The position numbers and the translations under genes were made by a program. The notes under the pieces are model-generated. The model had not been told where the DNA came from. It made no database searches and saw only the letters and a program-made list of their open reading frames with translations. From an uncultured Planctomycetales bacterium (GTDB lineage: Bacteria; Planctomycetota; Planctomycetia; Pirellulales; Thermoguttaceae), in contig CAMZEO010000002.1 in assembly GCA_947305735.1 (NCBI GenBank), positions 1 through 64,000 of the forward strand: 64,000 nucleotides of DNA, read 5' to 3'. Shown here one piece after another: positions 1 to 64,000 of the stretch (positions are counted from its first letter, which is position 1; every line of letters begins with the position of its first letter).

Positions 1-164
1 CGATTAAGTCGAACGTGATTGACAAACTATGTCCCAAACCGGCGCCGGCGGCGACCGTCGAGTCTTCGGAAGGTCAAACGGAGGATCTTTTTGACTTCGA
101 AGAACCCGAGGTCGAAGAACCCGCCGACTCCTCCGCGCGAGGAGGCGAAGACTTTGCGGAATAG
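1..164 (+). CDS. 3' end of a truncated CDS with acidic C-terminus (...EDLFDFEEPEVEEPADSSARGGEDFAE*)
   Basis: Open frame from base 3 to TAG at 162-164; start lies outside the window. Confidence 0.55.
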   Translation, partial: IKSNVIDKLCPKPAPAATVESSEGQTEDLFDFEEPEVEEPADSSARGGEDFAE

Positions 165-345
165 TTAAAGACGATCGCGACGAATTGGTTTTGAATTTTT
201 GCGCGGCTCGCGGGGAAGAACGCCCATCCCCGCCTAGCGCCCGATTTATTTTTCTCTATAATGAGTAGGCTGGGCGCGGCGCGAACGTTTCAAAGACGAC
301 GCGTCGGCGTTTGCGTTTCCGCGCGGTTGTTAAGGTTGCTGATAG

Positions 346-999
346 ATGGCGTTGTTTTATTTTGTCGTCGCAAGTTTTCCCTTTGCGTTGTACTTGTTGA
401 CGTTGGCGTATATTCATGGTCGAGGCGTTCCGTTTGTCGCGAGCGGTCGACGCGATTTTATCGCGCTGTGCCTTGCTCTATTCGGCGTTTTTTTTATAGG
501 ACCGGGACAACTTCTCGTCACGTGGGGCGCCGCCGCCGTCTGGGGAAAGTACGCGTGGGTTCTCATTGCCGCTCTGTGTTTTTTGGTCGTTCTTCTGATT
601 TCGTCGAATATGCGACCGAGAATTATCGTGTATAACGCCGCGCGCGAATCGTTGAGGAAAATATTGACGACCACGGCGATTTCGCTCGACGACGAAGCGC
701 GCTGGAGCGGTTCCGCGCTTAATATGCCCGGTTTGGGCGTTCAATTCTACCTTGACCCGAGCGGGATCGGGCGCGCCGCCGTTATCGTTAGGATCGACTC
801 GAATCCTTCTCAGGAAGGATGGACGCGCTTCGCCAAAGAGCTGAAAAACGCCGCGAACAACGCGGAACGCGCTCGAGGTCGCGCGTTGTGCGTCGCGTTC
901 GCGGCGCTGGGATTGGGGCTTTTGGTCGCCGACGCGTTTTGTTTCCTGCAACGTCGGGACGAGTTGCGCGACGCTCTTACGTTTTACTTGTCCGTTTGA
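346..999 (+). CDS. Hypothetical membrane protein
   Basis: 217-aa ORF with several hydrophobic segments, just upstream of the PP2C gene on the same strand. Confidence 0.6.
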   Translation: MALFYFVVASFPFALYLLTLAYIHGRGVPFVASGRRDFIALCLALFGVFFIGPGQLLVTWGAAAVWGKYAWVLIAALCFLVVLLISSNMRPRIIVYNAARESLRKILTTTAISLDDEARWSGSALNMPGLGVQFYLDPSGIGRAAVIVRIDSNPSQEGWTRFAKELKNAANNAERARGRALCVAFAALGLGLLVADAFCFLQRRDELRDALTFYLSV

Positions 1000-1036
1000 G
1001 ACGCTATGAAAGGTTTTGATCCTAAGGTTGGTTAAA

Positions 1037-2374
1037 ATGAGCGACAATTGGCGGAGCGAATCGATCGCGTTTTCAGCGGGCACCGACGTCGGCATGCGAC
1101 GTTCGAATAATCAGGATCATTATTGCGTCGAACCCGCTTCATCGCTCCGACTTTGGAACGCGCGCGGACACCTTTTTATAGTCGCCGACGGCATGGGCGC
1201 CCATGCGGCCGGCGAGCGCGCAAGCGAGTTGGCGACGAAAATCGTTTCGCAGTCATATCTCAAAAGAACCAACGAAAATCCGCCCGAGGCGCTTAAAAAC
1301 GCCATTCTCGAGGCTCACGCCGTCATTAAAAAGCAAGGGGAAGTCGACCGCGCGTTTGAGAATATGGGAACTACGTGCGACGCGTTGGTTCTTTTGCCCG
1401 ACCGCGGATACATAGGACACGTCGGCGACTCGCGCGTTTACCGCGTTCGCGGCGGCGTCGTCGAACAGATGACGAGAGATCACAGTCTTGTTTGGGAAGT
1501 GCGACACGATCCGTACGCTCATCCCGATTTGCGTCGCGTCGCGCATATTCCCAAAAACGTCATTACGCGTTCGCTGGGGCCTACGGAAAATTTGAACGTC
1601 GACCTCGAGGGACCCTTTGTTCTCAAACCGGGGGACGTGTTTCTGCTGTGTAGCGACGGACTATCCGGGCAGGTTTCCGACGCGGAAATCGGTCAGATTC
1701 TCGAGATTTTTCAGCCGAGCGACGCCACGGAATCTCTTGTCAACCTCGCCAATCTTCGCGGGGGACCCGACAACGTGACGGTCGTTGTCGCGCGGATTAA
1801 ATCGGTTTCTAAAACCGAGAAAATCGACCAGGAAATTAAGAAGGTCGCGAAAATCTACGAAAAGCGCCCGCCGTTGAGCGCCGTCGCGTTGGCGTCGTCG
1901 ATCGCGGCGTTTGTGTTTTGGGCGCTCGCCGGCGTTCTCATGTTGGTCGATTCTTCCGACGCGCCCGGTCTTATGGGCGTCAAAATTGCCTCCGCCGCGC
2001 TCGCCGCAATTTGCACGACGCTCTTCTTTATTCTCGGTCGCGCGTCCATTTTTCGCGCGCCGCGTTTGGATCAGGACGATCGGCAACTTGTCAAAGAGCC
2101 TTACGCGCGCGCTTCCGCCGCGCCGACGAAGGAGTTTCACGAGAATATTTTCGCCGTGTGCGACGAACTTTGCCGCGTGATGAAAAACGATGAAATCAAC
2201 GCGAAAATTAAGCTTGAACCCGATTGTTGGAAAAAAATAGACGAGGCCAGAAGACAAGCGAAAAACGCCGCCGACAGAGGAGATTACGCAAGTTCCATCC
2301 GCGCCAACTTCAGCGTGGTCAATTACGCGATGGGGGAATATAAAAAGAACGCCCCTCCGCGGAGAAAAGGTTGA
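1037..2374 (+). CDS. PP2C-family Ser/Thr protein phosphatase with C-terminal TM segments
   Basis: Motifs GTDVGMRRSNNQDH, FIVADGMGAHAAGE, GHVGDSRVYR, LLCSDGLSG, GGPDNVTVVV; internal ATG at 1037 preferred over 1016. Confidence 0.93.
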   Translation: MSDNWRSESIAFSAGTDVGMRRSNNQDHYCVEPASSLRLWNARGHLFIVADGMGAHAAGERASELATKIVSQSYLKRTNENPPEALKNAILEAHAVIKKQGEVDRAFENMGTTCDALVLLPDRGYIGHVGDSRVYRVRGGVVEQMTRDHSLVWEVRHDPYAHPDLRRVAHIPKNVITRSLGPTENLNVDLEGPFVLKPGDVFLLCSDGLSGQVSDAEIGQILEIFQPSDATESLVNLANLRGGPDNVTVVVARIKSVSKTEKIDQEIKKVAKIYEKRPPLSAVALASSIAAFVFWALAGVLMLVDSSDAPGLMGVKIASAALAAICTTLFFILGRASIFRAPRLDQDDRQLVKEPYARASAAPTKEFHENIFAVCDELCRVMKNDEINAKIKLEPDCWKKIDEARRQAKNAADRGDYASSIRANFSVVNYAMGEYKKNAPPRRKG

Positions 2375-2530
2375 TAAAATAACGTCGCGAAATTCTCGTC
2401 GACGTTCCCGCGCGGTTGACGGTTTGAGTTTTTTTTTTAAACTGTGACGCAGTTTCCCGTCGCGTCCGACTTTGGAACGTCGGCGCCGTTTCCAGACGGG
2501 AGGAACATAAACGAGAAAGATAGGCGCGCG

Positions 2531-3298
2531 ATGTTGGCGAAAAGGGTTATTCCTTGTTTGGACGTTTGCGGAGGACGCGTCGTAAAGGGCGTCAATTTCC
2601 TTAATTTACAAGACGCCGGCGATCCCGTCGAAGTCGCGAAACGATACGAGCGCGAAGGAGCCGACGAGCTTGTCTTTCTGGACATTACCGCCAGCCATGA
2701 ACAGCGCGACGTTATCGTCGACGTCGTGAGAAAAACCGCCGACGTCGTTTTCATGCCGTTGACGGTCGGCGGGGGTATTCGAACGGTCGAAGATTTCAGA
2801 AAGATCCTCAACGCGGGTTCCGACAAAGTCTCGATCAACTCCTCCGCCGTGAAGACTCCCGACCTTGTCAACGCCGCCGCCGCGCGGTTCGGCAGTCAGT
2901 GCGTCGTCGTCAATATCGACCCGAAGCGCGTCATGCGCGACGGAAAAGAGTTTTGGGAAGTCTTTATCCACGGAGGACGCGTTCCGACGGGGCTTGAAGC
3001 GGTCGCTTGGGCGCGCGAGGTTGAAGAACGCGGCGCGGGCGAGATTGTTTTAACTTCGATGGACGGCGACGGAACAAAAAACGGGTACGACCTTCCAATT
3101 TTAAAAGCGGTCGCCGAAGCCGTCCGCATACCTGTGGTGGCCAGCGGAGGCGCGGGCAAGCCGAAACATTTCGTCGAGGCGGTCGTCGAAGGAAAAGCCT
3201 CCGCCGTGTTGGCCGCGAGCGTCTTTCATTACGGTCTGTATTCGATCGCCGAAGTGAAGGAGGCGATGCGCGCCGCGGGGGTGCCCGTAAGAGTTTGA
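2531..3298 (+). CDS. hisF: Imidazole glycerol phosphate synthase subunit HisF
   Basis: [62 protein letters not shown] start 2444 is probably upstream of the true start. Confidence 0.95.
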
Positions 3299-3391
3299 TA
3301 ATTAACGCGGCCTTGTCAACGAAGCCGTTAACGTCGCGCGTCGACTGAAAGTTCTCCGTCGATCGTCGCTTTGCCATAAAGGAGTCGTCTA

Positions 3392-4534
3392 ATGTCGTCA
3401 GTCGATCTGCCCGATCGCGTGTTTAGAAAGAAAAAGGATCTTGAAATCGATCCGCTGTTCCGCGCTCTCGTCAAGCTGTCCGGTTCCGACCTTCACCTGA
3501 AGGTCGACCGTCCTCCTTACGTGCGCGTTAAGGGCGCCTTGCGCACGCTGAACCGCGGACCTATTGACGACGACGAAATGAATCGCCTCATCTTCCCCAT
3601 GATGGACGAGCGCAACCGGAAAATCTATAACGACACCGGCGGCGCGGACTTCGCGCACACGTGCGTCGTCGACGGCGTTTCCTGGCGCTTCCGCGTCAAC
3701 GTTCTGACGCAAATGGGGCACGTCGGGCTTGTCGCGCGCCGCATTAACAACTTTATTCCCGAATTGGAAAAACTTCACATTCCGTCGGTTCTTTACGAGT
3801 TGTGCAAGTTCAGCCAGGGGATGATTCTTCTCGCGGGCGTGACGGGGTCCGGAAAGTCGACGACCATCGCGTCCATGTTGAACTGGATCAATAAGAATTA
3901 CAACAAACACATATTGACCCTCGAGGACCCGATCGAATTTATGTTCACCGAGGAAAAATGCCTGATTAATCAGCGCGAGATTGGTCAGGACGTCGTTGAC
4001 TTTGAAGTCGGCATGAAACACGCCGTCCGCGAAGACCCCGACGTCATGCTCGTAGGGGAAATGCGCGACCGCGAAACGTTCGAAACCGCTATTCACGCGG
4101 CGGAAACGGGGCACTTGGTGTTCGGAACTATTCACGCGTCCACGGCTCCGTCGACTATCGGGCGTATTCTCGACCTGTTTCCCGCCAATATGCACAAGGC
4201 GATTCGATCCGCCATCGCGATGAATATGAAAGGCATCGTCGCGCAAAAATTGCTTCCGTCGATTTTACCCGGCGTCCAGCGCGTGCCTACGTGCGAAATC
4301 ATGATCGTCAACAACGTTATCCGAAAGTTGATTCTCGAAGGCGAAGACGAAAAACTCGGCGACGCTATCCGTATTCAGGCGCAAGAAGGGATGCAAGACT
4401 TCACGATGTCTCTTAAGTCGCTCGTTCAGATGAAGAAAATCGACCGCGCGACCGCCTTTGAAGTCGCGCCTAATATCGAGTCCCTGAAAATGGCTCTCAA
4501 AGGCATCGAGGTCAAGGAGCCGGGTATTCTCTGA
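3392..4534 (+). CDS. PilT-like type IV pilus/secretion ATPase
   Basis: Walker A GVTGSGKST, VREDPDVMLVGEMRDRET, HAAETGHLVFGTIHAST. Confidence 0.93.
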   Translation: MSSVDLPDRVFRKKKDLEIDPLFRALVKLSGSDLHLKVDRPPYVRVKGALRTLNRGPIDDDEMNRLIFPMMDERNRKIYNDTGGADFAHTCVVDGVSWRFRVNVLTQMGHVGLVARRINNFIPELEKLHIPSVLYELCKFSQGMILLAGVTGSGKSTTIASMLNWINKNYNKHILTLEDPIEFMFTEEKCLINQREIGQDVVDFEVGMKHAVREDPDVMLVGEMRDRETFETAIHAAETGHLVFGTIHASTAPSTIGRILDLFPANMHKAIRSAIAMNMKGIVAQKLLPSILPGVQRVPTCEIMIVNNVIRKLILEGEDEKLGDAIRIQAQEGMQDFTMSLKSLVQMKKIDRATAFEVAPNIESLKMALKGIEVKEPGIL

Positions 4535-4660
4535 GCGGCTTGAAAAAGTTCGCGGACGAATCTTTTTGGTCGTTCGCGAGCGTCGCGCGCAAACTGCGGG
4601 GCGTTTCGACGAACGCGTCGCTCACGTGGAAACGATTTTTTCGTTATAAGTTGGTAAGAT

Positions 4661-6517
4661 ATGAGATTAGAAAAGATTAAGAAGTGTTCGCGCTATGCGG
4701 CGATCGTCGCGCTCGCGACCGTCGTTTTATTGACGTTTGCCGACGTCTGCGCGGCGGGTCAATACGACGATTTGGCGAAAGAAGCGATGACCAACGGATG
4801 GCGCAACGACGGGATGACGATATGCCCCATTAAGTTGGGAATCTTGCTTATTATCTATCTTGCCTGGGTCGCGTCGACCGGATGGTGCAACAACGATTCC
4901 GAAAGACTTGGCGATCCGGATCAGTCGAAATGGAACGGAATCAATATGATCGTTTTCGCGAGCGCGTTTGTCGTCGCGCTCCTGATTCCGATCTTCTGGG
5001 CGGGGCTTCCGGTCGTGATTCTGGGATGGCTGGTTCCAGTATTTGTTTACGTCAAGGCGCGCAACAAAGGCATGCTGGACGCCGACAAGGTGATGACTCC
5101 TTCCCATCTTTCCTTCTGGTTTAAGACGAAAGTCCTTAAAATGAAGGTTAAGCCGAAGCCGTTGCCTTACGAGGGCGGTTCGCCTATTCAGATTGAAGCG
5201 ACTGGTTTGAACGTCGACGAACACGTGAAAATGCTGCGCACCGTCGAAGCGCGCAACTACGAAGACAGCGTCGGGTACAACTTTTTTCGCGAACTCCTTT
5301 ACCACGCGCTCCACGCTCGCGCGACCGAAGTTATTATCGATTTCGGAGCCGAGGAGACGAAGTTCCAGTACCAAATCGACGGCGTCTATCATTTGATTCC
5401 CGACGCCGTCAAAAAACCGTGGCTTCGCGAACAGGCCGACGTCGTGGCGGCGACCGCCAAAAAGCTCGTCGGCGCCAATCCCGACGATCGACGCAACCGT
5501 CAAGGCGGTTACATTAAGTTGCTCTACGACAAGAATAAAAAGGGCAAGCCGAAGACGTGCGACGCGCTTCTTCAAACGGCGGGAACGGCGACCGGCGAAG
5601 TCTTTAAGATCGTCTTTCAGTTCAAAACGGCGTCCTTCAAGAACGTCTCGGAGATCTGCGACGATCACGACCGACAAGAGAAGATGCGCGCGCTCATTAA
5701 CAGCGACAAAGGGCTCGTCGTTCTCGCGACCGCGCCTCATCAAGGTCTGAAAACTCTGACGACGGTTATGTTCAACACGGCGGATCGTTTCACGCGCGAC
5801 TTCTCGGGGGTGGAAGACGTGCAGCATCCCTACGAATTCATCGAGAATATCACGACGACAAAGTACGATTCCGCAAAAGGGCAAACCCCGATGGACGTTT
5901 TGCCCGACGTCTATTTCAGAGAGCCGAAAGTCGTCCTGATTCGCGATATGGTTACCCTTGACGCGTGGAAACTCGCGTGCGAGGAAGTGAAGAACGATCG
6001 TCTGATTATTTCGACGTTTCGCGCTCCCGATTCCGTGTCCGCGATTATTGGGCTCCTAAAATTCGGGGTCGAGCCTGAAAGTCTCGCTTCCGCGCTTACC
6101 GCGGTTCTTTCGCAACGTCTTGTCAGAAAGTTGTGCGAAACGTGCAAAGAAGAAATCAAGCCGGATCCGCGCGTTATTCAACAACTCGGACTGGATCCGG
6201 AAACGAAAAAGATCTATCGCAAGCGCGTTCATGAACCGGTCGAGCCCGGCCAACGAGACTATTACGTTCCGTGCGAAGACTGCCGCGACATTGGTTTTAA
6301 AAATCGCGTCGCCGTTTACGATATGTTGGAAATAACCGACGAGATGCGTCAGGTGATCGCCGCGAACGCCGATCTTGCCAAGAAGGAGCAGGCGTTGCGG
6401 CAACTCGCGTTCAAGAGCGGTCAGCGCGGTTTCCTCGTCGACGGCGCGAGACTCGTTCAAAAAGGCGTCACGTCTTACGAGGAACTCGTTCGTTGCCTTT
6501 CCGGTAAGACGAACTGA
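4661..6517 (+). CDS. GspE/PilB-like ATPase-family protein with N-terminal TM region and degenerate nucleotide-binding motifs
   Basis: GspE/PilB architecture and C-terminal CxxC...CxxC (LCETCKEE...PCEDC) retained; Walker A reads ATAPHQGLKTLTT. Confidence 0.8.
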   Translation: MRLEKIKKCSRYAAIVALATVVLLTFADVCAAGQYDDLAKEAMTNGWRNDGMTICPIKLGILLIIYLAWVASTGWCNNDSERLGDPDQSKWNGINMIVFASAFVVALLIPIFWAGLPVVILGWLVPVFVYVKARNKGMLDADKVMTPSHLSFWFKTKVLKMKVKPKPLPYEGGSPIQIEATGLNVDEHVKMLRTVEARNYEDSVGYNFFRELLYHALHARATEVIIDFGAEETKFQYQIDGVYHLIPDAVKKPWLREQADVVAATAKKLVGANPDDRRNRQGGYIKLLYDKNKKGKPKTCDALLQTAGTATGEVFKIVFQFKTASFKNVSEICDDHDRQEKMRALINSDKGLVVLATAPHQGLKTLTTVMFNTADRFTRDFSGVEDVQHPYEFIENITTTKYDSAKGQTPMDVLPDVYFREPKVVLIRDMVTLDAWKLACEEVKNDRLIISTFRAPDSVSAIIGLLKFGVEPESLASALTAVLSQRLVRKLCETCKEEIKPDPRVIQQLGLDPETKKIYRKRVHEPVEPGQRDYYVPCEDCRDIGFKNRVAVYDMLEITDEMRQVIAANADLAKKEQALRQLAFKSGQRGFLVDGARLVQKGVTSYEELVRCLSGKTN

Positions 6518-6568
6518 ACGACGTCCGTTTTTCTCGAACAATTAACGTATTAAGCGCATAAAGGTGAT

Positions 6569-7165
6569 ATGATGGGCAAGGGGTTTTGGATCCTGAGCGT
6601 TTTGACGGCCGTGGGCTCCCTGGCGTTCTGGCACAAACTGAGGCTTTGGAGCATCGCGATCGTCGGGTTTAACGTTATATTCGCGACGCTTTTTGCGATC
6701 GGACTGTTTGAAATGTTCGCGACTTTTTTGGGCGGTTTTCTTTCCGCCTTTGCGTTCTACAACGACATGATCGCTTTTTTTCTGATCTTTGTCCTGACCC
6801 TGGCGATCCTGATGTTTCTCACGAGTCGTATATCGAAGGTCGATCTTTTCTTTTCGGATAAAACGAACACAATTGGAAAATGGATCGTTTCGCTTCTCGT
6901 CGTTGTTGGTTTCTCGAGCGTTACGACGTTTGTTTTCTACGAAATTATGCCGGAAAAACCGAAAGAGCCCGCGAAATTTGCGTCGATGGCGTTGATCGAT
7001 TTCGTCTCGAGAGGCTCGTTGTCCCCGATGATCGGCGATGCTCGGTGGAGCACCGACGAATTCGTTCGCGGACAGCAAAAACGCGACGCCGTGGTCTACA
7101 CGCAATCGGTAGCCGAGGGAAACGACGGGTGGAATTGCGAAGGCGACGATCCGAACGCGCATTGA
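6569..7165 (+). CDS. Hypothetical multi-pass membrane protein
   Basis: 198-aa ORF, strongly hydrophobic N-terminal two-thirds. Confidence 0.6.
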   Translation: MMGKGFWILSVLTAVGSLAFWHKLRLWSIAIVGFNVIFATLFAIGLFEMFATFLGGFLSAFAFYNDMIAFFLIFVLTLAILMFLTSRISKVDLFFSDKTNTIGKWIVSLLVVVGFSSVTTFVFYEIMPEKPKEPAKFASMALIDFVSRGSLSPMIGDARWSTDEFVRGQQKRDAVVYTQSVAEGNDGWNCEGDDPNAH

Positions 7166-7222
7166 CGGAACCGAAAAACGTCGAAAGAACGTTTGATTTA
7201 ACAAGAGCCAGGAGATATAGAA

Positions 7223-8065
7223 ATGGCTAAAAAAGAAGCGTTGCAAAAGACGAGCGGCTCCTTGTTCGATTCTTCGTTGAGCAATCTTGCATACGCGCGA
7301 TCGGAAGTTGACGAGCAGGTTTCTAAAAGGCTGTCTCCTCTGGCGGTCGCGTCGGTCGTCGTCGGAGTTTTGTCGCCGTTGGCGTTTGTGAACGTCGCGT
7401 GCGTCGCCTTTTCCGCGGTCGCGGCGCTCTTTGCCATTGCCGCGTTTGTTGGGATAGATCGTTCCGGCGGCGAGATTACCGGACGAAAATTGGCGAGTCT
7501 GGGACTTGCGCTCGCGGTGATTACGGCGGTCGGCGCGCCCGTTCGTCGCGCGGTATATCGCATGGAATTTGAACGTCAGGCTGCCGATTTTTGCGAAGTC
7601 TGGTTCGACGCCGCTAAAAACGGCGACGCGTGTCAAATCCGGCAGATGAGCAATCCGTATTGGAAGCGCGCGACGATTATGTCCCATCAGGACGAAGTCG
7701 ATTATTTCTACCGCGATATGGGAAACGACGAAGAGCCTCATTACATGACGCATAATTTCCTCGCGAATCCCACGTTGCTGACGCTTTACGCGCTGGGCGA
7801 CAGGGCGCGCCATTCGTTCTACGCGACGACCGGAACGTTGCTGACCGGAAATACGGAGAGCGCGTCGCGCGTTTACGCCGTCACCTGCGAGCCCGATCCG
7901 AGCGATCCCAACTCCAAAAAACAAACGTTCTTCATCAGACTCGTCTGCAGCCGCGTCCATGCGGAAACGGAGGAGGGCGAAAAACTTGTCGGATGGACGA
8001 TGGAGACCGCCGACTACGGCGCGATGAAATTGGATGAAAAAGGACTGCCCGTCTGGGAAGAATAA
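7223..8065 (+). CDS. Hypothetical membrane protein (DUF4190-like N-terminal TM pair)
   Basis: RBS-like aggagat then ATG; two TM helices (VASVVVGVLSPLAFVNVACVAFSAVAALFAIAAFVG...). Confidence 0.6.
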   Translation: MAKKEALQKTSGSLFDSSLSNLAYARSEVDEQVSKRLSPLAVASVVVGVLSPLAFVNVACVAFSAVAALFAIAAFVGIDRSGGEITGRKLASLGLALAVITAVGAPVRRAVYRMEFERQAADFCEVWFDAAKNGDACQIRQMSNPYWKRATIMSHQDEVDYFYRDMGNDEEPHYMTHNFLANPTLLTLYALGDRARHSFYATTGTLLTGNTESASRVYAVTCEPDPSDPNSKKQTFFIRLVCSRVHAETEEGEKLVGWTMETADYGAMKLDEKGLPVWEE

Positions 8066-8113
8066 ACGACGCGCGGTTGTTTTTTCCGAGACTCTCGTTC
8101 TTAAAGATTTTTT

Positions 8114-10426
8114 ATGCTCACTTACCGCGACGTGTTGGATTCCGGCGGTCTCATCGCGAGAGGACGTCCTAATTACGAGCGTCGCGACGCCCAGTTGGCG
8201 ATGGCGGCGGAGGTCGACGCCGCGATTCGCGAACGACGTTGCGTCGCCGTCGAGGCGGGAACGGGGGTCGGAAAGAGCTTCGCGTATCTCGCGCCCGCGA
8301 TTTTGTACGTCGTCGAGGATCAAGTTCGCGCTTTCTCCGAGGACGAGAACGCGGCGTCTTCTGAGGAAACGCCGGAAAACCGATTGGAAGGAACCGTTTT
8401 AAACGACGGAGCCGATTATGAATCGGTCGACGACGATCCGCGGAGAAGCCGTTCTTTGTCGTCCGATTCTATTGACGACAGTCCGCTGGAGCGTCGTCGC
8501 GTCGTCGTCTCCACGCACACGATCAGCCTGCAAGAACAGCTTATTGAAAAAGACGTTCCCTTTCTCAATTCGGTTCTTCCCTTTGAGTTTACCGCCGCTC
8601 TGGCGAAGGGACGCTCGAATTACGTCTGTCTGCGTCGGTACGCGCAGGCGAAAAAAAGCGCCGTCAACGGATCCCTGTTCGAGACCGACGAGCAAGCCGA
8701 ATTCGCCAGGCTTGACGACTGGTTGAAACAGGCGGTCGACGGTTCCAAATCGGAAATATCGCCGGCTCCTTCTTACGACGTCTGGAACGAAATCTGTTGC
8801 GAACAGGGAAACTGCCTTGGAAGGAAGTGTTCGCGCTTCGACCGTTGTTTTTATCATCGCGCCCGTCGCCGACTCGAACAGGCGCAGATTATCGTGGTCA
8901 ATCACGCGCTGCTTTTCAGCGATTTGGCGATCCGACAGGGCGGCTACGGAATATTGCCCGACTACGACGCGTTGATTTTTGACGAAGCGCACACGATGGA
9001 GCAGGTCGCCGCCGAGCATTTGGGCGGCGAATTGACCCTCGTCGCGATCGATAGGCTTTTGACAAGGCTTTACAACGATCGAAACAACAGAGGAATTCTC
9101 GTTGAAGAACTTAGTCGAATCGCGGACAAAACTATCCGCGAAGCGTTTCTCGACGCCGAACGGTTGGTCGACGACTGCAGAGATCGCGCGGCGGTTTTTT
9201 TCGAGGAGCTTTGCGACTGGCTCGACGACCGTCCCGGCTCTTCGGGGCGCGTTTTGGAAACGAACATCGTCGGAAACGGACTGGGCGAAGGATTGAATTT
9301 GCTCGCCGCGCGGCTCCGACGGCTCGCCGAATTTCTGGAAGATCCCGAAAGAAGACAAGAGTACGCGTCGTCGCGCGCGAAAGTCGAAACGTTTGCCGAA
9401 GCGATTGACGCCTGGTTGAACCAGCGCGACGAAGGGTTCGCCTACTGGCTTGAGCGAACGGCTGGAAAAGCGCGAGCGCGAATAACGATGTGTTCGGCGC
9501 CCGTCGACGTCGCGCCGATTCTGCGCGCCAAACTATTCGACGTCGTTCCGACCGTCGTCGCGGCAAGCGCCACGCTTACGACGTCGTCGGGTCGCGCCAG
9601 AAAATCGAAGGGATTGCGGAAAAAGCGCGACGAAGTCGCGCCCGAGGAGCGCGCCGACGACGCGTCGGCGAAGAATCCCGACGAAGAATCCGAAGAGACG
9701 AAAGACGCGTTCGCGTTTTTTCGCGGACGCGTCGGGATGACCGGCGCGCGCGCGCGAGCGTTGGGAAGCCCGTTCGATTACCGTCGTCAAATGACGCTCG
9801 TCCTTGCGAAAGGGCTGGAACTCGACGATTTCGACGATCGCGTCCGCGAGCTTAACCCAGTTGAACGCGACGCTTTCAACGAACGTCGATTGTTTCTCGC
9901 GCTGCGCGAATATGTGGAAGAGACGCGCGGAGGCGCGTTCGCGCTCTTTACGAACGCCGCTCAGATGAAACGCGCGACAGACGCGATTTCGCCTTGGCTG
10001 GCTGAAAAGAACTATCCTTTTTTTTCGCAGGCGGACGGTTTTCCGCGTCGCCGCATGGTTCAAATGTTCAAGGAGAGTTCCAACAGCGTTCTCTTTGGCG
10101 TCGACAGTTTCTGGCAAGGCGTGGACGTTCCCGGCGCCGCCTTGCGCAACGTGATTATTGTGAAGTTGCCTTTTTTGTCTCCCGGTCAGCCGTTGGTTGA
10201 GGCAAGATTGGAGCTCGTTCAGGAAAGAGGGGGGAACCCCTTCAAGGATTACCTTCTTCCGACGGCGATTTTAAAATTTAAACAAGGCGTCGGTCGTCTT
10301 ATTCGCGCGAAGGACGACGAGGGGCAAGTGGTCGTTCTCGACGAACGCGTTCATACGAAGTCTTACGGTCGCGCCTTTTTAGGCGCTTTGCCGGACTGCA
10401 AGTTGCGCGTCGATTTTTTCGAATGA
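8114..10426 (+). CDS. DinG/XPD-like ATP-dependent helicase
   Basis: VEAGTGVGKSFAYLAPA, Cys cluster CCEQGNCLGRKCSRFDRC, DEAH box (LIFDEAHTMEQVA), C-terminal FKQGVGRLIRAKDDEGQVVVLDERV. Confidence 0.9.
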   Translation: MLTYRDVLDSGGLIARGRPNYERRDAQLAMAAEVDAAIRERRCVAVEAGTGVGKSFAYLAPAILYVVEDQVRAFSEDENAASSEETPENRLEGTVLNDGADYESVDDDPRRSRSLSSDSIDDSPLERRRVVVSTHTISLQEQLIEKDVPFLNSVLPFEFTAALAKGRSNYVCLRRYAQAKKSAVNGSLFETDEQAEFARLDDWLKQAVDGSKSEISPAPSYDVWNEICCEQGNCLGRKCSRFDRCFYHRARRRLEQAQIIVVNHALLFSDLAIRQGGYGILPDYDALIFDEAHTMEQVAAEHLGGELTLVAIDRLLTRLYNDRNNRGILVEELSRIADKTIREAFLDAERLVDDCRDRAAVFFEELCDWLDDRPGSSGRVLETNIVGNGLGEGLNLLAARLRRLAEFLEDPERRQEYASSRAKVETFAEAIDAWLNQRDEGFAYWLERTAGKARARITMCSAPVDVAPILRAKLFDVVPTVVAASATLTTSSGRARKSKGLRKKRDEVAPEERADDASAKNPDEESEETKDAFAFFRGRVGMTGARARALGSPFDYRRQMTLVLAKGLELDDFDDRVRELNPVERDAFNERRLFLALREYVEETRGGAFALFTNAAQMKRATDAISPWLAEKNYPFFSQADGFPRRRMVQMFKESSNSVLFGVDSFWQGVDVPGAALRNVIIVKLPFLSPGQPLVEARLELVQERGGNPFKDYLLPTAILKFKQGVGRLIRAKDDEGQVVVLDERVHTKSYGRAFLGALPDCKLRVDFFE

Positions 10427-10493
10427 ATTCAATTCGACCGCGTCGACGTCGCCGTCCGCGCGAACCTTTAAACCTAAAACTCAGGACGACAAG

Positions 10494-12011
10494 ATGAAAT
10501 TTTATATTGAAACGGTCGGCTGTCAAATGAACGCGCTCGATTCGGAACTGGCGGCGGCGGAATTGATCGCGTCGGGCTGGACTCGAACCGGTTCGCGCAA
10601 AAACGCCGATTTAATCGTGTTCAACACGTGCAGCGTTCGAGAACACGCCGAAGAAAAAATATACAGCGCCCTGGGAAGACTGAAATGCTGGAAGACGCAA
10701 AAACCGGGTTCGCTGATCGCCGTTATGGGGTGCATGGCGCAAAAGGATCAAACGACGATCTTTACGCGCGCTCCCCATGTCGACGTCGTTTGCGGCCCCG
10801 GTCAAATCGACCGGCTCGTAAAGCTCGTCGCGGACGCCGCCGCGACCGGGACGCGGCAAATCGCCGTAAGCGTCGACCGCTTTGAGAATAAAAACAATCC
10901 GCTCGCCGTTCGCGACTCCTTCCGGCTTTACGATCCGATCCGTCTGAAAGAAACGCGTCCGCGCTCTTTTCAGGCGATGGTTCGCATTATGTTTGGTTGC
11001 AATAAGTTTTGTTCCTATTGCGTCGTGCCGAGCGTGAGAGGTCCCGAACAGTCCAGACCTCCTAAGGATATTCTCAACGAGATTAGAACGCTTGCGGATC
11101 AGGGCGTCGTCGAAGTCGTCTTGCTGGGGCAGACCGTCAACAGCTATCGCTACGTCGAGGGGGAGAAGACGACGCGGCTGTCCGATTTGCTTGTCGAAAT
11201 CGACAAAATATCCGGCGTAAGACGCGTTCGATTCGTCAGCTCCTACCCGACCGACATGACCGACGACCTGTTGCAAGCGGTTCGCGATCTGCCCAGCTCG
11301 ACGCCTTTTCTTCACGTCCCCGCCCAACATGGCGCGAACTCCATGTTGAAGAGAATGAGGCGGCATTACACGCTCGAAGAATACAAAGATCTTGTCGATC
11401 GAATCTACCAAATCGTTCCGGGAGCGGCGATTACGAGCGACTTTATCGTCGGATTCTGCGGAGAGACGGAGGAGGAGTTCCAGCGGACGGTCGACTTAGT
11501 TCGCTATGCTCGATTCAAAAACAGCTTCATCTTCAAGTACTCGGAACGACCCGGCAACGAGGCGGCGCGAACGATGAAAGACGACGTGCCCGAGGACGTT
11601 AAAAAGCGCCGGAACAACGAACTCCTCGCCGTCCAAAACGAGATCAGCCTGGAACAAAGCAAGTCGTTTGTCGGCAAGACGGTCGAGATTCTCGTCGAAG
11701 GCCCGAGCAAACGCGAGACGAGAAGTTTCGCCGCCGACGCGCTTTACGAAGAAGCCGCGCCCGTCGAAGCGACGGTCGACGCGACGGGAAACGTCGCGCC
11801 TCTTCCGGCGCGGACCGTCGCGACCGTCGACGACCTGCTCGCGAACTCCGCGCCTTCCGCGTTCGGCCGCGACGTCGTTCAGATGACCGGACGAACCGTA
11901 TGCGATCGGATCGTCGTCTTCGACGGCGCGCGAAGTCTTGCGGGCGAGTTTCACAAAATCAAAATAACCGACGCGACCCCGTTTACGCTTTGCGGAGAAC
12001 TCGTCGAGTAG
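10494..12011 (+). CDS. miaB: tRNA-2-methylthio-N6-dimethylallyladenosine synthase MiaB
   Basis: MKFYIETVGCQMNALDSE, radical-SAM FGCNKFCSYCVVPSVRGPEQSRP, C-terminal TRAM-like region. Confidence 0.93.
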   Translation: MKFYIETVGCQMNALDSELAAAELIASGWTRTGSRKNADLIVFNTCSVREHAEEKIYSALGRLKCWKTQKPGSLIAVMGCMAQKDQTTIFTRAPHVDVVCGPGQIDRLVKLVADAAATGTRQIAVSVDRFENKNNPLAVRDSFRLYDPIRLKETRPRSFQAMVRIMFGCNKFCSYCVVPSVRGPEQSRPPKDILNEIRTLADQGVVEVVLLGQTVNSYRYVEGEKTTRLSDLLVEIDKISGVRRVRFVSSYPTDMTDDLLQAVRDLPSSTPFLHVPAQHGANSMLKRMRRHYTLEEYKDLVDRIYQIVPGAAITSDFIVGFCGETEEEFQRTVDLVRYARFKNSFIFKYSERPGNEAARTMKDDVPEDVKKRRNNELLAVQNEISLEQSKSFVGKTVEILVEGPSKRETRSFAADALYEEAAPVEATVDATGNVAPLPARTVATVDDLLANSAPSAFGRDVVQMTGRTVCDRIVVFDGARSLAGEFHKIKITDATPFTLCGELVE

Positions 12012-12066
12012 GCGGCTAGACGCCCGCGACCTGATTTTTCGGCTGCCGAGGTCAAGAAACAAAAAA

Positions 12067-12093
12067 ACGGAGAAACTTAAAAAGTTCCTCCGT
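12067..12093 (-). terminator. Rho-independent-type terminator downstream of tRNA-Ile
   Basis: acggagaaactt/aaaagttcctccgt hairpin followed (minus direction) by a T run. Confidence 0.7.
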
Positions 12094-12114
12094 CTTCCAA
12101 GGAAACGAAAACAG

Positions 12115-12189
12115 TGGGCGCACATGGATTCGGACCATGGACCTCAGCCTTATCAGGGCTGCGCTCTAACCAAACTGAGCTACGCGCCC
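12115..12189 (-). tRNA. tRNA-Ile (GAT)
   Basis: Reverse complement GGGCGCGTAGCTCAGTTTGGTTAGAGCGCAGCCCTGATAAGGCTG...GGTCCGAATCCATGTGCGCCCA; anticodon loop CTGATAA. Confidence 0.95.
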
Positions 12190-12324
12190 GCGCGACCGCT
12201 CTCTCCAAGCGACGAGGCTATTCTAATACGGAACTTGAAAAACTCAAGGGGCGGCGAAATTTTTTTTCAGATTATTCGCCGCCCTATTCTTTAGCCGTCC
12301 CTGGAAACGACAGTCAAACCGATT

Positions 12325-13686
12325 TCATTTCCACGCTTCGAGGTAGCGCGCGAGTTCGTGCATATCGCCGCCGACCTTGATCGGACGCGGATAAGCGCGA
12401 AGCTTGCTCATGTTGATGAGTTCTTCAAATTTTGGATACGAAAGCCCCATCGGATCGGAGCCGCTGTTGACGGAGATCATCACGCCGTTCATATTTTGCT
12501 CGCAAAGCGCCTTGTAGCATCCGACGCCAATCTGGCTGCCGACGCACACGTCGTAAGCGGTCGGAATATTGCAACGAACTTCGTAGCCGAATTGCAGACC
12601 GTTAAATTTCTGACTCTTGCCAGTCCGGCGTTTGTATTCTTCCGCCATCAGGCGTCCCAGGCGGGACGAGTACTTGAGTTGAGAGACGGGGAAGTGCCCG
12701 AAAGTGTCCGGCTTGAGAGAGACGTATTCGTCATGCGAAACGCATTTTTCGATTTCGGACAGGGGCAGGAATTCCGCGACTCCTTCGGAAATAACGGCGA
12801 CGAATCCCTTTTTGCCCTCGCGTTGACGCGCTTCAAAGACGTCGACGAGGTGTTTGACGATATGCGACATATCGACGATCGTTCGCATGACCGGCTTGCC
12901 GTCGGCGTCGAGAACCTCTTTGCCCGTTTCGGGATCGATGGTGACTTCGGTAGTTTTCCAGGACTCGTCGATGTCTTCGAGCCCGACGACCGCGCTCGCT
13001 TCGCCGGCGACCGCCGCGCCGTAGGCGAGCCACGCCGCCGCGCGACCCATGAGTTGGCATACGAATCCCGCGCCCGCCGCCTGACTGTCGGCGAGCAGGT
13101 TGCGCAACTGTTTCGCGAGCATTTCGACGGCGCTGAAATAGCCGAACGTAAACGGTATGCCTTCGTAGTCGTTGTCGATCGTTTTCGGAAGGTGGACGAC
13201 CTTGACGCGTTTGGAGCCTTCGGGTTTGCGATCCATGTAGAGCTTGAACTTGGCGGCCGTGGTCAGCGTGTCGTCGCCCCCGATCGAGACGAGCGCGTCG
13301 ATTCCGAGCGAGCAGAGCGCCTTGTACACGGTTTCCATGGGGGCGAGTTTTTCGGGATCTTCAAGGTCGGCGGGCGTTTTAAGAGCTTTGCCCGGATTCG
13401 CGCGCGCCGTGCCGATGCAGATGCCCTGTTGCGTGCGCAGACCGTCGAAGACGAACTTGTCCAAACGAATATACGCTTCGCCTTCTTTGAGAACGTCCCC
13501 GTCTTTGTAATCGACCAGGCGCGAATAACCGTTCAGCATGCCGTAGACTTCGACGCCGGCGCGCGCGAAGCACATCGCGGCGCCGCCGATGACGGCGTTC
13601 GCCGCCGGAGCGGGTCCGCCGGAGAAAAGAATGGCGACTTTTTTGACGTCTGTGTTCGGTTGGGAAGGGCTGGATAACGACGACAT
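12325..13686 (-). CDS. 6-phosphofructokinase family, probably PPi-dependent
   Basis: VAILFSGGPAPAANAVI, SIGGDDTLTTAA (GGDD signature of PPi enzymes), LPKTIDNDYEGIPFTFGY. Confidence 0.9.
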   Translation of the reverse strand: MSSLSSPSQPNTDVKKVAILFSGGPAPAANAVIGGAAMCFARAGVEVYGMLNGYSRLVDYKDGDVLKEGEAYIRLDKFVFDGLRTQQGICIGTARANPGKALKTPADLEDPEKLAPMETVYKALCSLGIDALVSIGGDDTLTTAAKFKLYMDRKPEGSKRVKVVHLPKTIDNDYEGIPFTFGYFSAVEMLAKQLRNLLADSQAAGAGFVCQLMGRAAAWLAYGAAVAGEASAVVGLEDIDESWKTTEVTIDPETGKEVLDADGKPVMRTIVDMSHIVKHLVDVFEARQREGKKGFVAVISEGVAEFLPLSEIEKCVSHDEYVSLKPDTFGHFPVSQLKYSSRLGRLMAEEYKRRTGKSQKFNGLQFGYEVRCNIPTAYDVCVGSQIGVGCYKALCEQNMNGVMISVNSGSDPMGLSYPKFEELINMSKLRAYPRPIKVGGDMHELARYLEAWK

Positions 13687-14851
13687 GGACTACCTTCTTT
13701 CGTTAAAAGCTGGGAAGCGCGTGGAGACGCGCCGAACGTGAAAAAGCGAGGGCGCGCCGTTGAATGTTTAGTCGCGCGGAAACGTCGGCAACGGACGCGT
13801 TTGACCGGCGCGGCAGGAATATTCTAGTCCATTCGGAAAAAATTTCAATCGGGCGCCGCGCGACAAAAGAACTCCTTAGCGATAAACCCCGTTCGAGCGC
13901 GTCGGATTCCTCCGGTTGAAACGACTTGAAGCCGCTCGCGCGGTTTTTCTCTTTTATTCCTTCTTGTATTTAACGAATATTCCAATTTTTACCCGCCGGT
14001 TTTTTTTGACGGGAACAAAAAAGGGGGGAAATCGTCAAAAAAGTCGCGCGGGATTTTCGACGCGTTTCCGACGGAACGAACCGTGTCGGAGCGATTCGCC
14101 GGATTTCGAGAAAACTCGCGCGGCGTGATAAAATAATTGATTTTGGTAAAATAGCGAATGATCGCGCGTCGTTTTGTTTTCAGGTCGATAGATTGGTCAA
14201 AATTGGCGTTGTTAGAAACGTTTGTTTAATTTGTAGTTTTGTAACGATTCGCGCGACGCTTTTAATTGGATTTACTTTGTCGACTGATAAAATTAGAATA
14301 TCCTTACCAAATCATAGTCAAAAGGAACAGGTCTGCAAAATTTTTAAATTTTTTGTGGCATTTTCAGGCAATTTGTATTAAACTAGGTGAGAATTAGTCT
14401 CAATAGGCGGAGTCTGCGCTCGCGCGGGCGCGGACGCGTTTTGGGTTCTCGTTTTTAAGAGGAAACCGAGTCGCGTCGGCGTCTGTCGTCGACATTTAGA
14501 CCTCGCGCCGGGCGAGCGTCGAAGGCGTTTGTCCGGGACGCCGCGAAACGCGTCTTTTTCGATTAACGAAACAGGAACGCGCGAGCGCGGGTCGAACGCG
14601 GAGACGAGGGCGCTCGTCGTCCGCGATTGTGTTTCGTCGTCCGGATTTTTGGACGTCGAAGGTATGGCGACTTGCGCGAGGCGTCGCGCTTTTTCGTTTG
14701 GCCAATTTGACAAAAACAAGACGTCGCGTCGGCTCCGCCGACAAAAGAAAGAGACTCGCGATAGCGTCGTCGTCGACGCTCGCGCGCGGGCAACGCGAAA
14801 GTTGGATCCGCTTTCGCTCGCGCGCCGCGTTCGGTAAATATTAACGAAGGA

Positions 14852-17800
14852 ATGAAAACTATGTCGCAATCAGGTAAGCGTTTTCTGTCCGGCCTTGTCA
14901 ATCGCGTTTTAAGTTCGAAGGAAGCGCGCGAGGAAAAGCGTCGCGAACGTTCTCTCACCGCAAAAAGACTCGGCATGGAGCCGTTGGAAGACAGGCAGTT
15001 GCTCGCCGTCGATCCCACTATCCTGAGCGCCGCCTCTATGGCGGAAGTCGGTCGTTCGGAAACCGACGGCGTTCAATCGATCGATCTTTCCGCGCTTGCC
15101 GCCGTCGACGTCGGCGCGACGATTTCCGTCGACGGAGCGTCGAACGCCGCCTCGGAAGACACGTCGGGAACGCGCTTGATCGACGCGAATCTCAACGCGA
15201 GCATCGTCGATCGTTACAGCCGCTCGCAAATGACTTGGGCCGCTTCGCTCGCTAACGCGCTAACCTACACGGGCTGGAGCGTGACGTCGATCGTCGATCC
15301 GAAGAGCGACGTTCCTCCCGAGCAACAGACGTTCGACTACTTTGCCAACTCCTTCACGAACGACCCGTCGAACGTGGCGCTCGCTTACGCCTGGTTTATG
15401 GGCGGGGCGAGCGAGTACACGCTTCAGGGCAACCTGGAATGGGCGCAGATTCAACCGAACAATGAAAACGGCGGTCTCTTCCCGGCGAGTTCGGGCGACT
15501 ATCAGGATCCGTCTTACTACTGCAAAGAATTCCGCGCCTCCGAAATCGCGTCTCCGCTGTACGGCATCACGACCGATTATCTCAACAAGAACTGGGGCGT
15601 CGTTTGCGAGGTTCATTTCATCGGCTCTTCCGGTTCCGACGTCCAGACCTATCCCGGTCAGGCGAAGGCGAAATGGTTTACCCTCTGGGGGTACGATTAC
15701 GACTCCTCGTATGATCCGCAAGACAAAGAATACTACACCGCCGTTTATATGTCCAACCCGGACACGGGAACGGTCGAGCGCATGGCGATCTCGTGGAGCA
15801 ACGCTCTCGATTCCTACGTCCTGACGAATTACGAGTCCGACGTCTATTATCAGGTTCCGTATATCCACTCCTTCACCGTCGTCGATCGTATGCCGGGTTA
15901 CGGCGTTCTTACGCCCGACGAATACGAGCCGAACAACGAGACCAACGATTTCGACGTTCCGAGCCCGAAAGCCGATCTTGGCAAGGTCGACGTCATTGTT
16001 CCGAGTTCCACCACGGGTTCGAGGACTAACGGAAAAGTCACCCATCTCGACGGCTTGACCTTATACGCGCAAGGATCCGAAGACGGCAAGGTCGTCCCCG
16101 ACCCGGTCGACTATTTCAAGTTCGAACTTGATCAAAACGCTTCCCATTCCGACTATATCCTCGTTTCCTACGGTTCCGGTTACCTGAATTCGCCTCTTAA
16201 GGCGACCTTGTACGTCTGCGGTTTGGACGGCGAAGCGTATCCGATCGATCCGACCGACTACGGCTATGTCGGCGACCACTTCGCCGCCGTTTCGTCGACG
16301 GACACTTCCTACTATGTCGGCGAGGACGGAAAGACCTATTCGGAGGTCGTCAATAAGTTGCGACTTGATCTTTCCGGATTGACTCCCGGCGAATATTACC
16401 TGAAGATCGAATTCGCGGACGACGTTTACGGCGGAATCAACAGCGGCTACTCGATCGACGTTTGCGCCGGTTTCGACGACCTCTATGAATCGAACAACTC
16501 TTTTGAAGAGGTCGCCGCCTTGCCGGTCGACGCGCCGAACAACCCGACCGCCAATTTCGGCGTCCTTTACGACAGAAAATTTGTCGACAATCTGGTCTTG
16601 AAGCAGTACGATCCCAATATCAGCGAAACCGACTGGTTCCGTTTTGAAATGACGGCGACCGGCACGGAAAAAAGCTTGATCAACGTCTATTACAACTCCA
16701 CGACCAACGACATTAACGACGCCGACCTCGACTTCGTTCTCTATCGCGAAAATCCGAACGATCCTTACGGGCGCGGTTACGAGATGGTCGATCGCAGTTG
16801 GGAAGTAATGACCGACGTCGAGACGGTTTCGCTCGAAGGGCTTGAAGCGGGCGTCTATTATATCAAGGTCGTCGGCAACCTGGCCGCCGAAGACGAAGTG
16901 TTCGTCAACGTCGAATATAAACTCGAAATTATCCCGGGCGTCGACGAAAATCTTCCGCCCGACCTCCGCGCAGAAGTTCTCGCCGGGAACAATTGGGAGG
17001 GACCGCTCGTCGTCGCCGTCGACCGTTACGTTCCGAGCGGCGTCGACCAATTTAAGAGCGAGTCGATCGTCGGCAAGGATGGAAACGTTTATTTGAACTA
17101 CTCGTTCGCCGTTTACGGACCGCGAAAGAACGGGGAACCCGCCAAGTATGAAAACGTCAAGCTGGCGATGTTTATCAACGGCGTTCAGGTTGATAAAGAT
17201 GATATCGTCGACGCGATTGACAACAACCTCGCCCAAAAGCCGCCTATGACGGACGCGAAAGCGACTCAACTTAAAGCGCTCTTCGGCGACGGCGTTACGA
17301 TGAAGGCCGGCGAGTCTTTCGAGGTGTTGAACTTCAATATTGGCAAAATTGCCGACAAGTCGCTCGCGGGCAAGTACTTCAACGACGACTTCCTGGCGCC
17401 TAACTCGGTCGTCTTCGTCATCAATCCAGACAACTACGTTTTCGAGGATACGTTCGGCAAAGTCGTCGACGAACAGACGACGACGGATCTTTCGCTAACA
17501 TACCGCGACCGCGTGTTTTACAATGGGTCGGTCGCGACGGAAATCGCGAAGGGCTCGACTGTTAAAGTATACAGAAACGGCGTCCTCGTTAAGGAAGATC
17601 TTGTCTACAACGGCGTCAGTTCCTACGGTTTCAAGAACGGCGACGTCGTCGTTACGCAGGTTGTCAACCATAACTACAAAGTCGACTTGACCAGCTACGC
17701 GGTTAAGTCCGGCGTCGAAGGCAAACGCGAGTACCTCGTCGACAATAACTTCGCGTCGGCGTTCTTTATTCTTGACAACCTGAGCGAAGACGTTTTCGCG

Positions 17801-20800
17801 CCGAACGCCAATATCACCGACGTCATGAACAATACGAATCAGGACTCGGAGAATCCAAATCTTGGCGTCGCCAATATCGAATATCTTGACAAGGGCGGAA
17901 TATGTCATATTGACAATCTCGTCATTACCGGCAAGAAAGACTCCAAAGGCGCTTATATTTCCGACTGGTTCCGGTTCGATCTTATCACGAGCCAGGAAGA
18001 CGCCGCCAACGGAAGATGCAATTACGACAACGCTTATGTCGAGATCAAGATGGACGAGCAGTTCACGTCCGTCAACGATCCGTCCAGTTCGGGCGACCTT
18101 GATCTCTATCTCTACAAAATCGTTTTGACGGACGATTCCATGTCGTTCGATCAGGCGTTCGAGGAAGGCGCGTATAAACTCGTTCTGGTTGGGAGCAGCA
18201 AGGACGTCGACGCGACTGAAAAAATCAGTTTCTCCGACTTTAGGAACCCCAACGTCGCCGACAAGAGCAAATACATCGACGACGGAACTTATTTCATCTG
18301 CGTTTCGGGATTCAACGGCGCCGCGAACAGGTACTCGCTCGATCTTGGCGGCTTCACTAATTCCGGCGATATTTTGCCGACCGATCCGAGTCTGTATTTC
18401 ACCGAGGATTCCGTCACGATTCTTAACTCCGTCGCGACCTTGGAATTGAATATTCCGGCGACCGATTACGTCTCTCGCGCGAAAGTCTCCTATCGTCCCG
18501 CCGGCGCGGGCGAAGACGCCTGGGTCGTCGTCGGCGAGTTCAAGCCGACCGTTTCCTCGTGCAAGATCGCGGGGCTCGATCCCAACACCGAATACGAATT
18601 CAAACTTGAGGTTACCAACTACTTCGTCAAAGATCATCCCCTGAGCGCGACCGTCGCGAAAAAGACCGACGATTTCCTCAACGAAGTCGTTTATCGCGCT
18701 ATTATCGTCGGCGTTTCCGACTATCCCGGAACGTCCGCGGATCTGGTGTGCGCCGTCAACGACGCCAACGCGTTCCGCGACGCGCTTCTTAAAGATCCGC
18801 AATGGGCGGAAGAGAACATCGCGGTTCTTCTCAACGACAACGCTACAAAATCGAACGTTCTTGACGCGATTTCGACCTTCGGAAGCGTCTCCGACGACAA
18901 CGACGTCCTCCTCTTCTACTTCGCCGGTTCCGGAACGTACTCCATGTCCGGAGGCGCGACCGTCGGTTGGCTGAAGACCTACGGAAGCGCGAGAACCGCT
19001 TATCTGTCAAGCTCGGAACTCGCCGCCGCCATGGAGAACGTCGCCGCCGGTTCCAAGCAGTTCATTCTGGACGCTGGACAAGTCGCCAACGGCGTCGAAG
19101 ACACGACGATCCATTACGGCGCTTTTATCGATAAACTTGTCGGAATGGAGAAGAACGGAGAGTCGTCGCGACCGGCGCAAGTCACCGTTCTGACGTCCGG
19201 CGAGAACTTCGTTATTTCTCCTAACGGGCAAAAGAGTCGCTCCATTTTCAGCACGGTTCTTTGCGACGCCATACGTCGAGGATCCCTGGTCGTTTCCGAA
19301 GAGAAAGCCGAGACGATTAACGACGGCAAAATCGATAAAGAAGAAGCCGGAGATTGGTCCGATATCGATTACGGGCATCCCGCCGTCGAATCGGACGGTC
19401 GCGTGGCCTTCGACGAACTTGCCTCCTATCTCAACGCGGATCTGCGCGCCTCCAGTTACGGAATTAAGGCGATGTGCGTCACGAACGACAAGAGCGAGCA
19501 GACGATTATGATGAACGGCGCGTGGTCCGAGTCCGAAGCCTTTGCCGAACGATGGCTTGAGAACGAGGCGATCGTCGTGACGACCACCGTCGACGTCGTC
19601 GACGATCACGACGGCAAGGTGTCGTTGCGCGAGGCGGCAAACCTGATCGGAACGCCCAAAGCGATCCTCGACCGATCGACCGCGCTTGAAAATGGAGACG
19701 AATTTACGCTCGCCAAAGGCTCGACCGTCGCGATGGGCAATTCGACGGGCAAGCTCGCCTACGACACGAAAGTCGTCTATTCGAACGGAACTTTTAAGAC
19801 CGTCGATCTGTGCGCGCTCGAGGTGGGAGCGAAGACCTTCGAATTTAAGAAAGGCTCTCTTGTCTCCTGGACCGCCGAAAACTGGGCGGAAGACAGCTTT
19901 AAGATGAGCGATTCCAACGATTTGGAGGTTGCCGACGTCGAATTCAATCTTCGCGCCACCATCGGTTCGACGATCGTCGACAAAGAGGAGTTTGCCACGA
20001 AGATCGATCTCAAGGAGGGCGACGTTCTCTACACCGCCGCCGAAAACGGCAAAGAAGCGGTCGTGAGAAAGGTCGGTCAGAGTTACAAGCTGTTTGTCGA
20101 CAACGCCGTCTACAACAAGACGACGGGGCTTTACTACAAATCGACTACCGACGACGGCGAAGAAGTTTTCGACGCCGCGACGATCAGTTCGTTCGTTACG
20201 ATGAGTCAGAAGATCGTCCTGAAGAAGATTATTTTCGACAAATCGCTCGAGGGGCAGTCGGTTACCGTCAACGAGGGCAAAGGCGTCATTACTTTTGAAA
20301 ACGGCGCTATTGTCGACGCGTCGAGTCTCAAGGGCGGAATGGGATTCGACGGTCAGAATCAAAACAAGTTGATTCAGGTGAAGAGCGGCCAGTTCGTCTC
20401 CCTGATCGGAGCGAGGATTACGAACGCCAACGGTCCCGCGGTCGTCGTCGAAACGGGAGCGGACTTCGAGCTCGCGAACTCCCTTGTTTACCGCAACAAT
20501 AACGAGAGCGGGAATCTGTTTGACGTCGACGGCAACTTGACGCTCGTAAGCGTCACCGTCGCGAACAACAAGGTTAGCGGCGCGATTTTCGGCGGCGCCG
20601 GCGTCGCGCAGGCGACCAATACGATCGTCGCGCTCAACGACGGCGCTCTTGCCGGTCTGATTTCCGATTCCACGTCGGTCGTCGTCGGTGCCGCCGACGA
20701 TCCCGGCTTTGTCGACGCGGCAAAAGACGATTATAGGCTTCTCAAGACGTCCGTCGCCGTCGATATCGGCGAAAACTCCGCCGTCGAGTTGCGTTGCGGC

Positions 20801-23800
20801 GTCGTGCTCGATTTCGACCTCGCGGGCGAAACGCGTTACGCGATTGGCGGAACGATCGACGCGGGAGCTTACGAGTTTGCCGTCCCCGAAGAGGATCGCG
20901 AAACTCCTTCGACCGTCGTTACCATTCTCGACGATATTATCGACCCGACCGACGGCGAAATCTCGTTGCGCGAAGCGATCGCCTACGCGGGAACGACTTA
21001 CCGCGTCGAATACCAGCTTTCCGAAGGCGAGATCGTCGTCGACGCCAACGGCGTCGAGTATGAAGTCAAGAACGGAAAACTCGTCTCGTTCGAGGGAGTC
21101 ACAGGCGTTCAATACGGAATGTATTACGTCGTCGAAGGCGTCTATCTCGTCGACTCCTACGGGGAATCGACGCTGCTTGAGGACGGCGAGATCGTGACTC
21201 TTGCCGGCGGAGGAAAAGCGACCGTCTCCGGCAAGAAGCTCCTGTACGCTTCCGGCGTTCCGGTCGAGCAAGGCGCGACCATTACGCGCGACGACGATTC
21301 GACGGGCTCTCTTTCATACGGCGCGGTCGTCGACTTCTACCGCAACGATCGGATCGTCCTCAACCTGACGTCTTCCCTGATCGATCCGACCACTCCGGTC
21401 GCCGCGTTCGACGAAGGAGCTTACGTCCTGACCTTCCAGCCGAACGGAACGTTTAAAGCGAATCTCCATATCACGACCACCGAGAACAACCAGACGACGA
21501 CGGAATATTTTGAAGCGAGCTTCAAACTCGTCGCCGACGCGCCGTTCTATTTCGTCGAAGAGAACGGCGATATCGGATCGGAAGCAAAAATCGCGACCTC
21601 GCGCGTCGTCGATCTTGAAGACGGCAAATATGTTTTGCTCAACGACTTGACTGAAACGGTCGAGGGCAAGCAGGTGGTCAGATACGCCGCGGGCGCTCAG
21701 CTTACGCTTACGCGCGGAGTCTTCGCCGACGTCGACGGTTATACGGTCAAAGTTCCGAAGGGAACGAGATTTACGTCCCCGACCGGCGCGACCGTCGTCT
21801 ACCAGGTCTCGAACTTTGCGCCGGCCAAGCTCGAAAAAGACGCCGAACTTGTTTCCAAAGAAGACGGCGGCGCGAGGCAGTACAAAGAAGGGCTCACGCT
21901 CTACGAACAGGTCAAACTCGGGACGACGATCGGATTCAAGAAAGGGCTCGAAGGAGGAACCATCACGCTCGACAAGGGCGCTATTCCCGTCGAACGCGGG
22001 CTTACTCTCGACGCCGATCTGAACTCCGGACTGACGATCGACGCCCATAACGGCAGCCGCGTCTTCACCGTCAACGCATACCGCGACTCGAAGACTCCGG
22101 TCGTCATGAACGGTCTGACGCTTCTCAACGGCAACGCCGAAGAAGGCGGTTTGATTTACGTCGCGAAGGGAACGGAACTGAGATTGACGGATTCCACGCT
22201 TTCCTCCTCGACGGCGACGCGCGGCGGCGCGATTTACAACGTCGGCAAGCTGACATTTGAAGCGTCGACGAAGCAGTCGACCATCGAAGACGTCGCGGCC
22301 GACCAGGGCGGCGCGATCTACAACCTCGGAACCCTGAACGTCAACGTCGCGACCATTCAAAACTTCGCGGCGACGGGAGAGGGCGGCGCGATCTACAACG
22401 ACGGCGTTTTGAATCTGTCGGGCGCGAAAATCGACGGTTCGAAGAACGTCGGCGCGGCCGCCGTTTCCGGCGGCGCCGTCTACAACCTTGGAACGTTTAC
22501 GGCTTCCAAGGGAGCCGAAATCTCGAACGTCCAGGCGTCCGGTCAGGGCGGCGCGATCTACAACGCCAACACGCTGACTTTTGTCAACGCGACGATCAGC
22601 GGCAATAAGGCCCAATCCGGCGGCGCGATCTACAACGCCTCTGGAAAGGCGTCTATGACCAACGTAAAAGCGACCGGCAACTCCGCGACTTACGGCGGCG
22701 CGGTCTACGACGCCGCTCAGTTCTTCGCGACGCGATCCATCTTCGCCGACAACTCCGCTTCTTCGGGCGGCGCCGCCGTCTACTCGATCGGAAAAACGAC
22801 GGTCGTCAGCTCGCTCGCGCTCGCCAATAAATCGGATCGAACGGCGACGGCTTACGCCTTCTACGGCGCGAGCGGCGCCGAGCTTACGCTGGTCAACGAC
22901 ACGATCGTCGGCAACGCCGTCAACGGAGTCTTCGCCAACGGCTCGAAAGCGACGATTTACAACTCGATCATAGGCGACAACGTCGGAACCGACCTTGCCG
23001 GAACCGGCGCGACGTTCGACGTCGAATACAGTATGATCAATACGACGAACCAGGCTCTTTCCGCCACGAATCTCGCCTACGCGCCCGGTTTCAAAAACTT
23101 CGATCCCGCCGCTGAGTGGACGACGTGGTCGCTCTTGTTGTCGAGCGATTCCGACGCGATCGACTCGGGTTCCGTCGAAAAAGCGGTCTATACCAATTTC
23201 AACGGATCGACGGTCGCGTTGACCGTCGATTTTAGCGGCAACCCGCGCATGAACGGCGAGGGCGTCGATATCGGAGCTTACGAACTCAGCAACGTCTCCG
23301 AAGACCTTTCCACCGTCGTCACCACGTTCCTGGACGTCGTCGATCCAACCGACGGGCTCGTTTCGCTCCGCGAAGCGATTCGCTACGCGTCGACGGGCAA
23401 GACGGTCGCCGAGCGCACCGTCACGTTCTCGCCCGATCTCTTCCCAGTCTCGAACGAAGGAAAGATCGAACTCGACCCCAACCTGCAAACGATCGTCGTT
23501 GGATCGTCCGTGATCGTCACCTCCGCTTATGAGAACGAGTTTGGCGAGACGGCTTATCGGGATATCACCGTCGACGGTTCGAAATCCGACGCGACGTTGT
23601 TCCTGCTCGTCGACGGAGCCGACGCCGAAATGCGCGGCTTGACCTTCGCCAACGGTCATGCTACCGGAGAAAATCCCAACGGCGGCGCGTTCGTCGTTCG
23701 CGGCGGACGTCTGAGCGTCGTCGACTCCAAGTTCGTGGACAACGCGGCCGATCGTCATGGCGGCGCGATTTACCAGGAAGGCGGCGCGGTCTTTATCGTC

Positions 23801-26800
23801 AACTCGTTGATGGCGGGCAACCAAACCGACGGGACGTTCGGTTACGGCGGCGCTTATTGTCAGACCGGCGGTCAGGCGTATATTTACAACACGACGATTA
23901 CGAACAACGTCGCGGCCGTCTACGGCGGTATTTTCGCCAGCGACGGTCTGCTCGTGCTGGCCAACTCGATCGTCGCGAAAAACGGAGGCGCCCAAAACGT
24001 CGACGTCTACGCGACCAATCCCGAATTTACCGCCAACCTTATCGGCGCGATGGACGCATGGCGCACTGAAAACGGCTACAACGGCAATATCGTCGGTTCG
24101 CCGCTGTCCGTTATCGATCCGTTGTTTAAGGACTTTGAAAACGGAGACTACGCCCTCGCCAACAATTCGCTGGCCGTCAATTCGGGCGTCAACGCTTACG
24201 CTTACGGACCCGACGGCGTTCGTCTCAAGCTCGATCTTGACGCCAAGGAGCGCATCGTCGGCGGCGTCGTCGACATGGGGTGCTACGAATCCGCCATGGC
24301 CGACGTTCCCTCGACGGTCGTCACCACGCTTCGCGACGTTGTCGATCAGGAAGACGGGCTTGTCTCGTTCCGCGAAGCGATCGAATACTCGAAGCAGTAC
24401 GGAACTCCGATTACCTTTGACCTTGGCGAAGAGTACGACGGCGATTCCACGCTCCGCCTCGATCCCGCGGCCGGCGCCATCGACGTTACCGGCAAAATCG
24501 TGATCGACGCGTCAGGCGTGCAGGGCGGCCTGACCATCGAAGGAGACGGCGATCGTCTGTTCTTCGTCCATAAGAGCGGCTCGATTCTTAAGGACGGCAA
24601 ACAAACGAGCGAAGACGGCGTTCTCGTCCTGAAAAACGTCGCGCTTACCGGCGGGACGGCGGCGCGCGGCGCGGCGATCTATATGGACGGCGGCGAAATC
24701 AACTTCACCAACGTGCTGATCTACGGCAACGAAGCCGACGAACTCGGCGGCGCCATCTACGCGACCGCAGGCAAAGCGACTTTGCTCAACACGACCGTCG
24801 CCGGAAACTCCGCCGAAAACTATCCGGGCGTCTACTTCAACGGAACTCTCTCGTTGCAGAACACGATCATCGCGGACAACGCGAGCGAGAGTTCCATCGC
24901 GGACTACAACTACGATCTGTATTGCGGCGGCAAGTTGACCTCGATCGCGAGCATCGTCGGATCCGCCGACGACGCGACCGCCAAGGCTTACGACGCGTAT
25001 AACGGCAACTCGTTTGGAACGACCGCCGCGATGGTCGACGCGGGATTTGTCGATCCGGCCTCGAACGACTTTACCTTGAAGCGCGATTCGATCGCCATTA
25101 ACGCCGGCTCGAATCGACTTGTCGGTCAGCCGGGCTACTACGCTTCGATTTTGCAAACGGCCTCGAACGTTCGCGTCATTCAAACCGACTTTGTAGGCGC
25201 CGAGCGTATCGTCGGCGGAACCGTCGACATTGGCGCTTACGAGTTCCAGACGGAGACTGAAGCGCCGTCGGTCGTCGTTACCACGCTCGACGACGTCGTC
25301 GATCCGTTCGACGGACTGATCTCTCTGCGCGAAGCGGTCGATTACGCAGGCTCGTCCTACTTCGTCGACGGAGTCGTTACGAAAGTCGGTCGAACGATAA
25401 CCTTCGCGCCCGAACTTGTCGACGGCGTGATCGAGCTCCAATCGACGCTGACTATTTCCAAGTGCGTCACCGTCGACGCGACCGACTTGCCGGGGACGCT
25501 TACGGTCGACGCGGCGGGCGAATTTGGCGCGTTTGTCCTCGACGGCAAGCCCGATTCGGTTCAGGATGAAATCTTTATATGCGGCGTTACCATTAAAGGC
25601 GGCGCGGCTGAATACGGCGCAGGCGTCTATCATCAAGACGGCGCGGCGACCCTGTTCAACTGCCTCGTAACGGGCAATAACGGCGTTTACGGCGCCGGAG
25701 TCGCTTCGGTCGCGCGTTCTTCCAGCAATTCCGATAATAAGCTCTCTCTGATCAATTGCACGATCGCCGGCAACGACGCTACCGGCGGTTACGCGGGCGT
25801 GTGGAGCATTGGCGGCCCCGTTTATATCGCGAATACGATTATCGCCGAAAACACCACGAACGGCGAGCTTGGCACCGACGTCTCCGTCTCGAACGTCGAT
25901 AAAGTCGAGTACTCGATTATCGCGGTCGGACCGGCGTCGTTCGCCTACGCCTATAACGGAGTTAATTTCAGCTACGTCGGTCGGTCGGATTCGCCGGTTG
26001 ATCCCGCGTTCGTCGACTCGGCGAACGGCGACTACTCGCTTACGCGCGGCGAAGACGGTTTCGTTTCGTTGGCGATCAACGGCGGGAACAATTCGCTGGC
26101 CGTCCTGCCCGACGGTTCGGTTCCCGCCACGGACGCCGCCGCAAGCGTCCGTATTATCGGCAGTCAGGTCGATATGGGCGCCTTCGAGTCCCCGATGGGA
26201 CCGTCGGAATTGCCCAGCCTCATGGTTACGACCCTGGACGACGTGATCGACCCGTACGACGGTCTTATCTCGTTGCGAGAAGCCGTTCGGTACGCGAACA
26301 ACTACGGTCTAAAGCAGACGATTACTTTCGCGCAACGGCTCAGCGGCGGGACGATTTACCTTAAGGAAGCGCTTAACCTTTCGAACGACATTACGATCGA
26401 CGGTCTGGCTAACAACGTCGTCGGTATCACGCTAACCACCGCCGACGACGTGGAAGATCAAAGCGTCGTTTACGCCAACGCGGGCGACTCGGTTATCAAC
26501 GGTTTGACGATTACGAACCGTTACACCGAACGTCGGCGCGCCGGCGGCGAGCTTAAGGTCGAAAAAGGCGGCGCGATCTTCGCGCGTTCCGGATCGATTT
26601 CGCTGTACAACTGCCTCCTTTGCGACAACGCGGCGGCCGTTGGTTCGGCGATCTATATCAATCCCGACGTCGACGGCGCGACGGTCAATCTCGTCAATAC
26701 GACGGTCGTCTCCAACGTCGGTCAAACGACAAACGCGAACGAAGGCGCGGCGATTTACGGCGAGAAGGGCGGTCTCAATTTGTGGAATACGATCGTCGCG

Positions 26801-29800
26801 TCGACGTCGCTGGCTTCCGGCGGCGTCGCCCAGGACGTCTATAAAGGCGCCGGACAGCTCGCGAACGACACGGTCGTTACGCGAGACAGCGACTCGGTTG
26901 TGATGCCGCTCTACGATACGTCCAAGGTCTATACCCCGTCTTCCGCCGACAAGCTCAAGTATTACACTTCGAACTCCTTGACGTTTGACTACGACATGGT
27001 TTATGAAAACGGAGTGTTCTACCGCGTTTACGCTTCCGGCTCGCGAGTTGAACACGAGTTTTCCAACGACGAATGTTTGTCCGTTGGAAAAGATAAGACG
27101 GTTCAATACGCCAACGGAGGTTGGTACGCCGAAGGCGCGGCTTACGAACTGAGTCTGGACGCCGGCGAACGCGCGACGTGGTACGACGCTTCGACCAACA
27201 GCTCACAGGAGGTTATTTACTATTACGGCACGTTCTACACGGCGTCGGCGTACCGAATCGTCGAGTTCGCCGACGGCGACGCGTTGACGTTTAGCGAGCC
27301 TCGGTACTATATTTACCGAGATGGAACGTTCTACGGACTCAATATTTCCGGCGGGTACGGACGTATGACCGTCACCAACGCGGTCGTTGAGGAGTACGCG
27401 GGACAGCTGACTCAGAAGTTGCAAGAACAACTTGACAACCAGACGGAATACGAGAAGGAGGTTAACGGCGTGGTCGTCGCTTATCCCGTCGTTTCCGGAA
27501 CGGCGACCGTGACCAATTTGAACACGAGCGTTTCGAGGAACCAGTCCGCTGAAGAAACGACGAACTACGACGTTACGTTCACGTACACGGTGACTTACAA
27601 CTACGTGACCCGCGTTTCGTCAAACGTTTTCAATACGTTTGTCGGTTTCTCCGACACTCTCGCCGCGCAAACGTCCGGCAACGGCTCGTACATCGGGAGC
27701 AGCGATCTGGATCTTTCCGGAGAAGTCGCTTCGATGTTCGTCGACGTCGACAACGCGGATTACTCGTTGCGCGACGGCTCGCTTGCGACTAACGGCGGCA
27801 ACAATACGTACATCAACCAGGGAACGATTAACGGCACCTTCGATTCGTTTGACCTCCTGGGCAATAAACGTATTTACTATACGACGATCGATATGGGCGC
27901 CTTCGAAAACCAGTCGGCGCGCGACTCGGCGATTACGTCTGTTTCGGGCGATTCCGCGACGTTGACCGTGTCGACGTTCCGCGACGTCGTGGATCCGACC
28001 GACGGCGTGACCTCGTTCCGCGAAGCGCTCCAGATGGCCGATAAGATGTACTCGCTGGGTTACTCCAACGTGATCGTCGAATTTGCCGACGATTACACCA
28101 TCTTCGTCGACAATACGCTCGGAACGCTTACGATTAACTCGCCGATGACGATTAATGGACGCGGCGCGACGATCGACGCCGACCATGCCGGTTGCGCGTT
28201 GAACGTCGCCGCAGACGGCGACGTCCTGCTCAGAAGGCTGATCATTGCCAACGGCACGAGCGGAGACGGCGCGGGCGTCAATTTCACGCGCGGCAACCTG
28301 ACGCTGGACGACTGCCTGATTTACAACTGCGAAGCGTCCGGCAAAGGCGGCGCGATCTACGACGCTTCGACCGGAACGTTGAATCTCTACAACACGACGA
28401 TTGCTAAGAACACGTCCGTCGAAGGGAACGGCGTTTACTCCGCGAAGGGATCGAACGTTAATTTCTTCAACTCGATCGTCGCGACGAACCGCTCGTCCGT
28501 CGTCGGCGCCGACTCCTACGACGTCGCCTTGAACGGAACGTTCTCGATCAACAATTCGTTGATTGGGAACGCGGGCACGAAAACTTACGCGGGCGCGCTG
28601 TCAAAGAACGCGGTTAATTCCAAGATCGGATACGGTATCGACAACTCGATCGATCCGCTCTTCATCAACGCCACCGGCGGGAATTTCCGCATCTCCGCGA
28701 CGCAGAGTCCCGCTAAGAACGCCGGAGCGGCGGGATACGTCTACAACGGCGCGAGGGACTTGGATGGAAACGACTTGACGAGTCGTATGTTCGTTTCGAT
28801 GGGAGCGTATCAGATCGGCGTTGAAGCCCCGTCCCGTGTGGTGACGACGCTTGAAGATATTGTCGACGCGACCGACGGCCTGATTTCATTGCGCGAGGCG
28901 CTCGAATACGCGGCCAACTGGGGCGACAATATTTATGGAAACTACATTTCCACGAAGATGTACAATTCCGCGTACAACGCCGTCAACGCGATGAACAACG
29001 GGGGGAATTACAGCGCGACGTATTACTCGCCCGTTACCTTTGATCCGAGCTTGGCCGGCGGGACGATTTACCTGACCAGCCCGATCACCTTGAATTACGG
29101 CTCGGCGGGCGTCAACAACACGTACGATTACATGATCGACGCGTCCGCGTTGAACGGTCTCGGCGGAATTACGATCGACACGACTCGCATGCAGAACTCG
29201 GGGTATATCGGTTCCAACGGCGCGTTCAATATCATCGGTCGCTACAGCACCGTTCCGTATTATTACATCACGCACCTTGACGTTCGCAACATTCACTTCG
29301 TCGGCTCGGGCAATCAGACCGCTCTCTACGCCAACGATTGCGGTTTGATAACCGTTCGCAACTGTCTCTTCGAAGGATATGGAAATTCTGTCACCGCCGC
29401 TATCGACACGCAAAACGACAACTGCGGTTGCGTCCATGTGTACAGTTCGACGATTGTCGGAAGCGAGTCGATTCCCGGTCTCGGATACTTCTACAACACG
29501 ATCGTAACCGGTTCCATTACGGGAACGTACACGGATTCGGCGAATTACTCCCAGATTCACTGCTATTCGACGATCGCGGTCGGCGGTTTTTACACGCGAG
29601 TCTCGACGGACGCCAAGTGTATTTCCGGCGGATATATTAGAGACCTGTTCGTCGATTACGACAACGGCGATTACCGCTTGGGCGACGCGTCTCTTGCGAT
29701 TAATATGGGCGACAACGCGTATCTGTTCACGCTCGCGCCCACGCATGCCGACGCCGAAGTCGACCTCAACGGGAACACGCGTCTCCTTAACGCGGTCGTC

Positions 29801-30712
29801 GACATGGGGTGCTACGAACGCGTTAATTTCGTCGATATTCCCTCGGCGACCGTCACGACGTTCGACGACGTGGTCGATCCGACCGACGGCTACATCTCGA
29901 TTCGCGAAGCGCTTGCCTACGCGCAACAACGTTCTTCGCGCGTCGGCGGAACCGTTCGTTTCAGCTCCGATTTCGACGGTATGACCCTGAATCTCGACGG
30001 CGCGTTAAAGTTGACCAGAAACGTCAACTTCGACGGCGGCGACGTGGCGGTCACGCTCGACTGCGGCGGGAACGATACGATATTCGATATCAACATTCCC
30101 GGCGTTCAGGCCAACGTTCCGAACGTTTACCTCCGCAATATGACGCTGACCGGCGGCTCCACGACGACGGACGGCGGCGCGATTTGCATCCAGAGCGGCA
30201 ACGTTTACCTCGGAGCGCTCGAGATTTACGGCAACGAGGCGCGGCGTTACGGCGGCGCGGTGTACGCCTACGACAGCGAGCTGACGGTGACCGACTGCCG
30301 TATCGGCGGCAACACGGCCGGATATTACGGCGGTATCGTCAACGAATTCGGCAAGACGGTTCTCACCAGAAGCTACGTCGCCGAAAACGTTTCCACGAAT
30401 CCGAACGCGACCGCGGATATCTGGGGTAAGGCGGCGGTCAATTACGTCAACAGCAGGAACAACGTCGTTGGTTCGGTCGCCGACAACATTACGCTGTACG
30501 ACGGCGTCGACGGCAACCGCGTCGGAACCGCCGCGAATCCGATCAGACCGTTCGTCGGCGCGGCCGTCGGCAATTTGACCGTCAGGAACGAATGGGCGAT
30601 CGACGCCGCGGGCGCCGTCCTCGACGAGGCGTTCGCCGATCTTGCCGACGAACTGGACGTCGACTTAAACGAAGATCTCGACGTTCTCGACGACGATTGG
30701 TTTGAATTTTGA
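14852..30712 (+). CDS. Giant (5286 aa) planctomycete surface protein: PLEDRQLLAV motif, degenerate IdeS-like and caspase-like domains, PPC-like domains, nine CSLREA/beta-helix modules, acidic C-terminus
   Basis: Uninterrupted 15.9-kb ORF; RBS-like aagga upstream; domain motifs read directly. Confidence 0.93.
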   Translation: MKTMSQSGKRFLSGLVNRVLSSKEAREEKRRERSLTAKRLGMEPLEDRQLLAVDPTILSAASMAEVGRSETDGVQSIDLSALAAVDVGATISVDGASNAASEDTSGTRLIDANLNASIVDRYSRSQMTWAASLANALTYTGWSVTSIVDPKSDVPPEQQTFDYFANSFTNDPSNVALAYAWFMGGASEYTLQGNLEWAQIQPNNENGGLFPASSGDYQDPSYYCKEFRASEIASPLYGITTDYLNKNWGVVCEVHFIGSSGSDVQTYPGQAKAKWFTLWGYDYDSSYDPQDKEYYTAVYMSNPDTGTVERMAISWSNALDSYVLTNYESDVYYQVPYIHSFTVVDRMPGYGVLTPDEYEPNNETNDFDVPSPKADLGKVDVIVPSSTTGSRTNGKVTHLDGLTLYAQGSEDGKVVPDPVDYFKFELDQNASHSDYILVSYGSGYLNSPLKATLYVCGLDGEAYPIDPTDYGYVGDHFAAVSSTDTSYYVGEDGKTYSEVVNKLRLDLSGLTPGEYYLKIEFADDVYGGINSGYSIDVCAGFDDLYESNNSFEEVAALPVDAPNNPTANFGVLYDRKFVDNLVLKQYDPNISETDWFRFEMTATGTEKSLINVYYNSTTNDINDADLDFVLYRENPNDPYGRGYEMVDRSWEVMTDVETVSLEGLEAGVYYIKVVGNLAAEDEVFVNVEYKLEIIPGVDENLPPDLRAEVLAGNNWEGPLVVAVDRYVPSGVDQFKSESIVGKDGNVYLNYSFAVYGPRKNGEPAKYENVKLAMFINGVQVDKDDIVDAIDNNLAQKPPMTDAKATQLKALFGDGVTMKAGESFEVLNFNIGKIADKSLAGKYFNDDFLAPNSVVFVINPDNYVFEDTFGKVVDEQTTTDLSLTYRDRVFYNGSVATEIAKGSTVKVYRNGVLVKEDLVYNGVSSYGFKNGDVVVTQVVNHNYKVDLTSYAVKSGVEGKREYLVDNNFASAFFILDNLSEDVFAPNANITDVMNNTNQDSENPNLGVANIEYLDKGGICHIDNLVITGKKDSKGAYISDWFRFDLITSQEDAANGRCNYDNAYVEIKMDEQFTSVNDPSSSGDLDLYLYKIVLTDDSMSFDQAFEEGAYKLVLVGSSKDVDATEKISFSDFRNPNVADKSKYIDDGTYFICVSGFNGAANRYSLDLGGFTNSGDILPTDPSLYFTEDSVTILNSVATLELNIPATDYVSRAKVSYRPAGAGEDAWVVVGEFKPTVSSCKIAGLDPNTEYEFKLEVTNYFVKDHPLSATVAKKTDDFLNEVVYRAIIVGVSDYPGTSADLVCAVNDANAFRDALLKDPQWAEENIAVLLNDNATKSNVLDAISTFGSVSDDNDVLLFYFAGSGTYSMSGGATVGWLKTYGSARTAYLSSSELAAAMENVAAGSKQFILDAGQVANGVEDTTIHYGAFIDKLVGMEKNGESSRPAQVTVLTSGENFVISPNGQKSRSIFSTVLCDAIRRGSLVVSEEKAETINDGKIDKEEAGDWSDIDYGHPAVESDGRVAFDELASYLNADLRASSYGIKAMCVTNDKSEQTIMMNGAWSESEAFAERWLENEAIVVTTTVDVVDDHDGKVSLREAANLIGTPKAILDRSTALENGDEFTLAKGSTVAMGNSTGKLAYDTKVVYSNGTFKTVDLCALEVGAKTFEFKKGSLVSWTAENWAEDSFKMSDSNDLEVADVEFNLRATIGSTIVDKEEFATKIDLKEGDVLYTAAENGKEAVVRKVGQSYKLFVDNAVYNKTTGLYYKSTTDDGEEVFDAATISSFVTMSQKIVLKKIIFDKSLEGQSVTVNEGKGVITFENGAIVDASSLKGGMGFDGQNQNKLIQVKSGQFVSLIGARITNANGPAVVVETGADFELANSLVYRNNNESGNLFDVDGNLTLVSVTVANNKVSGAIFGGAGVAQATNTIVALNDGALAGLISDSTSVVVGAADDPGFVDAAKDDYRLLKTSVAVDIGENSAVELRCGVVLDFDLAGETRYAIGGTIDAGAYEFAVPEEDRETPSTVVTILDDIIDPTDGEISLREAIAYAGTTYRVEYQLSEGEIVVDANGVEYEVKNGKLVSFEGVTGVQYGMYYVVEGVYLVDSYGESTLLEDGEIVTLAGGGKATVSGKKLLYASGVPVEQGATITRDDDSTGSLSYGAVVDFYRNDRIVLNLTSSLIDPTTPVAAFDEGAYVLTFQPNGTFKANLHITTTENNQTTTEYFEASFKLVADAPFYFVEENGDIGSEAKIATSRVVDLEDGKYVLLNDLTETVEGKQVVRYAAGAQLTLTRGVFADVDGYTVKVPKGTRFTSPTGATVVYQVSNFAPAKLEKDAELVSKEDGGARQYKEGLTLYEQVKLGTTIGFKKGLEGGTITLDKGAIPVERGLTLDADLNSGLTIDAHNGSRVFTVNAYRDSKTPVVMNGLTLLNGNAEEGGLIYVAKGTELRLTDSTLSSSTATRGGAIYNVGKLTFEASTKQSTIEDVAADQGGAIYNLGTLNVNVATIQNFAATGEGGAIYNDGVLNLSGAKIDGSKNVGAAAVSGGAVYNLGTFTASKGAEISNVQASGQGGAIYNANTLTFVNATISGNKAQSGGAIYNASGKASMTNVKATGNSATYGGAVYDAAQFFATRSIFADNSASSGGAAVYSIGKTTVVSSLALANKSDRTATAYAFYGASGAELTLVNDTIVGNAVNGVFANGSKATIYNSIIGDNVGTDLAGTGATFDVEYSMINTTNQALSATNLAYAPGFKNFDPAAEWTTWSLLLSSDSDAIDSGSVEKAVYTNFNGSTVALTVDFSGNPRMNGEGVDIGAYELSNVSEDLSTVVTTFLDVVDPTDGLVSLREAIRYASTGKTVAERTVTFSPDLFPVSNEGKIELDPNLQTIVVGSSVIVTSAYENEFGETAYRDITVDGSKSDATLFLLVDGADAEMRGLTFANGHATGENPNGGAFVVRGGRLSVVDSKFVDNAADRHGGAIYQEGGAVFIVNSLMAGNQTDGTFGYGGAYCQTGGQAYIYNTTITNNVAAVYGGIFASDGLLVLANSIVAKNGGAQNVDVYATNPEFTANLIGAMDAWRTENGYNGNIVGSPLSVIDPLFKDFENGDYALANNSLAVNSGVNAYAYGPDGVRLKLDLDAKERIVGGVVDMGCYESAMADVPSTVVTTLRDVVDQEDGLVSFREAIEYSKQYGTPITFDLGEEYDGDSTLRLDPAAGAIDVTGKIVIDASGVQGGLTIEGDGDRLFFVHKSGSILKDGKQTSEDGVLVLKNVALTGGTAARGAAIYMDGGEINFTNVLIYGNEADELGGAIYATAGKATLLNTTVAGNSAENYPGVYFNGTLSLQNTIIADNASESSIADYNYDLYCGGKLTSIASIVGSADDATAKAYDAYNGNSFGTTAAMVDAGFVDPASNDFTLKRDSIAINAGSNRLVGQPGYYASILQTASNVRVIQTDFVGAERIVGGTVDIGAYEFQTETEAPSVVVTTLDDVVDPFDGLISLREAVDYAGSSYFVDGVVTKVGRTITFAPELVDGVIELQSTLTISKCVTVDATDLPGTLTVDAAGEFGAFVLDGKPDSVQDEIFICGVTIKGGAAEYGAGVYHQDGAATLFNCLVTGNNGVYGAGVASVARSSSNSDNKLSLINCTIAGNDATGGYAGVWSIGGPVYIANTIIAENTTNGELGTDVSVSNVDKVEYSIIAVGPASFAYAYNGVNFSYVGRSDSPVDPAFVDSANGDYSLTRGEDGFVSLAINGGNNSLAVLPDGSVPATDAAASVRIIGSQVDMGAFESPMGPSELPSLMVTTLDDVIDPYDGLISLREAVRYANNYGLKQTITFAQRLSGGTIYLKEALNLSNDITIDGLANNVVGITLTTADDVEDQSVVYANAGDSVINGLTITNRYTERRRAGGELKVEKGGAIFARSGSISLYNCLLCDNAAAVGSAIYINPDVDGATVNLVNTTVVSNVGQTTNANEGAAIYGEKGGLNLWNTIVASTSLASGGVAQDVYKGAGQLANDTVVTRDSDSVVMPLYDTSKVYTPSSADKLKYYTSNSLTFDYDMVYENGVFYRVYASGSRVEHEFSNDECLSVGKDKTVQYANGGWYAEGAAYELSLDAGERATWYDASTNSSQEVIYYYGTFYTASAYRIVEFADGDALTFSEPRYYIYRDGTFYGLNISGGYGRMTVTNAVVEEYAGQLTQKLQEQLDNQTEYEKEVNGVVVAYPVVSGTATVTNLNTSVSRNQSAEETTNYDVTFTYTVTYNYVTRVSSNVFNTFVGFSDTLAAQTSGNGSYIGSSDLDLSGEVASMFVDVDNADYSLRDGSLATNGGNNTYINQGTINGTFDSFDLLGNKRIYYTTIDMGAFENQSARDSAITSVSGDSATLTVSTFRDVVDPTDGVTSFREALQMADKMYSLGYSNVIVEFADDYTIFVDNTLGTLTINSPMTINGRGATIDADHAGCALNVAADGDVLLRRLIIANGTSGDGAGVNFTRGNLTLDDCLIYNCEASGKGGAIYDASTGTLNLYNTTIAKNTSVEGNGVYSAKGSNVNFFNSIVATNRSSVVGADSYDVALNGTFSINNSLIGNAGTKTYAGALSKNAVNSKIGYGIDNSIDPLFINATGGNFRISATQSPAKNAGAAGYVYNGARDLDGNDLTSRMFVSMGAYQIGVEAPSRVVTTLEDIVDATDGLISLREALEYAANWGDNIYGNYISTKMYNSAYNAVNAMNNGGNYSATYYSPVTFDPSLAGGTIYLTSPITLNYGSAGVNNTYDYMIDASALNGLGGITIDTTRMQNSGYIGSNGAFNIIGRYSTVPYYYITHLDVRNIHFVGSGNQTALYANDCGLITVRNCLFEGYGNSVTAAIDTQNDNCGCVHVYSSTIVGSESIPGLGYFYNTIVTGSITGTYTDSANYSQIHCYSTIAVGGFYTRVSTDAKCISGGYIRDLFVDYDNGDYRLGDASLAINMGDNAYLFTLAPTHADAEVDLNGNTRLLNAVVDMGCYERVNFVDIPSATVTTFDDVVDPTDGYISIREALAYAQQRSSRVGGTVRFSSDFDGMTLNLDGALKLTRNVNFDGGDVAVTLDCGGNDTIFDINIPGVQANVPNVYLRNMTLTGGSTTTDGGAICIQSGNVYLGALEIYGNEARRYGGAVYAYDSELTVTDCRIGGNTAGYYGGIVNEFGKTVLTRSYVAENVSTNPNATADIWGKAAVNYVNSRNNVVGSVADNITLYDGVDGNRVGTAANPIRPFVGAAVGNLTVRNEWAIDAAGAVLDEAFADLADELDVDLNEDLDVLDDDWFEF
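15200..15780 (+). other. IdeS/Mac-like (papain-fold) domain within the giant protein, catalytic Cys and His positions substituted
   Basis: SQMTWAASLANALTYTGW (family typically x-C-WAA...NxLxxTGW) and AKWFTLWGYDYD (family typically GHAITLWGYDYD). Confidence 0.65.
18690..19290 (+). other. Caspase-like (peptidase C14) domain within the giant protein, His and Cys positions substituted
   Basis: YRAIIVGVSDYPGTSADLVCAVNDANAFRDALL...VLLFYFAGSGTYS...KQFILDAGQVANG; family pattern FYFSGHGT / ILDACHSG. Confidence 0.75.
19571..29930 (+). repeat. Nine CSLREA-type module starts (VVTTLDDVVDPTDGLISLREAxxYA) near 19571, 20909, 23309, 24310, 25267, 26218, 27958, 28834 and 29843
   Basis: Direct reading of the repeated motif in the translation of the giant ORF. 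Confidence 0.92.
22220..22790 (+). repeat. Tight GGAIYN beta-helix repeat tract
   Basis: GGCGGCGCGATCTACAAC-like unit recurs about every 65-90 bp. Confidence 0.85.
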
Positions 30713-30763
30713 ACTTAACGAACGCGTCGGGGCTTAAGTAGTCCCGACGAACGTTGAATTAGA

Positions 30764-30800
30764 GCCCGGAGCGTTCTTCTGAGCGTTCCGGGCGCTTTTT
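30764..30800 (+). terminator. Terminator downstream of the giant gene
   Basis: gcccggagcg...agcgttccgggc hairpin followed by gcttttt. Confidence 0.75.
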
Positions 30801-31244
30801 GTTCGAACGCGCGATACGGACCATTTTTTTTCGAAGGGGCGCGGACTCGGTTATTCGGTAAAATCAGGCTCAAACCGCGTTTTATCAGTGGAATTCGCGG
30901 GATAATTTTTAAAAAGTTTAAAAAGATAAAGACGCGATTAAAGCGCGTAATCGGATTAGACGATATACTTAATACGAGAGGGAAATGGAGAACGTCGAAG
31001 CGAAGCGGGGCGTTCGGCGCGCGGTGAAAAGGATTTCCAGTCGCGTATTTCCCGATTCCAGTCGGAACGGATTCCGACGAACTCACTATAGATAACGCGC
31101 GGCGGGCTTGAGGAAGGAACGGATTCCGCTTCTCTCCGCCGCGACAAGGACGTCCAGATTTCCTTGTTTGTCGCACGTTCCCAGGGGGGGAATAGTCCGG
31201 CGTTGCGATTTATTCGCGCGTCGGACTTTTTTTATTGGCGTTTT

Positions 31245-32312
31245 TTAATCGTTAGCGTCTTCGTTTGCGGTCTTGAGCGCCGAAGCGACTCGTTTGAGAC
31301 CGTCGAGCGTGGCGCGGAAGACGGGCGTCTTTTTGAACAGGCGTCGGAATGTCGCGTCGTCGAGCCGTTCGATCGCCTCGATCGGCACGAGACGCTCTTC
31401 GACGCGCGTCAGATCCGCGTTCCGAGGGCACGCGCGTTGACAACGGTCGCATCCGAAGAGCAGACCGTCCAACTTCTCCGCGATATCTTCCGGGATATCC
31501 GCGCGGTTCTCGATCGTCCAGAAATTCAAACAGCGTCGCGAGTCGAGCGTTTGATCGCCCGCGAGCGCGCGCGTCGGACACGCCTCCACGCATTTCCGGC
31601 ACGATTGGCAACGTCGCTCCGCCTCGTCGGGATCGAACGGTCGTCCGCGTTCGCGTTCGCGCAATTTAGCGAGCGCCGCGAGGTAATCCGGCGAATTGGC
31701 GAATCCGGTCGCGTCTTGAAACGGAACGGAGACGAGCAACTCGCCCAGAAAGACGCGCGATCCCGCCGAAGGGGTGATTAGGAGCGAGTGCAAGCCGACG
31801 AAGCCCAGACCCGCCGCGCGCGCCCAGTCTTTTTCCAGTATGGGAGCCGTGTCGACGGCGCGCCGCGTCGACGCGCCCGGGAATCGTTCGCGGACAAGCG
31901 TTTCGAGCGCTTTGAGTTTCTTGCGCAAGACGTCGTGATAATCGAAGCACGACGCGTAGCCGACGATCGCGCCGCTTTTCTTTGATTCGAGCGCGTTTTG
32001 CAACTCGCGCGCGCCGTCGAGCGCTTCGATCATAGGGGCGGATTCTTCGAGAAGCCGCTTTTCGGGCAACGCGACGACGAAGATCGTTTGAACGTCGGAC
32101 AGAACGGACGTCAAGTCGCGTCGTTTTTCCGGAGAGTCGGTCAAATACGAAAGATTGGCGCAGAAGCCTTGCCGGACGCGCTCGAGAAACAGGTCGTAAG
32201 TTTTCGCGTCGCGCGCGGGCGCGGCGCCCAGTTCCGCCAGCCCAAGCTCGAGCGCCAGAGCGCGCAATTCGACGAAGAACGGAGAGAAGCCGAGCGACGT
32301 CATGCCGGACAA
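31245..32312 (-). CDS. queG: Epoxyqueuosine reductase QueG
   Basis: Double 4Fe-4S motif CQSCRKCVEACPTRAL...CDRCQRACPRN and DTAPILEKDWARAAGLGFVG. Confidence 0.93.
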   Translation of the reverse strand: MSGMTSLGFSPFFVELRALALELGLAELGAAPARDAKTYDLFLERVRQGFCANLSYLTDSPEKRRDLTSVLSDVQTIFVVALPEKRLLEESAPMIEALDGARELQNALESKKSGAIVGYASCFDYHDVLRKKLKALETLVRERFPGASTRRAVDTAPILEKDWARAAGLGFVGLHSLLITPSAGSRVFLGELLVSVPFQDATGFANSPDYLAALAKLRERERGRPFDPDEAERRCQSCRKCVEACPTRALAGDQTLDSRRCLNFWTIENRADIPEDIAEKLDGLLFGCDRCQRACPRNADLTRVEERLVPIEAIERLDDATFRRLFKKTPVFRATLDGLKRVASALKTANEDAND

Positions 32313-32403
32313 GAATCAAGAAACGACGACGCCGTTCCCGACGCGCTCTTCGGCGCGACGACAACGGCGTCTTGAAGTAAGAAACAGGGATCGGTCAACG
32401 GCT

Positions 32404-32982
32404 TTACTCTCGGTTGTAGGACGCGGGAACCGTTTGAGGAACGACCGCTCGCGTCGCGCTGATCACTCTGTCGGAGTAAGGCGATCCCTCCGGACGATGG
32501 AACGCGTCCATTTCGACCGACGGGATGGAAACGTATTTTCCGCCTTGCGCTCTTCCGCTTTCTTTGATGGCGTCTTCAGCGTCGTTTCCGGCGCTTTTCG
32601 GAAGGGTCGGCAAATCGACCGCCAACGACGCGTCCGCGTATTTTCTGGAACTTCCGGAGAAGTCGCCGTCTTCCGGCGAAGGCGAATCGGAAGATTCCTG
32701 GGAAGCGGTTTCCGCCGATTCCTGATCCTGAACGACCGGCGACTCTCGCGCGGGTTCCGTTTCGGGAACGTCGGGTTCGCTCGAAAACGCGTCGACGTCG
32801 GCCTCGGAGGACGCCCTTGCCGTCGTCGATAACGATTCGGGCAGAACGCCGGGCTGAATGACGTTGGGGAAGGATGAGACGCTCAACCAAAGGCAAAGAA
32901 CGACAAGGATCGCCGACAAGATAAAACCTGAAAATTTATCCATTTTCTCATCTCGCTCTTGCGCATGCTCTCGCTCTTTCAA
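32404..32982 (-). CDS. Hypothetical single-TM protein with Ser/Glu-rich C-terminal part
   Basis: N-terminal TM (FSGFILSAILVVLCLWLSVSSF) then low-complexity acidic region. Confidence 0.55.
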   Translation of the reverse strand: MKEREHAQERDEKMDKFSGFILSAILVVLCLWLSVSSFPNVIQPGVLPESLSTTARASSEADVDAFSSEPDVPETEPARESPVVQDQESAETASQESSDSPSPEDGDFSGSSRKYADASLAVDLPTLPKSAGNDAEDAIKESGRAQGGKYVSIPSVEMDAFHRPEGSPYSDRVISATRAVVPQTVPASYNRE

Positions 32983-33326
32983 CGTTCGACCGCCGCGCCG
33001 CTTCGTGAAACGACCCGGACTGCGGATAAAACGTCGGTTTCATGTTGCTGGAAGGTGAACGACGTCTGGTAAGAACCAAGGCGGACAAGGGATAAAAGCG
33101 TTTCAAAGCCCGCTTTTTAAACCTTTTATCTTGCCAAAAGTCCTTATCTTTACTAATCGACCATTTTATCGCCGTTCGACGCAAGGTCAACTCAGAATTT
33201 AACATTTATACGATAAAATTAGATAATAAACGAGAATATTACAATTATAACAATTGTGCGAATTAACGTTTAGCAATTCTTAAAGAGCGACCGACGAATC
33301 CGCGCGATATTTTTTTGTTTAAGACA

Positions 33327-33354
33327 TTGACGCCGACGAGAATCGCGCTACAAT
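33327..33354 (+). promoter_or_regulatory. Sigma70-like promoter for tRNA-Gln(CTG)
   Basis: TTGACG - 16 nt - TACAAT, about 15 nt upstream of the tRNA. Confidence 0.6.
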
Positions 33355-33368
33355 AAGGGCAACCGAAC

Positions 33369-33440
33369 TGGGGTATAGCGTAATGGTTAGCGCAACGGAC
33401 TCTGACTCCGTTGGTCGGGGTTCGAATCCCTGTACCCCAG
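33369..33440 (+). tRNA. tRNA-Gln (CTG)
   Basis: TGGGGTATAGCGTAATGGTTAGCGCAACGGACTCTGACTCCGT...GGTTCGAATCCCTGTACCCCAG; anticodon loop CTCTGAC. Confidence 0.95.
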
Positions 33441-34351
33441 CTTTTTTGTTTCTTGTCGTCCGCGCGTAGTCGCGGTTTTTTTGTCGAACGATCGGCGCTC
33501 GGCTTGCCGAGTCGCGATTCGGGTAGAAAAGTTCCGGCTTCGCGTTAAAACGCGCTCGAGCGTTTCGGAAGCGGTCGTTCGCAACGCTTTTATCGGTCCC
33601 GAAACAGGCGAAGTCGTCGAATTACAAGTCGTCGAGAACGAACGACGTCGCGGCGTTTCCTTTGGCGGATTCAAGGGCTTGCTTCTTGTTCGGGCGAGCG
33701 TCTGAGAAATAACCGAATGAACGTTTGATCGTCGCGATTTTTCGAAGCTCGCGTCGTTTCGCGAAACTTGGAGATAATCGGAACGCCGGACCCTCGTCCC
33801 GTCGACGCGTTGACGATTGTCGCGCTCCAGGACTCCCGCGGCGGAGAATACGCCAAAGATCGGAAGGTCGACATTTGCCAACGCGGCGAGCGTCCCCGTT
33901 TGAACGAGACGGAATTTTTACATTTTGACGAAAGAAGAACTCTCCGTCGGCAACCCCCGGCGGGGCGTTCGCTTGTTCGAGCGAATTACGAATTTCCGGA
34001 ATCGTCGACGTCCCCCGGTAAGCTTTTTTCGGCGGTCGATTGACGTCGGTTCGCTCATATCGTTGTTGTAAAGTCGACGACGACCGAAACGCTCGGCGGA
34101 CTTAAATCTTGAGCCGAATAGGATTCGGTTGAACGCTCCGCGTTGAAAAGACCTCCGGAGCCGGACTTTCGCGCCATTTTCAGTATTTTTTCCTCTTGCG
34201 CGTAATTTTTTGCGTTTCATACGTTATAAGCGACGAGGCCGAAGTTTGTCGACGTTTGAATATTGTCGTTGAAAACGACGACGGATAGGGACGCCGCGCG
34301 GGATTTTTGCGTTTCCGCGCGGAAAAGACTGAATCATTGGAGGATGAGACG

Positions 34352-36709
34352 ATGGTTTCAAACCATAAAAAGCTCTACGGGGGCGTTTTATTCGCTTTAT
34401 CGGTCGCGGCGGCTCTGGGACAGTCGCTCTTTGTCGGCGCCCCGCTTGCCGCCGGACAGACTTCGGAGACAAGCGACTATCGGCTTGGTTCCGACGGAAA
34501 AACCCTGGACGTATATTCGGGAAAGGGGGAGACGTTTTTCATACCCGACGGAATCGAAACGATCGGTTCCTCCGCGTTTGGAACAGCGGCGACGCTGAAG
34601 TCGGTCGTTATTCCGGCGAGCGTTTTTGAAATAAGAGTCGGCGCGTTTGACGGCGCGACGTCGTTGACGGCGTTTGAAGTCGCCGAGGACAACGAGTTTT
34701 TCGTCTCAAAAGACGGGGTTCTTTTCTCGAAAGACGAGCGAACGCTTGTTCGATATCCGGCCGGACTCGACAAGGAAAGCTATATCGTTCCGTCGAACGT
34801 CGTTAAGATCGCGGATCGCGCGTTTGCGCTCTGTTCCTCGCCGAAAGAAATCGTTCTTCCCGACGGTCTTGTTTCCATTGGCGATCGCGCGTTTTCCGGA
34901 TGTTCTTCGCTTGAAGCGCTCGCGATACCCGGCGGCGTTTCGTCTTTGGGAGAGAATCCGTTCGGAGGTTCTTCGCTCGCGTCGATTGAAGTCGCGGAAG
35001 ACAACCCCTCCTTCGGTTCGCTCGACGGCGTTCTCTTTTCCAAAGATCGTAAAACGCTTATCCGACGACCGCATAATAAGAAAGGCGATTCTTACGTCGC
35101 GCCCGACGGCGTGGAAACGATCGCGCCTTTTGCGTTTGCCGACTGCGACTCGCTCAAATCGATCGTTCTTCCCGAAGGACTGAAGTCCGTCGGCAAAACG
35201 GCGTTTGTCAACTGCGCGGCTCTTGAGACGATCCGCGTTCCGCAAAGCGTTGAAAGAATTGAAGAGTTGGCGTTTGATTCTTGTCGCGCGTTGAAAACGA
35301 TCGACGTCGCCGCCGACAATTCCGCGTATTTTTCAGTCGACGGCGTTCTCTTTACGAAGGATGGAACGACGCTTGTTAAGTGTCCGGAAGGAATAGAAAA
35401 AGAGAATTACGTCGTGCCCGAGGGCGTGACGACGATCGCCGCCATGGCGTTTTCGCGTTGCGCCCGACTTCGGTCAATAGTCGTTTCCGAAGGGGTTAAA
35501 GAGTTCAAACCGTTCGCGTTTCAGGCCTGCGAGTCGTTGAAATCGGTTGAAGTTCCCGAAAGCGTCGCGGTTATCGCGTTTGATTGTTTTCCGGGGCAGT
35601 CTCCCGAATTTACCGTTCGCGGCGCGAAGGGCTCCTATGCCGAAGAGTACGCCGCGAGTCGTCAGTTGCGGTTCGAGGCGGTTGAAAAAAACGAAGACGG
35701 CGCGGAAGAAGTCGTCCTTAAAGACGACAAAAAAGAAGACGACGGAAAAGCCGGGGTTCACATCGTCGTCGTCGTTTCCGCAGCTCCGGAATTTCAGGAG
35801 GCCGCGTTGAAATGGCGCCAAAAGGTCGAAGGCGCGCTCGACGGCTCGCTCGACGTCGTCTCGTCCGCTTTGTCTCTGTCAAATTTCCAGACGAATATGC
35901 CCGTCGCGAATCGCGGAGGTCTGGGAATTGGCGACGTCGCGTCGTATCAAGTTCTTGAAGGAGAGAACGTCGAGCCGAGCGCCGTCGTTCAGGCATGTCG
36001 CAAGATTTCGGAAGAAGCGAAATGGCGCGACGCGATCGCCGTCTTTGTTTTCGCGCCCGACGACGCCGGACGACTTGCGTTTCCGCGTTTGGATATCGGC
36101 CTTCTGGCGGACGCGCTTAAAGCGAAGGAGCATCGTCTGGTCGTCGTCCTGGAAGACCTTTATTCGACGTCCGTCGACAATTTCAAAGGTTTGCGCCCGA
36201 CGACGGGCGTTCGGACGCGCGTTCCGGAATTCCTTCCGAAAAAGGAGTCTTATCTGAAGCGGTTCCTGACGGAGGCGAAAGGCGAATTGTTCTTCAGATC
36301 GACAAACTTCGAACAAAAGGCGTTGATCGAAACGTCGGTCAAGTCGGGGCATTTTGACGGGTCAAGGTTTGCCGCCGCGTTCGCGCGCTTTGCGTCGAAC
36401 GGATGCTACCTGGACTCGGAATTAAATCCCGTCGGTTTTTACAACTTATTGAGCGTCGAGCTTTGCCGGGAAATCCTGAATTATAATCGCTGGTCGCGCG
36501 ATACGGACGTTCAGCAGTCGTTGACGCAAGTCGACGCGTCCAATCAAGCCGTCGCGATCGCGCCGCTCGTTTATAAATCGCTCGACGATCTTTGGAAAGC
36601 CGACGCCGCGCGCTACGCGCTTCTCAAGAAGAACGCGGAATTCTCCGAAAACGTCGCGAAAATCGAGAAGCCTGTGATTACGGAAGATTTTATTTTCAGT
36701 TCAAGGTAG
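34352..36709 (+). CDS. BspA-type leucine-rich-repeat (LRR_5) secreted protein with C-terminal globular domain
   Basis: Signal peptide after ggagg RBS; repeats such as IADRAFALCSSPKEIVLPDGLVSIGDRAFSGCSSLEALAIPGGV. Confidence 0.88.
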   Translation: MVSNHKKLYGGVLFALSVAAALGQSLFVGAPLAAGQTSETSDYRLGSDGKTLDVYSGKGETFFIPDGIETIGSSAFGTAATLKSVVIPASVFEIRVGAFDGATSLTAFEVAEDNEFFVSKDGVLFSKDERTLVRYPAGLDKESYIVPSNVVKIADRAFALCSSPKEIVLPDGLVSIGDRAFSGCSSLEALAIPGGVSSLGENPFGGSSLASIEVAEDNPSFGSLDGVLFSKDRKTLIRRPHNKKGDSYVAPDGVETIAPFAFADCDSLKSIVLPEGLKSVGKTAFVNCAALETIRVPQSVERIEELAFDSCRALKTIDVAADNSAYFSVDGVLFTKDGTTLVKCPEGIEKENYVVPEGVTTIAAMAFSRCARLRSIVVSEGVKEFKPFAFQACESLKSVEVPESVAVIAFDCFPGQSPEFTVRGAKGSYAEEYAASRQLRFEAVEKNEDGAEEVVLKDDKKEDDGKAGVHIVVVVSAAPEFQEAALKWRQKVEGALDGSLDVVSSALSLSNFQTNMPVANRGGLGIGDVASYQVLEGENVEPSAVVQACRKISEEAKWRDAIAVFVFAPDDAGRLAFPRLDIGLLADALKAKEHRLVVVLEDLYSTSVDNFKGLRPTTGVRTRVPEFLPKKESYLKRFLTEAKGELFFRSTNFEQKALIETSVKSGHFDGSRFAAAFARFASNGCYLDSELNPVGFYNLLSVELCREILNYNRWSRDTDVQQSLTQVDASNQAVAIAPLVYKSLDDLWKADAARYALLKKNAEFSENVAKIEKPVITEDFIFSSR

Positions 36710-36781
36710 ACGTCGTTTAAAGCCGCGCGTTCAAGAGCGATGAAAAGGCGCCGCGACGGGAGCCCGGAGAATCTCCGTCGC

Positions 36782-36851
36782 CGCGCAAGACTCGCAAAAC
36801 GCCGAAGATTCTATAAAAAAAGGGCTCTAATGGGAAACCCCAAAAGAGCCC
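36782..36851 (-). terminator. tRNA-Gln(TTG) downstream terminator element (conserved family, see findings)
   Basis: GGGCTCTTTTGG..TTAGAGCCCTTTTTTTATAG..TCTTCGGCGTTTTGCGAGTCTTGCGCGG on the minus strand. Confidence 0.8.
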
Positions 36852-36855
36852 GGCA

Positions 36856-36926
36856 CAACGCTGCAAGGACTCGAACCTTGAATGAGGGAACCAAAATCCC
36901 TAGTGTTACCATTACACTACAGCGTT
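36856..36926 (-). tRNA. tRNA-Gln (TTG)
   Basis: AACGCTGTAGTGTAATGGTAACACTAGGGATTTTGGTTCCCT...GGTTCGAGTCCTTGCAGCGTTG; anticodon loop TTTTGGT. Confidence 0.93.
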
Positions 36927-36988
36927 AGCGTTGGACAAGTATAACTAAAGACGGCCGTCGCGCAAGGGGTCTTTTGAAAAAACGGTTA

Positions 36989-39226
36989 TTATTTTTTCAC
37001 GATAACGACGGTGGCGTCGGAGTCTAAATCGTCTTCTTCCGCGTTCGGATCGATTCTGTTTCCGCTGTCGTCGTACCGAACGTCGGCGAGCGCGGTTCGT
37101 TTGCCGGCGGCCGCCATGAGTTTTAAGTAGATTTCGTTTTTACTCCGCGAACGCTCGATTTCCGTCCGACGTTCCTCTTCGGTCGGCGGTTCTCCGAGCG
37201 CCGCGTCGCGTCGCGCCAACTTGTCGGCGGTCAACTTTTCGGAGAATTCGCCCGAATAGATCTCGGCGATCGCTTCCGCGATTTCCGGAAGGTACCGCAT
37301 GAACACGGCGCGGCGGGATCCTTCCTGCTTGACGCGTTCGCGACGCTTTAGGAAGAGCCCGAGCTTGCGACCGACCGTTTGAAGCGCGAGTCGGAGTTCC
37401 TTTTGAATTTCCGGATAGGCGGCGAGAGCTTCTTTCGACTCGCTCGTATAGGGCGCCCAGACGCTCGCGAAGTGCGCGATGATCGTCAGTTGACCTCGCG
37501 GAAGCTGACCGCGCGTCTGCTGGAGACCGTAGGAACGCCAGTTCATCTGCATAATCGTTTGCGTTATCGCGCACGCGCCCGCTTGGAATTGAAGCGGAAC
37601 GCGATTGGCGTATCGATAGACGGACGTCGTTTGCCCTTCTGACAAATTCAGCGTCTGCAGCGCTTTAAGCAGGTTTTCAAATTCTCTCGGCGTCAGTTTG
37701 CCCGGCGAGACGCGCGGACGGATATTCGCCGCCTTAATAATCTTGTCGGCGTTGTCGGAACCGATTCCGTCGAACGACGCGGTAAGGAACTGACGGATTG
37801 TTCTCGAATCGCTTTCGGAGAGGTATTCCTGCAACGATTCGCGCGTGACTTTTTGCGTGGAAGGACCGCCCCCGTAAGCGAGACCAACTTCGATTTGGAA
37901 AGGATTGCCGCGATAGACCGCGGGCGGTCGCGTCGCCGCCGTAAAGAACTCGCCGGGCACGATCTTGCGCAGCCCCGCCAGAATGTTTTGTTCTCCGATG
38001 GGCACGACGCAGTCGCTCGAAGGCGCGGGTATTTTCGTATTGTTGATCGCGTGGAAGAGTTTGGAAACGTCTTCGCGCTCGAGCGTATGAGGATCGGTTC
38101 TTTTACCGATTCCCGCCTTTTCGCAAATAGCGGTCGCGACGGAGTTGGAGACGCGGCAGAACGATTCCTTAAGGAATTTGTTCATCGTCGTAAAAGGCGT
38201 GTCTCGCGTCATTTCGAGCAATTTTCCCAATTCGACGCCGTAGGGGTGGGGCTGAATTTCGATCGGCTCGGGCGGGAGCTGATCGACGGAGGCCTCGTAA
38301 TGAAAGACGTTTCCGTCGGGATCCGTATAGTGAAACGTCGCGTGCGGATTCGCCAGCGCCGTCTGTTCGAGGTATTCGTCGACGCTTCCGCGTCCGCGTT
38401 GGTATTTCGCCTCGAGTTCGATCGTCACTCGCGTGCCGCTGACGACCTCTTCCCAGTCGAGCGAGTGATCGACAAGATATTGCCGTCCCTCGGCGTTCGC
38501 GGGAATCGCTTCGCCCGCGCCCTTGCCGTTGAGGACGTTCGGTTTGTTTGTTTTCGAATCGATTCTTACGACAAAATACATCGTCGGGCGGCGAATCGAC
38601 GTTTTGGAAAGAACTTCGAGCGGTTTTCCCGTCGTGAGCAGACCGTACATACCCGCCGCGCTGATTCCGATGCCTTGCTGACCGCGACTCATGCGGAGCC
38701 TGTGAAACTTTGATCCGTACAGGAGTTTGCCGTAAATCAACGGGATCTGTTTCGGCTCGATGCCGGGACCGGCGTCCTGAACGGCGACGCGGAAACGGTT
38801 GTCCGCGACGCGGTCGACTTTGACCCAGATTTCGGGGAGGATACCCGCCTCTTCGCACGCGTCGAGCGAGTTGTCGACCGCTTCTTTGACGGTCGTCAGG
38901 AGCGCCTTGCGAGGGTTGTCGAATCCGAGCAGATGTCTGTTTTTGGCGAAAAATTCGCTGACGGAAATCTCTTTCTGCGCCTTGGCCATTGAAGCGGCGT
39001 CCGCGCGTTTGCGTTTCGGAGCTTTGGACGGCGTCTGTTCGCGGGCGACGCGCGTCGAATCGGCGGGGTCTTGCGCGGAGCCGGCGTTTTCGACGTTTTC
39101 GTCGTCATTGTCGAATTCGCGCGCGACGTCGGGAGAAGAGACCGGCGTCGAATCGTCGATTTGAGCGGCGGCGAATAGCGGCGCGGAGTCTTGAGGGGCG
39201 TTCGGAACGGAGTCTGAGAAATTCAA
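36989..39226 (-). CDS. top6B: DNA topoisomerase VI subunit B (GHKL ATPase)
   Basis: SEFFAKNRHLLGFDNPRKALLTTVKEAVDNSLDACEEAGILPEI, VQDAGPGIEPKQIPLIYGKLLYGSKFHRLRMSRGQQGIGISAAGMYG. Confidence 0.93.
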   Translation of the reverse strand: MNFSDSVPNAPQDSAPLFAAAQIDDSTPVSSPDVAREFDNDDENVENAGSAQDPADSTRVAREQTPSKAPKRKRADAASMAKAQKEISVSEFFAKNRHLLGFDNPRKALLTTVKEAVDNSLDACEEAGILPEIWVKVDRVADNRFRVAVQDAGPGIEPKQIPLIYGKLLYGSKFHRLRMSRGQQGIGISAAGMYGLLTTGKPLEVLSKTSIRRPTMYFVVRIDSKTNKPNVLNGKGAGEAIPANAEGRQYLVDHSLDWEEVVSGTRVTIELEAKYQRGRGSVDEYLEQTALANPHATFHYTDPDGNVFHYEASVDQLPPEPIEIQPHPYGVELGKLLEMTRDTPFTTMNKFLKESFCRVSNSVATAICEKAGIGKRTDPHTLEREDVSKLFHAINNTKIPAPSSDCVVPIGEQNILAGLRKIVPGEFFTAATRPPAVYRGNPFQIEVGLAYGGGPSTQKVTRESLQEYLSESDSRTIRQFLTASFDGIGSDNADKIIKAANIRPRVSPGKLTPREFENLLKALQTLNLSEGQTTSVYRYANRVPLQFQAGACAITQTIMQMNWRSYGLQQTRGQLPRGQLTIIAHFASVWAPYTSESKEALAAYPEIQKELRLALQTVGRKLGLFLKRRERVKQEGSRRAVFMRYLPEIAEAIAEIYSGEFSEKLTADKLARRDAALGEPPTEEERRTEIERSRSKNEIYLKLMAAAGKRTALADVRYDDSGNRIDPNAEEDDLDSDATVVIVKK

Positions 39227-39321
39227 AGGGTCGTCCTTTCGTGGAACCCGGCGCGCGCGTCGGGTTCAATAACGAAACAATCCGCGCGGAGACGCCGAGG
39301 CGAATTTCGCGCGGTCAAAAA

Positions 39322-40161
39322 CTACTGGGAAATCCGCGAATGCCATTCGAGAATAGCGTCGGCGAACGCGTCCGGATTTTCAAGAGGAGGCACGTGTCCC
39401 GCGTCCGGGATCGTGGCGCGCGAACCGTTGGGCAACGCCTCGGCGATCGCGTCGAGCGATTCGACGGAAGACAATTTATCGTCGGCTCCTCCGAGCACGA
39501 GAATCGGCGCCTCGACGGTTGGGAGCAAATCGACCAGATTGCGCCTGACCGCCATTCCCCTGGATCCGGCGGCGACGCCTTCCGGCGACTGCGACGTGAT
39601 AATATCGCTTAACAAGGCCGCGATTTCCGGCTTGTCTTTCGTCGTTTTCGGCGAAACGAGACTTGGAATCATGTTGTCGGCGAGCGTATGGACGCCGAAG
39701 GAGTCGATCGTGTCGGCGAGGTAATTGCGTCCGGCCGCTTTTTCTTCGGGGTCGGCGGACGCGTTCGAATCGCAAAATATCCCGCCGGCAATGATTTGGG
39801 GTCGACGTCGCAGAAGTTCAAGGAGAATATATCCGCCCATCGACAGCCCGCAAACGAAAATCTTTTCGCCTTTGTTTCCGCGTTCGCAGGCAATTTCCGA
39901 GCCGAGAATCGCCAAATCGTCGGCGAAACGCCCCATTTTGACGCGCGGGGCGCCGAGAGAATTGTGGCCGTTCGAGCCGAGCGGCGTTTTGCCAAAACCT
40001 CTCAGATCGGGAACGACGCAATGAAAGCGCGCGGCCAGTTTATCGATCACGGGCTCGAAAAGCCGACCGTCGAACGGGAAGCCGTGCGCAAAGATTAAAA
40101 TGGGGCCCGAACCCTTGGCGTTGACGAAATAAGCGGTGTCGTCGACTAAGTACTTTTTCAT
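39322..40161 (-). CDS. Alpha/beta-fold hydrolase
   Basis: ILIFAHGFPFDGRLFEP, VPDLRGFGKT, VCGLSMGGYILLELL nucleophile elbow, terminal DAGHVPPLENPDAF. Confidence 0.9.
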   Translation of the reverse strand: MKKYLVDDTAYFVNAKGSGPILIFAHGFPFDGRLFEPVIDKLAARFHCVVPDLRGFGKTPLGSNGHNSLGAPRVKMGRFADDLAILGSEIACERGNKGEKIFVCGLSMGGYILLELLRRRPQIIAGGIFCDSNASADPEEKAAGRNYLADTIDSFGVHTLADNMIPSLVSPKTTKDKPEIAALLSDIITSQSPEGVAAGSRGMAVRRNLVDLLPTVEAPILVLGGADDKLSSVESLDAIAEALPNGSRATIPDAGHVPPLENPDAFADAILEWHSRISQ

Positions 40162-40603
40162 GAAAGCGTTCCTAAACGCGGGTTTCGCGGCGTCGACGAG
40201 AGAACGAGCGCGCGTCGCCGTCGCGAGAAGCTGGAATGTCGTTCGCGCGGCTCCGCGCGAAACGAGCGCGCGGACCCCGCGCGGTTATTATACCGAATTT
40301 TTCAAGGAGTCGCCCCGATTTATCTTTTTTTTTGCGACTTTTTAACAGTCTGGATAAAAAAGCGCTAAAATAGGAAAAGGCGGAGACGGCTTATCATACA
40401 AAAACGCTCGCTCGACGTCAATATCGGACGCGTTGACCGGGTTGACGACGCCGACGTCATTATATCCGGTAAAAAAACCTTTCCTCTAAAAAAAAAGCCT
40501 TGATTTGACGAAACCGACGATTGGGAGGCGCGTTTGGTCGGCGACGCGGATTCTCGCGCTTGCGTTGTCCGTCGTCCCGAATTTTTGTCAGGGAGATATT
40601 TTG

Positions 40604-41905
40604 ATGTTGTTCGATCGGATTGGTCGCCCGGCGGCGTTGGCGCTCGCGGCGATTCTCGTCGCGGTCTTCCCCGCCGCGCAAGACGCCAACGCGCAAATCA
40701 GCTTCGGAAAGATGCGCGACGCCGCGGAAAAATCGAACGGCGCGCCAAAAGTTGAGGACGACGACGAAAGCGAAGCCTTCGACGTCAAGCCGGACGAAAA
40801 AAAGAAGAATCAGGCGCCGTCGAAGACTTCCCCTAAACGTTCGACCGCGCGACCGCAAACTTCGCTTCCGCCGACCGACTCGGCGGGTTCGAACGCCGAC
40901 GTCGAGGAGAACGATTCGGAGGAATCGCCGACGTCCGCGCCGGTTAAGCCGTCCGCGCGTTCTAAAACCGGCGCGCCCGAGAAAGACGCGTCAGGCGCTT
41001 CCGCGGACGGCAAACGCGGACCGATACTCGGCAAAGCGACGTCTCACAAATACCGCGCCGGCATGATCTTTCGCGCGGCGGCGAACGGAACGTGCTCGAA
41101 CGTGATCGGAACCGCGCCCGTGCCGATGGATTTTCCAGAACAGAAAGTTCGAACGCTCGAAGAGGAATTCCCTCGCGACGCGAAAGTCGAGTACAGGGAC
41201 GTTAAAGAAGGCGGCGCGCGACAACTCGTCTTCAAGAAGCGCGAGTTGAGGGCGGGTCAGGCGGCGCAAGCGACCGCGCTCTACGAAGTCGTTCGGTATC
41301 CGTTGCTTCCTCCGACGGATCCTGAAATTTATGAAATTCCCAAAAAACCGACGCCGGAAATTCGCCGCTACTTGAAAAACGGACCGTACGTCGAGTCGAC
41401 GTCGAAAACTATTCGCGCGATCGCGAAACAGACGACGGACGGAGTCGGCGGCGCGTGGAACAAAGTCGACGCGATTCTCAAATACGCGCGCGACAACGTT
41501 CAGTACAAAGAGGTTCTTATTGAAAAGCCGATGCGCGGAGCGCTTGCCGCCGTCAAGAGTCGGGAAGGGGATTGCGAAGACTTGTGCGCGCTCTTCATCG
41601 CGATGTGCCGCGCTTCCGAAATTCCCGCGAGATTGGTGCGCGTTCCCGGACATTGCTGGGCGGAATTCTATTTAGTCGACGACAAAAAAGAAGGGTACTG
41701 GTTCCCGGCTCAGGTCGCGGGAACCGAACCGCTCGGTTCTCTCCAGGACACGCGCGTTATTTTGCAAAAAGGAGACAGCTTCCATCTTCCGGAAACTCCG
41801 AAAGAGGAATCGCTCTACGTGAAAGAACTCTTCATGGGCAACGTCAAGGACGGGGGAGGCGATCCCGAATATCAGTTCGTCCAGGAGACCGATCCTCGCG
41901 ACTGA
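40604..41905 (+). CDS. Secreted transglutaminase-like domain protein
   Basis: Signal peptide; ILKYARDNVQYKE...SREGDCEDLCALFIAMCRASEIPARLVRVPGHCWAEFYL (Cys and His retained); internal ATG 40604 preferred. Confidence 0.85.
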   Translation: MLFDRIGRPAALALAAILVAVFPAAQDANAQISFGKMRDAAEKSNGAPKVEDDDESEAFDVKPDEKKKNQAPSKTSPKRSTARPQTSLPPTDSAGSNADVEENDSEESPTSAPVKPSARSKTGAPEKDASGASADGKRGPILGKATSHKYRAGMIFRAAANGTCSNVIGTAPVPMDFPEQKVRTLEEEFPRDAKVEYRDVKEGGARQLVFKKRELRAGQAAQATALYEVVRYPLLPPTDPEIYEIPKKPTPEIRRYLKNGPYVESTSKTIRAIAKQTTDGVGGAWNKVDAILKYARDNVQYKEVLIEKPMRGALAAVKSREGDCEDLCALFIAMCRASEIPARLVRVPGHCWAEFYLVDDKKEGYWFPAQVAGTEPLGSLQDTRVILQKGDSFHLPETPKEESLYVKELFMGNVKDGGGDPEYQFVQETDPRD

Positions 41906-41951
41906 CCGACGGGACGATCGACCGCCGCGCGAAGCGACGGACGATCCGCGT

Positions 41952-42392
41952 TCATTCGCCGCGGCAAGCGCAATCTCGGCTTCCCGTCCAGCCGGGCGCG
42001 GCGCGTTCGACGACGATTTTCGAATGCAACCCGCCTCTTGGCGTGAATTCGGCGACGACCTTAATGTACCTCGGCTGCATGACGGCGACCATATCGTCGA
42101 GAATCTGATTCGTGAGCCGTTCGTAGAAAACGCCTTCGTTGCGATACGCCTGCAAGTAGAATTTCAGGCTTTTGAGTTCGACGCAAGTTTTGTCGGCGAC
42201 GTACTCGAACGTGATCGCGCCGTAGTCGGGCTGACCGGTTTTAGGGCACAACGACGTGAATTCGGGGCAGACGTGCTTGATGAGATAATCGCGGTCGGGA
42301 TACGGATTCTCAAACGTTTCAAGGATATCGGGAGTCGGTTTCCTGGCGATGACGTCGGGCATTGGCTTTTCCTCGCTGTCAGTAAAAATCAA
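41952..42392 (-). CDS. queF: NADPH-dependent 7-cyano-7-deazaguanine reductase QueF (start may be 42362)
   Basis: FTSLCPKTGQPDYGAITFEYVADKTCVELKSLKFYLQAYRNEGVFYERLTN. Confidence 0.95.
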   Translation of the reverse strand: MIFTDSEEKPMPDVIARKPTPDILETFENPYPDRDYLIKHVCPEFTSLCPKTGQPDYGAITFEYVADKTCVELKSLKFYLQAYRNEGVFYERLTNQILDDMVAVMQPRYIKVVAEFTPRGGLHSKIVVERAAPGWTGSRDCACRGE

Positions 42393-42410
42393 TAAATCGC
42401 GTCGCGTTTT

Positions 42411-43205
42411 TTAAGACGGTCGTTCCATCCGCGCGACTTCCTCGGCGAAGGCGACATAGTCCTCGGCGCCGTTTGATTTCGGGTCGTACTTCAGAATCGA
42501 TTGACCGTAACTGGGAGCCTCGGCCAAACGAATGTTTTTACGAATGTTCGTTTCAAAGACTTTCACGTTGTTCCAGGACTTGGGACGTCCCTCGCTTTCG
42601 CTGAAAAACGTTTCGACGTCGTTGCGAACGTCGCTCGAAAGCGTCGTTCGCTCGAACATGCACAGGACGACTCCGGAAACGCGCAGACGCGGGTTCAGGC
42701 GGCGCGAAACCAAATCGATCGTTTGGAGCAATTTGCTCAAGCCGTGAAGCGCCAGGAAATGGGGCTGAAGAGGGATGAAGACTTCTTCGACCGCCGCGAG
42801 AGCGTTTAACGTCAAGACGCCGAGGGACGGCGGGCAATCGACGATAATATAGTCGAATTCCATCGAGTCGGCGGCGATTTTGTCCCGCAGGATGAGTTCG
42901 CGTCCGACGACGCTCGCAAGCTCGAAGTCGGCGGACGCCAAATCGAGATGCGCGGGCGCGAGCCAAAGGTTTTCCGAGACTTCGCGTCGGATTGATTCAA
43001 GCGTCTCGTTGCACACGAGCACGTCGTAGACGGACGGGAATTCTTTTTCGAACGTTAGACCGAGGTGCAACGAGGCGTGCGCCTGAGGATCAAGGTCGAT
43101 CAACAAGACTTTTTTGCCTGAGGCGGCGAGGGCTGAGCTGAGGTTGACGGACGTCGTCGTTTTGCCGACGCCTCCTTTTTGATTCATGACCGCGATCGTT
43201 CGCAT
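42411..43205 (-). CDS. ParA/Soj-family ATPase
   Basis: MRTIAVMNQKGGVGKTTTSVNLSSALA, deviant Walker A; IIVDCPPSLGVLTLNAL. Confidence 0.93.
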   Translation of the reverse strand: MRTIAVMNQKGGVGKTTTSVNLSSALAASGKKVLLIDLDPQAHASLHLGLTFEKEFPSVYDVLVCNETLESIRREVSENLWLAPAHLDLASADFELASVVGRELILRDKIAADSMEFDYIIVDCPPSLGVLTLNALAAVEEVFIPLQPHFLALHGLSKLLQTIDLVSRRLNPRLRVSGVVLCMFERTTLSSDVRNDVETFFSESEGRPKSWNNVKVFETNIRKNIRLAEAPSYGQSILKYDPKSNGAEDYVAFAEEVARMERPS

Positions 43206-43861
43206 TGATTACTCCTTTGTCGCAACGCGTCCGCGACTTCCCGCAAGGACTGGCGCCTCGACCGCGCGGACGCAAGAGTATAAACGAAAGAACGCGACGG
43301 CGCAAGACGAACAAAATAAAAATTTTTTACGATTAGAATAATTGATTTTATTGATGGAATCGTTGTTTTTGCGTTTATAAGTCAATAAAATTGTCAAAAT
43401 GGTTAAAATTTTTAAATTATACTTGTTAAAAAATACCCATTTTTACTTTAACTATCTACTCTATTTTGTCAAAGTTGTTATAATGTGAGAGTCGGGGGTT
43501 ATTTCCCCGACCGAAATCGCGGCGCCTAAGGCGCGTTCGCGCGGTTACTCCGCCTCGCGTTTTACGCTATGGAGTCGCGGTTTTGTATGGAAGACAAGCC
43601 AGAGTCTTCTCCTTATGCGGACGCCTTGCCTTTTATATTCGCCGGTTCCCGACTATTTTAACAAGATTTCGCGTAAAGCGAAAAAAGAATCAAGCGGAAA
43701 AAGGCGACTCGCCGATAATGGCAGAGAAACGTTTAGGCGTATTCTCTGGTCGTTTCGTCATATTCGACGTTCCCCGACGGTTGGAAGCGGCCGTCGAGGG
43801 CTGACGCGTTCACAATATGAATAAGGAGACGGTTCATCCGTTAGAGTTATTGGAGGATAAA

Positions 43862-45415
43862 ATGAAGAAGATTTTTGGGGCGGCGGTTCTCGCTGTTGCG
43901 GCGTTCATGGCGTTCTCGCTTGAACAGGCGCAAGCGGCTTACTGCGGCGCGTGCTCGTACGCTTGTTGCCGACCTTGCGCGACCGAGTTTACGACGCAGT
44001 GCAACGTCGTGATGAAGACTTGTCGCAAAGTCGTATGCGAGAATCAGCAAGTGACTTGCTATCGCACGCAAGTTGAACGCATTCCGGTGACGCGTCAGTG
44101 CACTTTCACGAAGTACGTTCCCGAACGTCAAGCGCGTCAGGTTACCTACACCGTCAACCGCATGGTTTGGGAGAATTGCCAGAAAACGGTCAATCGCGAG
44201 GTTCGCCGCACCGTTTGGGAAAACGTCCAAAAACAGGTTCCGTACACCGTGATGGTTCCGGTCACCGAGCAGAAGACGCGGACGTACACCGTCAATCGTC
44301 GCGTTTGGACCGAAGTTCCGCAACAGGTTTGCTACACGCAAATGGTTCCGGTCACCGAGCAGAAGACGCGTTGCTACACGGTTAACCGCGTCGTCTACGA
44401 AGACGTCGAGAAACAGGTTCCCTGCACGACGATGGTTCCGCAAACCTATACGAAGCAGGTTCCGGTTCAATCCGGTTGCTGGCAGGATCAATGCTACACG
44501 ATTCCGGGCAAAGTCGTCTATCGCCGCGTCGCCTGTTGCGATCCGTGCGACCCCTGCGCCTGCATGCGCACGAAGATTTGCGCGGTTCAGTGCCCTCCGC
44601 AGACCTGCACGCGAAAAGTTTGGGTTCCCCAAACGTGCATGAAGGAAGTGACCTGCACTCGTATGGTTCCCTGCACGACCTATCGAACGGTTACATGCAA
44701 AGTCGCGAGATGCGTCCCGGAAACGAAGACCTGCGCGTACAACGTCTGCCGTATGGTTCCGCAGCAATGCACCCGCACGGTCATGAAGAAATGCTGCCAG
44801 ATCGTTCCCGAACAGAAGACCTGCACGTATAACGTTTGCCGCATGGTTCCGCAACAATGCGTTCGCACTTGCACCTACTGCGTCGCGAAGTGCGTTCCGG
44901 AAACGAAGACCTGCACGTACAACGTCTGCCGCCTGGTTCCGCAGCAATGCACCCGCACGGTCATGAAGAAATGCTGCCAGATCGTTCCCGAACAGAAGAC
45001 CTGCACGTATAACGTTTGCCGTATGGTTCCGCAACAATGCGTCCGAACGGTCAACTGCAAAGTCTGCAGGGTCGTTTGCGAAGTCGTTCCTCAAACGGTC
45101 AACTATCGCGTCGCGAAGTGCGTTCCGCAAACCTGCACGCGCACCTGCTACACGACGGTCATGAAGCCGGTTCAGTGCACTCGCAACGTCACCACGTATC
45201 AGCTTTCCTGCAAGCAGGTTCCTTACACGGTCACCCGTTGCGTCCCGCGCGTCGTAACCTATCAGGTTCCGGTTCAAGTCAACGTTTGCGCGCCTTGCCA
45301 ACCCGCTTGCGCTCCTTGCGCCAGCCTCGGTCGCATTCGCGCCGCCCTTGGTTGCCAGGCTTGCGATCCCTGCGCCGTGACTTCGACGGTCGCGGATCCC
45401 GCCTCCTGCAACTGA
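43862..45415 (+). CDS. Cys-rich YTV-repeat secreted protein (planctomycete cell-envelope type)
   Basis: ttggaggataaaATG; signal peptide; repeats VPYTVMVPVTEQKTRTYTVNRRVW and CTYNVCRMVPQQCTRTVMKKCCQIVPEQK. Confidence 0.88.
   Translation: MKKIFGAAVLAVAAFMAFSLEQAQAAYCGACSYACCRPCATEFTTQCNVVMKTCRKVVCENQQVTCYRTQVERIPVTRQCTFTKYVPERQARQVTYTVNRMVWENCQKTVNREVRRTVWENVQKQVPYTVMVPVTEQKTRTYTVNRRVWTEVPQQVCYTQMVPVTEQKTRCYTVNRVVYEDVEKQVPCTTMVPQTYTKQVPVQSGCWQDQCYTIPGKVVYRRVACCDPCDPCACMRTKICAVQCPPQTCTRKVWVPQTCMKEVTCTRMVPCTTYRTVTCKVARCVPETKTCAYNVCRMVPQQCTRTVMKKCCQIVPEQKTCTYNVCRMVPQQCVRTCTYCVAKCVPETKTCTYNVCRLVPQQCTRTVMKKCCQIVPEQKTCTYNVCRMVPQQCVRTVNCKVCRVVCEVVPQTVNYRVAKCVPQTCTRTCYTTVMKPVQCTRNVTTYQLSCKQVPYTVTRCVPRVVTYQVPVQVNVCAPCQPACAPCASLGRIRAALGCQACDPCAVTSTVADPASCN
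44701..45060 (+). repeat. 180-bp tandem duplication inside the YTV gene
   Basis: The 44761-44850 block recurs essentially unchanged at 44941-45030, offset exactly 180 nt. Confidence 0.92.
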
Positions 45416-45629
45416 TTTTTAGTCCAAAAGCTCGACCGACGGGTCTCCCTGCGGTTTCTCGAAGGTCGGGCGTCCCATGCTTCTAACGGTGAAAGCCGTC
45501 TTCCGAGCGCCTCGCGCCTTTTTTCGCGCGGGGCGTTTGGCGTTTCTTGCGCGGCTCTTGAGAAAAATCCCTTTTCGATTACAATTCGCGTAGTTGTTTA
45601 GCGTTGTTTTTACGTTGGAAAGGCAAGAT

Positions 45630-46514
45630 ATGGCGACTTCGCTCGATTGCATGCTTTGCATTCTCCGTCAATCTCTGGAAGCGGCGAGATTCGCGACCCC
45701 GGACGTCGAACTACAGACGAAGATTCTCGAAAGAACGATGCGCGCGACGTTGGACTCCGGACTTGATTCCGATCCCCCTCTTCTCGGCACGATCGTGCAT
45801 CGTATCGTTCGAGACGTCGCGCGAGACGCGGATCCGTACTATAAGGAGAAAAGACGATTTAACAAAATGGCGCTCGGTCAGTTGCCGAAAGTTCGACGGT
45901 GGATTGAAGACGCCGAGGACAAATTTGAGACGATCGTCCGTTTGGCGATCGCGGGCAATTCGATTGATTTCGCGCTTGGCATGATCGACGAGAAACTTAT
46001 CGACGAATCGATCCGCAAAGCGATCGATCAGCCTTTTGTCGGCTCGATCGACGACTTTCGAGCCGCCGTCGACGCCTCGCGAACGATCCTTTATTTGACC
46101 GACAACGCCGGCGAGATCGTTTACGACCGTCTTCTTCTTGAACTCCTTGTTTCAGAAGAGTTTAAGAAAGACGCGACCGTCGCGGTTCGCGGCGAGCCGA
46201 TTCTTAACGACGCGCTCCTTGAAGACGCCGCGGAAGCCGGAATCGACGAAATTGTTCCCGTGATCGGCAACGGGGGCGACGGACTCGGCGTTTTGTTCGA
46301 CCTGACGTCTCCCGAGTTCAACGAACTTTTCGCGAACGCCGATCTGGTGATCGCCAAAGGGCTGGCCAACTACGAAACGCTCGGCGTCGGTCCGACAAAA
46401 ATCGAGCCGAAAAAAATAGCGTTTCTCTTCAAAGCGAAATGTCCGTTCATCGCCGGACGCGTCGGCGCCAGACTCGGCGATCTTGTCGTGAAGGTTCAGC
46501 GACGGCGCGAGTGA
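45630..46514 (+). CDS. DUF89 / ARMT1-like protein
   Basis: MATSLDCMLCILRQSLEAAR, ILYLTDNAGEIVYDRLLLELL, ADLVIAKGLANYETL. Confidence 0.88.
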   Translation: MATSLDCMLCILRQSLEAARFATPDVELQTKILERTMRATLDSGLDSDPPLLGTIVHRIVRDVARDADPYYKEKRRFNKMALGQLPKVRRWIEDAEDKFETIVRLAIAGNSIDFALGMIDEKLIDESIRKAIDQPFVGSIDDFRAAVDASRTILYLTDNAGEIVYDRLLLELLVSEEFKKDATVAVRGEPILNDALLEDAAEAGIDEIVPVIGNGGDGLGVLFDLTSPEFNELFANADLVIAKGLANYETLGVGPTKIEPKKIAFLFKAKCPFIAGRVGARLGDLVVKVQRRRE

Positions 46515-46773
46515 AGAAACTCGCGTTCAGTTCGATTAGGGCGTCTTTTACGCTTTGTTTTTCCCTGTTGACTTTTTCGCGCGCCGACTCTTTAGCAAAC
46601 GTCTCGTTTCTATTTCCGTAAAAACGTCTTGAAAATTATCGGGCGGAACGCGGCGACGCAATCCGGGAAATAAAAAACGACGCGCGACGCTTGGGGAAGA
46701 CCCGAATCTTTCGATTCGAGCGCGTCGCGCGTCGAGTTTCGATATGTCGACGCGACAAGGATCGGCGTTTTGA

Positions 46774-48696
46774 TCAGCGTCTGCTGGTCGTCGGGTTCGG
46801 CGCGGCGGTTCTCGCTTCGCGGCTCGCTCGCGATTCGGCGGTCGCGCTTGCGGGCGAAATCGTTTGGCGCGTCAGATTGTCGACGATCGTCGAGCGTTTG
46901 ACGGCGTTGGCGTAATATTCGCCGGCGGCCGCGACTTCGCGCATCTTGCGAAGCTGGGAAACGATCGTGTCGCGGACGTCGTCCAAAGCGACCTCGCGCG
47001 CGGGAACGCGTTCCTGACAGTACAAGATGACGAACGTCGACGGGTCGACCTGAATAATCTGGGACATTTCTCCCGGCTTAAGCGCGAACGCTTCTTCTTC
47101 AAGTTGCGGATATCCTCCGTTTTTCACGATCGGCGCGATTCGTCCGCGCATCTGCTTGCCGTCCGGCTCGATCGAATAACTCGCCGCCAATTCCCCGAAG
47201 ACGTCTTCGAGCGTTCTGTTTTCTTCTTTGGGCATAGTTCTGGCTTTTTGCCAGACCTCTCTCGCGCGCCGCTCGTCGCCGAGGACGATTCCCAGACATT
47301 GAACGCGCTCGCCGTAGTTCGCTTCGAAACTCTTTTGAATGTCTTCGTCCGTGACTTTGACCATTCCTTCGGACAACTTGCGCAACGCGACGCTTGGCCA
47401 AACGATCGTTCTTTTATAGTTTTCCTCGGTAGTGTTGTACTTTGCGAGTTCCGAACGCATATACTCTTTAATGTTCGGGGAGCCGTCCTGGAGCGGGAAA
47501 GTTGTTTCGGCGGCATGAATCCAGACGTCGGTGGCGACGTCCTGATCGGTCACTTTCAAGCCGACTTTTTTGCACTCCTGTCGAACGAGCGCGATGGAGA
47601 TCATCGTCGCCAAATCCTGTTCGGCGTAGAGTTTCATGCACATTTCAACGACGGCGTCCAGATAGACGGGCGCTCCGTTGATCGTCGCCGCGACGTTCGG
47701 ATACTGTTTCGTCAGGTCGGGATTACCGAGAATATTGACGACGTTCGCCTCGCGTCCGAGCCTCGTGAAAAGATCGTTGGCGGCCGACTTAAGTTTCGCC
47801 GCGCTCGCCTGAACCTGAATTCGTTCTTTAACCGAGTCGATTTGATCCTGCGCGACAATCGGATCGTATTTGTTTTCGCAACGGAACAACACGAATTGAT
47901 TTTGAGGTCCGTAGGGACCGATTACCTCCGAGACTTCGTCGACGTCGAGCGCGAAGAGAAGGTCTTCCATATTTTTATCGGCGAGCGTTCCATGAAAGAT
48001 CGGCTGCATGCGTCCTTTGTTCGAAGCGGTCGCGACGTCGAGCGACTCGTCTTTCGCGACGACTCCAAAATCTTCGCCGCCGTCGACGACGCGGGCGCGA
48101 AGATCGTCGGCCTTTTCTTTCGATTCGCAGACGATCATTTGGAGCGAAATTGAAGGCCCGTAAGACTTTAAGTACGCGGCTTCAAGTTCTTCGTCGGTCA
48201 GCTTGATTTCGTCGGCGACGAGCGCCTGCAACGCGAGCCTCGGCCAGACGACCTCTTCGGCGTATTCCTGATAACTCATCGAAGAGTCTTTTTGAACGAC
48301 GTCAAGATACTGGGATTTCGTGAGGCGGAACGATTTCGCGAGCCGTTCGATTTCGGCGTCGACGTCCGATCGCGTGATCGCGATTCCCTGACGCTTGCAT
48401 TCGGCGAGGACGAGCGCGCGGTTCAATATGCGCGAAAGAACGTCTTCGCCGTGCGCTTTGAGCGATTCGTCCTGAAGTTGCGCGAGCGTGATTTGCTCCC
48501 CGTTGACTTCCGCGACGATTTCAGGATACGGCTTCATGGCGTTTTGACGAATCGGGTTTTCCGACGCCACGTTGTTGACCGCGCGGTTGGCGGATTGTCT
48601 TACGGAACTCTTTTCAGCCGCGCTCGCGACCGCGACGATCAACGTCAGCGCGATCGCGGCGCTCGCGCCCAACATATGCTTGTTCAAACGATTCAT
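46774..48696 (-). CDS. Parvulin/SurA-like peptidyl-prolyl isomerase with duplicated architecture
   Basis: Signal peptide; two copies of an N-domain/PpiC arrangement (VAEVNGEQITLAQL... and AATINGAPVYLDAV...). Confidence 0.8.
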   Translation of the reverse strand: MNRLNKHMLGASAAIALTLIVAVASAAEKSSVRQSANRAVNNVASENPIRQNAMKPYPEIVAEVNGEQITLAQLQDESLKAHGEDVLSRILNRALVLAECKRQGIAITRSDVDAEIERLAKSFRLTKSQYLDVVQKDSSMSYQEYAEEVVWPRLALQALVADEIKLTDEELEAAYLKSYGPSISLQMIVCESKEKADDLRARVVDGGEDFGVVAKDESLDVATASNKGRMQPIFHGTLADKNMEDLLFALDVDEVSEVIGPYGPQNQFVLFRCENKYDPIVAQDQIDSVKERIQVQASAAKLKSAANDLFTRLGREANVVNILGNPDLTKQYPNVAATINGAPVYLDAVVEMCMKLYAEQDLATMISIALVRQECKKVGLKVTDQDVATDVWIHAAETTFPLQDGSPNIKEYMRSELAKYNTTEENYKRTIVWPSVALRKLSEGMVKVTDEDIQKSFEANYGERVQCLGIVLGDERRAREVWQKARTMPKEENRTLEDVFGELAASYSIEPDGKQMRGRIAPIVKNGGYPQLEEEAFALKPGEMSQIIQVDPSTFVILYCQERVPAREVALDDVRDTIVSQLRKMREVAAAGEYYANAVKRSTIVDNLTRQTISPASATAESRASREARTAAPNPTTSRR

Positions 48697-48941
48697 AGGA
48701 CTCGTCTCTCGAATGGATCCCGATTACGATTTACTGTTTTTTATTGCGTCGAGCCGATTAAAACCGACCCTTTTCGGGACTATAACGTTTATTGACGGAG
48801 CGCGTCAAGAGAGGTTTTGTTTTTTCGAGAGTCGCGTCGGGGTCGGTTCCCGCCGTCGGAGCGCAAGACGCTCCGGTAGAAAGCGCGAAAGAAGATCGAC
48901 GCGAGGGCTGATTCGGCGCCGATCAAAAGAACGCGTCGGCG

Positions 48942-49349
48942 CTAGTTGAAGAACAATTCGATTTCTCTTCGCGCGGCTTCGACGGAATCGGACGCGTGAA
49001 CGAGGTTTTCCGTCTGATCGTTTCCAAAATCGCCGCGAATCGTTCCCGGCTCGGCGTCCGCGCCGTCGGTCGCGCCGACAAGTTTCCTGACGACCGCGAC
49101 GGCGTCGCGTCCTTCCCAGATTGACGCCAGAACCGGACCTCGCGTTATATACGCGGCGATTTTCGGGAAAAACGGCTTGTCGACGAGACGCTCGTAATGC
49201 TTCTCGGCAAGCTCGCGAGAGACGTCGCGCCAAAGGAATTTTACGGGCTTAAGCCCTTTGCGTTCCAATCTTTCGACGATCTTTCCGATCAATCCGCGCT
49301 CTATCGCGTCCGGCTTGAGCATGACGAACGTTCGTTCGATTGTTTTCAT
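48942..49349 (-). CDS. ndk: Nucleoside diphosphate kinase
   Basis: ERTFVMLKPDAIERGLIGKI, GATDGADAEPGTIRGDFG, NLVHASDSVEAARREI. Confidence 0.96.
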   Translation of the reverse strand: MKTIERTFVMLKPDAIERGLIGKIVERLERKGLKPVKFLWRDVSRELAEKHYERLVDKPFFPKIAAYITRGPVLASIWEGRDAVAVVRKLVGATDGADAEPGTIRGDFGNDQTENLVHASDSVEAARREIELFFN

Positions 49350-49382
49350 ACTGTTCTTTCCAGCCGACGAAAGGCGCGGCGT

Positions 49383-50144
49383 TCAATGAAAGCTAAACTT
49401 TGAGTCTCTTTCGGCTCGCTTGTCGATTTCTTTGATTTCCTCTTCGCTCAGCGTTCGAAAGCGAACCGTCTTAAGCTCGCCTTCGCTGACCCAGCTCGCG
49501 AATCCCAGCGGCTCGCACCGCGACACTTCAAAGCGCGTCTTCAAGGAATGTCCTTCGACGACGTAGTCGATCGTCTTTTCGTCGTTGATCCAGACGCGAA
49601 CCGTTCGTCCTGTGACCTGGACGCGGAACCGATACCACTGATTCGTCTTGAAATTCATAAACGACGAGGTCGAATTTTCCGACGCGTCCATATCGTCGAT
49701 ACTCGAGATTCCCACGACGAAGCCGCCCCAGCCGCCGTTGACGAACGTGACGTATTTGTCCTTAATGGGGAACGTCAAGGCCGAGAAAAAGTCCGTTCCG
49801 GAGGTTCGGCGCGACACGTACTCGATTTCATAATTCTCGCGCGGAATCTTGATTCCCGAGCCTTCTTCGTCGAATCGGATCGACGTCGTCGTCGGGCCCA
49901 TGCCCAAAACGAGAACGTCGTCTCTGACTTTGACGACGAAATCGCCCGCGTCTTTAATATCGATCCAGCCGTCGAGCGATTTGCCGTCGAACAAATTTGT
50001 CCATTCGTATTTGTCGTCGTCCGCGCGCGACGCGGCGAGCGCGTCGAAAACGGGTTTTTTCTCGTCGTCCGCCGCCGACGCCGGCTTGGCGAAAAAAGAA
50101 AGGAAAATCGTCAGACATACCGTTGCGTAAAGCGCTCGTTTCAT
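49383..50144 (-). CDS. Secreted DUF1080 (3-keto-disaccharide hydrolase-like) protein
   Basis: Signal peptide; WTNLFDGKSLDGWIDIKDAGDFVV, FMNFKTNQWYRFRVQVTGRTVRVWIND. Confidence 0.85.
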   Translation of the reverse strand: MKRALYATVCLTIFLSFFAKPASAADDEKKPVFDALAASRADDDKYEWTNLFDGKSLDGWIDIKDAGDFVVKVRDDVLVLGMGPTTTSIRFDEEGSGIKIPRENYEIEYVSRRTSGTDFFSALTFPIKDKYVTFVNGGWGGFVVGISSIDDMDASENSTSSFMNFKTNQWYRFRVQVTGRTVRVWINDEKTIDYVVEGHSLKTRFEVSRCEPLGFASWVSEGELKTVRFRTLSEEEIKEIDKRAERDSKFSFH

Positions 50145-50187
50145 CTCAAAATACCTCGCGCGCAAATTAAATTCCTGTTCTCTTTGT

Positions 50188-51444
50188 TCAAAACGTTCCA
50201 TGAAGGAACCGTTCCATGAGTTCGCAGCCGCGCTCGTAGAATCGCGCCGACGCTTCGCCGGTCGTTTCGTCGTAAGACGCCAAGCCGTCTCCGCGAACGT
50301 CCGAACCGACGATCATCCACGGAACGCGACCGCGCGAATGGGTTTTCGTCGCGACGGGCGTCGGATGGTCGGGCGAAATCAGAAGCCGCCATTCGGGGAA
50401 CGTTTGCAATTTGTCTAAAATGGGGGGCAGCGTTTCCTGATCGATCCTTTCGAGCGAACGGATCTTTTTCTCGACGCTTCCTTCATGACCCGACTCGTCG
50501 GGCGCTTCGACGTGGACGACCACGACGTCGTATTCGTCGAGCGCTTTGGCGGCGTATTCGCCTTTGCCCGAGAAGTTTGTGTCGACGTATCCGGTCGCGC
50601 CGGGAACTTCGATCGCGTCCCAGCCGACGATTTTCGCGATTCCGCGCAAAAGGTCGACGGCGGTGATCATCGCGCCTTCGCCCCAGCGGTATTTTTGCGA
50701 GAACGGCTCCGCCGCCGGACGCTTGCCCTGCCCCCAGAGCCAGCAGTCGGTGGCGGGCAATTTGCCCTCGGCGACGCGTCTGAGGTTCGTTTTGGCGGTC
50801 TTCAGATAATCGGCGCACGCGGTCGTTAGTTTGCGGACGTATTCGGCGCCCGGCCCTTGGGGACGAACGTCGGCGATCGACCTGTCGGAGTAATCGTGCG
50901 GCGGAACGGTCTTCGTTTCGGCGTCGAACGGGAAGGGTCTGTCGTCGGACTCGGGTCTGAAGACGACCGCGTTGCGATAGCTCACTCCGGGCGCAAATTC
51001 GATCGTTCCGCCAAGTTCGGGCGCCATTTCCTTCCAGAGCGGCGCGACTTCGCGCTGAAGCCCGGCGAGGAGTTCGGCTCCGTCTTCGCTGGAAATATGC
51101 CCGGCTGTAAACGATTTCATCACCTCGTCTTCCAGACAGACGAGATTGCAGCGCCACGCCCAGTCGTTGGGACCAAGTTCGATTCCCTGCGCGACGACTT
51201 CAAGCGGCGAACGTCCCGTGTAGATTTCAAGAGGATCGTAGCCCAGCAGGGAGAGCGTCGCGACGTCGGAGCCCGGAGAAAGCGAATCCGGCACGTTGCG
51301 CGAACAACCCTGGACGCCCTCGGGCGCCCAACGATCGAGCGTCGGCGTATGAGCCGCGCGCATCGGCGTGAGACCTCCGAGCGAATCGATTTTATCGTCG
51401 GCGAAACCGTCGGGAATCACGACGACTCGTTTGGGATGATTCAT
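50188..51444 (-). CDS. Cofactor-independent phosphoglycerate mutase, ApgM type
   Basis: VVVIPDGFADDKIDSLGGLTPMRAAHTPTLD, SDVATLSLLGYDP, VHVEAPDESGHEGSVEKKI, LISPDHPTPVATKTHSRGRVP. Confidence 0.92.
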   Translation of the reverse strand: MNHPKRVVVIPDGFADDKIDSLGGLTPMRAAHTPTLDRWAPEGVQGCSRNVPDSLSPGSDVATLSLLGYDPLEIYTGRSPLEVVAQGIELGPNDWAWRCNLVCLEDEVMKSFTAGHISSEDGAELLAGLQREVAPLWKEMAPELGGTIEFAPGVSYRNAVVFRPESDDRPFPFDAETKTVPPHDYSDRSIADVRPQGPGAEYVRKLTTACADYLKTAKTNLRRVAEGKLPATDCWLWGQGKRPAAEPFSQKYRWGEGAMITAVDLLRGIAKIVGWDAIEVPGATGYVDTNFSGKGEYAAKALDEYDVVVVHVEAPDESGHEGSVEKKIRSLERIDQETLPPILDKLQTFPEWRLLISPDHPTPVATKTHSRGRVPWMIVGSDVRGDGLASYDETTGEASARFYERGCELMERFLHGTF

Positions 51445-51455
51445 GTCGGACGCCC

Positions 51456-51818
51456 TTATCGCGGAATATCGCGCGTCGCGACGACGTCGACGCCCGTGTT
51501 CAGGATATTCGGGACGATCACGTCGCCGCGTTTAATCGGCTTGACGACGCGAACGGCGTTTACGACCTTCATAGCGTCGAAAATAACGCCTTTGGGAATT
51601 GGCGCGGCGGTTCTCACGGGCGCGACTTCGAGCGTTTCGCCTTTGTCGTCGACGACGCGGACGGTCGTCGTCAGGGTTCGCGTCGGACGGGTCGCCTCGG
51701 CGATTCCGTACTCCGCGCCGCGTTTGCAGGAGTTGCCCGTTACCGTTCCGGTTCGCGCGTCGACTTCCAACGCGCAGCCTCTCGGGCAGACGATGCATGT
51801 GATCTGTTGGACGCTCAT
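51456..51818 (-). CDS. DUF1667 protein
   Basis: QQITCIVCPRGCALEVD...GNSCKRGAEYGIAEATRPTRTLTTTV. Confidence 0.85.
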   Translation of the reverse strand: MSVQQITCIVCPRGCALEVDARTGTVTGNSCKRGAEYGIAEATRPTRTLTTTVRVVDDKGETLEVAPVRTAAPIPKGVIFDAMKVVNAVRVVKPIKRGDVIVPNILNTGVDVVATRDIPR

Positions 51819-51846
51819 TTGTTCCGTCTCCTCTATTGGGACCGCG

Positions 51847-52248
51847 TTATTGGGAGTAAGTCGCGCGGCAGTTTTTCGTCTCCCAGAAATCGACGCGTTC
51901 GACGTTTAAACCTCTGGATTTCGCGTATTCGTAAATCATGAGGGCGAATCGTTCGGCGGTCGGATTTCCCTCGACGAGAACGACGGGCTCGCCCGCGTCG
52001 AGCAGGATTCGCGCGAGCGGGTCGTCGTCGGCGAGAAAAACGCGGTGATCGAGTTGGTCGTCGATCCATTGACCGACGATCGCCTTCAAATTAACGAAGT
52101 CGAGCGCCATGCCGCGTTCGTCGAGGGAATCGACGGCGATGACGACGCGCGCCTCGGCGTTGTGTCCGTGAAGACGCTTGCATTTCCCGTCGTAGCGATA
52201 GAGACGATGCCCGTATGAAAAAGAAAAATCCCGCGCTACGGTAAACAT
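51847..52248 (-). CDS. queD: 6-carboxy-tetrahydropterin synthase / PTPS family QueD
   Basis: MFTVARDFSFSYGHRLYRYDGKCKRLHGHNAEARVVI, LDHRVFLADDDPL; start ATG at 52248, not the 53265 ORF start. Confidence 0.9.
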   Translation of the reverse strand: MFTVARDFSFSYGHRLYRYDGKCKRLHGHNAEARVVIAVDSLDERGMALDFVNLKAIVGQWIDDQLDHRVFLADDDPLARILLDAGEPVVLVEGNPTAERFALMIYEYAKSRGLNVERVDFWETKNCRATYSQ

Positions 52249-52662
52249 TGGCGTTCTCCAAGGTTCCAGCAAACGGCTCCGAAACGCGACGTTTCCCTTC
52301 GTCGGGGCGAATGGAGCTTTCCGACTCGAGTTGGCATTATAACGTCTTTTTCGATTTTGGGAAGCGAAGAGGAATTTTCCGCAAATTACTTGCTTTTTTT
52401 TCGCGATTTTTTTCGCTTGGGGACGATAAAAGAGATAAGATAGATAAAAGAGATAATTAAACGCGAAGATTAATCGGTCAAGACGCGGCCTTTGGGTTCG
52501 ATCGTCGTCTTGACGAGGGGCGTTTTCCCCGAGCTTTGCGCGACGCGAATAGTTACGTACGATCGATGGAAACCTGGTTTTCGCCGCGCGTCCAATAGGC
52601 GGCGCGAGTTTTATCGACGTGTTTGGGTCGCTTTGTTGCGGCGAATTCCTAAGGAGGATGTT

Positions 52663-53130
52663 ATGAAATCGAAATTGGCTCTTTGTTTTATAGCGGCGTT
52701 TGGATTCGTCGTCGCGAACGTTTCCGCGCAAGATTCCGTCGACGTCGCGGCTCCCGCGCCGGCGGTCGTCGCTTCTCAGACGACCGTCCAGCCCTTGGGC
52801 GATTGCGACGAGTGCGCCCAGGGAGGCTTCGTTGGATTCGGACGGTTCGGCGGTTTGGGCAGTCCTCGCGCCTACTGGGAGCAACGCGACGCCGAGCGCC
52901 GCGACGAAATCGGTCGACGTCGCCAGATCGTCCAAAGGTCTCCTTACGCGTATCCGACCGGAGAGCTTCAGGACTGGGCGCGTTTCCGCAACTATCCGTA
53001 CGTGTATTACGATCACAATTTTGGAACGCGCGATATGCGCATTCCCGGATACAACCCCGCGTGGCAAAACTACTATCCCTCCGGACGACGTTATCATCAG
53101 GGCAATCATTTCAATCTTGACGTGTTCTGA
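52663..53130 (+). CDS. Small secreted hypothetical protein
   Basis: aaggaggatgttATG RBS; signal peptide MKSKLALCFIAAFGFVVANVSAQ. Confidence 0.7.
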   Translation: MKSKLALCFIAAFGFVVANVSAQDSVDVAAPAPAVVASQTTVQPLGDCDECAQGGFVGFGRFGGLGSPRAYWEQRDAERRDEIGRRRQIVQRSPYAYPTGELQDWARFRNYPYVYYDHNFGTRDMRIPGYNPAWQNYYPSGRRYHQGNHFNLDVF

Positions 53131-53299
53131 TCGACCGGGTTGTTCGGGAATATAACTTTGGACGCCGCCGTTTTTTGGATCGACGGCGTTTTTTCTTTTC
53201 CTGTTCCATAAATCGTGTTGTTTTAACTTATTGAAAAATAGAAAGTTGAGATTGTTTATACACAATAAATTTTTTTAAAAAGAATTGTGTGAAATCCGC

Positions 53300-53327
53300 T
53301 TGTCGAGTTCGCGATTTGTGTTATATT
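53300..53327 (+). promoter_or_regulatory. Sigma70-like promoter for the tiny-ORF unit
   Basis: TTGTCG - 16 nt - TATATT. Confidence 0.45.
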
Positions 53328-53350
53328 GGATTTCGGTTTCAGGAGAATAT

Positions 53351-53443
53351 ATGAAATTCCCCGCCTGCAGGCGCGTTCGCGTCGTTTTACCCGGTCCCGC
53401 GGGATCCCCAATGAAGGAGTCTTTGTATGTCGAAACGCAGTAA
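53351..53443 (+). CDS. Possible 30-aa small ORF MKFPACRRVRVVLPGPAGSPMKESLYVETQ
   Basis: AGGAGAATAT-ATG. Confidence 0.35.
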   Translation: MKFPACRRVRVVLPGPAGSPMKESLYVETQ

Positions 53444-53489
53444 ACGTCGTCAGTGGTGGAGAGAAGAGATCTTAGCGACCGCCGCGTAA
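53427..53489 (+). CDS. Possible 20-aa small ORF MSKRSKRRQWWREEILATAA
   Basis: AAGGAGT then ATG; overlaps the upstream small ORF in another frame; terminator follows. Confidence 0.4.
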   Translation: MSKRSKRRQWWREEILATAA

Positions 53490-53517
53490 CGCGCGGTTCT
53501 TTCGCAAGAACTTGATA

Positions 53518-53551
53518 AAGAGCTTTGATTCAGGAGAGAATCAAAGCTCTT
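53518..53551 (+). terminator. Perfect 14-bp stem hairpin, terminator-like
   Basis: aagagctttgattc-aggaga-gaatcaaagctctt then cttgtttt. Confidence 0.75.
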
Positions 53552-53754
53552 CTTGTTTTCCGTCGGGGAACGATCCGCGCGAGGAGTCTCTCCGCTTCCC
53601 CCATTGGGACGGACTGCAAATCAACGCGCCGCAATCGTCCAACCGTCCCGTCGGCGTCGACGTTAGATTTGCGCAAGCAAATTTTAAAATCAAGACTTTA
53701 AGAAAAGCCGAAGCCGTGTTTTAGTTCTAAAACACGGCTGTGATCGGCGAATAA

Positions 53755-54318
53755 TTACGACTTTTCTTCAAGCGTAATTATTTCTCTTTCGCATTCCGCA
53801 GTTACGCCTTCGTCCCAATCGTTATTGACAAACGCGTCGACGCTCGAAAATTTTCTGGAAAGGTCGTAACCCTTATGGATATAAATGTCTTCTGAAAACC
53901 ATATCGCTTTTTCGAAAGACAGTTGACGATTTCCAAAATCGAAAACGAGGCCCCTTGTGAGCCAGACGTCGTACGTCTGGTCGCCGTTTTTGAATAACCG
54001 TTGGTTTTCCTGAATTACCGATACGCTTTTTATCTTTTCTTTGATTGGCGTTTCGATAAATACTTTACGATCGACAACCTGATAACGTTCGGTTTCAATT
54101 GTCCATACCGCTACGTCCTCTTTTGTTCCAAAATAGTCGAGCGGTTCTGTGAAACTGTACAGGTAAAACAGACCGTTTTCCGCTTCTATTTGCACAACTT
54201 GCGAAGACGAATTAATGTAATTGAACGAATCGCGTCTTATTGCGACAAGTTCCTTTCCAACAAGAGATTGAAGTATCAAAATCTCTTGTTCTTTTAAACG
54301 AATATCTATTTTAACCAT
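53755..54318 (-). CDS. Unknown protein in the toxin/immunity region (possibly immunity-like)
   Basis: 187-aa ORF; same strand and similar size as neighbouring putative immunity genes; no family recognised. Confidence 0.55.
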   Translation of the reverse strand: MVKIDIRLKEQEILILQSLVGKELVAIRRDSFNYINSSSQVVQIEAENGLFYLYSFTEPLDYFGTKEDVAVWTIETERYQVVDRKVFIETPIKEKIKSVSVIQENQRLFKNGDQTYDVWLTRGLVFDFGNRQLSFEKAIWFSEDIYIHKGYDLSRKFSSVDAFVNNDWDEGVTAECEREIITLEEKS

Positions 54319-54406
54319 ATTAAATTTGCGCGCGCCTTCCCAACTCTATATGTTGCAAGCCCGCGTCATATTGCGCTTCTCTTGGCTCTATTAGAAAGCG
54401 CGTCGT

Positions 54407-54955
54407 CTAATCAACTTGATAATGTTGGTCAGAAACGTCTTTAGCCTCAAAACTACCCGCGCGCCGGGATAGTATTTTATCCGTAAACAGAGCGAGATAT
54501 TCGCCTTGGGCAACCGCGTAATAAGTCGGCGGATAAAGTCGTTCAATTTCCGTGTTTGGGACGGGATGTTCGGCGACCTCAAACCATGTTAAATCGTCAT
54601 AGATTACGCTCGAATATCCGCAAGACAGGTCGACGTTGACTTGCCTTTTTGTCGGAATGTAGGTCTTTATGACGTTGATATTACGTTCTCTGTCAAAAAC
54701 ATGAAGGGTTCCGCATTGGGGACGTCGCCACATATAATTGAACAACCCCATAAAATCCTCGTAGACGGAGTCTGATTGATATAGATACGGACTTGGAACG
54801 AGATATTCCGAGCGCATCTTTTCATTATTGGGGTCGTATTTCGATTCCGTAATATTTTTCCAGGTTTCAATGGGAAAAAGAATGAGTTCTATTCCGTTAG
54901 GTTCGTCATGATAGCGTATTCCTTTTCCGCAACCTCCGCATTGTAATCCTGCCAT
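54407..54955 (-). CDS. Putative immunity protein, paralogue of 55462..55953
   Basis: CGGCG...IELILFPIETWKNI...YMWRRPQCGTLHVF aligns with CECG...IVLWAYPDKQWKDI...EIWRCPKCERLYIF; ggagaatactATG. Confidence 0.6.
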   Translation of the reverse strand: MAGLQCGGCGKGIRYHDEPNGIELILFPIETWKNITESKYDPNNEKMRSEYLVPSPYLYQSDSVYEDFMGLFNYMWRRPQCGTLHVFDRERNINVIKTYIPTKRQVNVDLSCGYSSVIYDDLTWFEVAEHPVPNTEIERLYPPTYYAVAQGEYLALFTDKILSRRAGSFEAKDVSDQHYQVD

Positions 54956-54965
54956 AGTATTCTCC

Positions 54966-55406
54966 TTAATTCATGTCGTACATAACGCCGTTGTGGAATA
55001 ATTTTACCTTACCCTTAATCCAATTTTTTCGCTTTCCTTCCTGAATCGCTTTGCTTACAATCCTATAGGCTTCCTGGTAAGACGAATATGCGGACGCTAT
55101 AACCACGATTCCCTCCCGGTGTGTTTCAGGAGGATAACGATAGGCGTCCGCTGTTTTCTGTAAAATGTATTTTTTGTCGTTTCATTCAGCCGTCGTCTGA
55201 ACCGCGTTCAACGTTGACGTCAACCGCCGGACTTCCGTCGGAACTTGACGCGTTGCCCCAACTTATAACGCTACCGTCTGAGAGACCGCGCCGACGACCC
55301 TTTTCCCGCCCCGTTTTTTATCATAAACAGGTATTTCAATACCGCCATGGGCTAATTAATCATATAATTCTTTGGCGGTCTTTTCAGGATCGTCTGACTC
55401 GAACAT
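54966..55406 (-). pseudogene. Possible decayed ORF upstream of the 182-aa immunity-like gene
   Basis: One frame with stops at 55356, 55263 and 55182; last 71 codons (NDKKYILQKTADAYRYPPETHREGIVV...KLFHNGVMYDMN*) open but lack ATG. Confidence 0.35.
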
Positions 55407-55461
55407 GGCGCAAGAGTCCGTCGAAGCTTTTTTAAAACGGCGATTTTGAATTCTCGTTCGC

Positions 55462-55953
55462 TTATTCGTCTTCCAATGGATTCATAATAAGAGGTTTTGG
55501 TCGCGTTGGAGAAGGAACAAAACGGTATTCGAGGGTTTTCTTCGTCGTTGAATCGCGCAACAGTAATCGAGTATAGTCTCCGTAAATCTCGATTTTTATC
55601 GATGAGGAAGGAATGGTCGACGCGTCAATTTCGTTCGGAAAAATGATTTCGTCCCATTCGACGTCGGTAAACACGTGCCAGAGTTCTCTGGACGGATCCC
55701 CGGCGAAGATGGAGTCGTCGACTATTTCGTACATTGACCCCTTATTGGACGGATAACGAAATATGTACAAACGCTCGCATTTTGGACAACGCCATATTTC
55801 GAACGTTGCGTCGGGAATCAACACGGGATCAGTCTTTCCTATCTTTTGTATATCTTTCCATTGTTTATCGGGATACGCCCACAATACAATATCGCTGGGG
55901 CTCATAGAATCGGTCAAGTATTCGCCGCATTCGCATTCCATATGCATTTTCAT
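55462..55953 (-). CDS. Putative immunity protein with zinc-ribbon-like Cys pairs
   Basis: CECG and CPKC pairs; ATGA overlap with the upstream toxin stop (55950-55953). Confidence 0.65.
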   Translation of the reverse strand: MKMHMECECGEYLTDSMSPSDIVLWAYPDKQWKDIQKIGKTDPVLIPDATFEIWRCPKCERLYIFRYPSNKGSMYEIVDDSIFAGDPSRELWHVFTDVEWDEIIFPNEIDASTIPSSSIKIEIYGDYTRLLLRDSTTKKTLEYRFVPSPTRPKPLIMNPLEDE

Positions 55954-56534
55954 ACGTCCTTTCTGTAATAGAAGTAACCTTCGTTTGTTAAAATTTCGAC
56001 GTTAATAGGTAGTTTTTTATCTGAAAACGATCCACGAGCCCGGTTGACGATTTCATCAGCCTGTTTCTTGGTGATGTCCGCTTTTCTAGCGTCTAAAATC
56101 ACATTCTGAGCTTTTTGTTTGACCGCTTTTTGAACGTCTTTGCTTCCCGTATTGGCGTTTGGTTTGTTTAGCGTTTTTACTTCGGTAATTGTATCATTAA
56201 CCTTCAAATCTGGCGCGCGGTCTTTTTCTATTTTGGATTTGGGAATTCTTCTAACGTTATACCCCCTTTCCAAAAGTTCTCCAATAACTGGGAGTTCGTG
56301 TTGTCTAAGACCGTCTGGTTTTCCAGAAAGAGAGCCTCGAGATCTTGAACCAACAGTTCTTGAATAAAACCGCATTGGCGATTTCCGCCCCATATGGTTT
56401 CCTTTATTATACGATTCCAACTTCATGGGTAGAGAAACTGAAATCTGGTAAATTTCACGCTGAATTTCACGAGAAAACAAAAGGGACGACTGGAGAGCGG
56501 GAGAATGCGTCCATGTGAGCAGGCGTTTGTTCAT
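55950..56534 (-). CDS. Orphan CdiA-CT-like PD-(D/E)xK nuclease toxin (true start may be internal)
   Basis: ELPVIGELLERGYNVRRIPKSKIEKDRAPDLKVNDTITEVKTLNKPN...KQKAQNVILDARKADITKKQADEIVNRARG; D-x(n)-ExK motif. Confidence 0.65.
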   Translation of the reverse strand: MNKRLLTWTHSPALQSSLLFSREIQREIYQISVSLPMKLESYNKGNHMGRKSPMRFYSRTVGSRSRGSLSGKPDGLRQHELPVIGELLERGYNVRRIPKSKIEKDRAPDLKVNDTITEVKTLNKPNANTGSKDVQKAVKQKAQNVILDARKADITKKQADEIVNRARGSFSDKKLPINVEILTNEGYFYYRKDV

Positions 56535-56755
56535 CCGTATTTCTCGAAACGACGAGCGTTTGACATAACGAACGTCGTTTTGCTATCCGAGTCCAGATAT
56601 TGGGGACTTTTAAAGAATGGTCTGACAATCCATTAAACCCGCGCGGTTCCGATAAATCGCCACGCATGAGTCGGCGTTCTCGGCGCAAGCCGAAATAAAT
56701 CGGTCGGTTAACGAAAACGACGCCAAAAGAACGACGGCTCGCAATCGCAAAACGA

Positions 56756-58102
56756 CTATGAGTTAATTTGCGCTAAACGCTCGCAAAGAGGCAAAAGCTC
56801 CTCGATCTTCGCTACGATTCGCTTTTGTTCCGATAAGGGAGGAACGGGAACTAATAGTGAATGCAATACTCTAGAAGACAACCCTTGAATTGATATCCCT
56901 TTTCCTGTTATCAAACCTGCATTTTTGTAATAGAAGAAAATATAGTAGAAGAAGGAAATTATCAGACTTCCAAATGGTCTCAATCTATGAATATGATTTT
57001 GAATTCGCATACTGTAATCAAAGTTCCAAATTGCGGATCTTCCGACATCTCCACCTTCAAGAACTAAAAGGTCTCCTTTTTGTACAGAACATTTTTCAAT
57101 TTCCGTATCGGTAAAAAGCATCGTTTTAAGTTTATCAAGTTCAAAACGATTCCAGAATACGTTTGACGTTGTAATGTACTCGTATGGCTTCCCCAACTTG
57201 TCCGACGAATTTAGAGCCTTTCCTGTGTTATGTTGAAATAAATCTCCTATACGAACCCACTTCCACCCGTCCGGGATCTCAAACGGAATCTCGTCTTCTT
57301 TAATCTCGGGCAAGGGCTTTTCTTTTTTAATCTTTCCTTCTTTGACGAGTCGTTGTTTCTCGCGTTGAATCTCGCGATAGAGTTCTTCCGCAGTTCCTTC
57401 GTCGGGGCGTTGTTCGACGAGTTTGCCCTGAATTGCCAGCTGCAAAACGCTCTTTTGAAGATCGCCGGGAAATCGCTTGTCGAGCTCCCCAAGTCGATTC
57501 CACGCTTCCTCGTAACGCTCGACATAAGGCAAAAGTTCCTCGATCTTCGCCACGATTCGCTTTTGTTCCGATAACGGCGGGAGAGGAACCATGCAGTTAG
57601 ATATTTGATTAACCGTTATTTGTGGAATTGCGGACCCTGAATACGCGAACCATATTGGTTTAAAAGCGTAACAACAATAATATAAATATTCAGGTAAGAT
57701 ATCATGAAGCTTGGTCGCACAAATTGTAGTTTGAGTACACGTTGCAACTTCGTCTTTAACTAACGTTACATATCCAATAGAATTGCCTCGTGCAGGAATT
57801 ACTAAATCGTCTTTATGTAATTCTAACTCGGCGCATTTCACGTAACCGAGAACTGTATCAGATTGAGTTGCGCTGTAAACAGGAATTCCCTCGTCGAACA
57901 AGTCTTTTTTTAGAATGGTTTTGCCCATTCTTATATTAGCGAAAAATCCAAATCTTTTCCAAATCCAGTTATCTGGAATTGGGAATATTTCATCTTCCCA
58001 AACTTCACCCTTTAATGAGATACCTTCGTTTTTGTTTTGTTCAACCAGTTTCCCCTGAATCGCCAGCTGTAAAATACTGTTCCTCAACTCCTGCGGCGTC
58101 AT
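56756..58102 (-). CDS. hsdS: Type I restriction-modification specificity subunit HsdS
   Basis: Two TRDs with repeated PPLSEQKRIVAKIEELLP and LQLAIQGKLVEQ spacers. Confidence 0.94.
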   Translation of the reverse strand: MTPQELRNSILQLAIQGKLVEQNKNEGISLKGEVWEDEIFPIPDNWIWKRFGFFANIRMGKTILKKDLFDEGIPVYSATQSDTVLGYVKCAELELHKDDLVIPARGNSIGYVTLVKDEVATCTQTTICATKLHDILPEYLYYCCYAFKPIWFAYSGSAIPQITVNQISNCMVPLPPLSEQKRIVAKIEELLPYVERYEEAWNRLGELDKRFPGDLQKSVLQLAIQGKLVEQRPDEGTAEELYREIQREKQRLVKEGKIKKEKPLPEIKEDEIPFEIPDGWKWVRIGDLFQHNTGKALNSSDKLGKPYEYITTSNVFWNRFELDKLKTMLFTDTEIEKCSVQKGDLLVLEGGDVGRSAIWNFDYSMRIQNHIHRLRPFGSLIISFFYYIFFYYKNAGLITGKGISIQGLSSRVLHSLLVPVPPLSEQKRIVAKIEELLPLCERLAQINS

Positions 58103-59588
58103 TGGTTCCCCCCAAGCAAGTTCTGAATCGTATCGAGAACTTGGTCGATTTCGGCGTTAAGACTCGCTCGTTGCTCCTGATAGCGCAGTATCAAATCGCC
58201 GGGGTCGAGAATTTCGTCTTCCTGATGCGGGAACCCACACTGGTCGAGATTGTACCAAGTTCTTCGCTCAACTGCTTATAGGAATATTTCTTCGCCTTGT
58301 CGAACCCGTCGACGACGATCTCCTTTCGGTCGTTCCACCATTCCGCAACGGGCTGGAAATGTTCGAGTTTCATCGGCTTGGTCTTGCTGAAATGCTTATA
58401 CCCTTCGGGCATGTCGAGCCGATAGAACCACGTTTCCTTCGTTTGACCCGTCCTGTCGAAGAAGAGAATGTTTGTCGTAATGGACGTGTACGGCGAAAAG
58501 ACGCTGCCGGGCAGTCGGACGATCGTGTGAAGATTGAACTCGTTGAGCAGCTTCTTTTTAAGCGCGACTTTGGCGCCGTCGGTTCCGAACAGGAACCCGT
58601 CGGGCAAGACGACGGCGGCGCGTCCGTTTTGTTTGAGCCGTTCAATGATGATTGCCATAAAAAGGTCGGCGGTTTCGCTTGACGCAAGATCGGCGGGGAA
58701 AAAGTTTTTGATTTCCTTTTGTTCAGAACCTCCGTAGGGAGGATTCATTAAAATGACGTCGAATTGATCGCTTGGCGTATAGTCGAGCAATTTCTTGACA
58801 CTTAGCGAATTGTTCCGAAAGATTTGGGGATTGTCCAACTTGTGAAGGAACAAATTTGTAACGCAAAGCAGATAAGGAAGTTGTTTTTTTTCGATACCGT
58901 AAAACGAATTGCGCCACAAATCGTCGTCTTCTGTTCTTTTGATTTTCTTTTTGAGTTCCTTAAGCCACGAGACGATAAACCCTCCGGTGCCGCAGGCAAA
59001 ATCCGCCATCGTTTCTCCAATTTGCGGATTAATCGTTTGCGCCATGAAATCAGTTACGGCGCGCGGGGTGTAGAATTCTCCCGCCGACCCCGCGCTCTGA
59101 AGTTCTTGGAGAAAAGACTCATAAATACCGCTGAAAGCTTGTGATTCTTTGTAATCCTCAAGTTCAATTCCGTCGACAATGCCGACGACTTGCTTTAATA
59201 AATGACCTTCTTTCATATAATTGTTGACGTCGCTAAACGTTTCGCCAACAATGCGTTCGCGAATTGGTCGGTTTTCTTCGGCTGAGATCCTTTTTAGAGT
59301 CGGAAATAATCGATCATTAACGAATTTTAGAAACTCCGAACCGGACATTCCGTCGTTCTTGAGCTTTTCTCCCTCTTTTTTTACGCGCGCCCAGTTTTTC
59401 CATCGGCAATCTTCGGGAATGACCGGTTGATAATCGTCTTCAAGTTCCCAGTCGGCTTCTCTTGAATCGTAGGCTTTCAGAAACAGAATCCATGCGATTT
59501 GTTCAATGCGTTGAGCGTCGCCGTTAATGCCCGGATCGTTACGCATAACGTCGCGTATTTTTTTAACAAAACTTCCCACATTGCTCAT
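58099..59588 (-). CDS. hsdM: Type I DNA methyltransferase subunit HsdM, apparently frameshifted near 58255
   Basis: DFACGTGGFIVSWL, ILMNPPYGGSE; the annotated frame stops at 58191, while the adjacent frame encodes YNLDQCGFPHQEDEILDPGDLILRYQEQRASLNAEIDQVLDTIQNLLGGNQ* ending at 58099. Confidence 0.9.
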
Positions 59589-59590
59589 AG

Positions 59591-61945
59591 TTACGCCGCC
59601 TTTCCCTGGTAAATCGCATTTTCAAGTTCATGAACCGCTTCGAGATAATTTTCTTTTCCGCCGAAATACCCGACAATTTTGACGGGTTGTCCCAGTTTTT
59701 GGAACGGATCGATTTTCAAAACGGCGATTTCTTCAATTTCGTAAACGCCGTGATCCGTATATTTATCGAGAAGCGCTTCGAGGACTTCGCGCGCTTTGCC
59801 GGAGTATTTGTCGAATAGACCGCTTTGTTTGGCTTTTTGAGCGCGTTCGCGCCGTGTGAGCGGCTTTTGATCAAACGCCAAATGACAGATGAAATCGAAA
59901 TCGTCGTAGTTCGCCATATTTTCACGCGCTTTGAGCGCATCGAGGTCGATTCCCCAGTTTTTAAAGATCTCTCGAAAGAAATCTTTTTTGGAGGAGGCTC
60001 GCCATTCGGCAATGAACTTTTCAAGAGAACCAAAATGACCGAGGATATTGTATTTAGTGTAGTCGACGAGGTTTTCGACGCGCGTTGAGTTGGTTTCCGC
60101 GTCAAAAACGGAAAATCGCTCGCCGACAATTTCGACGCGGCACCCGTTGACGTCGACGACCGGCTTGACCTTTTTTTCCGGTTCCGGGTTTTCTTTCTCT
60201 TCCGATTTCGGCTTAGGTTCTGCTTCTTTGTCTGGGGCGAAGTCGTCGTCGATTTGAACGGGCCCGTCCCACGATTCGTCGGCGAACAGGCGCGTAACGT
60301 TGCGGAAGTCCATGACGACAAACGACTCTTTTCTCTTTATTTCCGGTATGTCGTCGCTATTGACGAGCCTCGTTCCGCGTCCGATGATCTGCTTGAACTC
60401 AGTCATCGAGCCGATATTTTGGTCAAGAATGATCAATTTCGTCGTCTTACAGTCGACGCCCGTTGAAAGAAGTTTAGAGGTCGTGGCAATTACGGGATAG
60501 GGCGCCGTTTTTGAGATGAAGTACTCCAGTTTGCTCTGACCGTATTTATCGTGTCCGGTGATTCTTACGACGTAGTCGGGGTTCTCCTTGACCATGTCGG
60601 CGTTCAAATTAACAAGTTCCATGCGCATACGATCGGCGGCGTCTTCGTCTTGACAAAAGACAATCGTTCTGGCCATGCGGTCGTTCTGTTGGAGATATTT
60701 GGTTACGCATTCGGCGACTTTTTTCGTTCGATGTTCCAAAACGATCCTACTGTCGAAGTCGGAGTTGTTGTAGACGCGGTCTTCAATGTCGTTGCCGTAT
60801 TTGTCGACTTGTCCTTTATAAGGTTTCCATCCTTCGCCGACGTCGAACGTTACGTTAATAACGCGAAAGGGAGCAAGGAATCCGTCTTCAATTCCCTGTC
60901 GGAGCGAATAGGTGTAAAGGGGTTCGCCGAAGTAGTTGACGTTCGAGACGTATTTCGTCTCTTTCGGCGTGGCGGTCATGCCGATTTGCGACGCGGAGCT
61001 GAAATATTCGAGGATTCGCCGCCAGCGGCTCTCCTCTTTAGCGGAGCCGCGATGACATTCGTCGACGATGATCAAGTCGAAGTAGTCGGGCGCGAACAGC
61101 TCGCTGTAATGTTCCTGATCGTCGTCCCCGACAAGTTGCTGATAGAGCGCGAAATAGACTTCGTAAGACTGCAAAATGGAAAGGTCGTCTTTGGAGAGAT
61201 CGATTTTGTGGATTTTCTTCTCCAAAGGACTGAAATCTTGCCGAATCGATTGATCGACAAGAACATTTCGATCGGCGAGGTAGAGAACTTTGCGTTTGAG
61301 TCCGCTTTCGAGAAGCCGCCAGACAATTTGAAACGCCGCGTACGTCTTGCCCGTGCCTGTCGCCATGACGAGCAAGACGCGGTCTCGACCGCCAGCGATC
61401 GCGTCGACGGTTCGATTGATCGCTACGCGTTGATAATAGCGCGGCTCTCTGCCGTTTGCCTTCATTCCCGTGTAATACGGCTGATTAAGCGCGCGTTCTT
61501 CATTTTGCGAAAGCGTTTTTCTCGACCTTAAACGCGCGACAAGTTCCTCCTCTGACGGAAATTCGTCGAGAGAAAGTTCACGTTCCTGCCCCGTGAGATA
61601 ATCGTGTTCGACGAAAAAATCGCCGTTGGAACTGTACGCAAACTTGACGTCGAGCGCTTCCGCATACGCCATTGCTTGTTGAATTCCGTAGCCCGACCCA
61701 TGTTTATTCGATTTCGCCTCAACGACCGCCAAAGGAACGTGCGCGTTTAGAAACAGGACGTAGTCGGCGAATTTTGGCGGTTTCTTGACTGTTTTGGAGC
61801 CTTGAAGAACAATAGGCTCGTCGGTGATCTTATATTCCAGACGTATTTTCCTCTTCGGCCATTTCTTCAGGATCGCGGGCGTTATGTATTGGTTTTTGAC
61901 GTCCTCTTCGGACATTTCGTTTTTTGAAAACAGGGACTCGGTCAT
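59591..61945 (-). CDS. hsdR: Type I restriction endonuclease subunit HsdR (EcoEI-like)
   Basis: PLAVVEAKSN, MATGTGKTYAAFQIVWRLL, LIIVDECHRGSAKEESRWRRIL, GMTATPKE, QIIGRGTRL. Confidence 0.95.
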   Translation of the reverse strand: MTESLFSKNEMSEEDVKNQYITPAILKKWPKRKIRLEYKITDEPIVLQGSKTVKKPPKFADYVLFLNAHVPLAVVEAKSNKHGSGYGIQQAMAYAEALDVKFAYSSNGDFFVEHDYLTGQERELSLDEFPSEEELVARLRSRKTLSQNEERALNQPYYTGMKANGREPRYYQRVAINRTVDAIAGGRDRVLLVMATGTGKTYAAFQIVWRLLESGLKRKVLYLADRNVLVDQSIRQDFSPLEKKIHKIDLSKDDLSILQSYEVYFALYQQLVGDDDQEHYSELFAPDYFDLIIVDECHRGSAKEESRWRRILEYFSSASQIGMTATPKETKYVSNVNYFGEPLYTYSLRQGIEDGFLAPFRVINVTFDVGEGWKPYKGQVDKYGNDIEDRVYNNSDFDSRIVLEHRTKKVAECVTKYLQQNDRMARTIVFCQDEDAADRMRMELVNLNADMVKENPDYVVRITGHDKYGQSKLEYFISKTAPYPVIATTSKLLSTGVDCKTTKLIILDQNIGSMTEFKQIIGRGTRLVNSDDIPEIKRKESFVVMDFRNVTRLFADESWDGPVQIDDDFAPDKEAEPKPKSEEKENPEPEKKVKPVVDVNGCRVEIVGERFSVFDAETNSTRVENLVDYTKYNILGHFGSLEKFIAEWRASSKKDFFREIFKNWGIDLDALKARENMANYDDFDFICHLAFDQKPLTRRERAQKAKQSGLFDKYSGKAREVLEALLDKYTDHGVYEIEEIAVLKIDPFQKLGQPVKIVGYFGGKENYLEAVHELENAIYQGKAA

Positions 61946-62196
61946 GGCGGGCGCTCAATCGTCGCGAATTTCCGGTTCCGGTGGGCGGAGGCGTCGACGC
62001 GACGGCGGTGTTCGTTTCGTTTATTGGAGTTTGACGGTCGTTTTGCGACGATCTTTTTGTCTTTTAATCGCGCTGTTTCGTTTCTGTTAAACGCCCGCGA
62101 ATCGACGGGACCGCTTGGTTGAAACGAGACAAATTATTTTGTCTATGTCCTTGTCATTAAAATAGTTCGGTACGGGATCAATCGAGCGGACGCGAC

Positions 62197-62370
62197 GCGA
62201 AAAAGTATAGTTTTTCGCAACGTCTAAAATGTCGTTTTTTTTAGAGAAAAACTACCTTTTTTAGTCAAAAAAGGTATGTTCTACTTGCGAAAAAGTCCAG
62301 AAAGCGTAAAATTATGACGAAAAGGACGTTTGGGTGACAAATTGCGAAAAACTATGGTTTTTCGCAATTT
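62197..62370. repeat. Cluster of three palindromes upstream of hsdR; two share a GCGAAAAA-TAT-TTTTTCGCAA core
   Basis: 62197-62220 gcgaaaaagtatagtttttcgcaa; 62253-62276 tacctttttt/aaaaaaggta; 62339-62370 perfect 14-bp stem aaattgcgaaaaac-tatg-gtttttcgcaattt. Confidence 0.85.
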
Positions 62371-62708
62371 TTGCGCGTTCTGAGAGAGCGACTTTTTGGC
62401 AATTCCATTTGTTAGACGCGAATATGAACGAAAGATAAAGGGCGCGAAAAGCGGGGTAAAGAGCTCTAAAAAAAGAAGCGCGGAACACTAGCCCCCCGAA
62501 TCCTCGGCGCGGTCGTTCTATCCTATCGGGCGCGGCGATCGTTCAGAAGTCGCCGCCAATCTCTTGACAAGGAGCCCGCGCCGGAACGCTGGGAAGCGCC
62601 TTGAAAATGTCGCCAAAAAAATCGGCGACACAATTAGCGACAAAAAAGCGACGTATTAAAGAAAAAATAAGAAACATTAAAGAAAGCTCAAAAACGCGCG
62701 GAGCCCGT

Positions 62709-62765
62709 AAAACGCCGAAGAGTCTATAAAAAATGGGCTCTAAGGGGAACGCCCGAAAGAGCCCG
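62709..62765 (-). terminator. tRNA-Arg downstream terminator element (conserved family)
   Basis: CGGGCTCTTTCGGG..TTAGAGCCCATTTTTTATAGACTCTTCGGCGTTTT on the minus strand. Confidence 0.8.
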
Positions 62766-62768
62766 AAG

Positions 62769-62842
62769 CACGCCCGAAGGGATTCGAACCCCCAACCCTC
62801 GGTTCCGAAGACCGATGCGCTATCCAATTGAGCCACGGGCGC
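62769..62842 (-). tRNA. tRNA-Arg (TCG)
   Basis: GCGCCCGTGGCTCAATTGGATAGCGCATCGGTCTTCGGAACCGA...GGTTCGAATCCCTTCGGGCGT; anticodon loop CTTCGGA. Confidence 0.93.
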
Positions 62843-62912
62843 AACGCGGGTCATTATAGACCGGTTTTCTAATTTTGCAATAGGCGAAAGAGCAGTTTTT
62901 TTGACGCGGCGA

Positions 62913-63563
62913 TTAAGAATCCCTGTTGCGCATTCTGCTGGTCAGGACGGCGAAACTTTCGGATAATTTGACGTTTTCGCACACGACATGATCCGGCAGT
63001 TCGAGCACGGTCGGGGCGTAGTTCCAGATTCCCCGGACGCCGGACTTCACGAGTTTGTCCGCGACTTCCTGCGCGGCGACCGCCGGAACGGTGATCACGC
63101 CCATTTGGACGGACGCCCCGTACCCGTTGAGCATCTTGACGTAGTCGAGCATTTCGGCGAACGGGATGATTTTATGCCCGTTGACCATTTTGCCGCATAG
63201 CGTCGGATTGGAATCGAAGACTCCGACGACATTCAGACCGTGAGCGACAAATCCGCCGTAATTGAGAATCGCGGAGCCTAAATTGCCGACGCCGACGAGA
63301 AACGCGTTCGTCGTCTGATTCCAGCCGAGGAAATTACGAATCGCCTCGACGAGTTCGTCGATCCGATACCCGACCTTGGGGCGTCCGGTAACGCCCGTAA
63401 TCGCGAGATCTTTTCGGACTTGAACGCTCAACTGCCCCAAATCCTCGGCAATTCGCGTGCAAGAAACGACGCGTTCGCCCCTGGCCTTCGCTTCTTCAAG
63501 CAGGCGAAGGTAGCGCGGCAGGCGTTGTATGCTCGGAATTGGCAGGTTTTTAGGATTAATCAT
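62913..63563 (-). CDS. rex: Redox-sensing transcriptional repressor Rex
   Basis: N-terminal winged helix (IPSIQRLPRYLRLLEE...LGQLSVQVRKDLA), Rossmann GVGNLGSAILNY, GIWNYAPTVLELP. Confidence 0.95.
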   Translation of the reverse strand: MINPKNLPIPSIQRLPRYLRLLEEAKARGERVVSCTRIAEDLGQLSVQVRKDLAITGVTGRPKVGYRIDELVEAIRNFLGWNQTTNAFLVGVGNLGSAILNYGGFVAHGLNVVGVFDSNPTLCGKMVNGHKIIPFAEMLDYVKMLNGYGASVQMGVITVPAVAAQEVADKLVKSGVRGIWNYAPTVLELPDHVVCENVKLSESFAVLTSRMRNRDS

Positions 63564-63646
63564 AACGTTCTATTGTATCGAAAGTCTTAAAAATGGCAAG
63601 CGGGGATTATTTTCGGAGGAAAAATGGATAAAACGTTAAAAGACGC

Positions 63647-63674
63647 TTGAAATTGAAAAAACGTCTGTTATAAT
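63647..63674 (+). promoter_or_regulatory. Sigma70-like promoter for tRNA-Gly
   Basis: TTGAAA - 16 nt - TATAAT. Confidence 0.7.
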
Positions 63675-63707
63675 CTGCAAAACGTCCGCGAGGCGGACGA
63701 GATTCAC

Positions 63708-63778
63708 GCGCCCGTAGTGTAGCGGCAACACGGTAGCTTCCCAAGCTCCAGTTGTGGGTTCGACTCCCATCGGGCGCT
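63708..63778 (+). tRNA. tRNA-Gly (CCC)
   Basis: GCGCCCGTAGTGTAGCGGCAACACGGTAGCTTCCCAAGCTCC...GGTTCGACTCCCATCGGGCGCT; anticodon loop TTCCCAA. Confidence 0.93.
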
Positions 63779-63782
63779 CTGA

Positions 63783-63853
63783 GGCTCTTTCGGCGGTCTT
63801 GTCGTTAGAGCCCTTTTTTATAGGTTTTTCGGCGTTTTGCGGGTCTTGCGCGG
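63783..63853 (+). terminator. tRNA-Gly downstream terminator element (conserved family)
   Basis: GGCTCTTTCGGCGG..TTAGAGCCCTTTTTTATAGGTTTTTCGGCGTTTTGCGGGTCTTGCGCGG. Confidence 0.8.
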
Positions 63854-64000
63854 TTTGGGGCTGTTCGTTATTGTCTCTTATTACCCCTCTTTTCCTCTTT
63901 TTTTTAGCTTTTCTTTTAGCTTCTTGTTTGAACTAAAAACGCGCCCGTTTTCGTAGCGTTTCCGGCGCGGGTTCAACGTTATAAAGTTGGCGGCGGCTCC

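Follow-up and report, generated by a model that had tools for sequence, protein, structure and literature searches.

The stretch of DNA analysed here (the window, 64,000 nucleotides from an uncultured planctomycete of the family Thermoguttaceae) carries two overlapping genes on its minus strand that probably form an orphan toxin-immunity cassette, derived from the pool of polymorphic toxins that is shared by CDI systems, Rhs proteins and phage MuF proteins. Such a cassette would act in a TA-like manner, and its immunity protein may also guard against related toxins. Toxins of this kind are ordinarily joined, in bacteria and in phages, to large delivery proteins. Both stand-alone toxin cassettes (PMC3482391) and tRNase-type domains in MuF toxins (PMC5576092) have been described before. 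As orphan toxin-immunity pairs are already known, the pair in the window is a further example, with a partner family that is unmatched in the libraries searched.

The toxin gene and its predicted product

Both open reading frames are present as given in the preliminary description of this DNA, together with the ATGA overlap (positions 55950-55953) in which the stop codon of the toxin gene meets the start codon of the putative immunity gene; AAAGGA stands upstream of the overlap. The toxin had been described as a protein of 194 amino acids, and an open reading frame of that length exists (55950-56534, minus strand), but its start is doubtful. Translation probably begins at M48 (ATG at 56391-56393), giving a protein of 147 amino acids encoded by 55950-56393, since homology begins there and a ribosome site precedes this codon. 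An orphan homologue with 44% identity aligns from residue 4 of the M48-initiated form, and comparison of the toxin homologues revealed no homology upstream of M48. The ATG is preceded by AAAGGAAACCAT, with a GGAA ahead of it, and a putative ribosome site, AAAGGAAA, is located at 56398-56405, whereas M1 lacks a clear ribosome site. The 5' extension of the longer reading frame (56394-56534) is probably untranslated. A TATAAT occurs at 56406-56411 with no recognisable -35 element, and a promoter scan upstream of the toxin gene recognised no site.

The proposed CdiA-CT-like nuclease domain was confirmed by comparison with hidden Markov models. Amino acids 107-186 of the 194-residue reading frame (positions 55977-56216) match the Pfam family CdiA_C (PF18451) with 38.6 bits (E=1.2e-9), which is far above chance and exceeds the curated cut-off of 26.6 bits; the orphan homologue scores 32.1 bits. 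An AlphaFold2 model of the 147-residue form (pLDDT 82) has an αβββαβ PD-(D/E)xK-like fold. In the numbering of this form, the helix glutamate E33 (56295-56297) and D62 are kept in all six aligned CdiA_C proteins and E71-x-K73 in five of the six, the motif D62 ... E71-x-K73 being encoded by 56175-56210. As read from these alignment columns, the arrangement of E33, D62 and E71-x-K73 is the layout of a PD-(D/E)xK site. The PD-(D/E)xK-like core that had been suggested for the toxin is thus supported, the assignment being model-based, on predicted secondary structure and the four conserved residues.

Searches with the toxin in NCBIfam gave no match, and sequence comparison with the PDB gave no significant match to any chain. 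A fold search of the PDB with the model produced nothing at E<=0.001, the top match being a weak one to the restriction enzyme EcoT38I (E=0.07, TM 0.39). The same type of search in a viral library yielded nine matches at E<=0.001 (best 9e-7, probability 1.00), mostly to MuF proteins, minor-capsid proteins (C-termini) or CDI-toxin-like phage proteins, and PHROG 13257, a family of head maturation proteases, matches the toxin via its C-terminal part (1e-6). Together, these matches point to a toxin domain of the phage and CDI type. The PD-(D/E)xK CdiA toxins of which structures are available comprise two tRNases (CdiA-CT of Bp1026b and E479) and two Zn-dependent DNases (those of TA271 and YPIII) (PMC9086364). 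The toxin from the window resembles them in its predicted core with E, D and Lys as site residues, and differs in that neither it nor its partner has a significant PDB sequence match. Since the solved relatives include both tRNases and DNases, either tRNA or DNA may be the substrate of this toxin, and 'tRNase' is at most a putative label.

No MuF, Rhs, TPS or export domain was found by Pfam in the toxin reading frame, either at 147 or at 194 amino acids, in agreement with what had been reported. A CDI system consists of a CdiA protein with a TPS/filament region and a CdiB partner, and the toxin reading frame has no TPS match; in a TPS search of the whole host genome the control itself matched nothing. 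The N-terminal Phage_Mu_F domain that defines MuF polymorphic toxins is likewise absent. What is found is the organization of an orphan module, i.e. a toxin with no delivery part, directly followed by a small gene that is kept with it, and this pair occurs in two genera.

The partner gene and related pairs in other genomes

The second gene of the pair (55462-55953, minus strand) encodes a putative immunity protein of 163 amino acids. It matches no known family in Pfam, NCBIfam, PHROG or the PADLOC defence models and no PDB entry by sequence, and the AlphaFold2 model is too poor (pLDDT 50) for a fold search, so gene order and co-occurrence are the basis of the proposed immunity role. Both argue for the role that was originally proposed, as homologues of the gene are conserved beside toxin homologues on two contigs (G482:C78 and G482:C31) of a Thermoguttaceae MAG from water-deer rectum, the bacterial family to which the window genome also belongs. 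The relatives have two cysteine clusters in common, CxCG near the N-terminus and WRCPxC, and since both are shared, a zinc ribbon is likely in the 163-residue protein. No relatives were found in phages, plasmids or IMG/VR, and the immunity alignment is too variable for a profile scan. This zinc-ribbon-like family is new to every library that was searched in the present analysis.

Of 392 genomes sampled from the phylum, 4 carry CdiA_C; with the family this rare, few sequences were available for comparison. On contig G482:C78, which stems from another genus, a stand-alone toxin with 44% identity is followed by an immunity protein with 35% identity. Its N-terminal leader is similar to that of the window toxin, and the motif K-S...F-[FY]-S-x-T-x-G-x-R...S-R-G is common to both stand-alone toxins. 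The pair is accompanied by genes for an HTH regulator (repressor), an ImmA/IrrE-type peptidase (Peptidase_M78) and a DUF4417 protein, and the start of the toxin gene overlaps the end of the DUF4417 gene. The two occurrences could represent a free-standing CdiA_C family that has parted from the delivered toxins, with its own translation start, a conserved leader, zinc-ribbon antitoxins and an intracellular TA or defence use, one member being controlled by phage-type HTH/ImmA proteins, although we consider this broader proposal rather doubtful. The 3444-base contig itself carries the same 133 bases at both ends (1-133 and 3312-3444, 100% identical), which is compatible with a unit that is circular or repeated in tandem and contains the HTH, ImmA/IrrE, DUF4417, toxin and immunity genes together with the 3' part of a gene next to them.

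On contig G482:C31, a third relative of the immunity gene stands behind the gene for a Phage_Mu_F protein whose C-terminus is a CdiA_C domain. This resembles the MuF toxins of temperate phages (PMC5576092), in which the same type of toxin domain is placed at the C-terminus of a phage head protein; in G482 a relative of the window immunity gene follows, and the window gene differs in having no MuF domain. Other planctomycete CdiA_C domains (G230:C9 and G277:C373) occur in proteins that resemble Rhs C-termini, as judged by sequence (NLY.Y...P..DPLGL-type). Neither a tblastn search with the toxin against phages, plasmids and IMG/VR nor a profile scan of viral contigs gave a match. Two further toxin matches were left out of the comparison, one that looks like a frame-broken remnant (G483) and one that lies inside an unrelated reading frame (G001:C87).

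The surrounding region and alternative explanations

The pair is located in a region (53-63 kb) with a GC content of 0.42-0.52, as compared to about 0.49-0.61 in the rest of the window. Sequence conservation with the sibling genome G007 extends through the left flank to position 53,626; the right-flank genes (Rex and a tRNA) have their match on another contig of that genome. Since the flanks are on different contigs in that genome, the region is variable and probably consists of acquired DNA; the genome of the window is a MAG with a completeness of 81% and a contamination of 6%. The segment 53000-63000 is a probable accessory island and adjoins a tRNA-Arg gene (62768-62842).

Adjoining the pair, on the same strand, is a decayed reading frame with three in-frame stops (54966-55460), of which the C-terminal piece weakly matches a gene that stands beside an immunity paralogue in G018 (E=2e-7 over 26 amino acids). 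It is followed by a second zinc-ribbon-like putative immunity gene (54407-54955), a paralogue of the first (27% identity over 85 amino acids, E=3e-5), and by a small gene (53755-54318, also on the minus strand) that, from its position, is possibly a third. The latter has no family match in Pfam, NCBIfam, PADLOC or PHROG, and no relatives were found in phages or plasmids. In G018, a small gene akin to the window's decayed reading frame lies between two immunity-family paralogues (C50, 1-717; C39, 11405-12171); the same sequence is present at the ends of both contigs, and no stop codon separates the first paralogue from the small gene, into which its reading frame continues.

Such an arrangement would also be expected if the locus served as a reservoir of immunity proteins that are useful against toxins from neighbours or phage particles, the toxin itself then being a relic, either in decay or hardly expressed. 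We regard this as the less probable reading of the intact pair, albeit one that has to be taken seriously. It fits the decayed reading frame with two or three putative immunity genes as neighbours, and also the situation in G480, where the toxin is a broken remnant and the immunity reading frame beside it is intact and identical in DNA sequence to that of G482 (0 of 438 positions differ), while an adjacent coding gene differs by about 2% between the two genomes; recent recombination could also have caused this identity. It further agrees with observations on EC93, in which an orphan CdiA-CT lacks translation signals and its CdiI is made (PMC3150448), and on gut bacteria that are protected by orphan immunity genes (PMC12247911). 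The acquired interbacterial defence clusters of gut Bacteroidales described in the latter study similarly combine an array of immunity-like genes with acquired DNA in a gut bacterium, whereas the window locus still has an intact toxin. It is this intact toxin gene, which keeps the catalytic-type residues, is preceded by a plausible ribosome site and encodes an N-terminus conserved in the stand-alone form, that argues against a mere leftover. The orphan cdiA-CT/cdiI modules of Poole et al. (2011; PMC3150448) likewise have a detached CT toxin domain with a small immunity gene and no delivery part, sometimes in arrays with decayed members. Those modules are situated behind a full cdiBA locus, carry VENN and in most cases have no start signals; near the window pair there is no cdiA gene or VENN motif, and a usable start is present.

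The leader that is common to both stand-alone toxins would also suit an effector that travels inside phage particles or leaves the cell by an unrecognised export pathway, the N-terminal 30 residues then serving as an address tag. The host genome does contain MuF genes, and the family also occurs as a MuF C-terminus, but the toxin gene has no MuF, Rhs or export domain and RHS_repeat has no match anywhere in the host genome, which makes delivery improbable. The two MuF-type phage head proteins of this genome (G000:C111 and G000:C322) are identical in their middle part and differ in their C-terminal regions, where neither has a CdiA_C domain; they may be polymorphic MuF genes.

A functional link to the type I R-M operon next door had been proposed as well. 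The genes hsdS, hsdM and hsdR (56756-61945, minus strand; Pfam Methylase_S, N6_Mtase, HsdM_N, ResIII and EcoEI_R_C) indeed lie upstream of the pair on the same strand and in the same low-GC region, but the pair does not follow directly, as the gap from the end of hsdS is 362 bp to M48 (221 bp to M1). A defence system in which restriction failure would release or activate the toxin, leading to abortive infection, was set aside as very unlikely in view of this gap, of the homologous pair that adjoins HTH, ImmA and DUF4417 genes on a contig with no R-M genes, and of the PADLOC defence models, which gave nothing beyond one weak match (E=0.013). Inside hsdS there is a 76-base direct repeat (56776-56851 and 57514-57589, 86% identical), presumably corresponding to conserved regions around two target-recognition domains.

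Proposed function and significance

The best reading is that of an intracellular nuclease which is held by its immunity protein and kept as a TA-like or immunity cassette. A 147-residue CdiA_C nuclease with a PD-(D/E)xK-type metal site would be translated from its own start and, as it has no delivery domain, would be made in the cytoplasm and cut nucleic acid there, either tRNA or DNA. The zinc-ribbon-like partner, translated in step through the overlapping gene, would bind and block the toxin. Together the two would form a TA-like module that secures its own retention, and the immunity protein may protect against incoming related toxins too. A captured toxin with an intracellular use, as was suggested earlier, is plausible in view of its own start and the conserved stand-alone form. 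For the intact pair, TA-like use is favoured over an immunity reservoir, not strongly, since an undamaged toxin gene with a start of its own and no delivery part is present, as in the orphan Rhs pair of Salmonella, a type II TA system (PMC7043789); the two uses can coexist. That pair also has no delivery part and a proposed action inside the producing cell, and differs in toxin family and host, the function of the window pair being putative.

With this gut planctomycete there is now a clear instance of a single bacterial family in which a delivery-toxin domain exists in three forms, i.e. as a phage-head fusion, free-standing beside its immunity gene, and as a decayed copy whose immunity gene is retained. 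This makes it testable whether orphan modules persist for their toxin, in a TA-like manner, or for their immunity protein.
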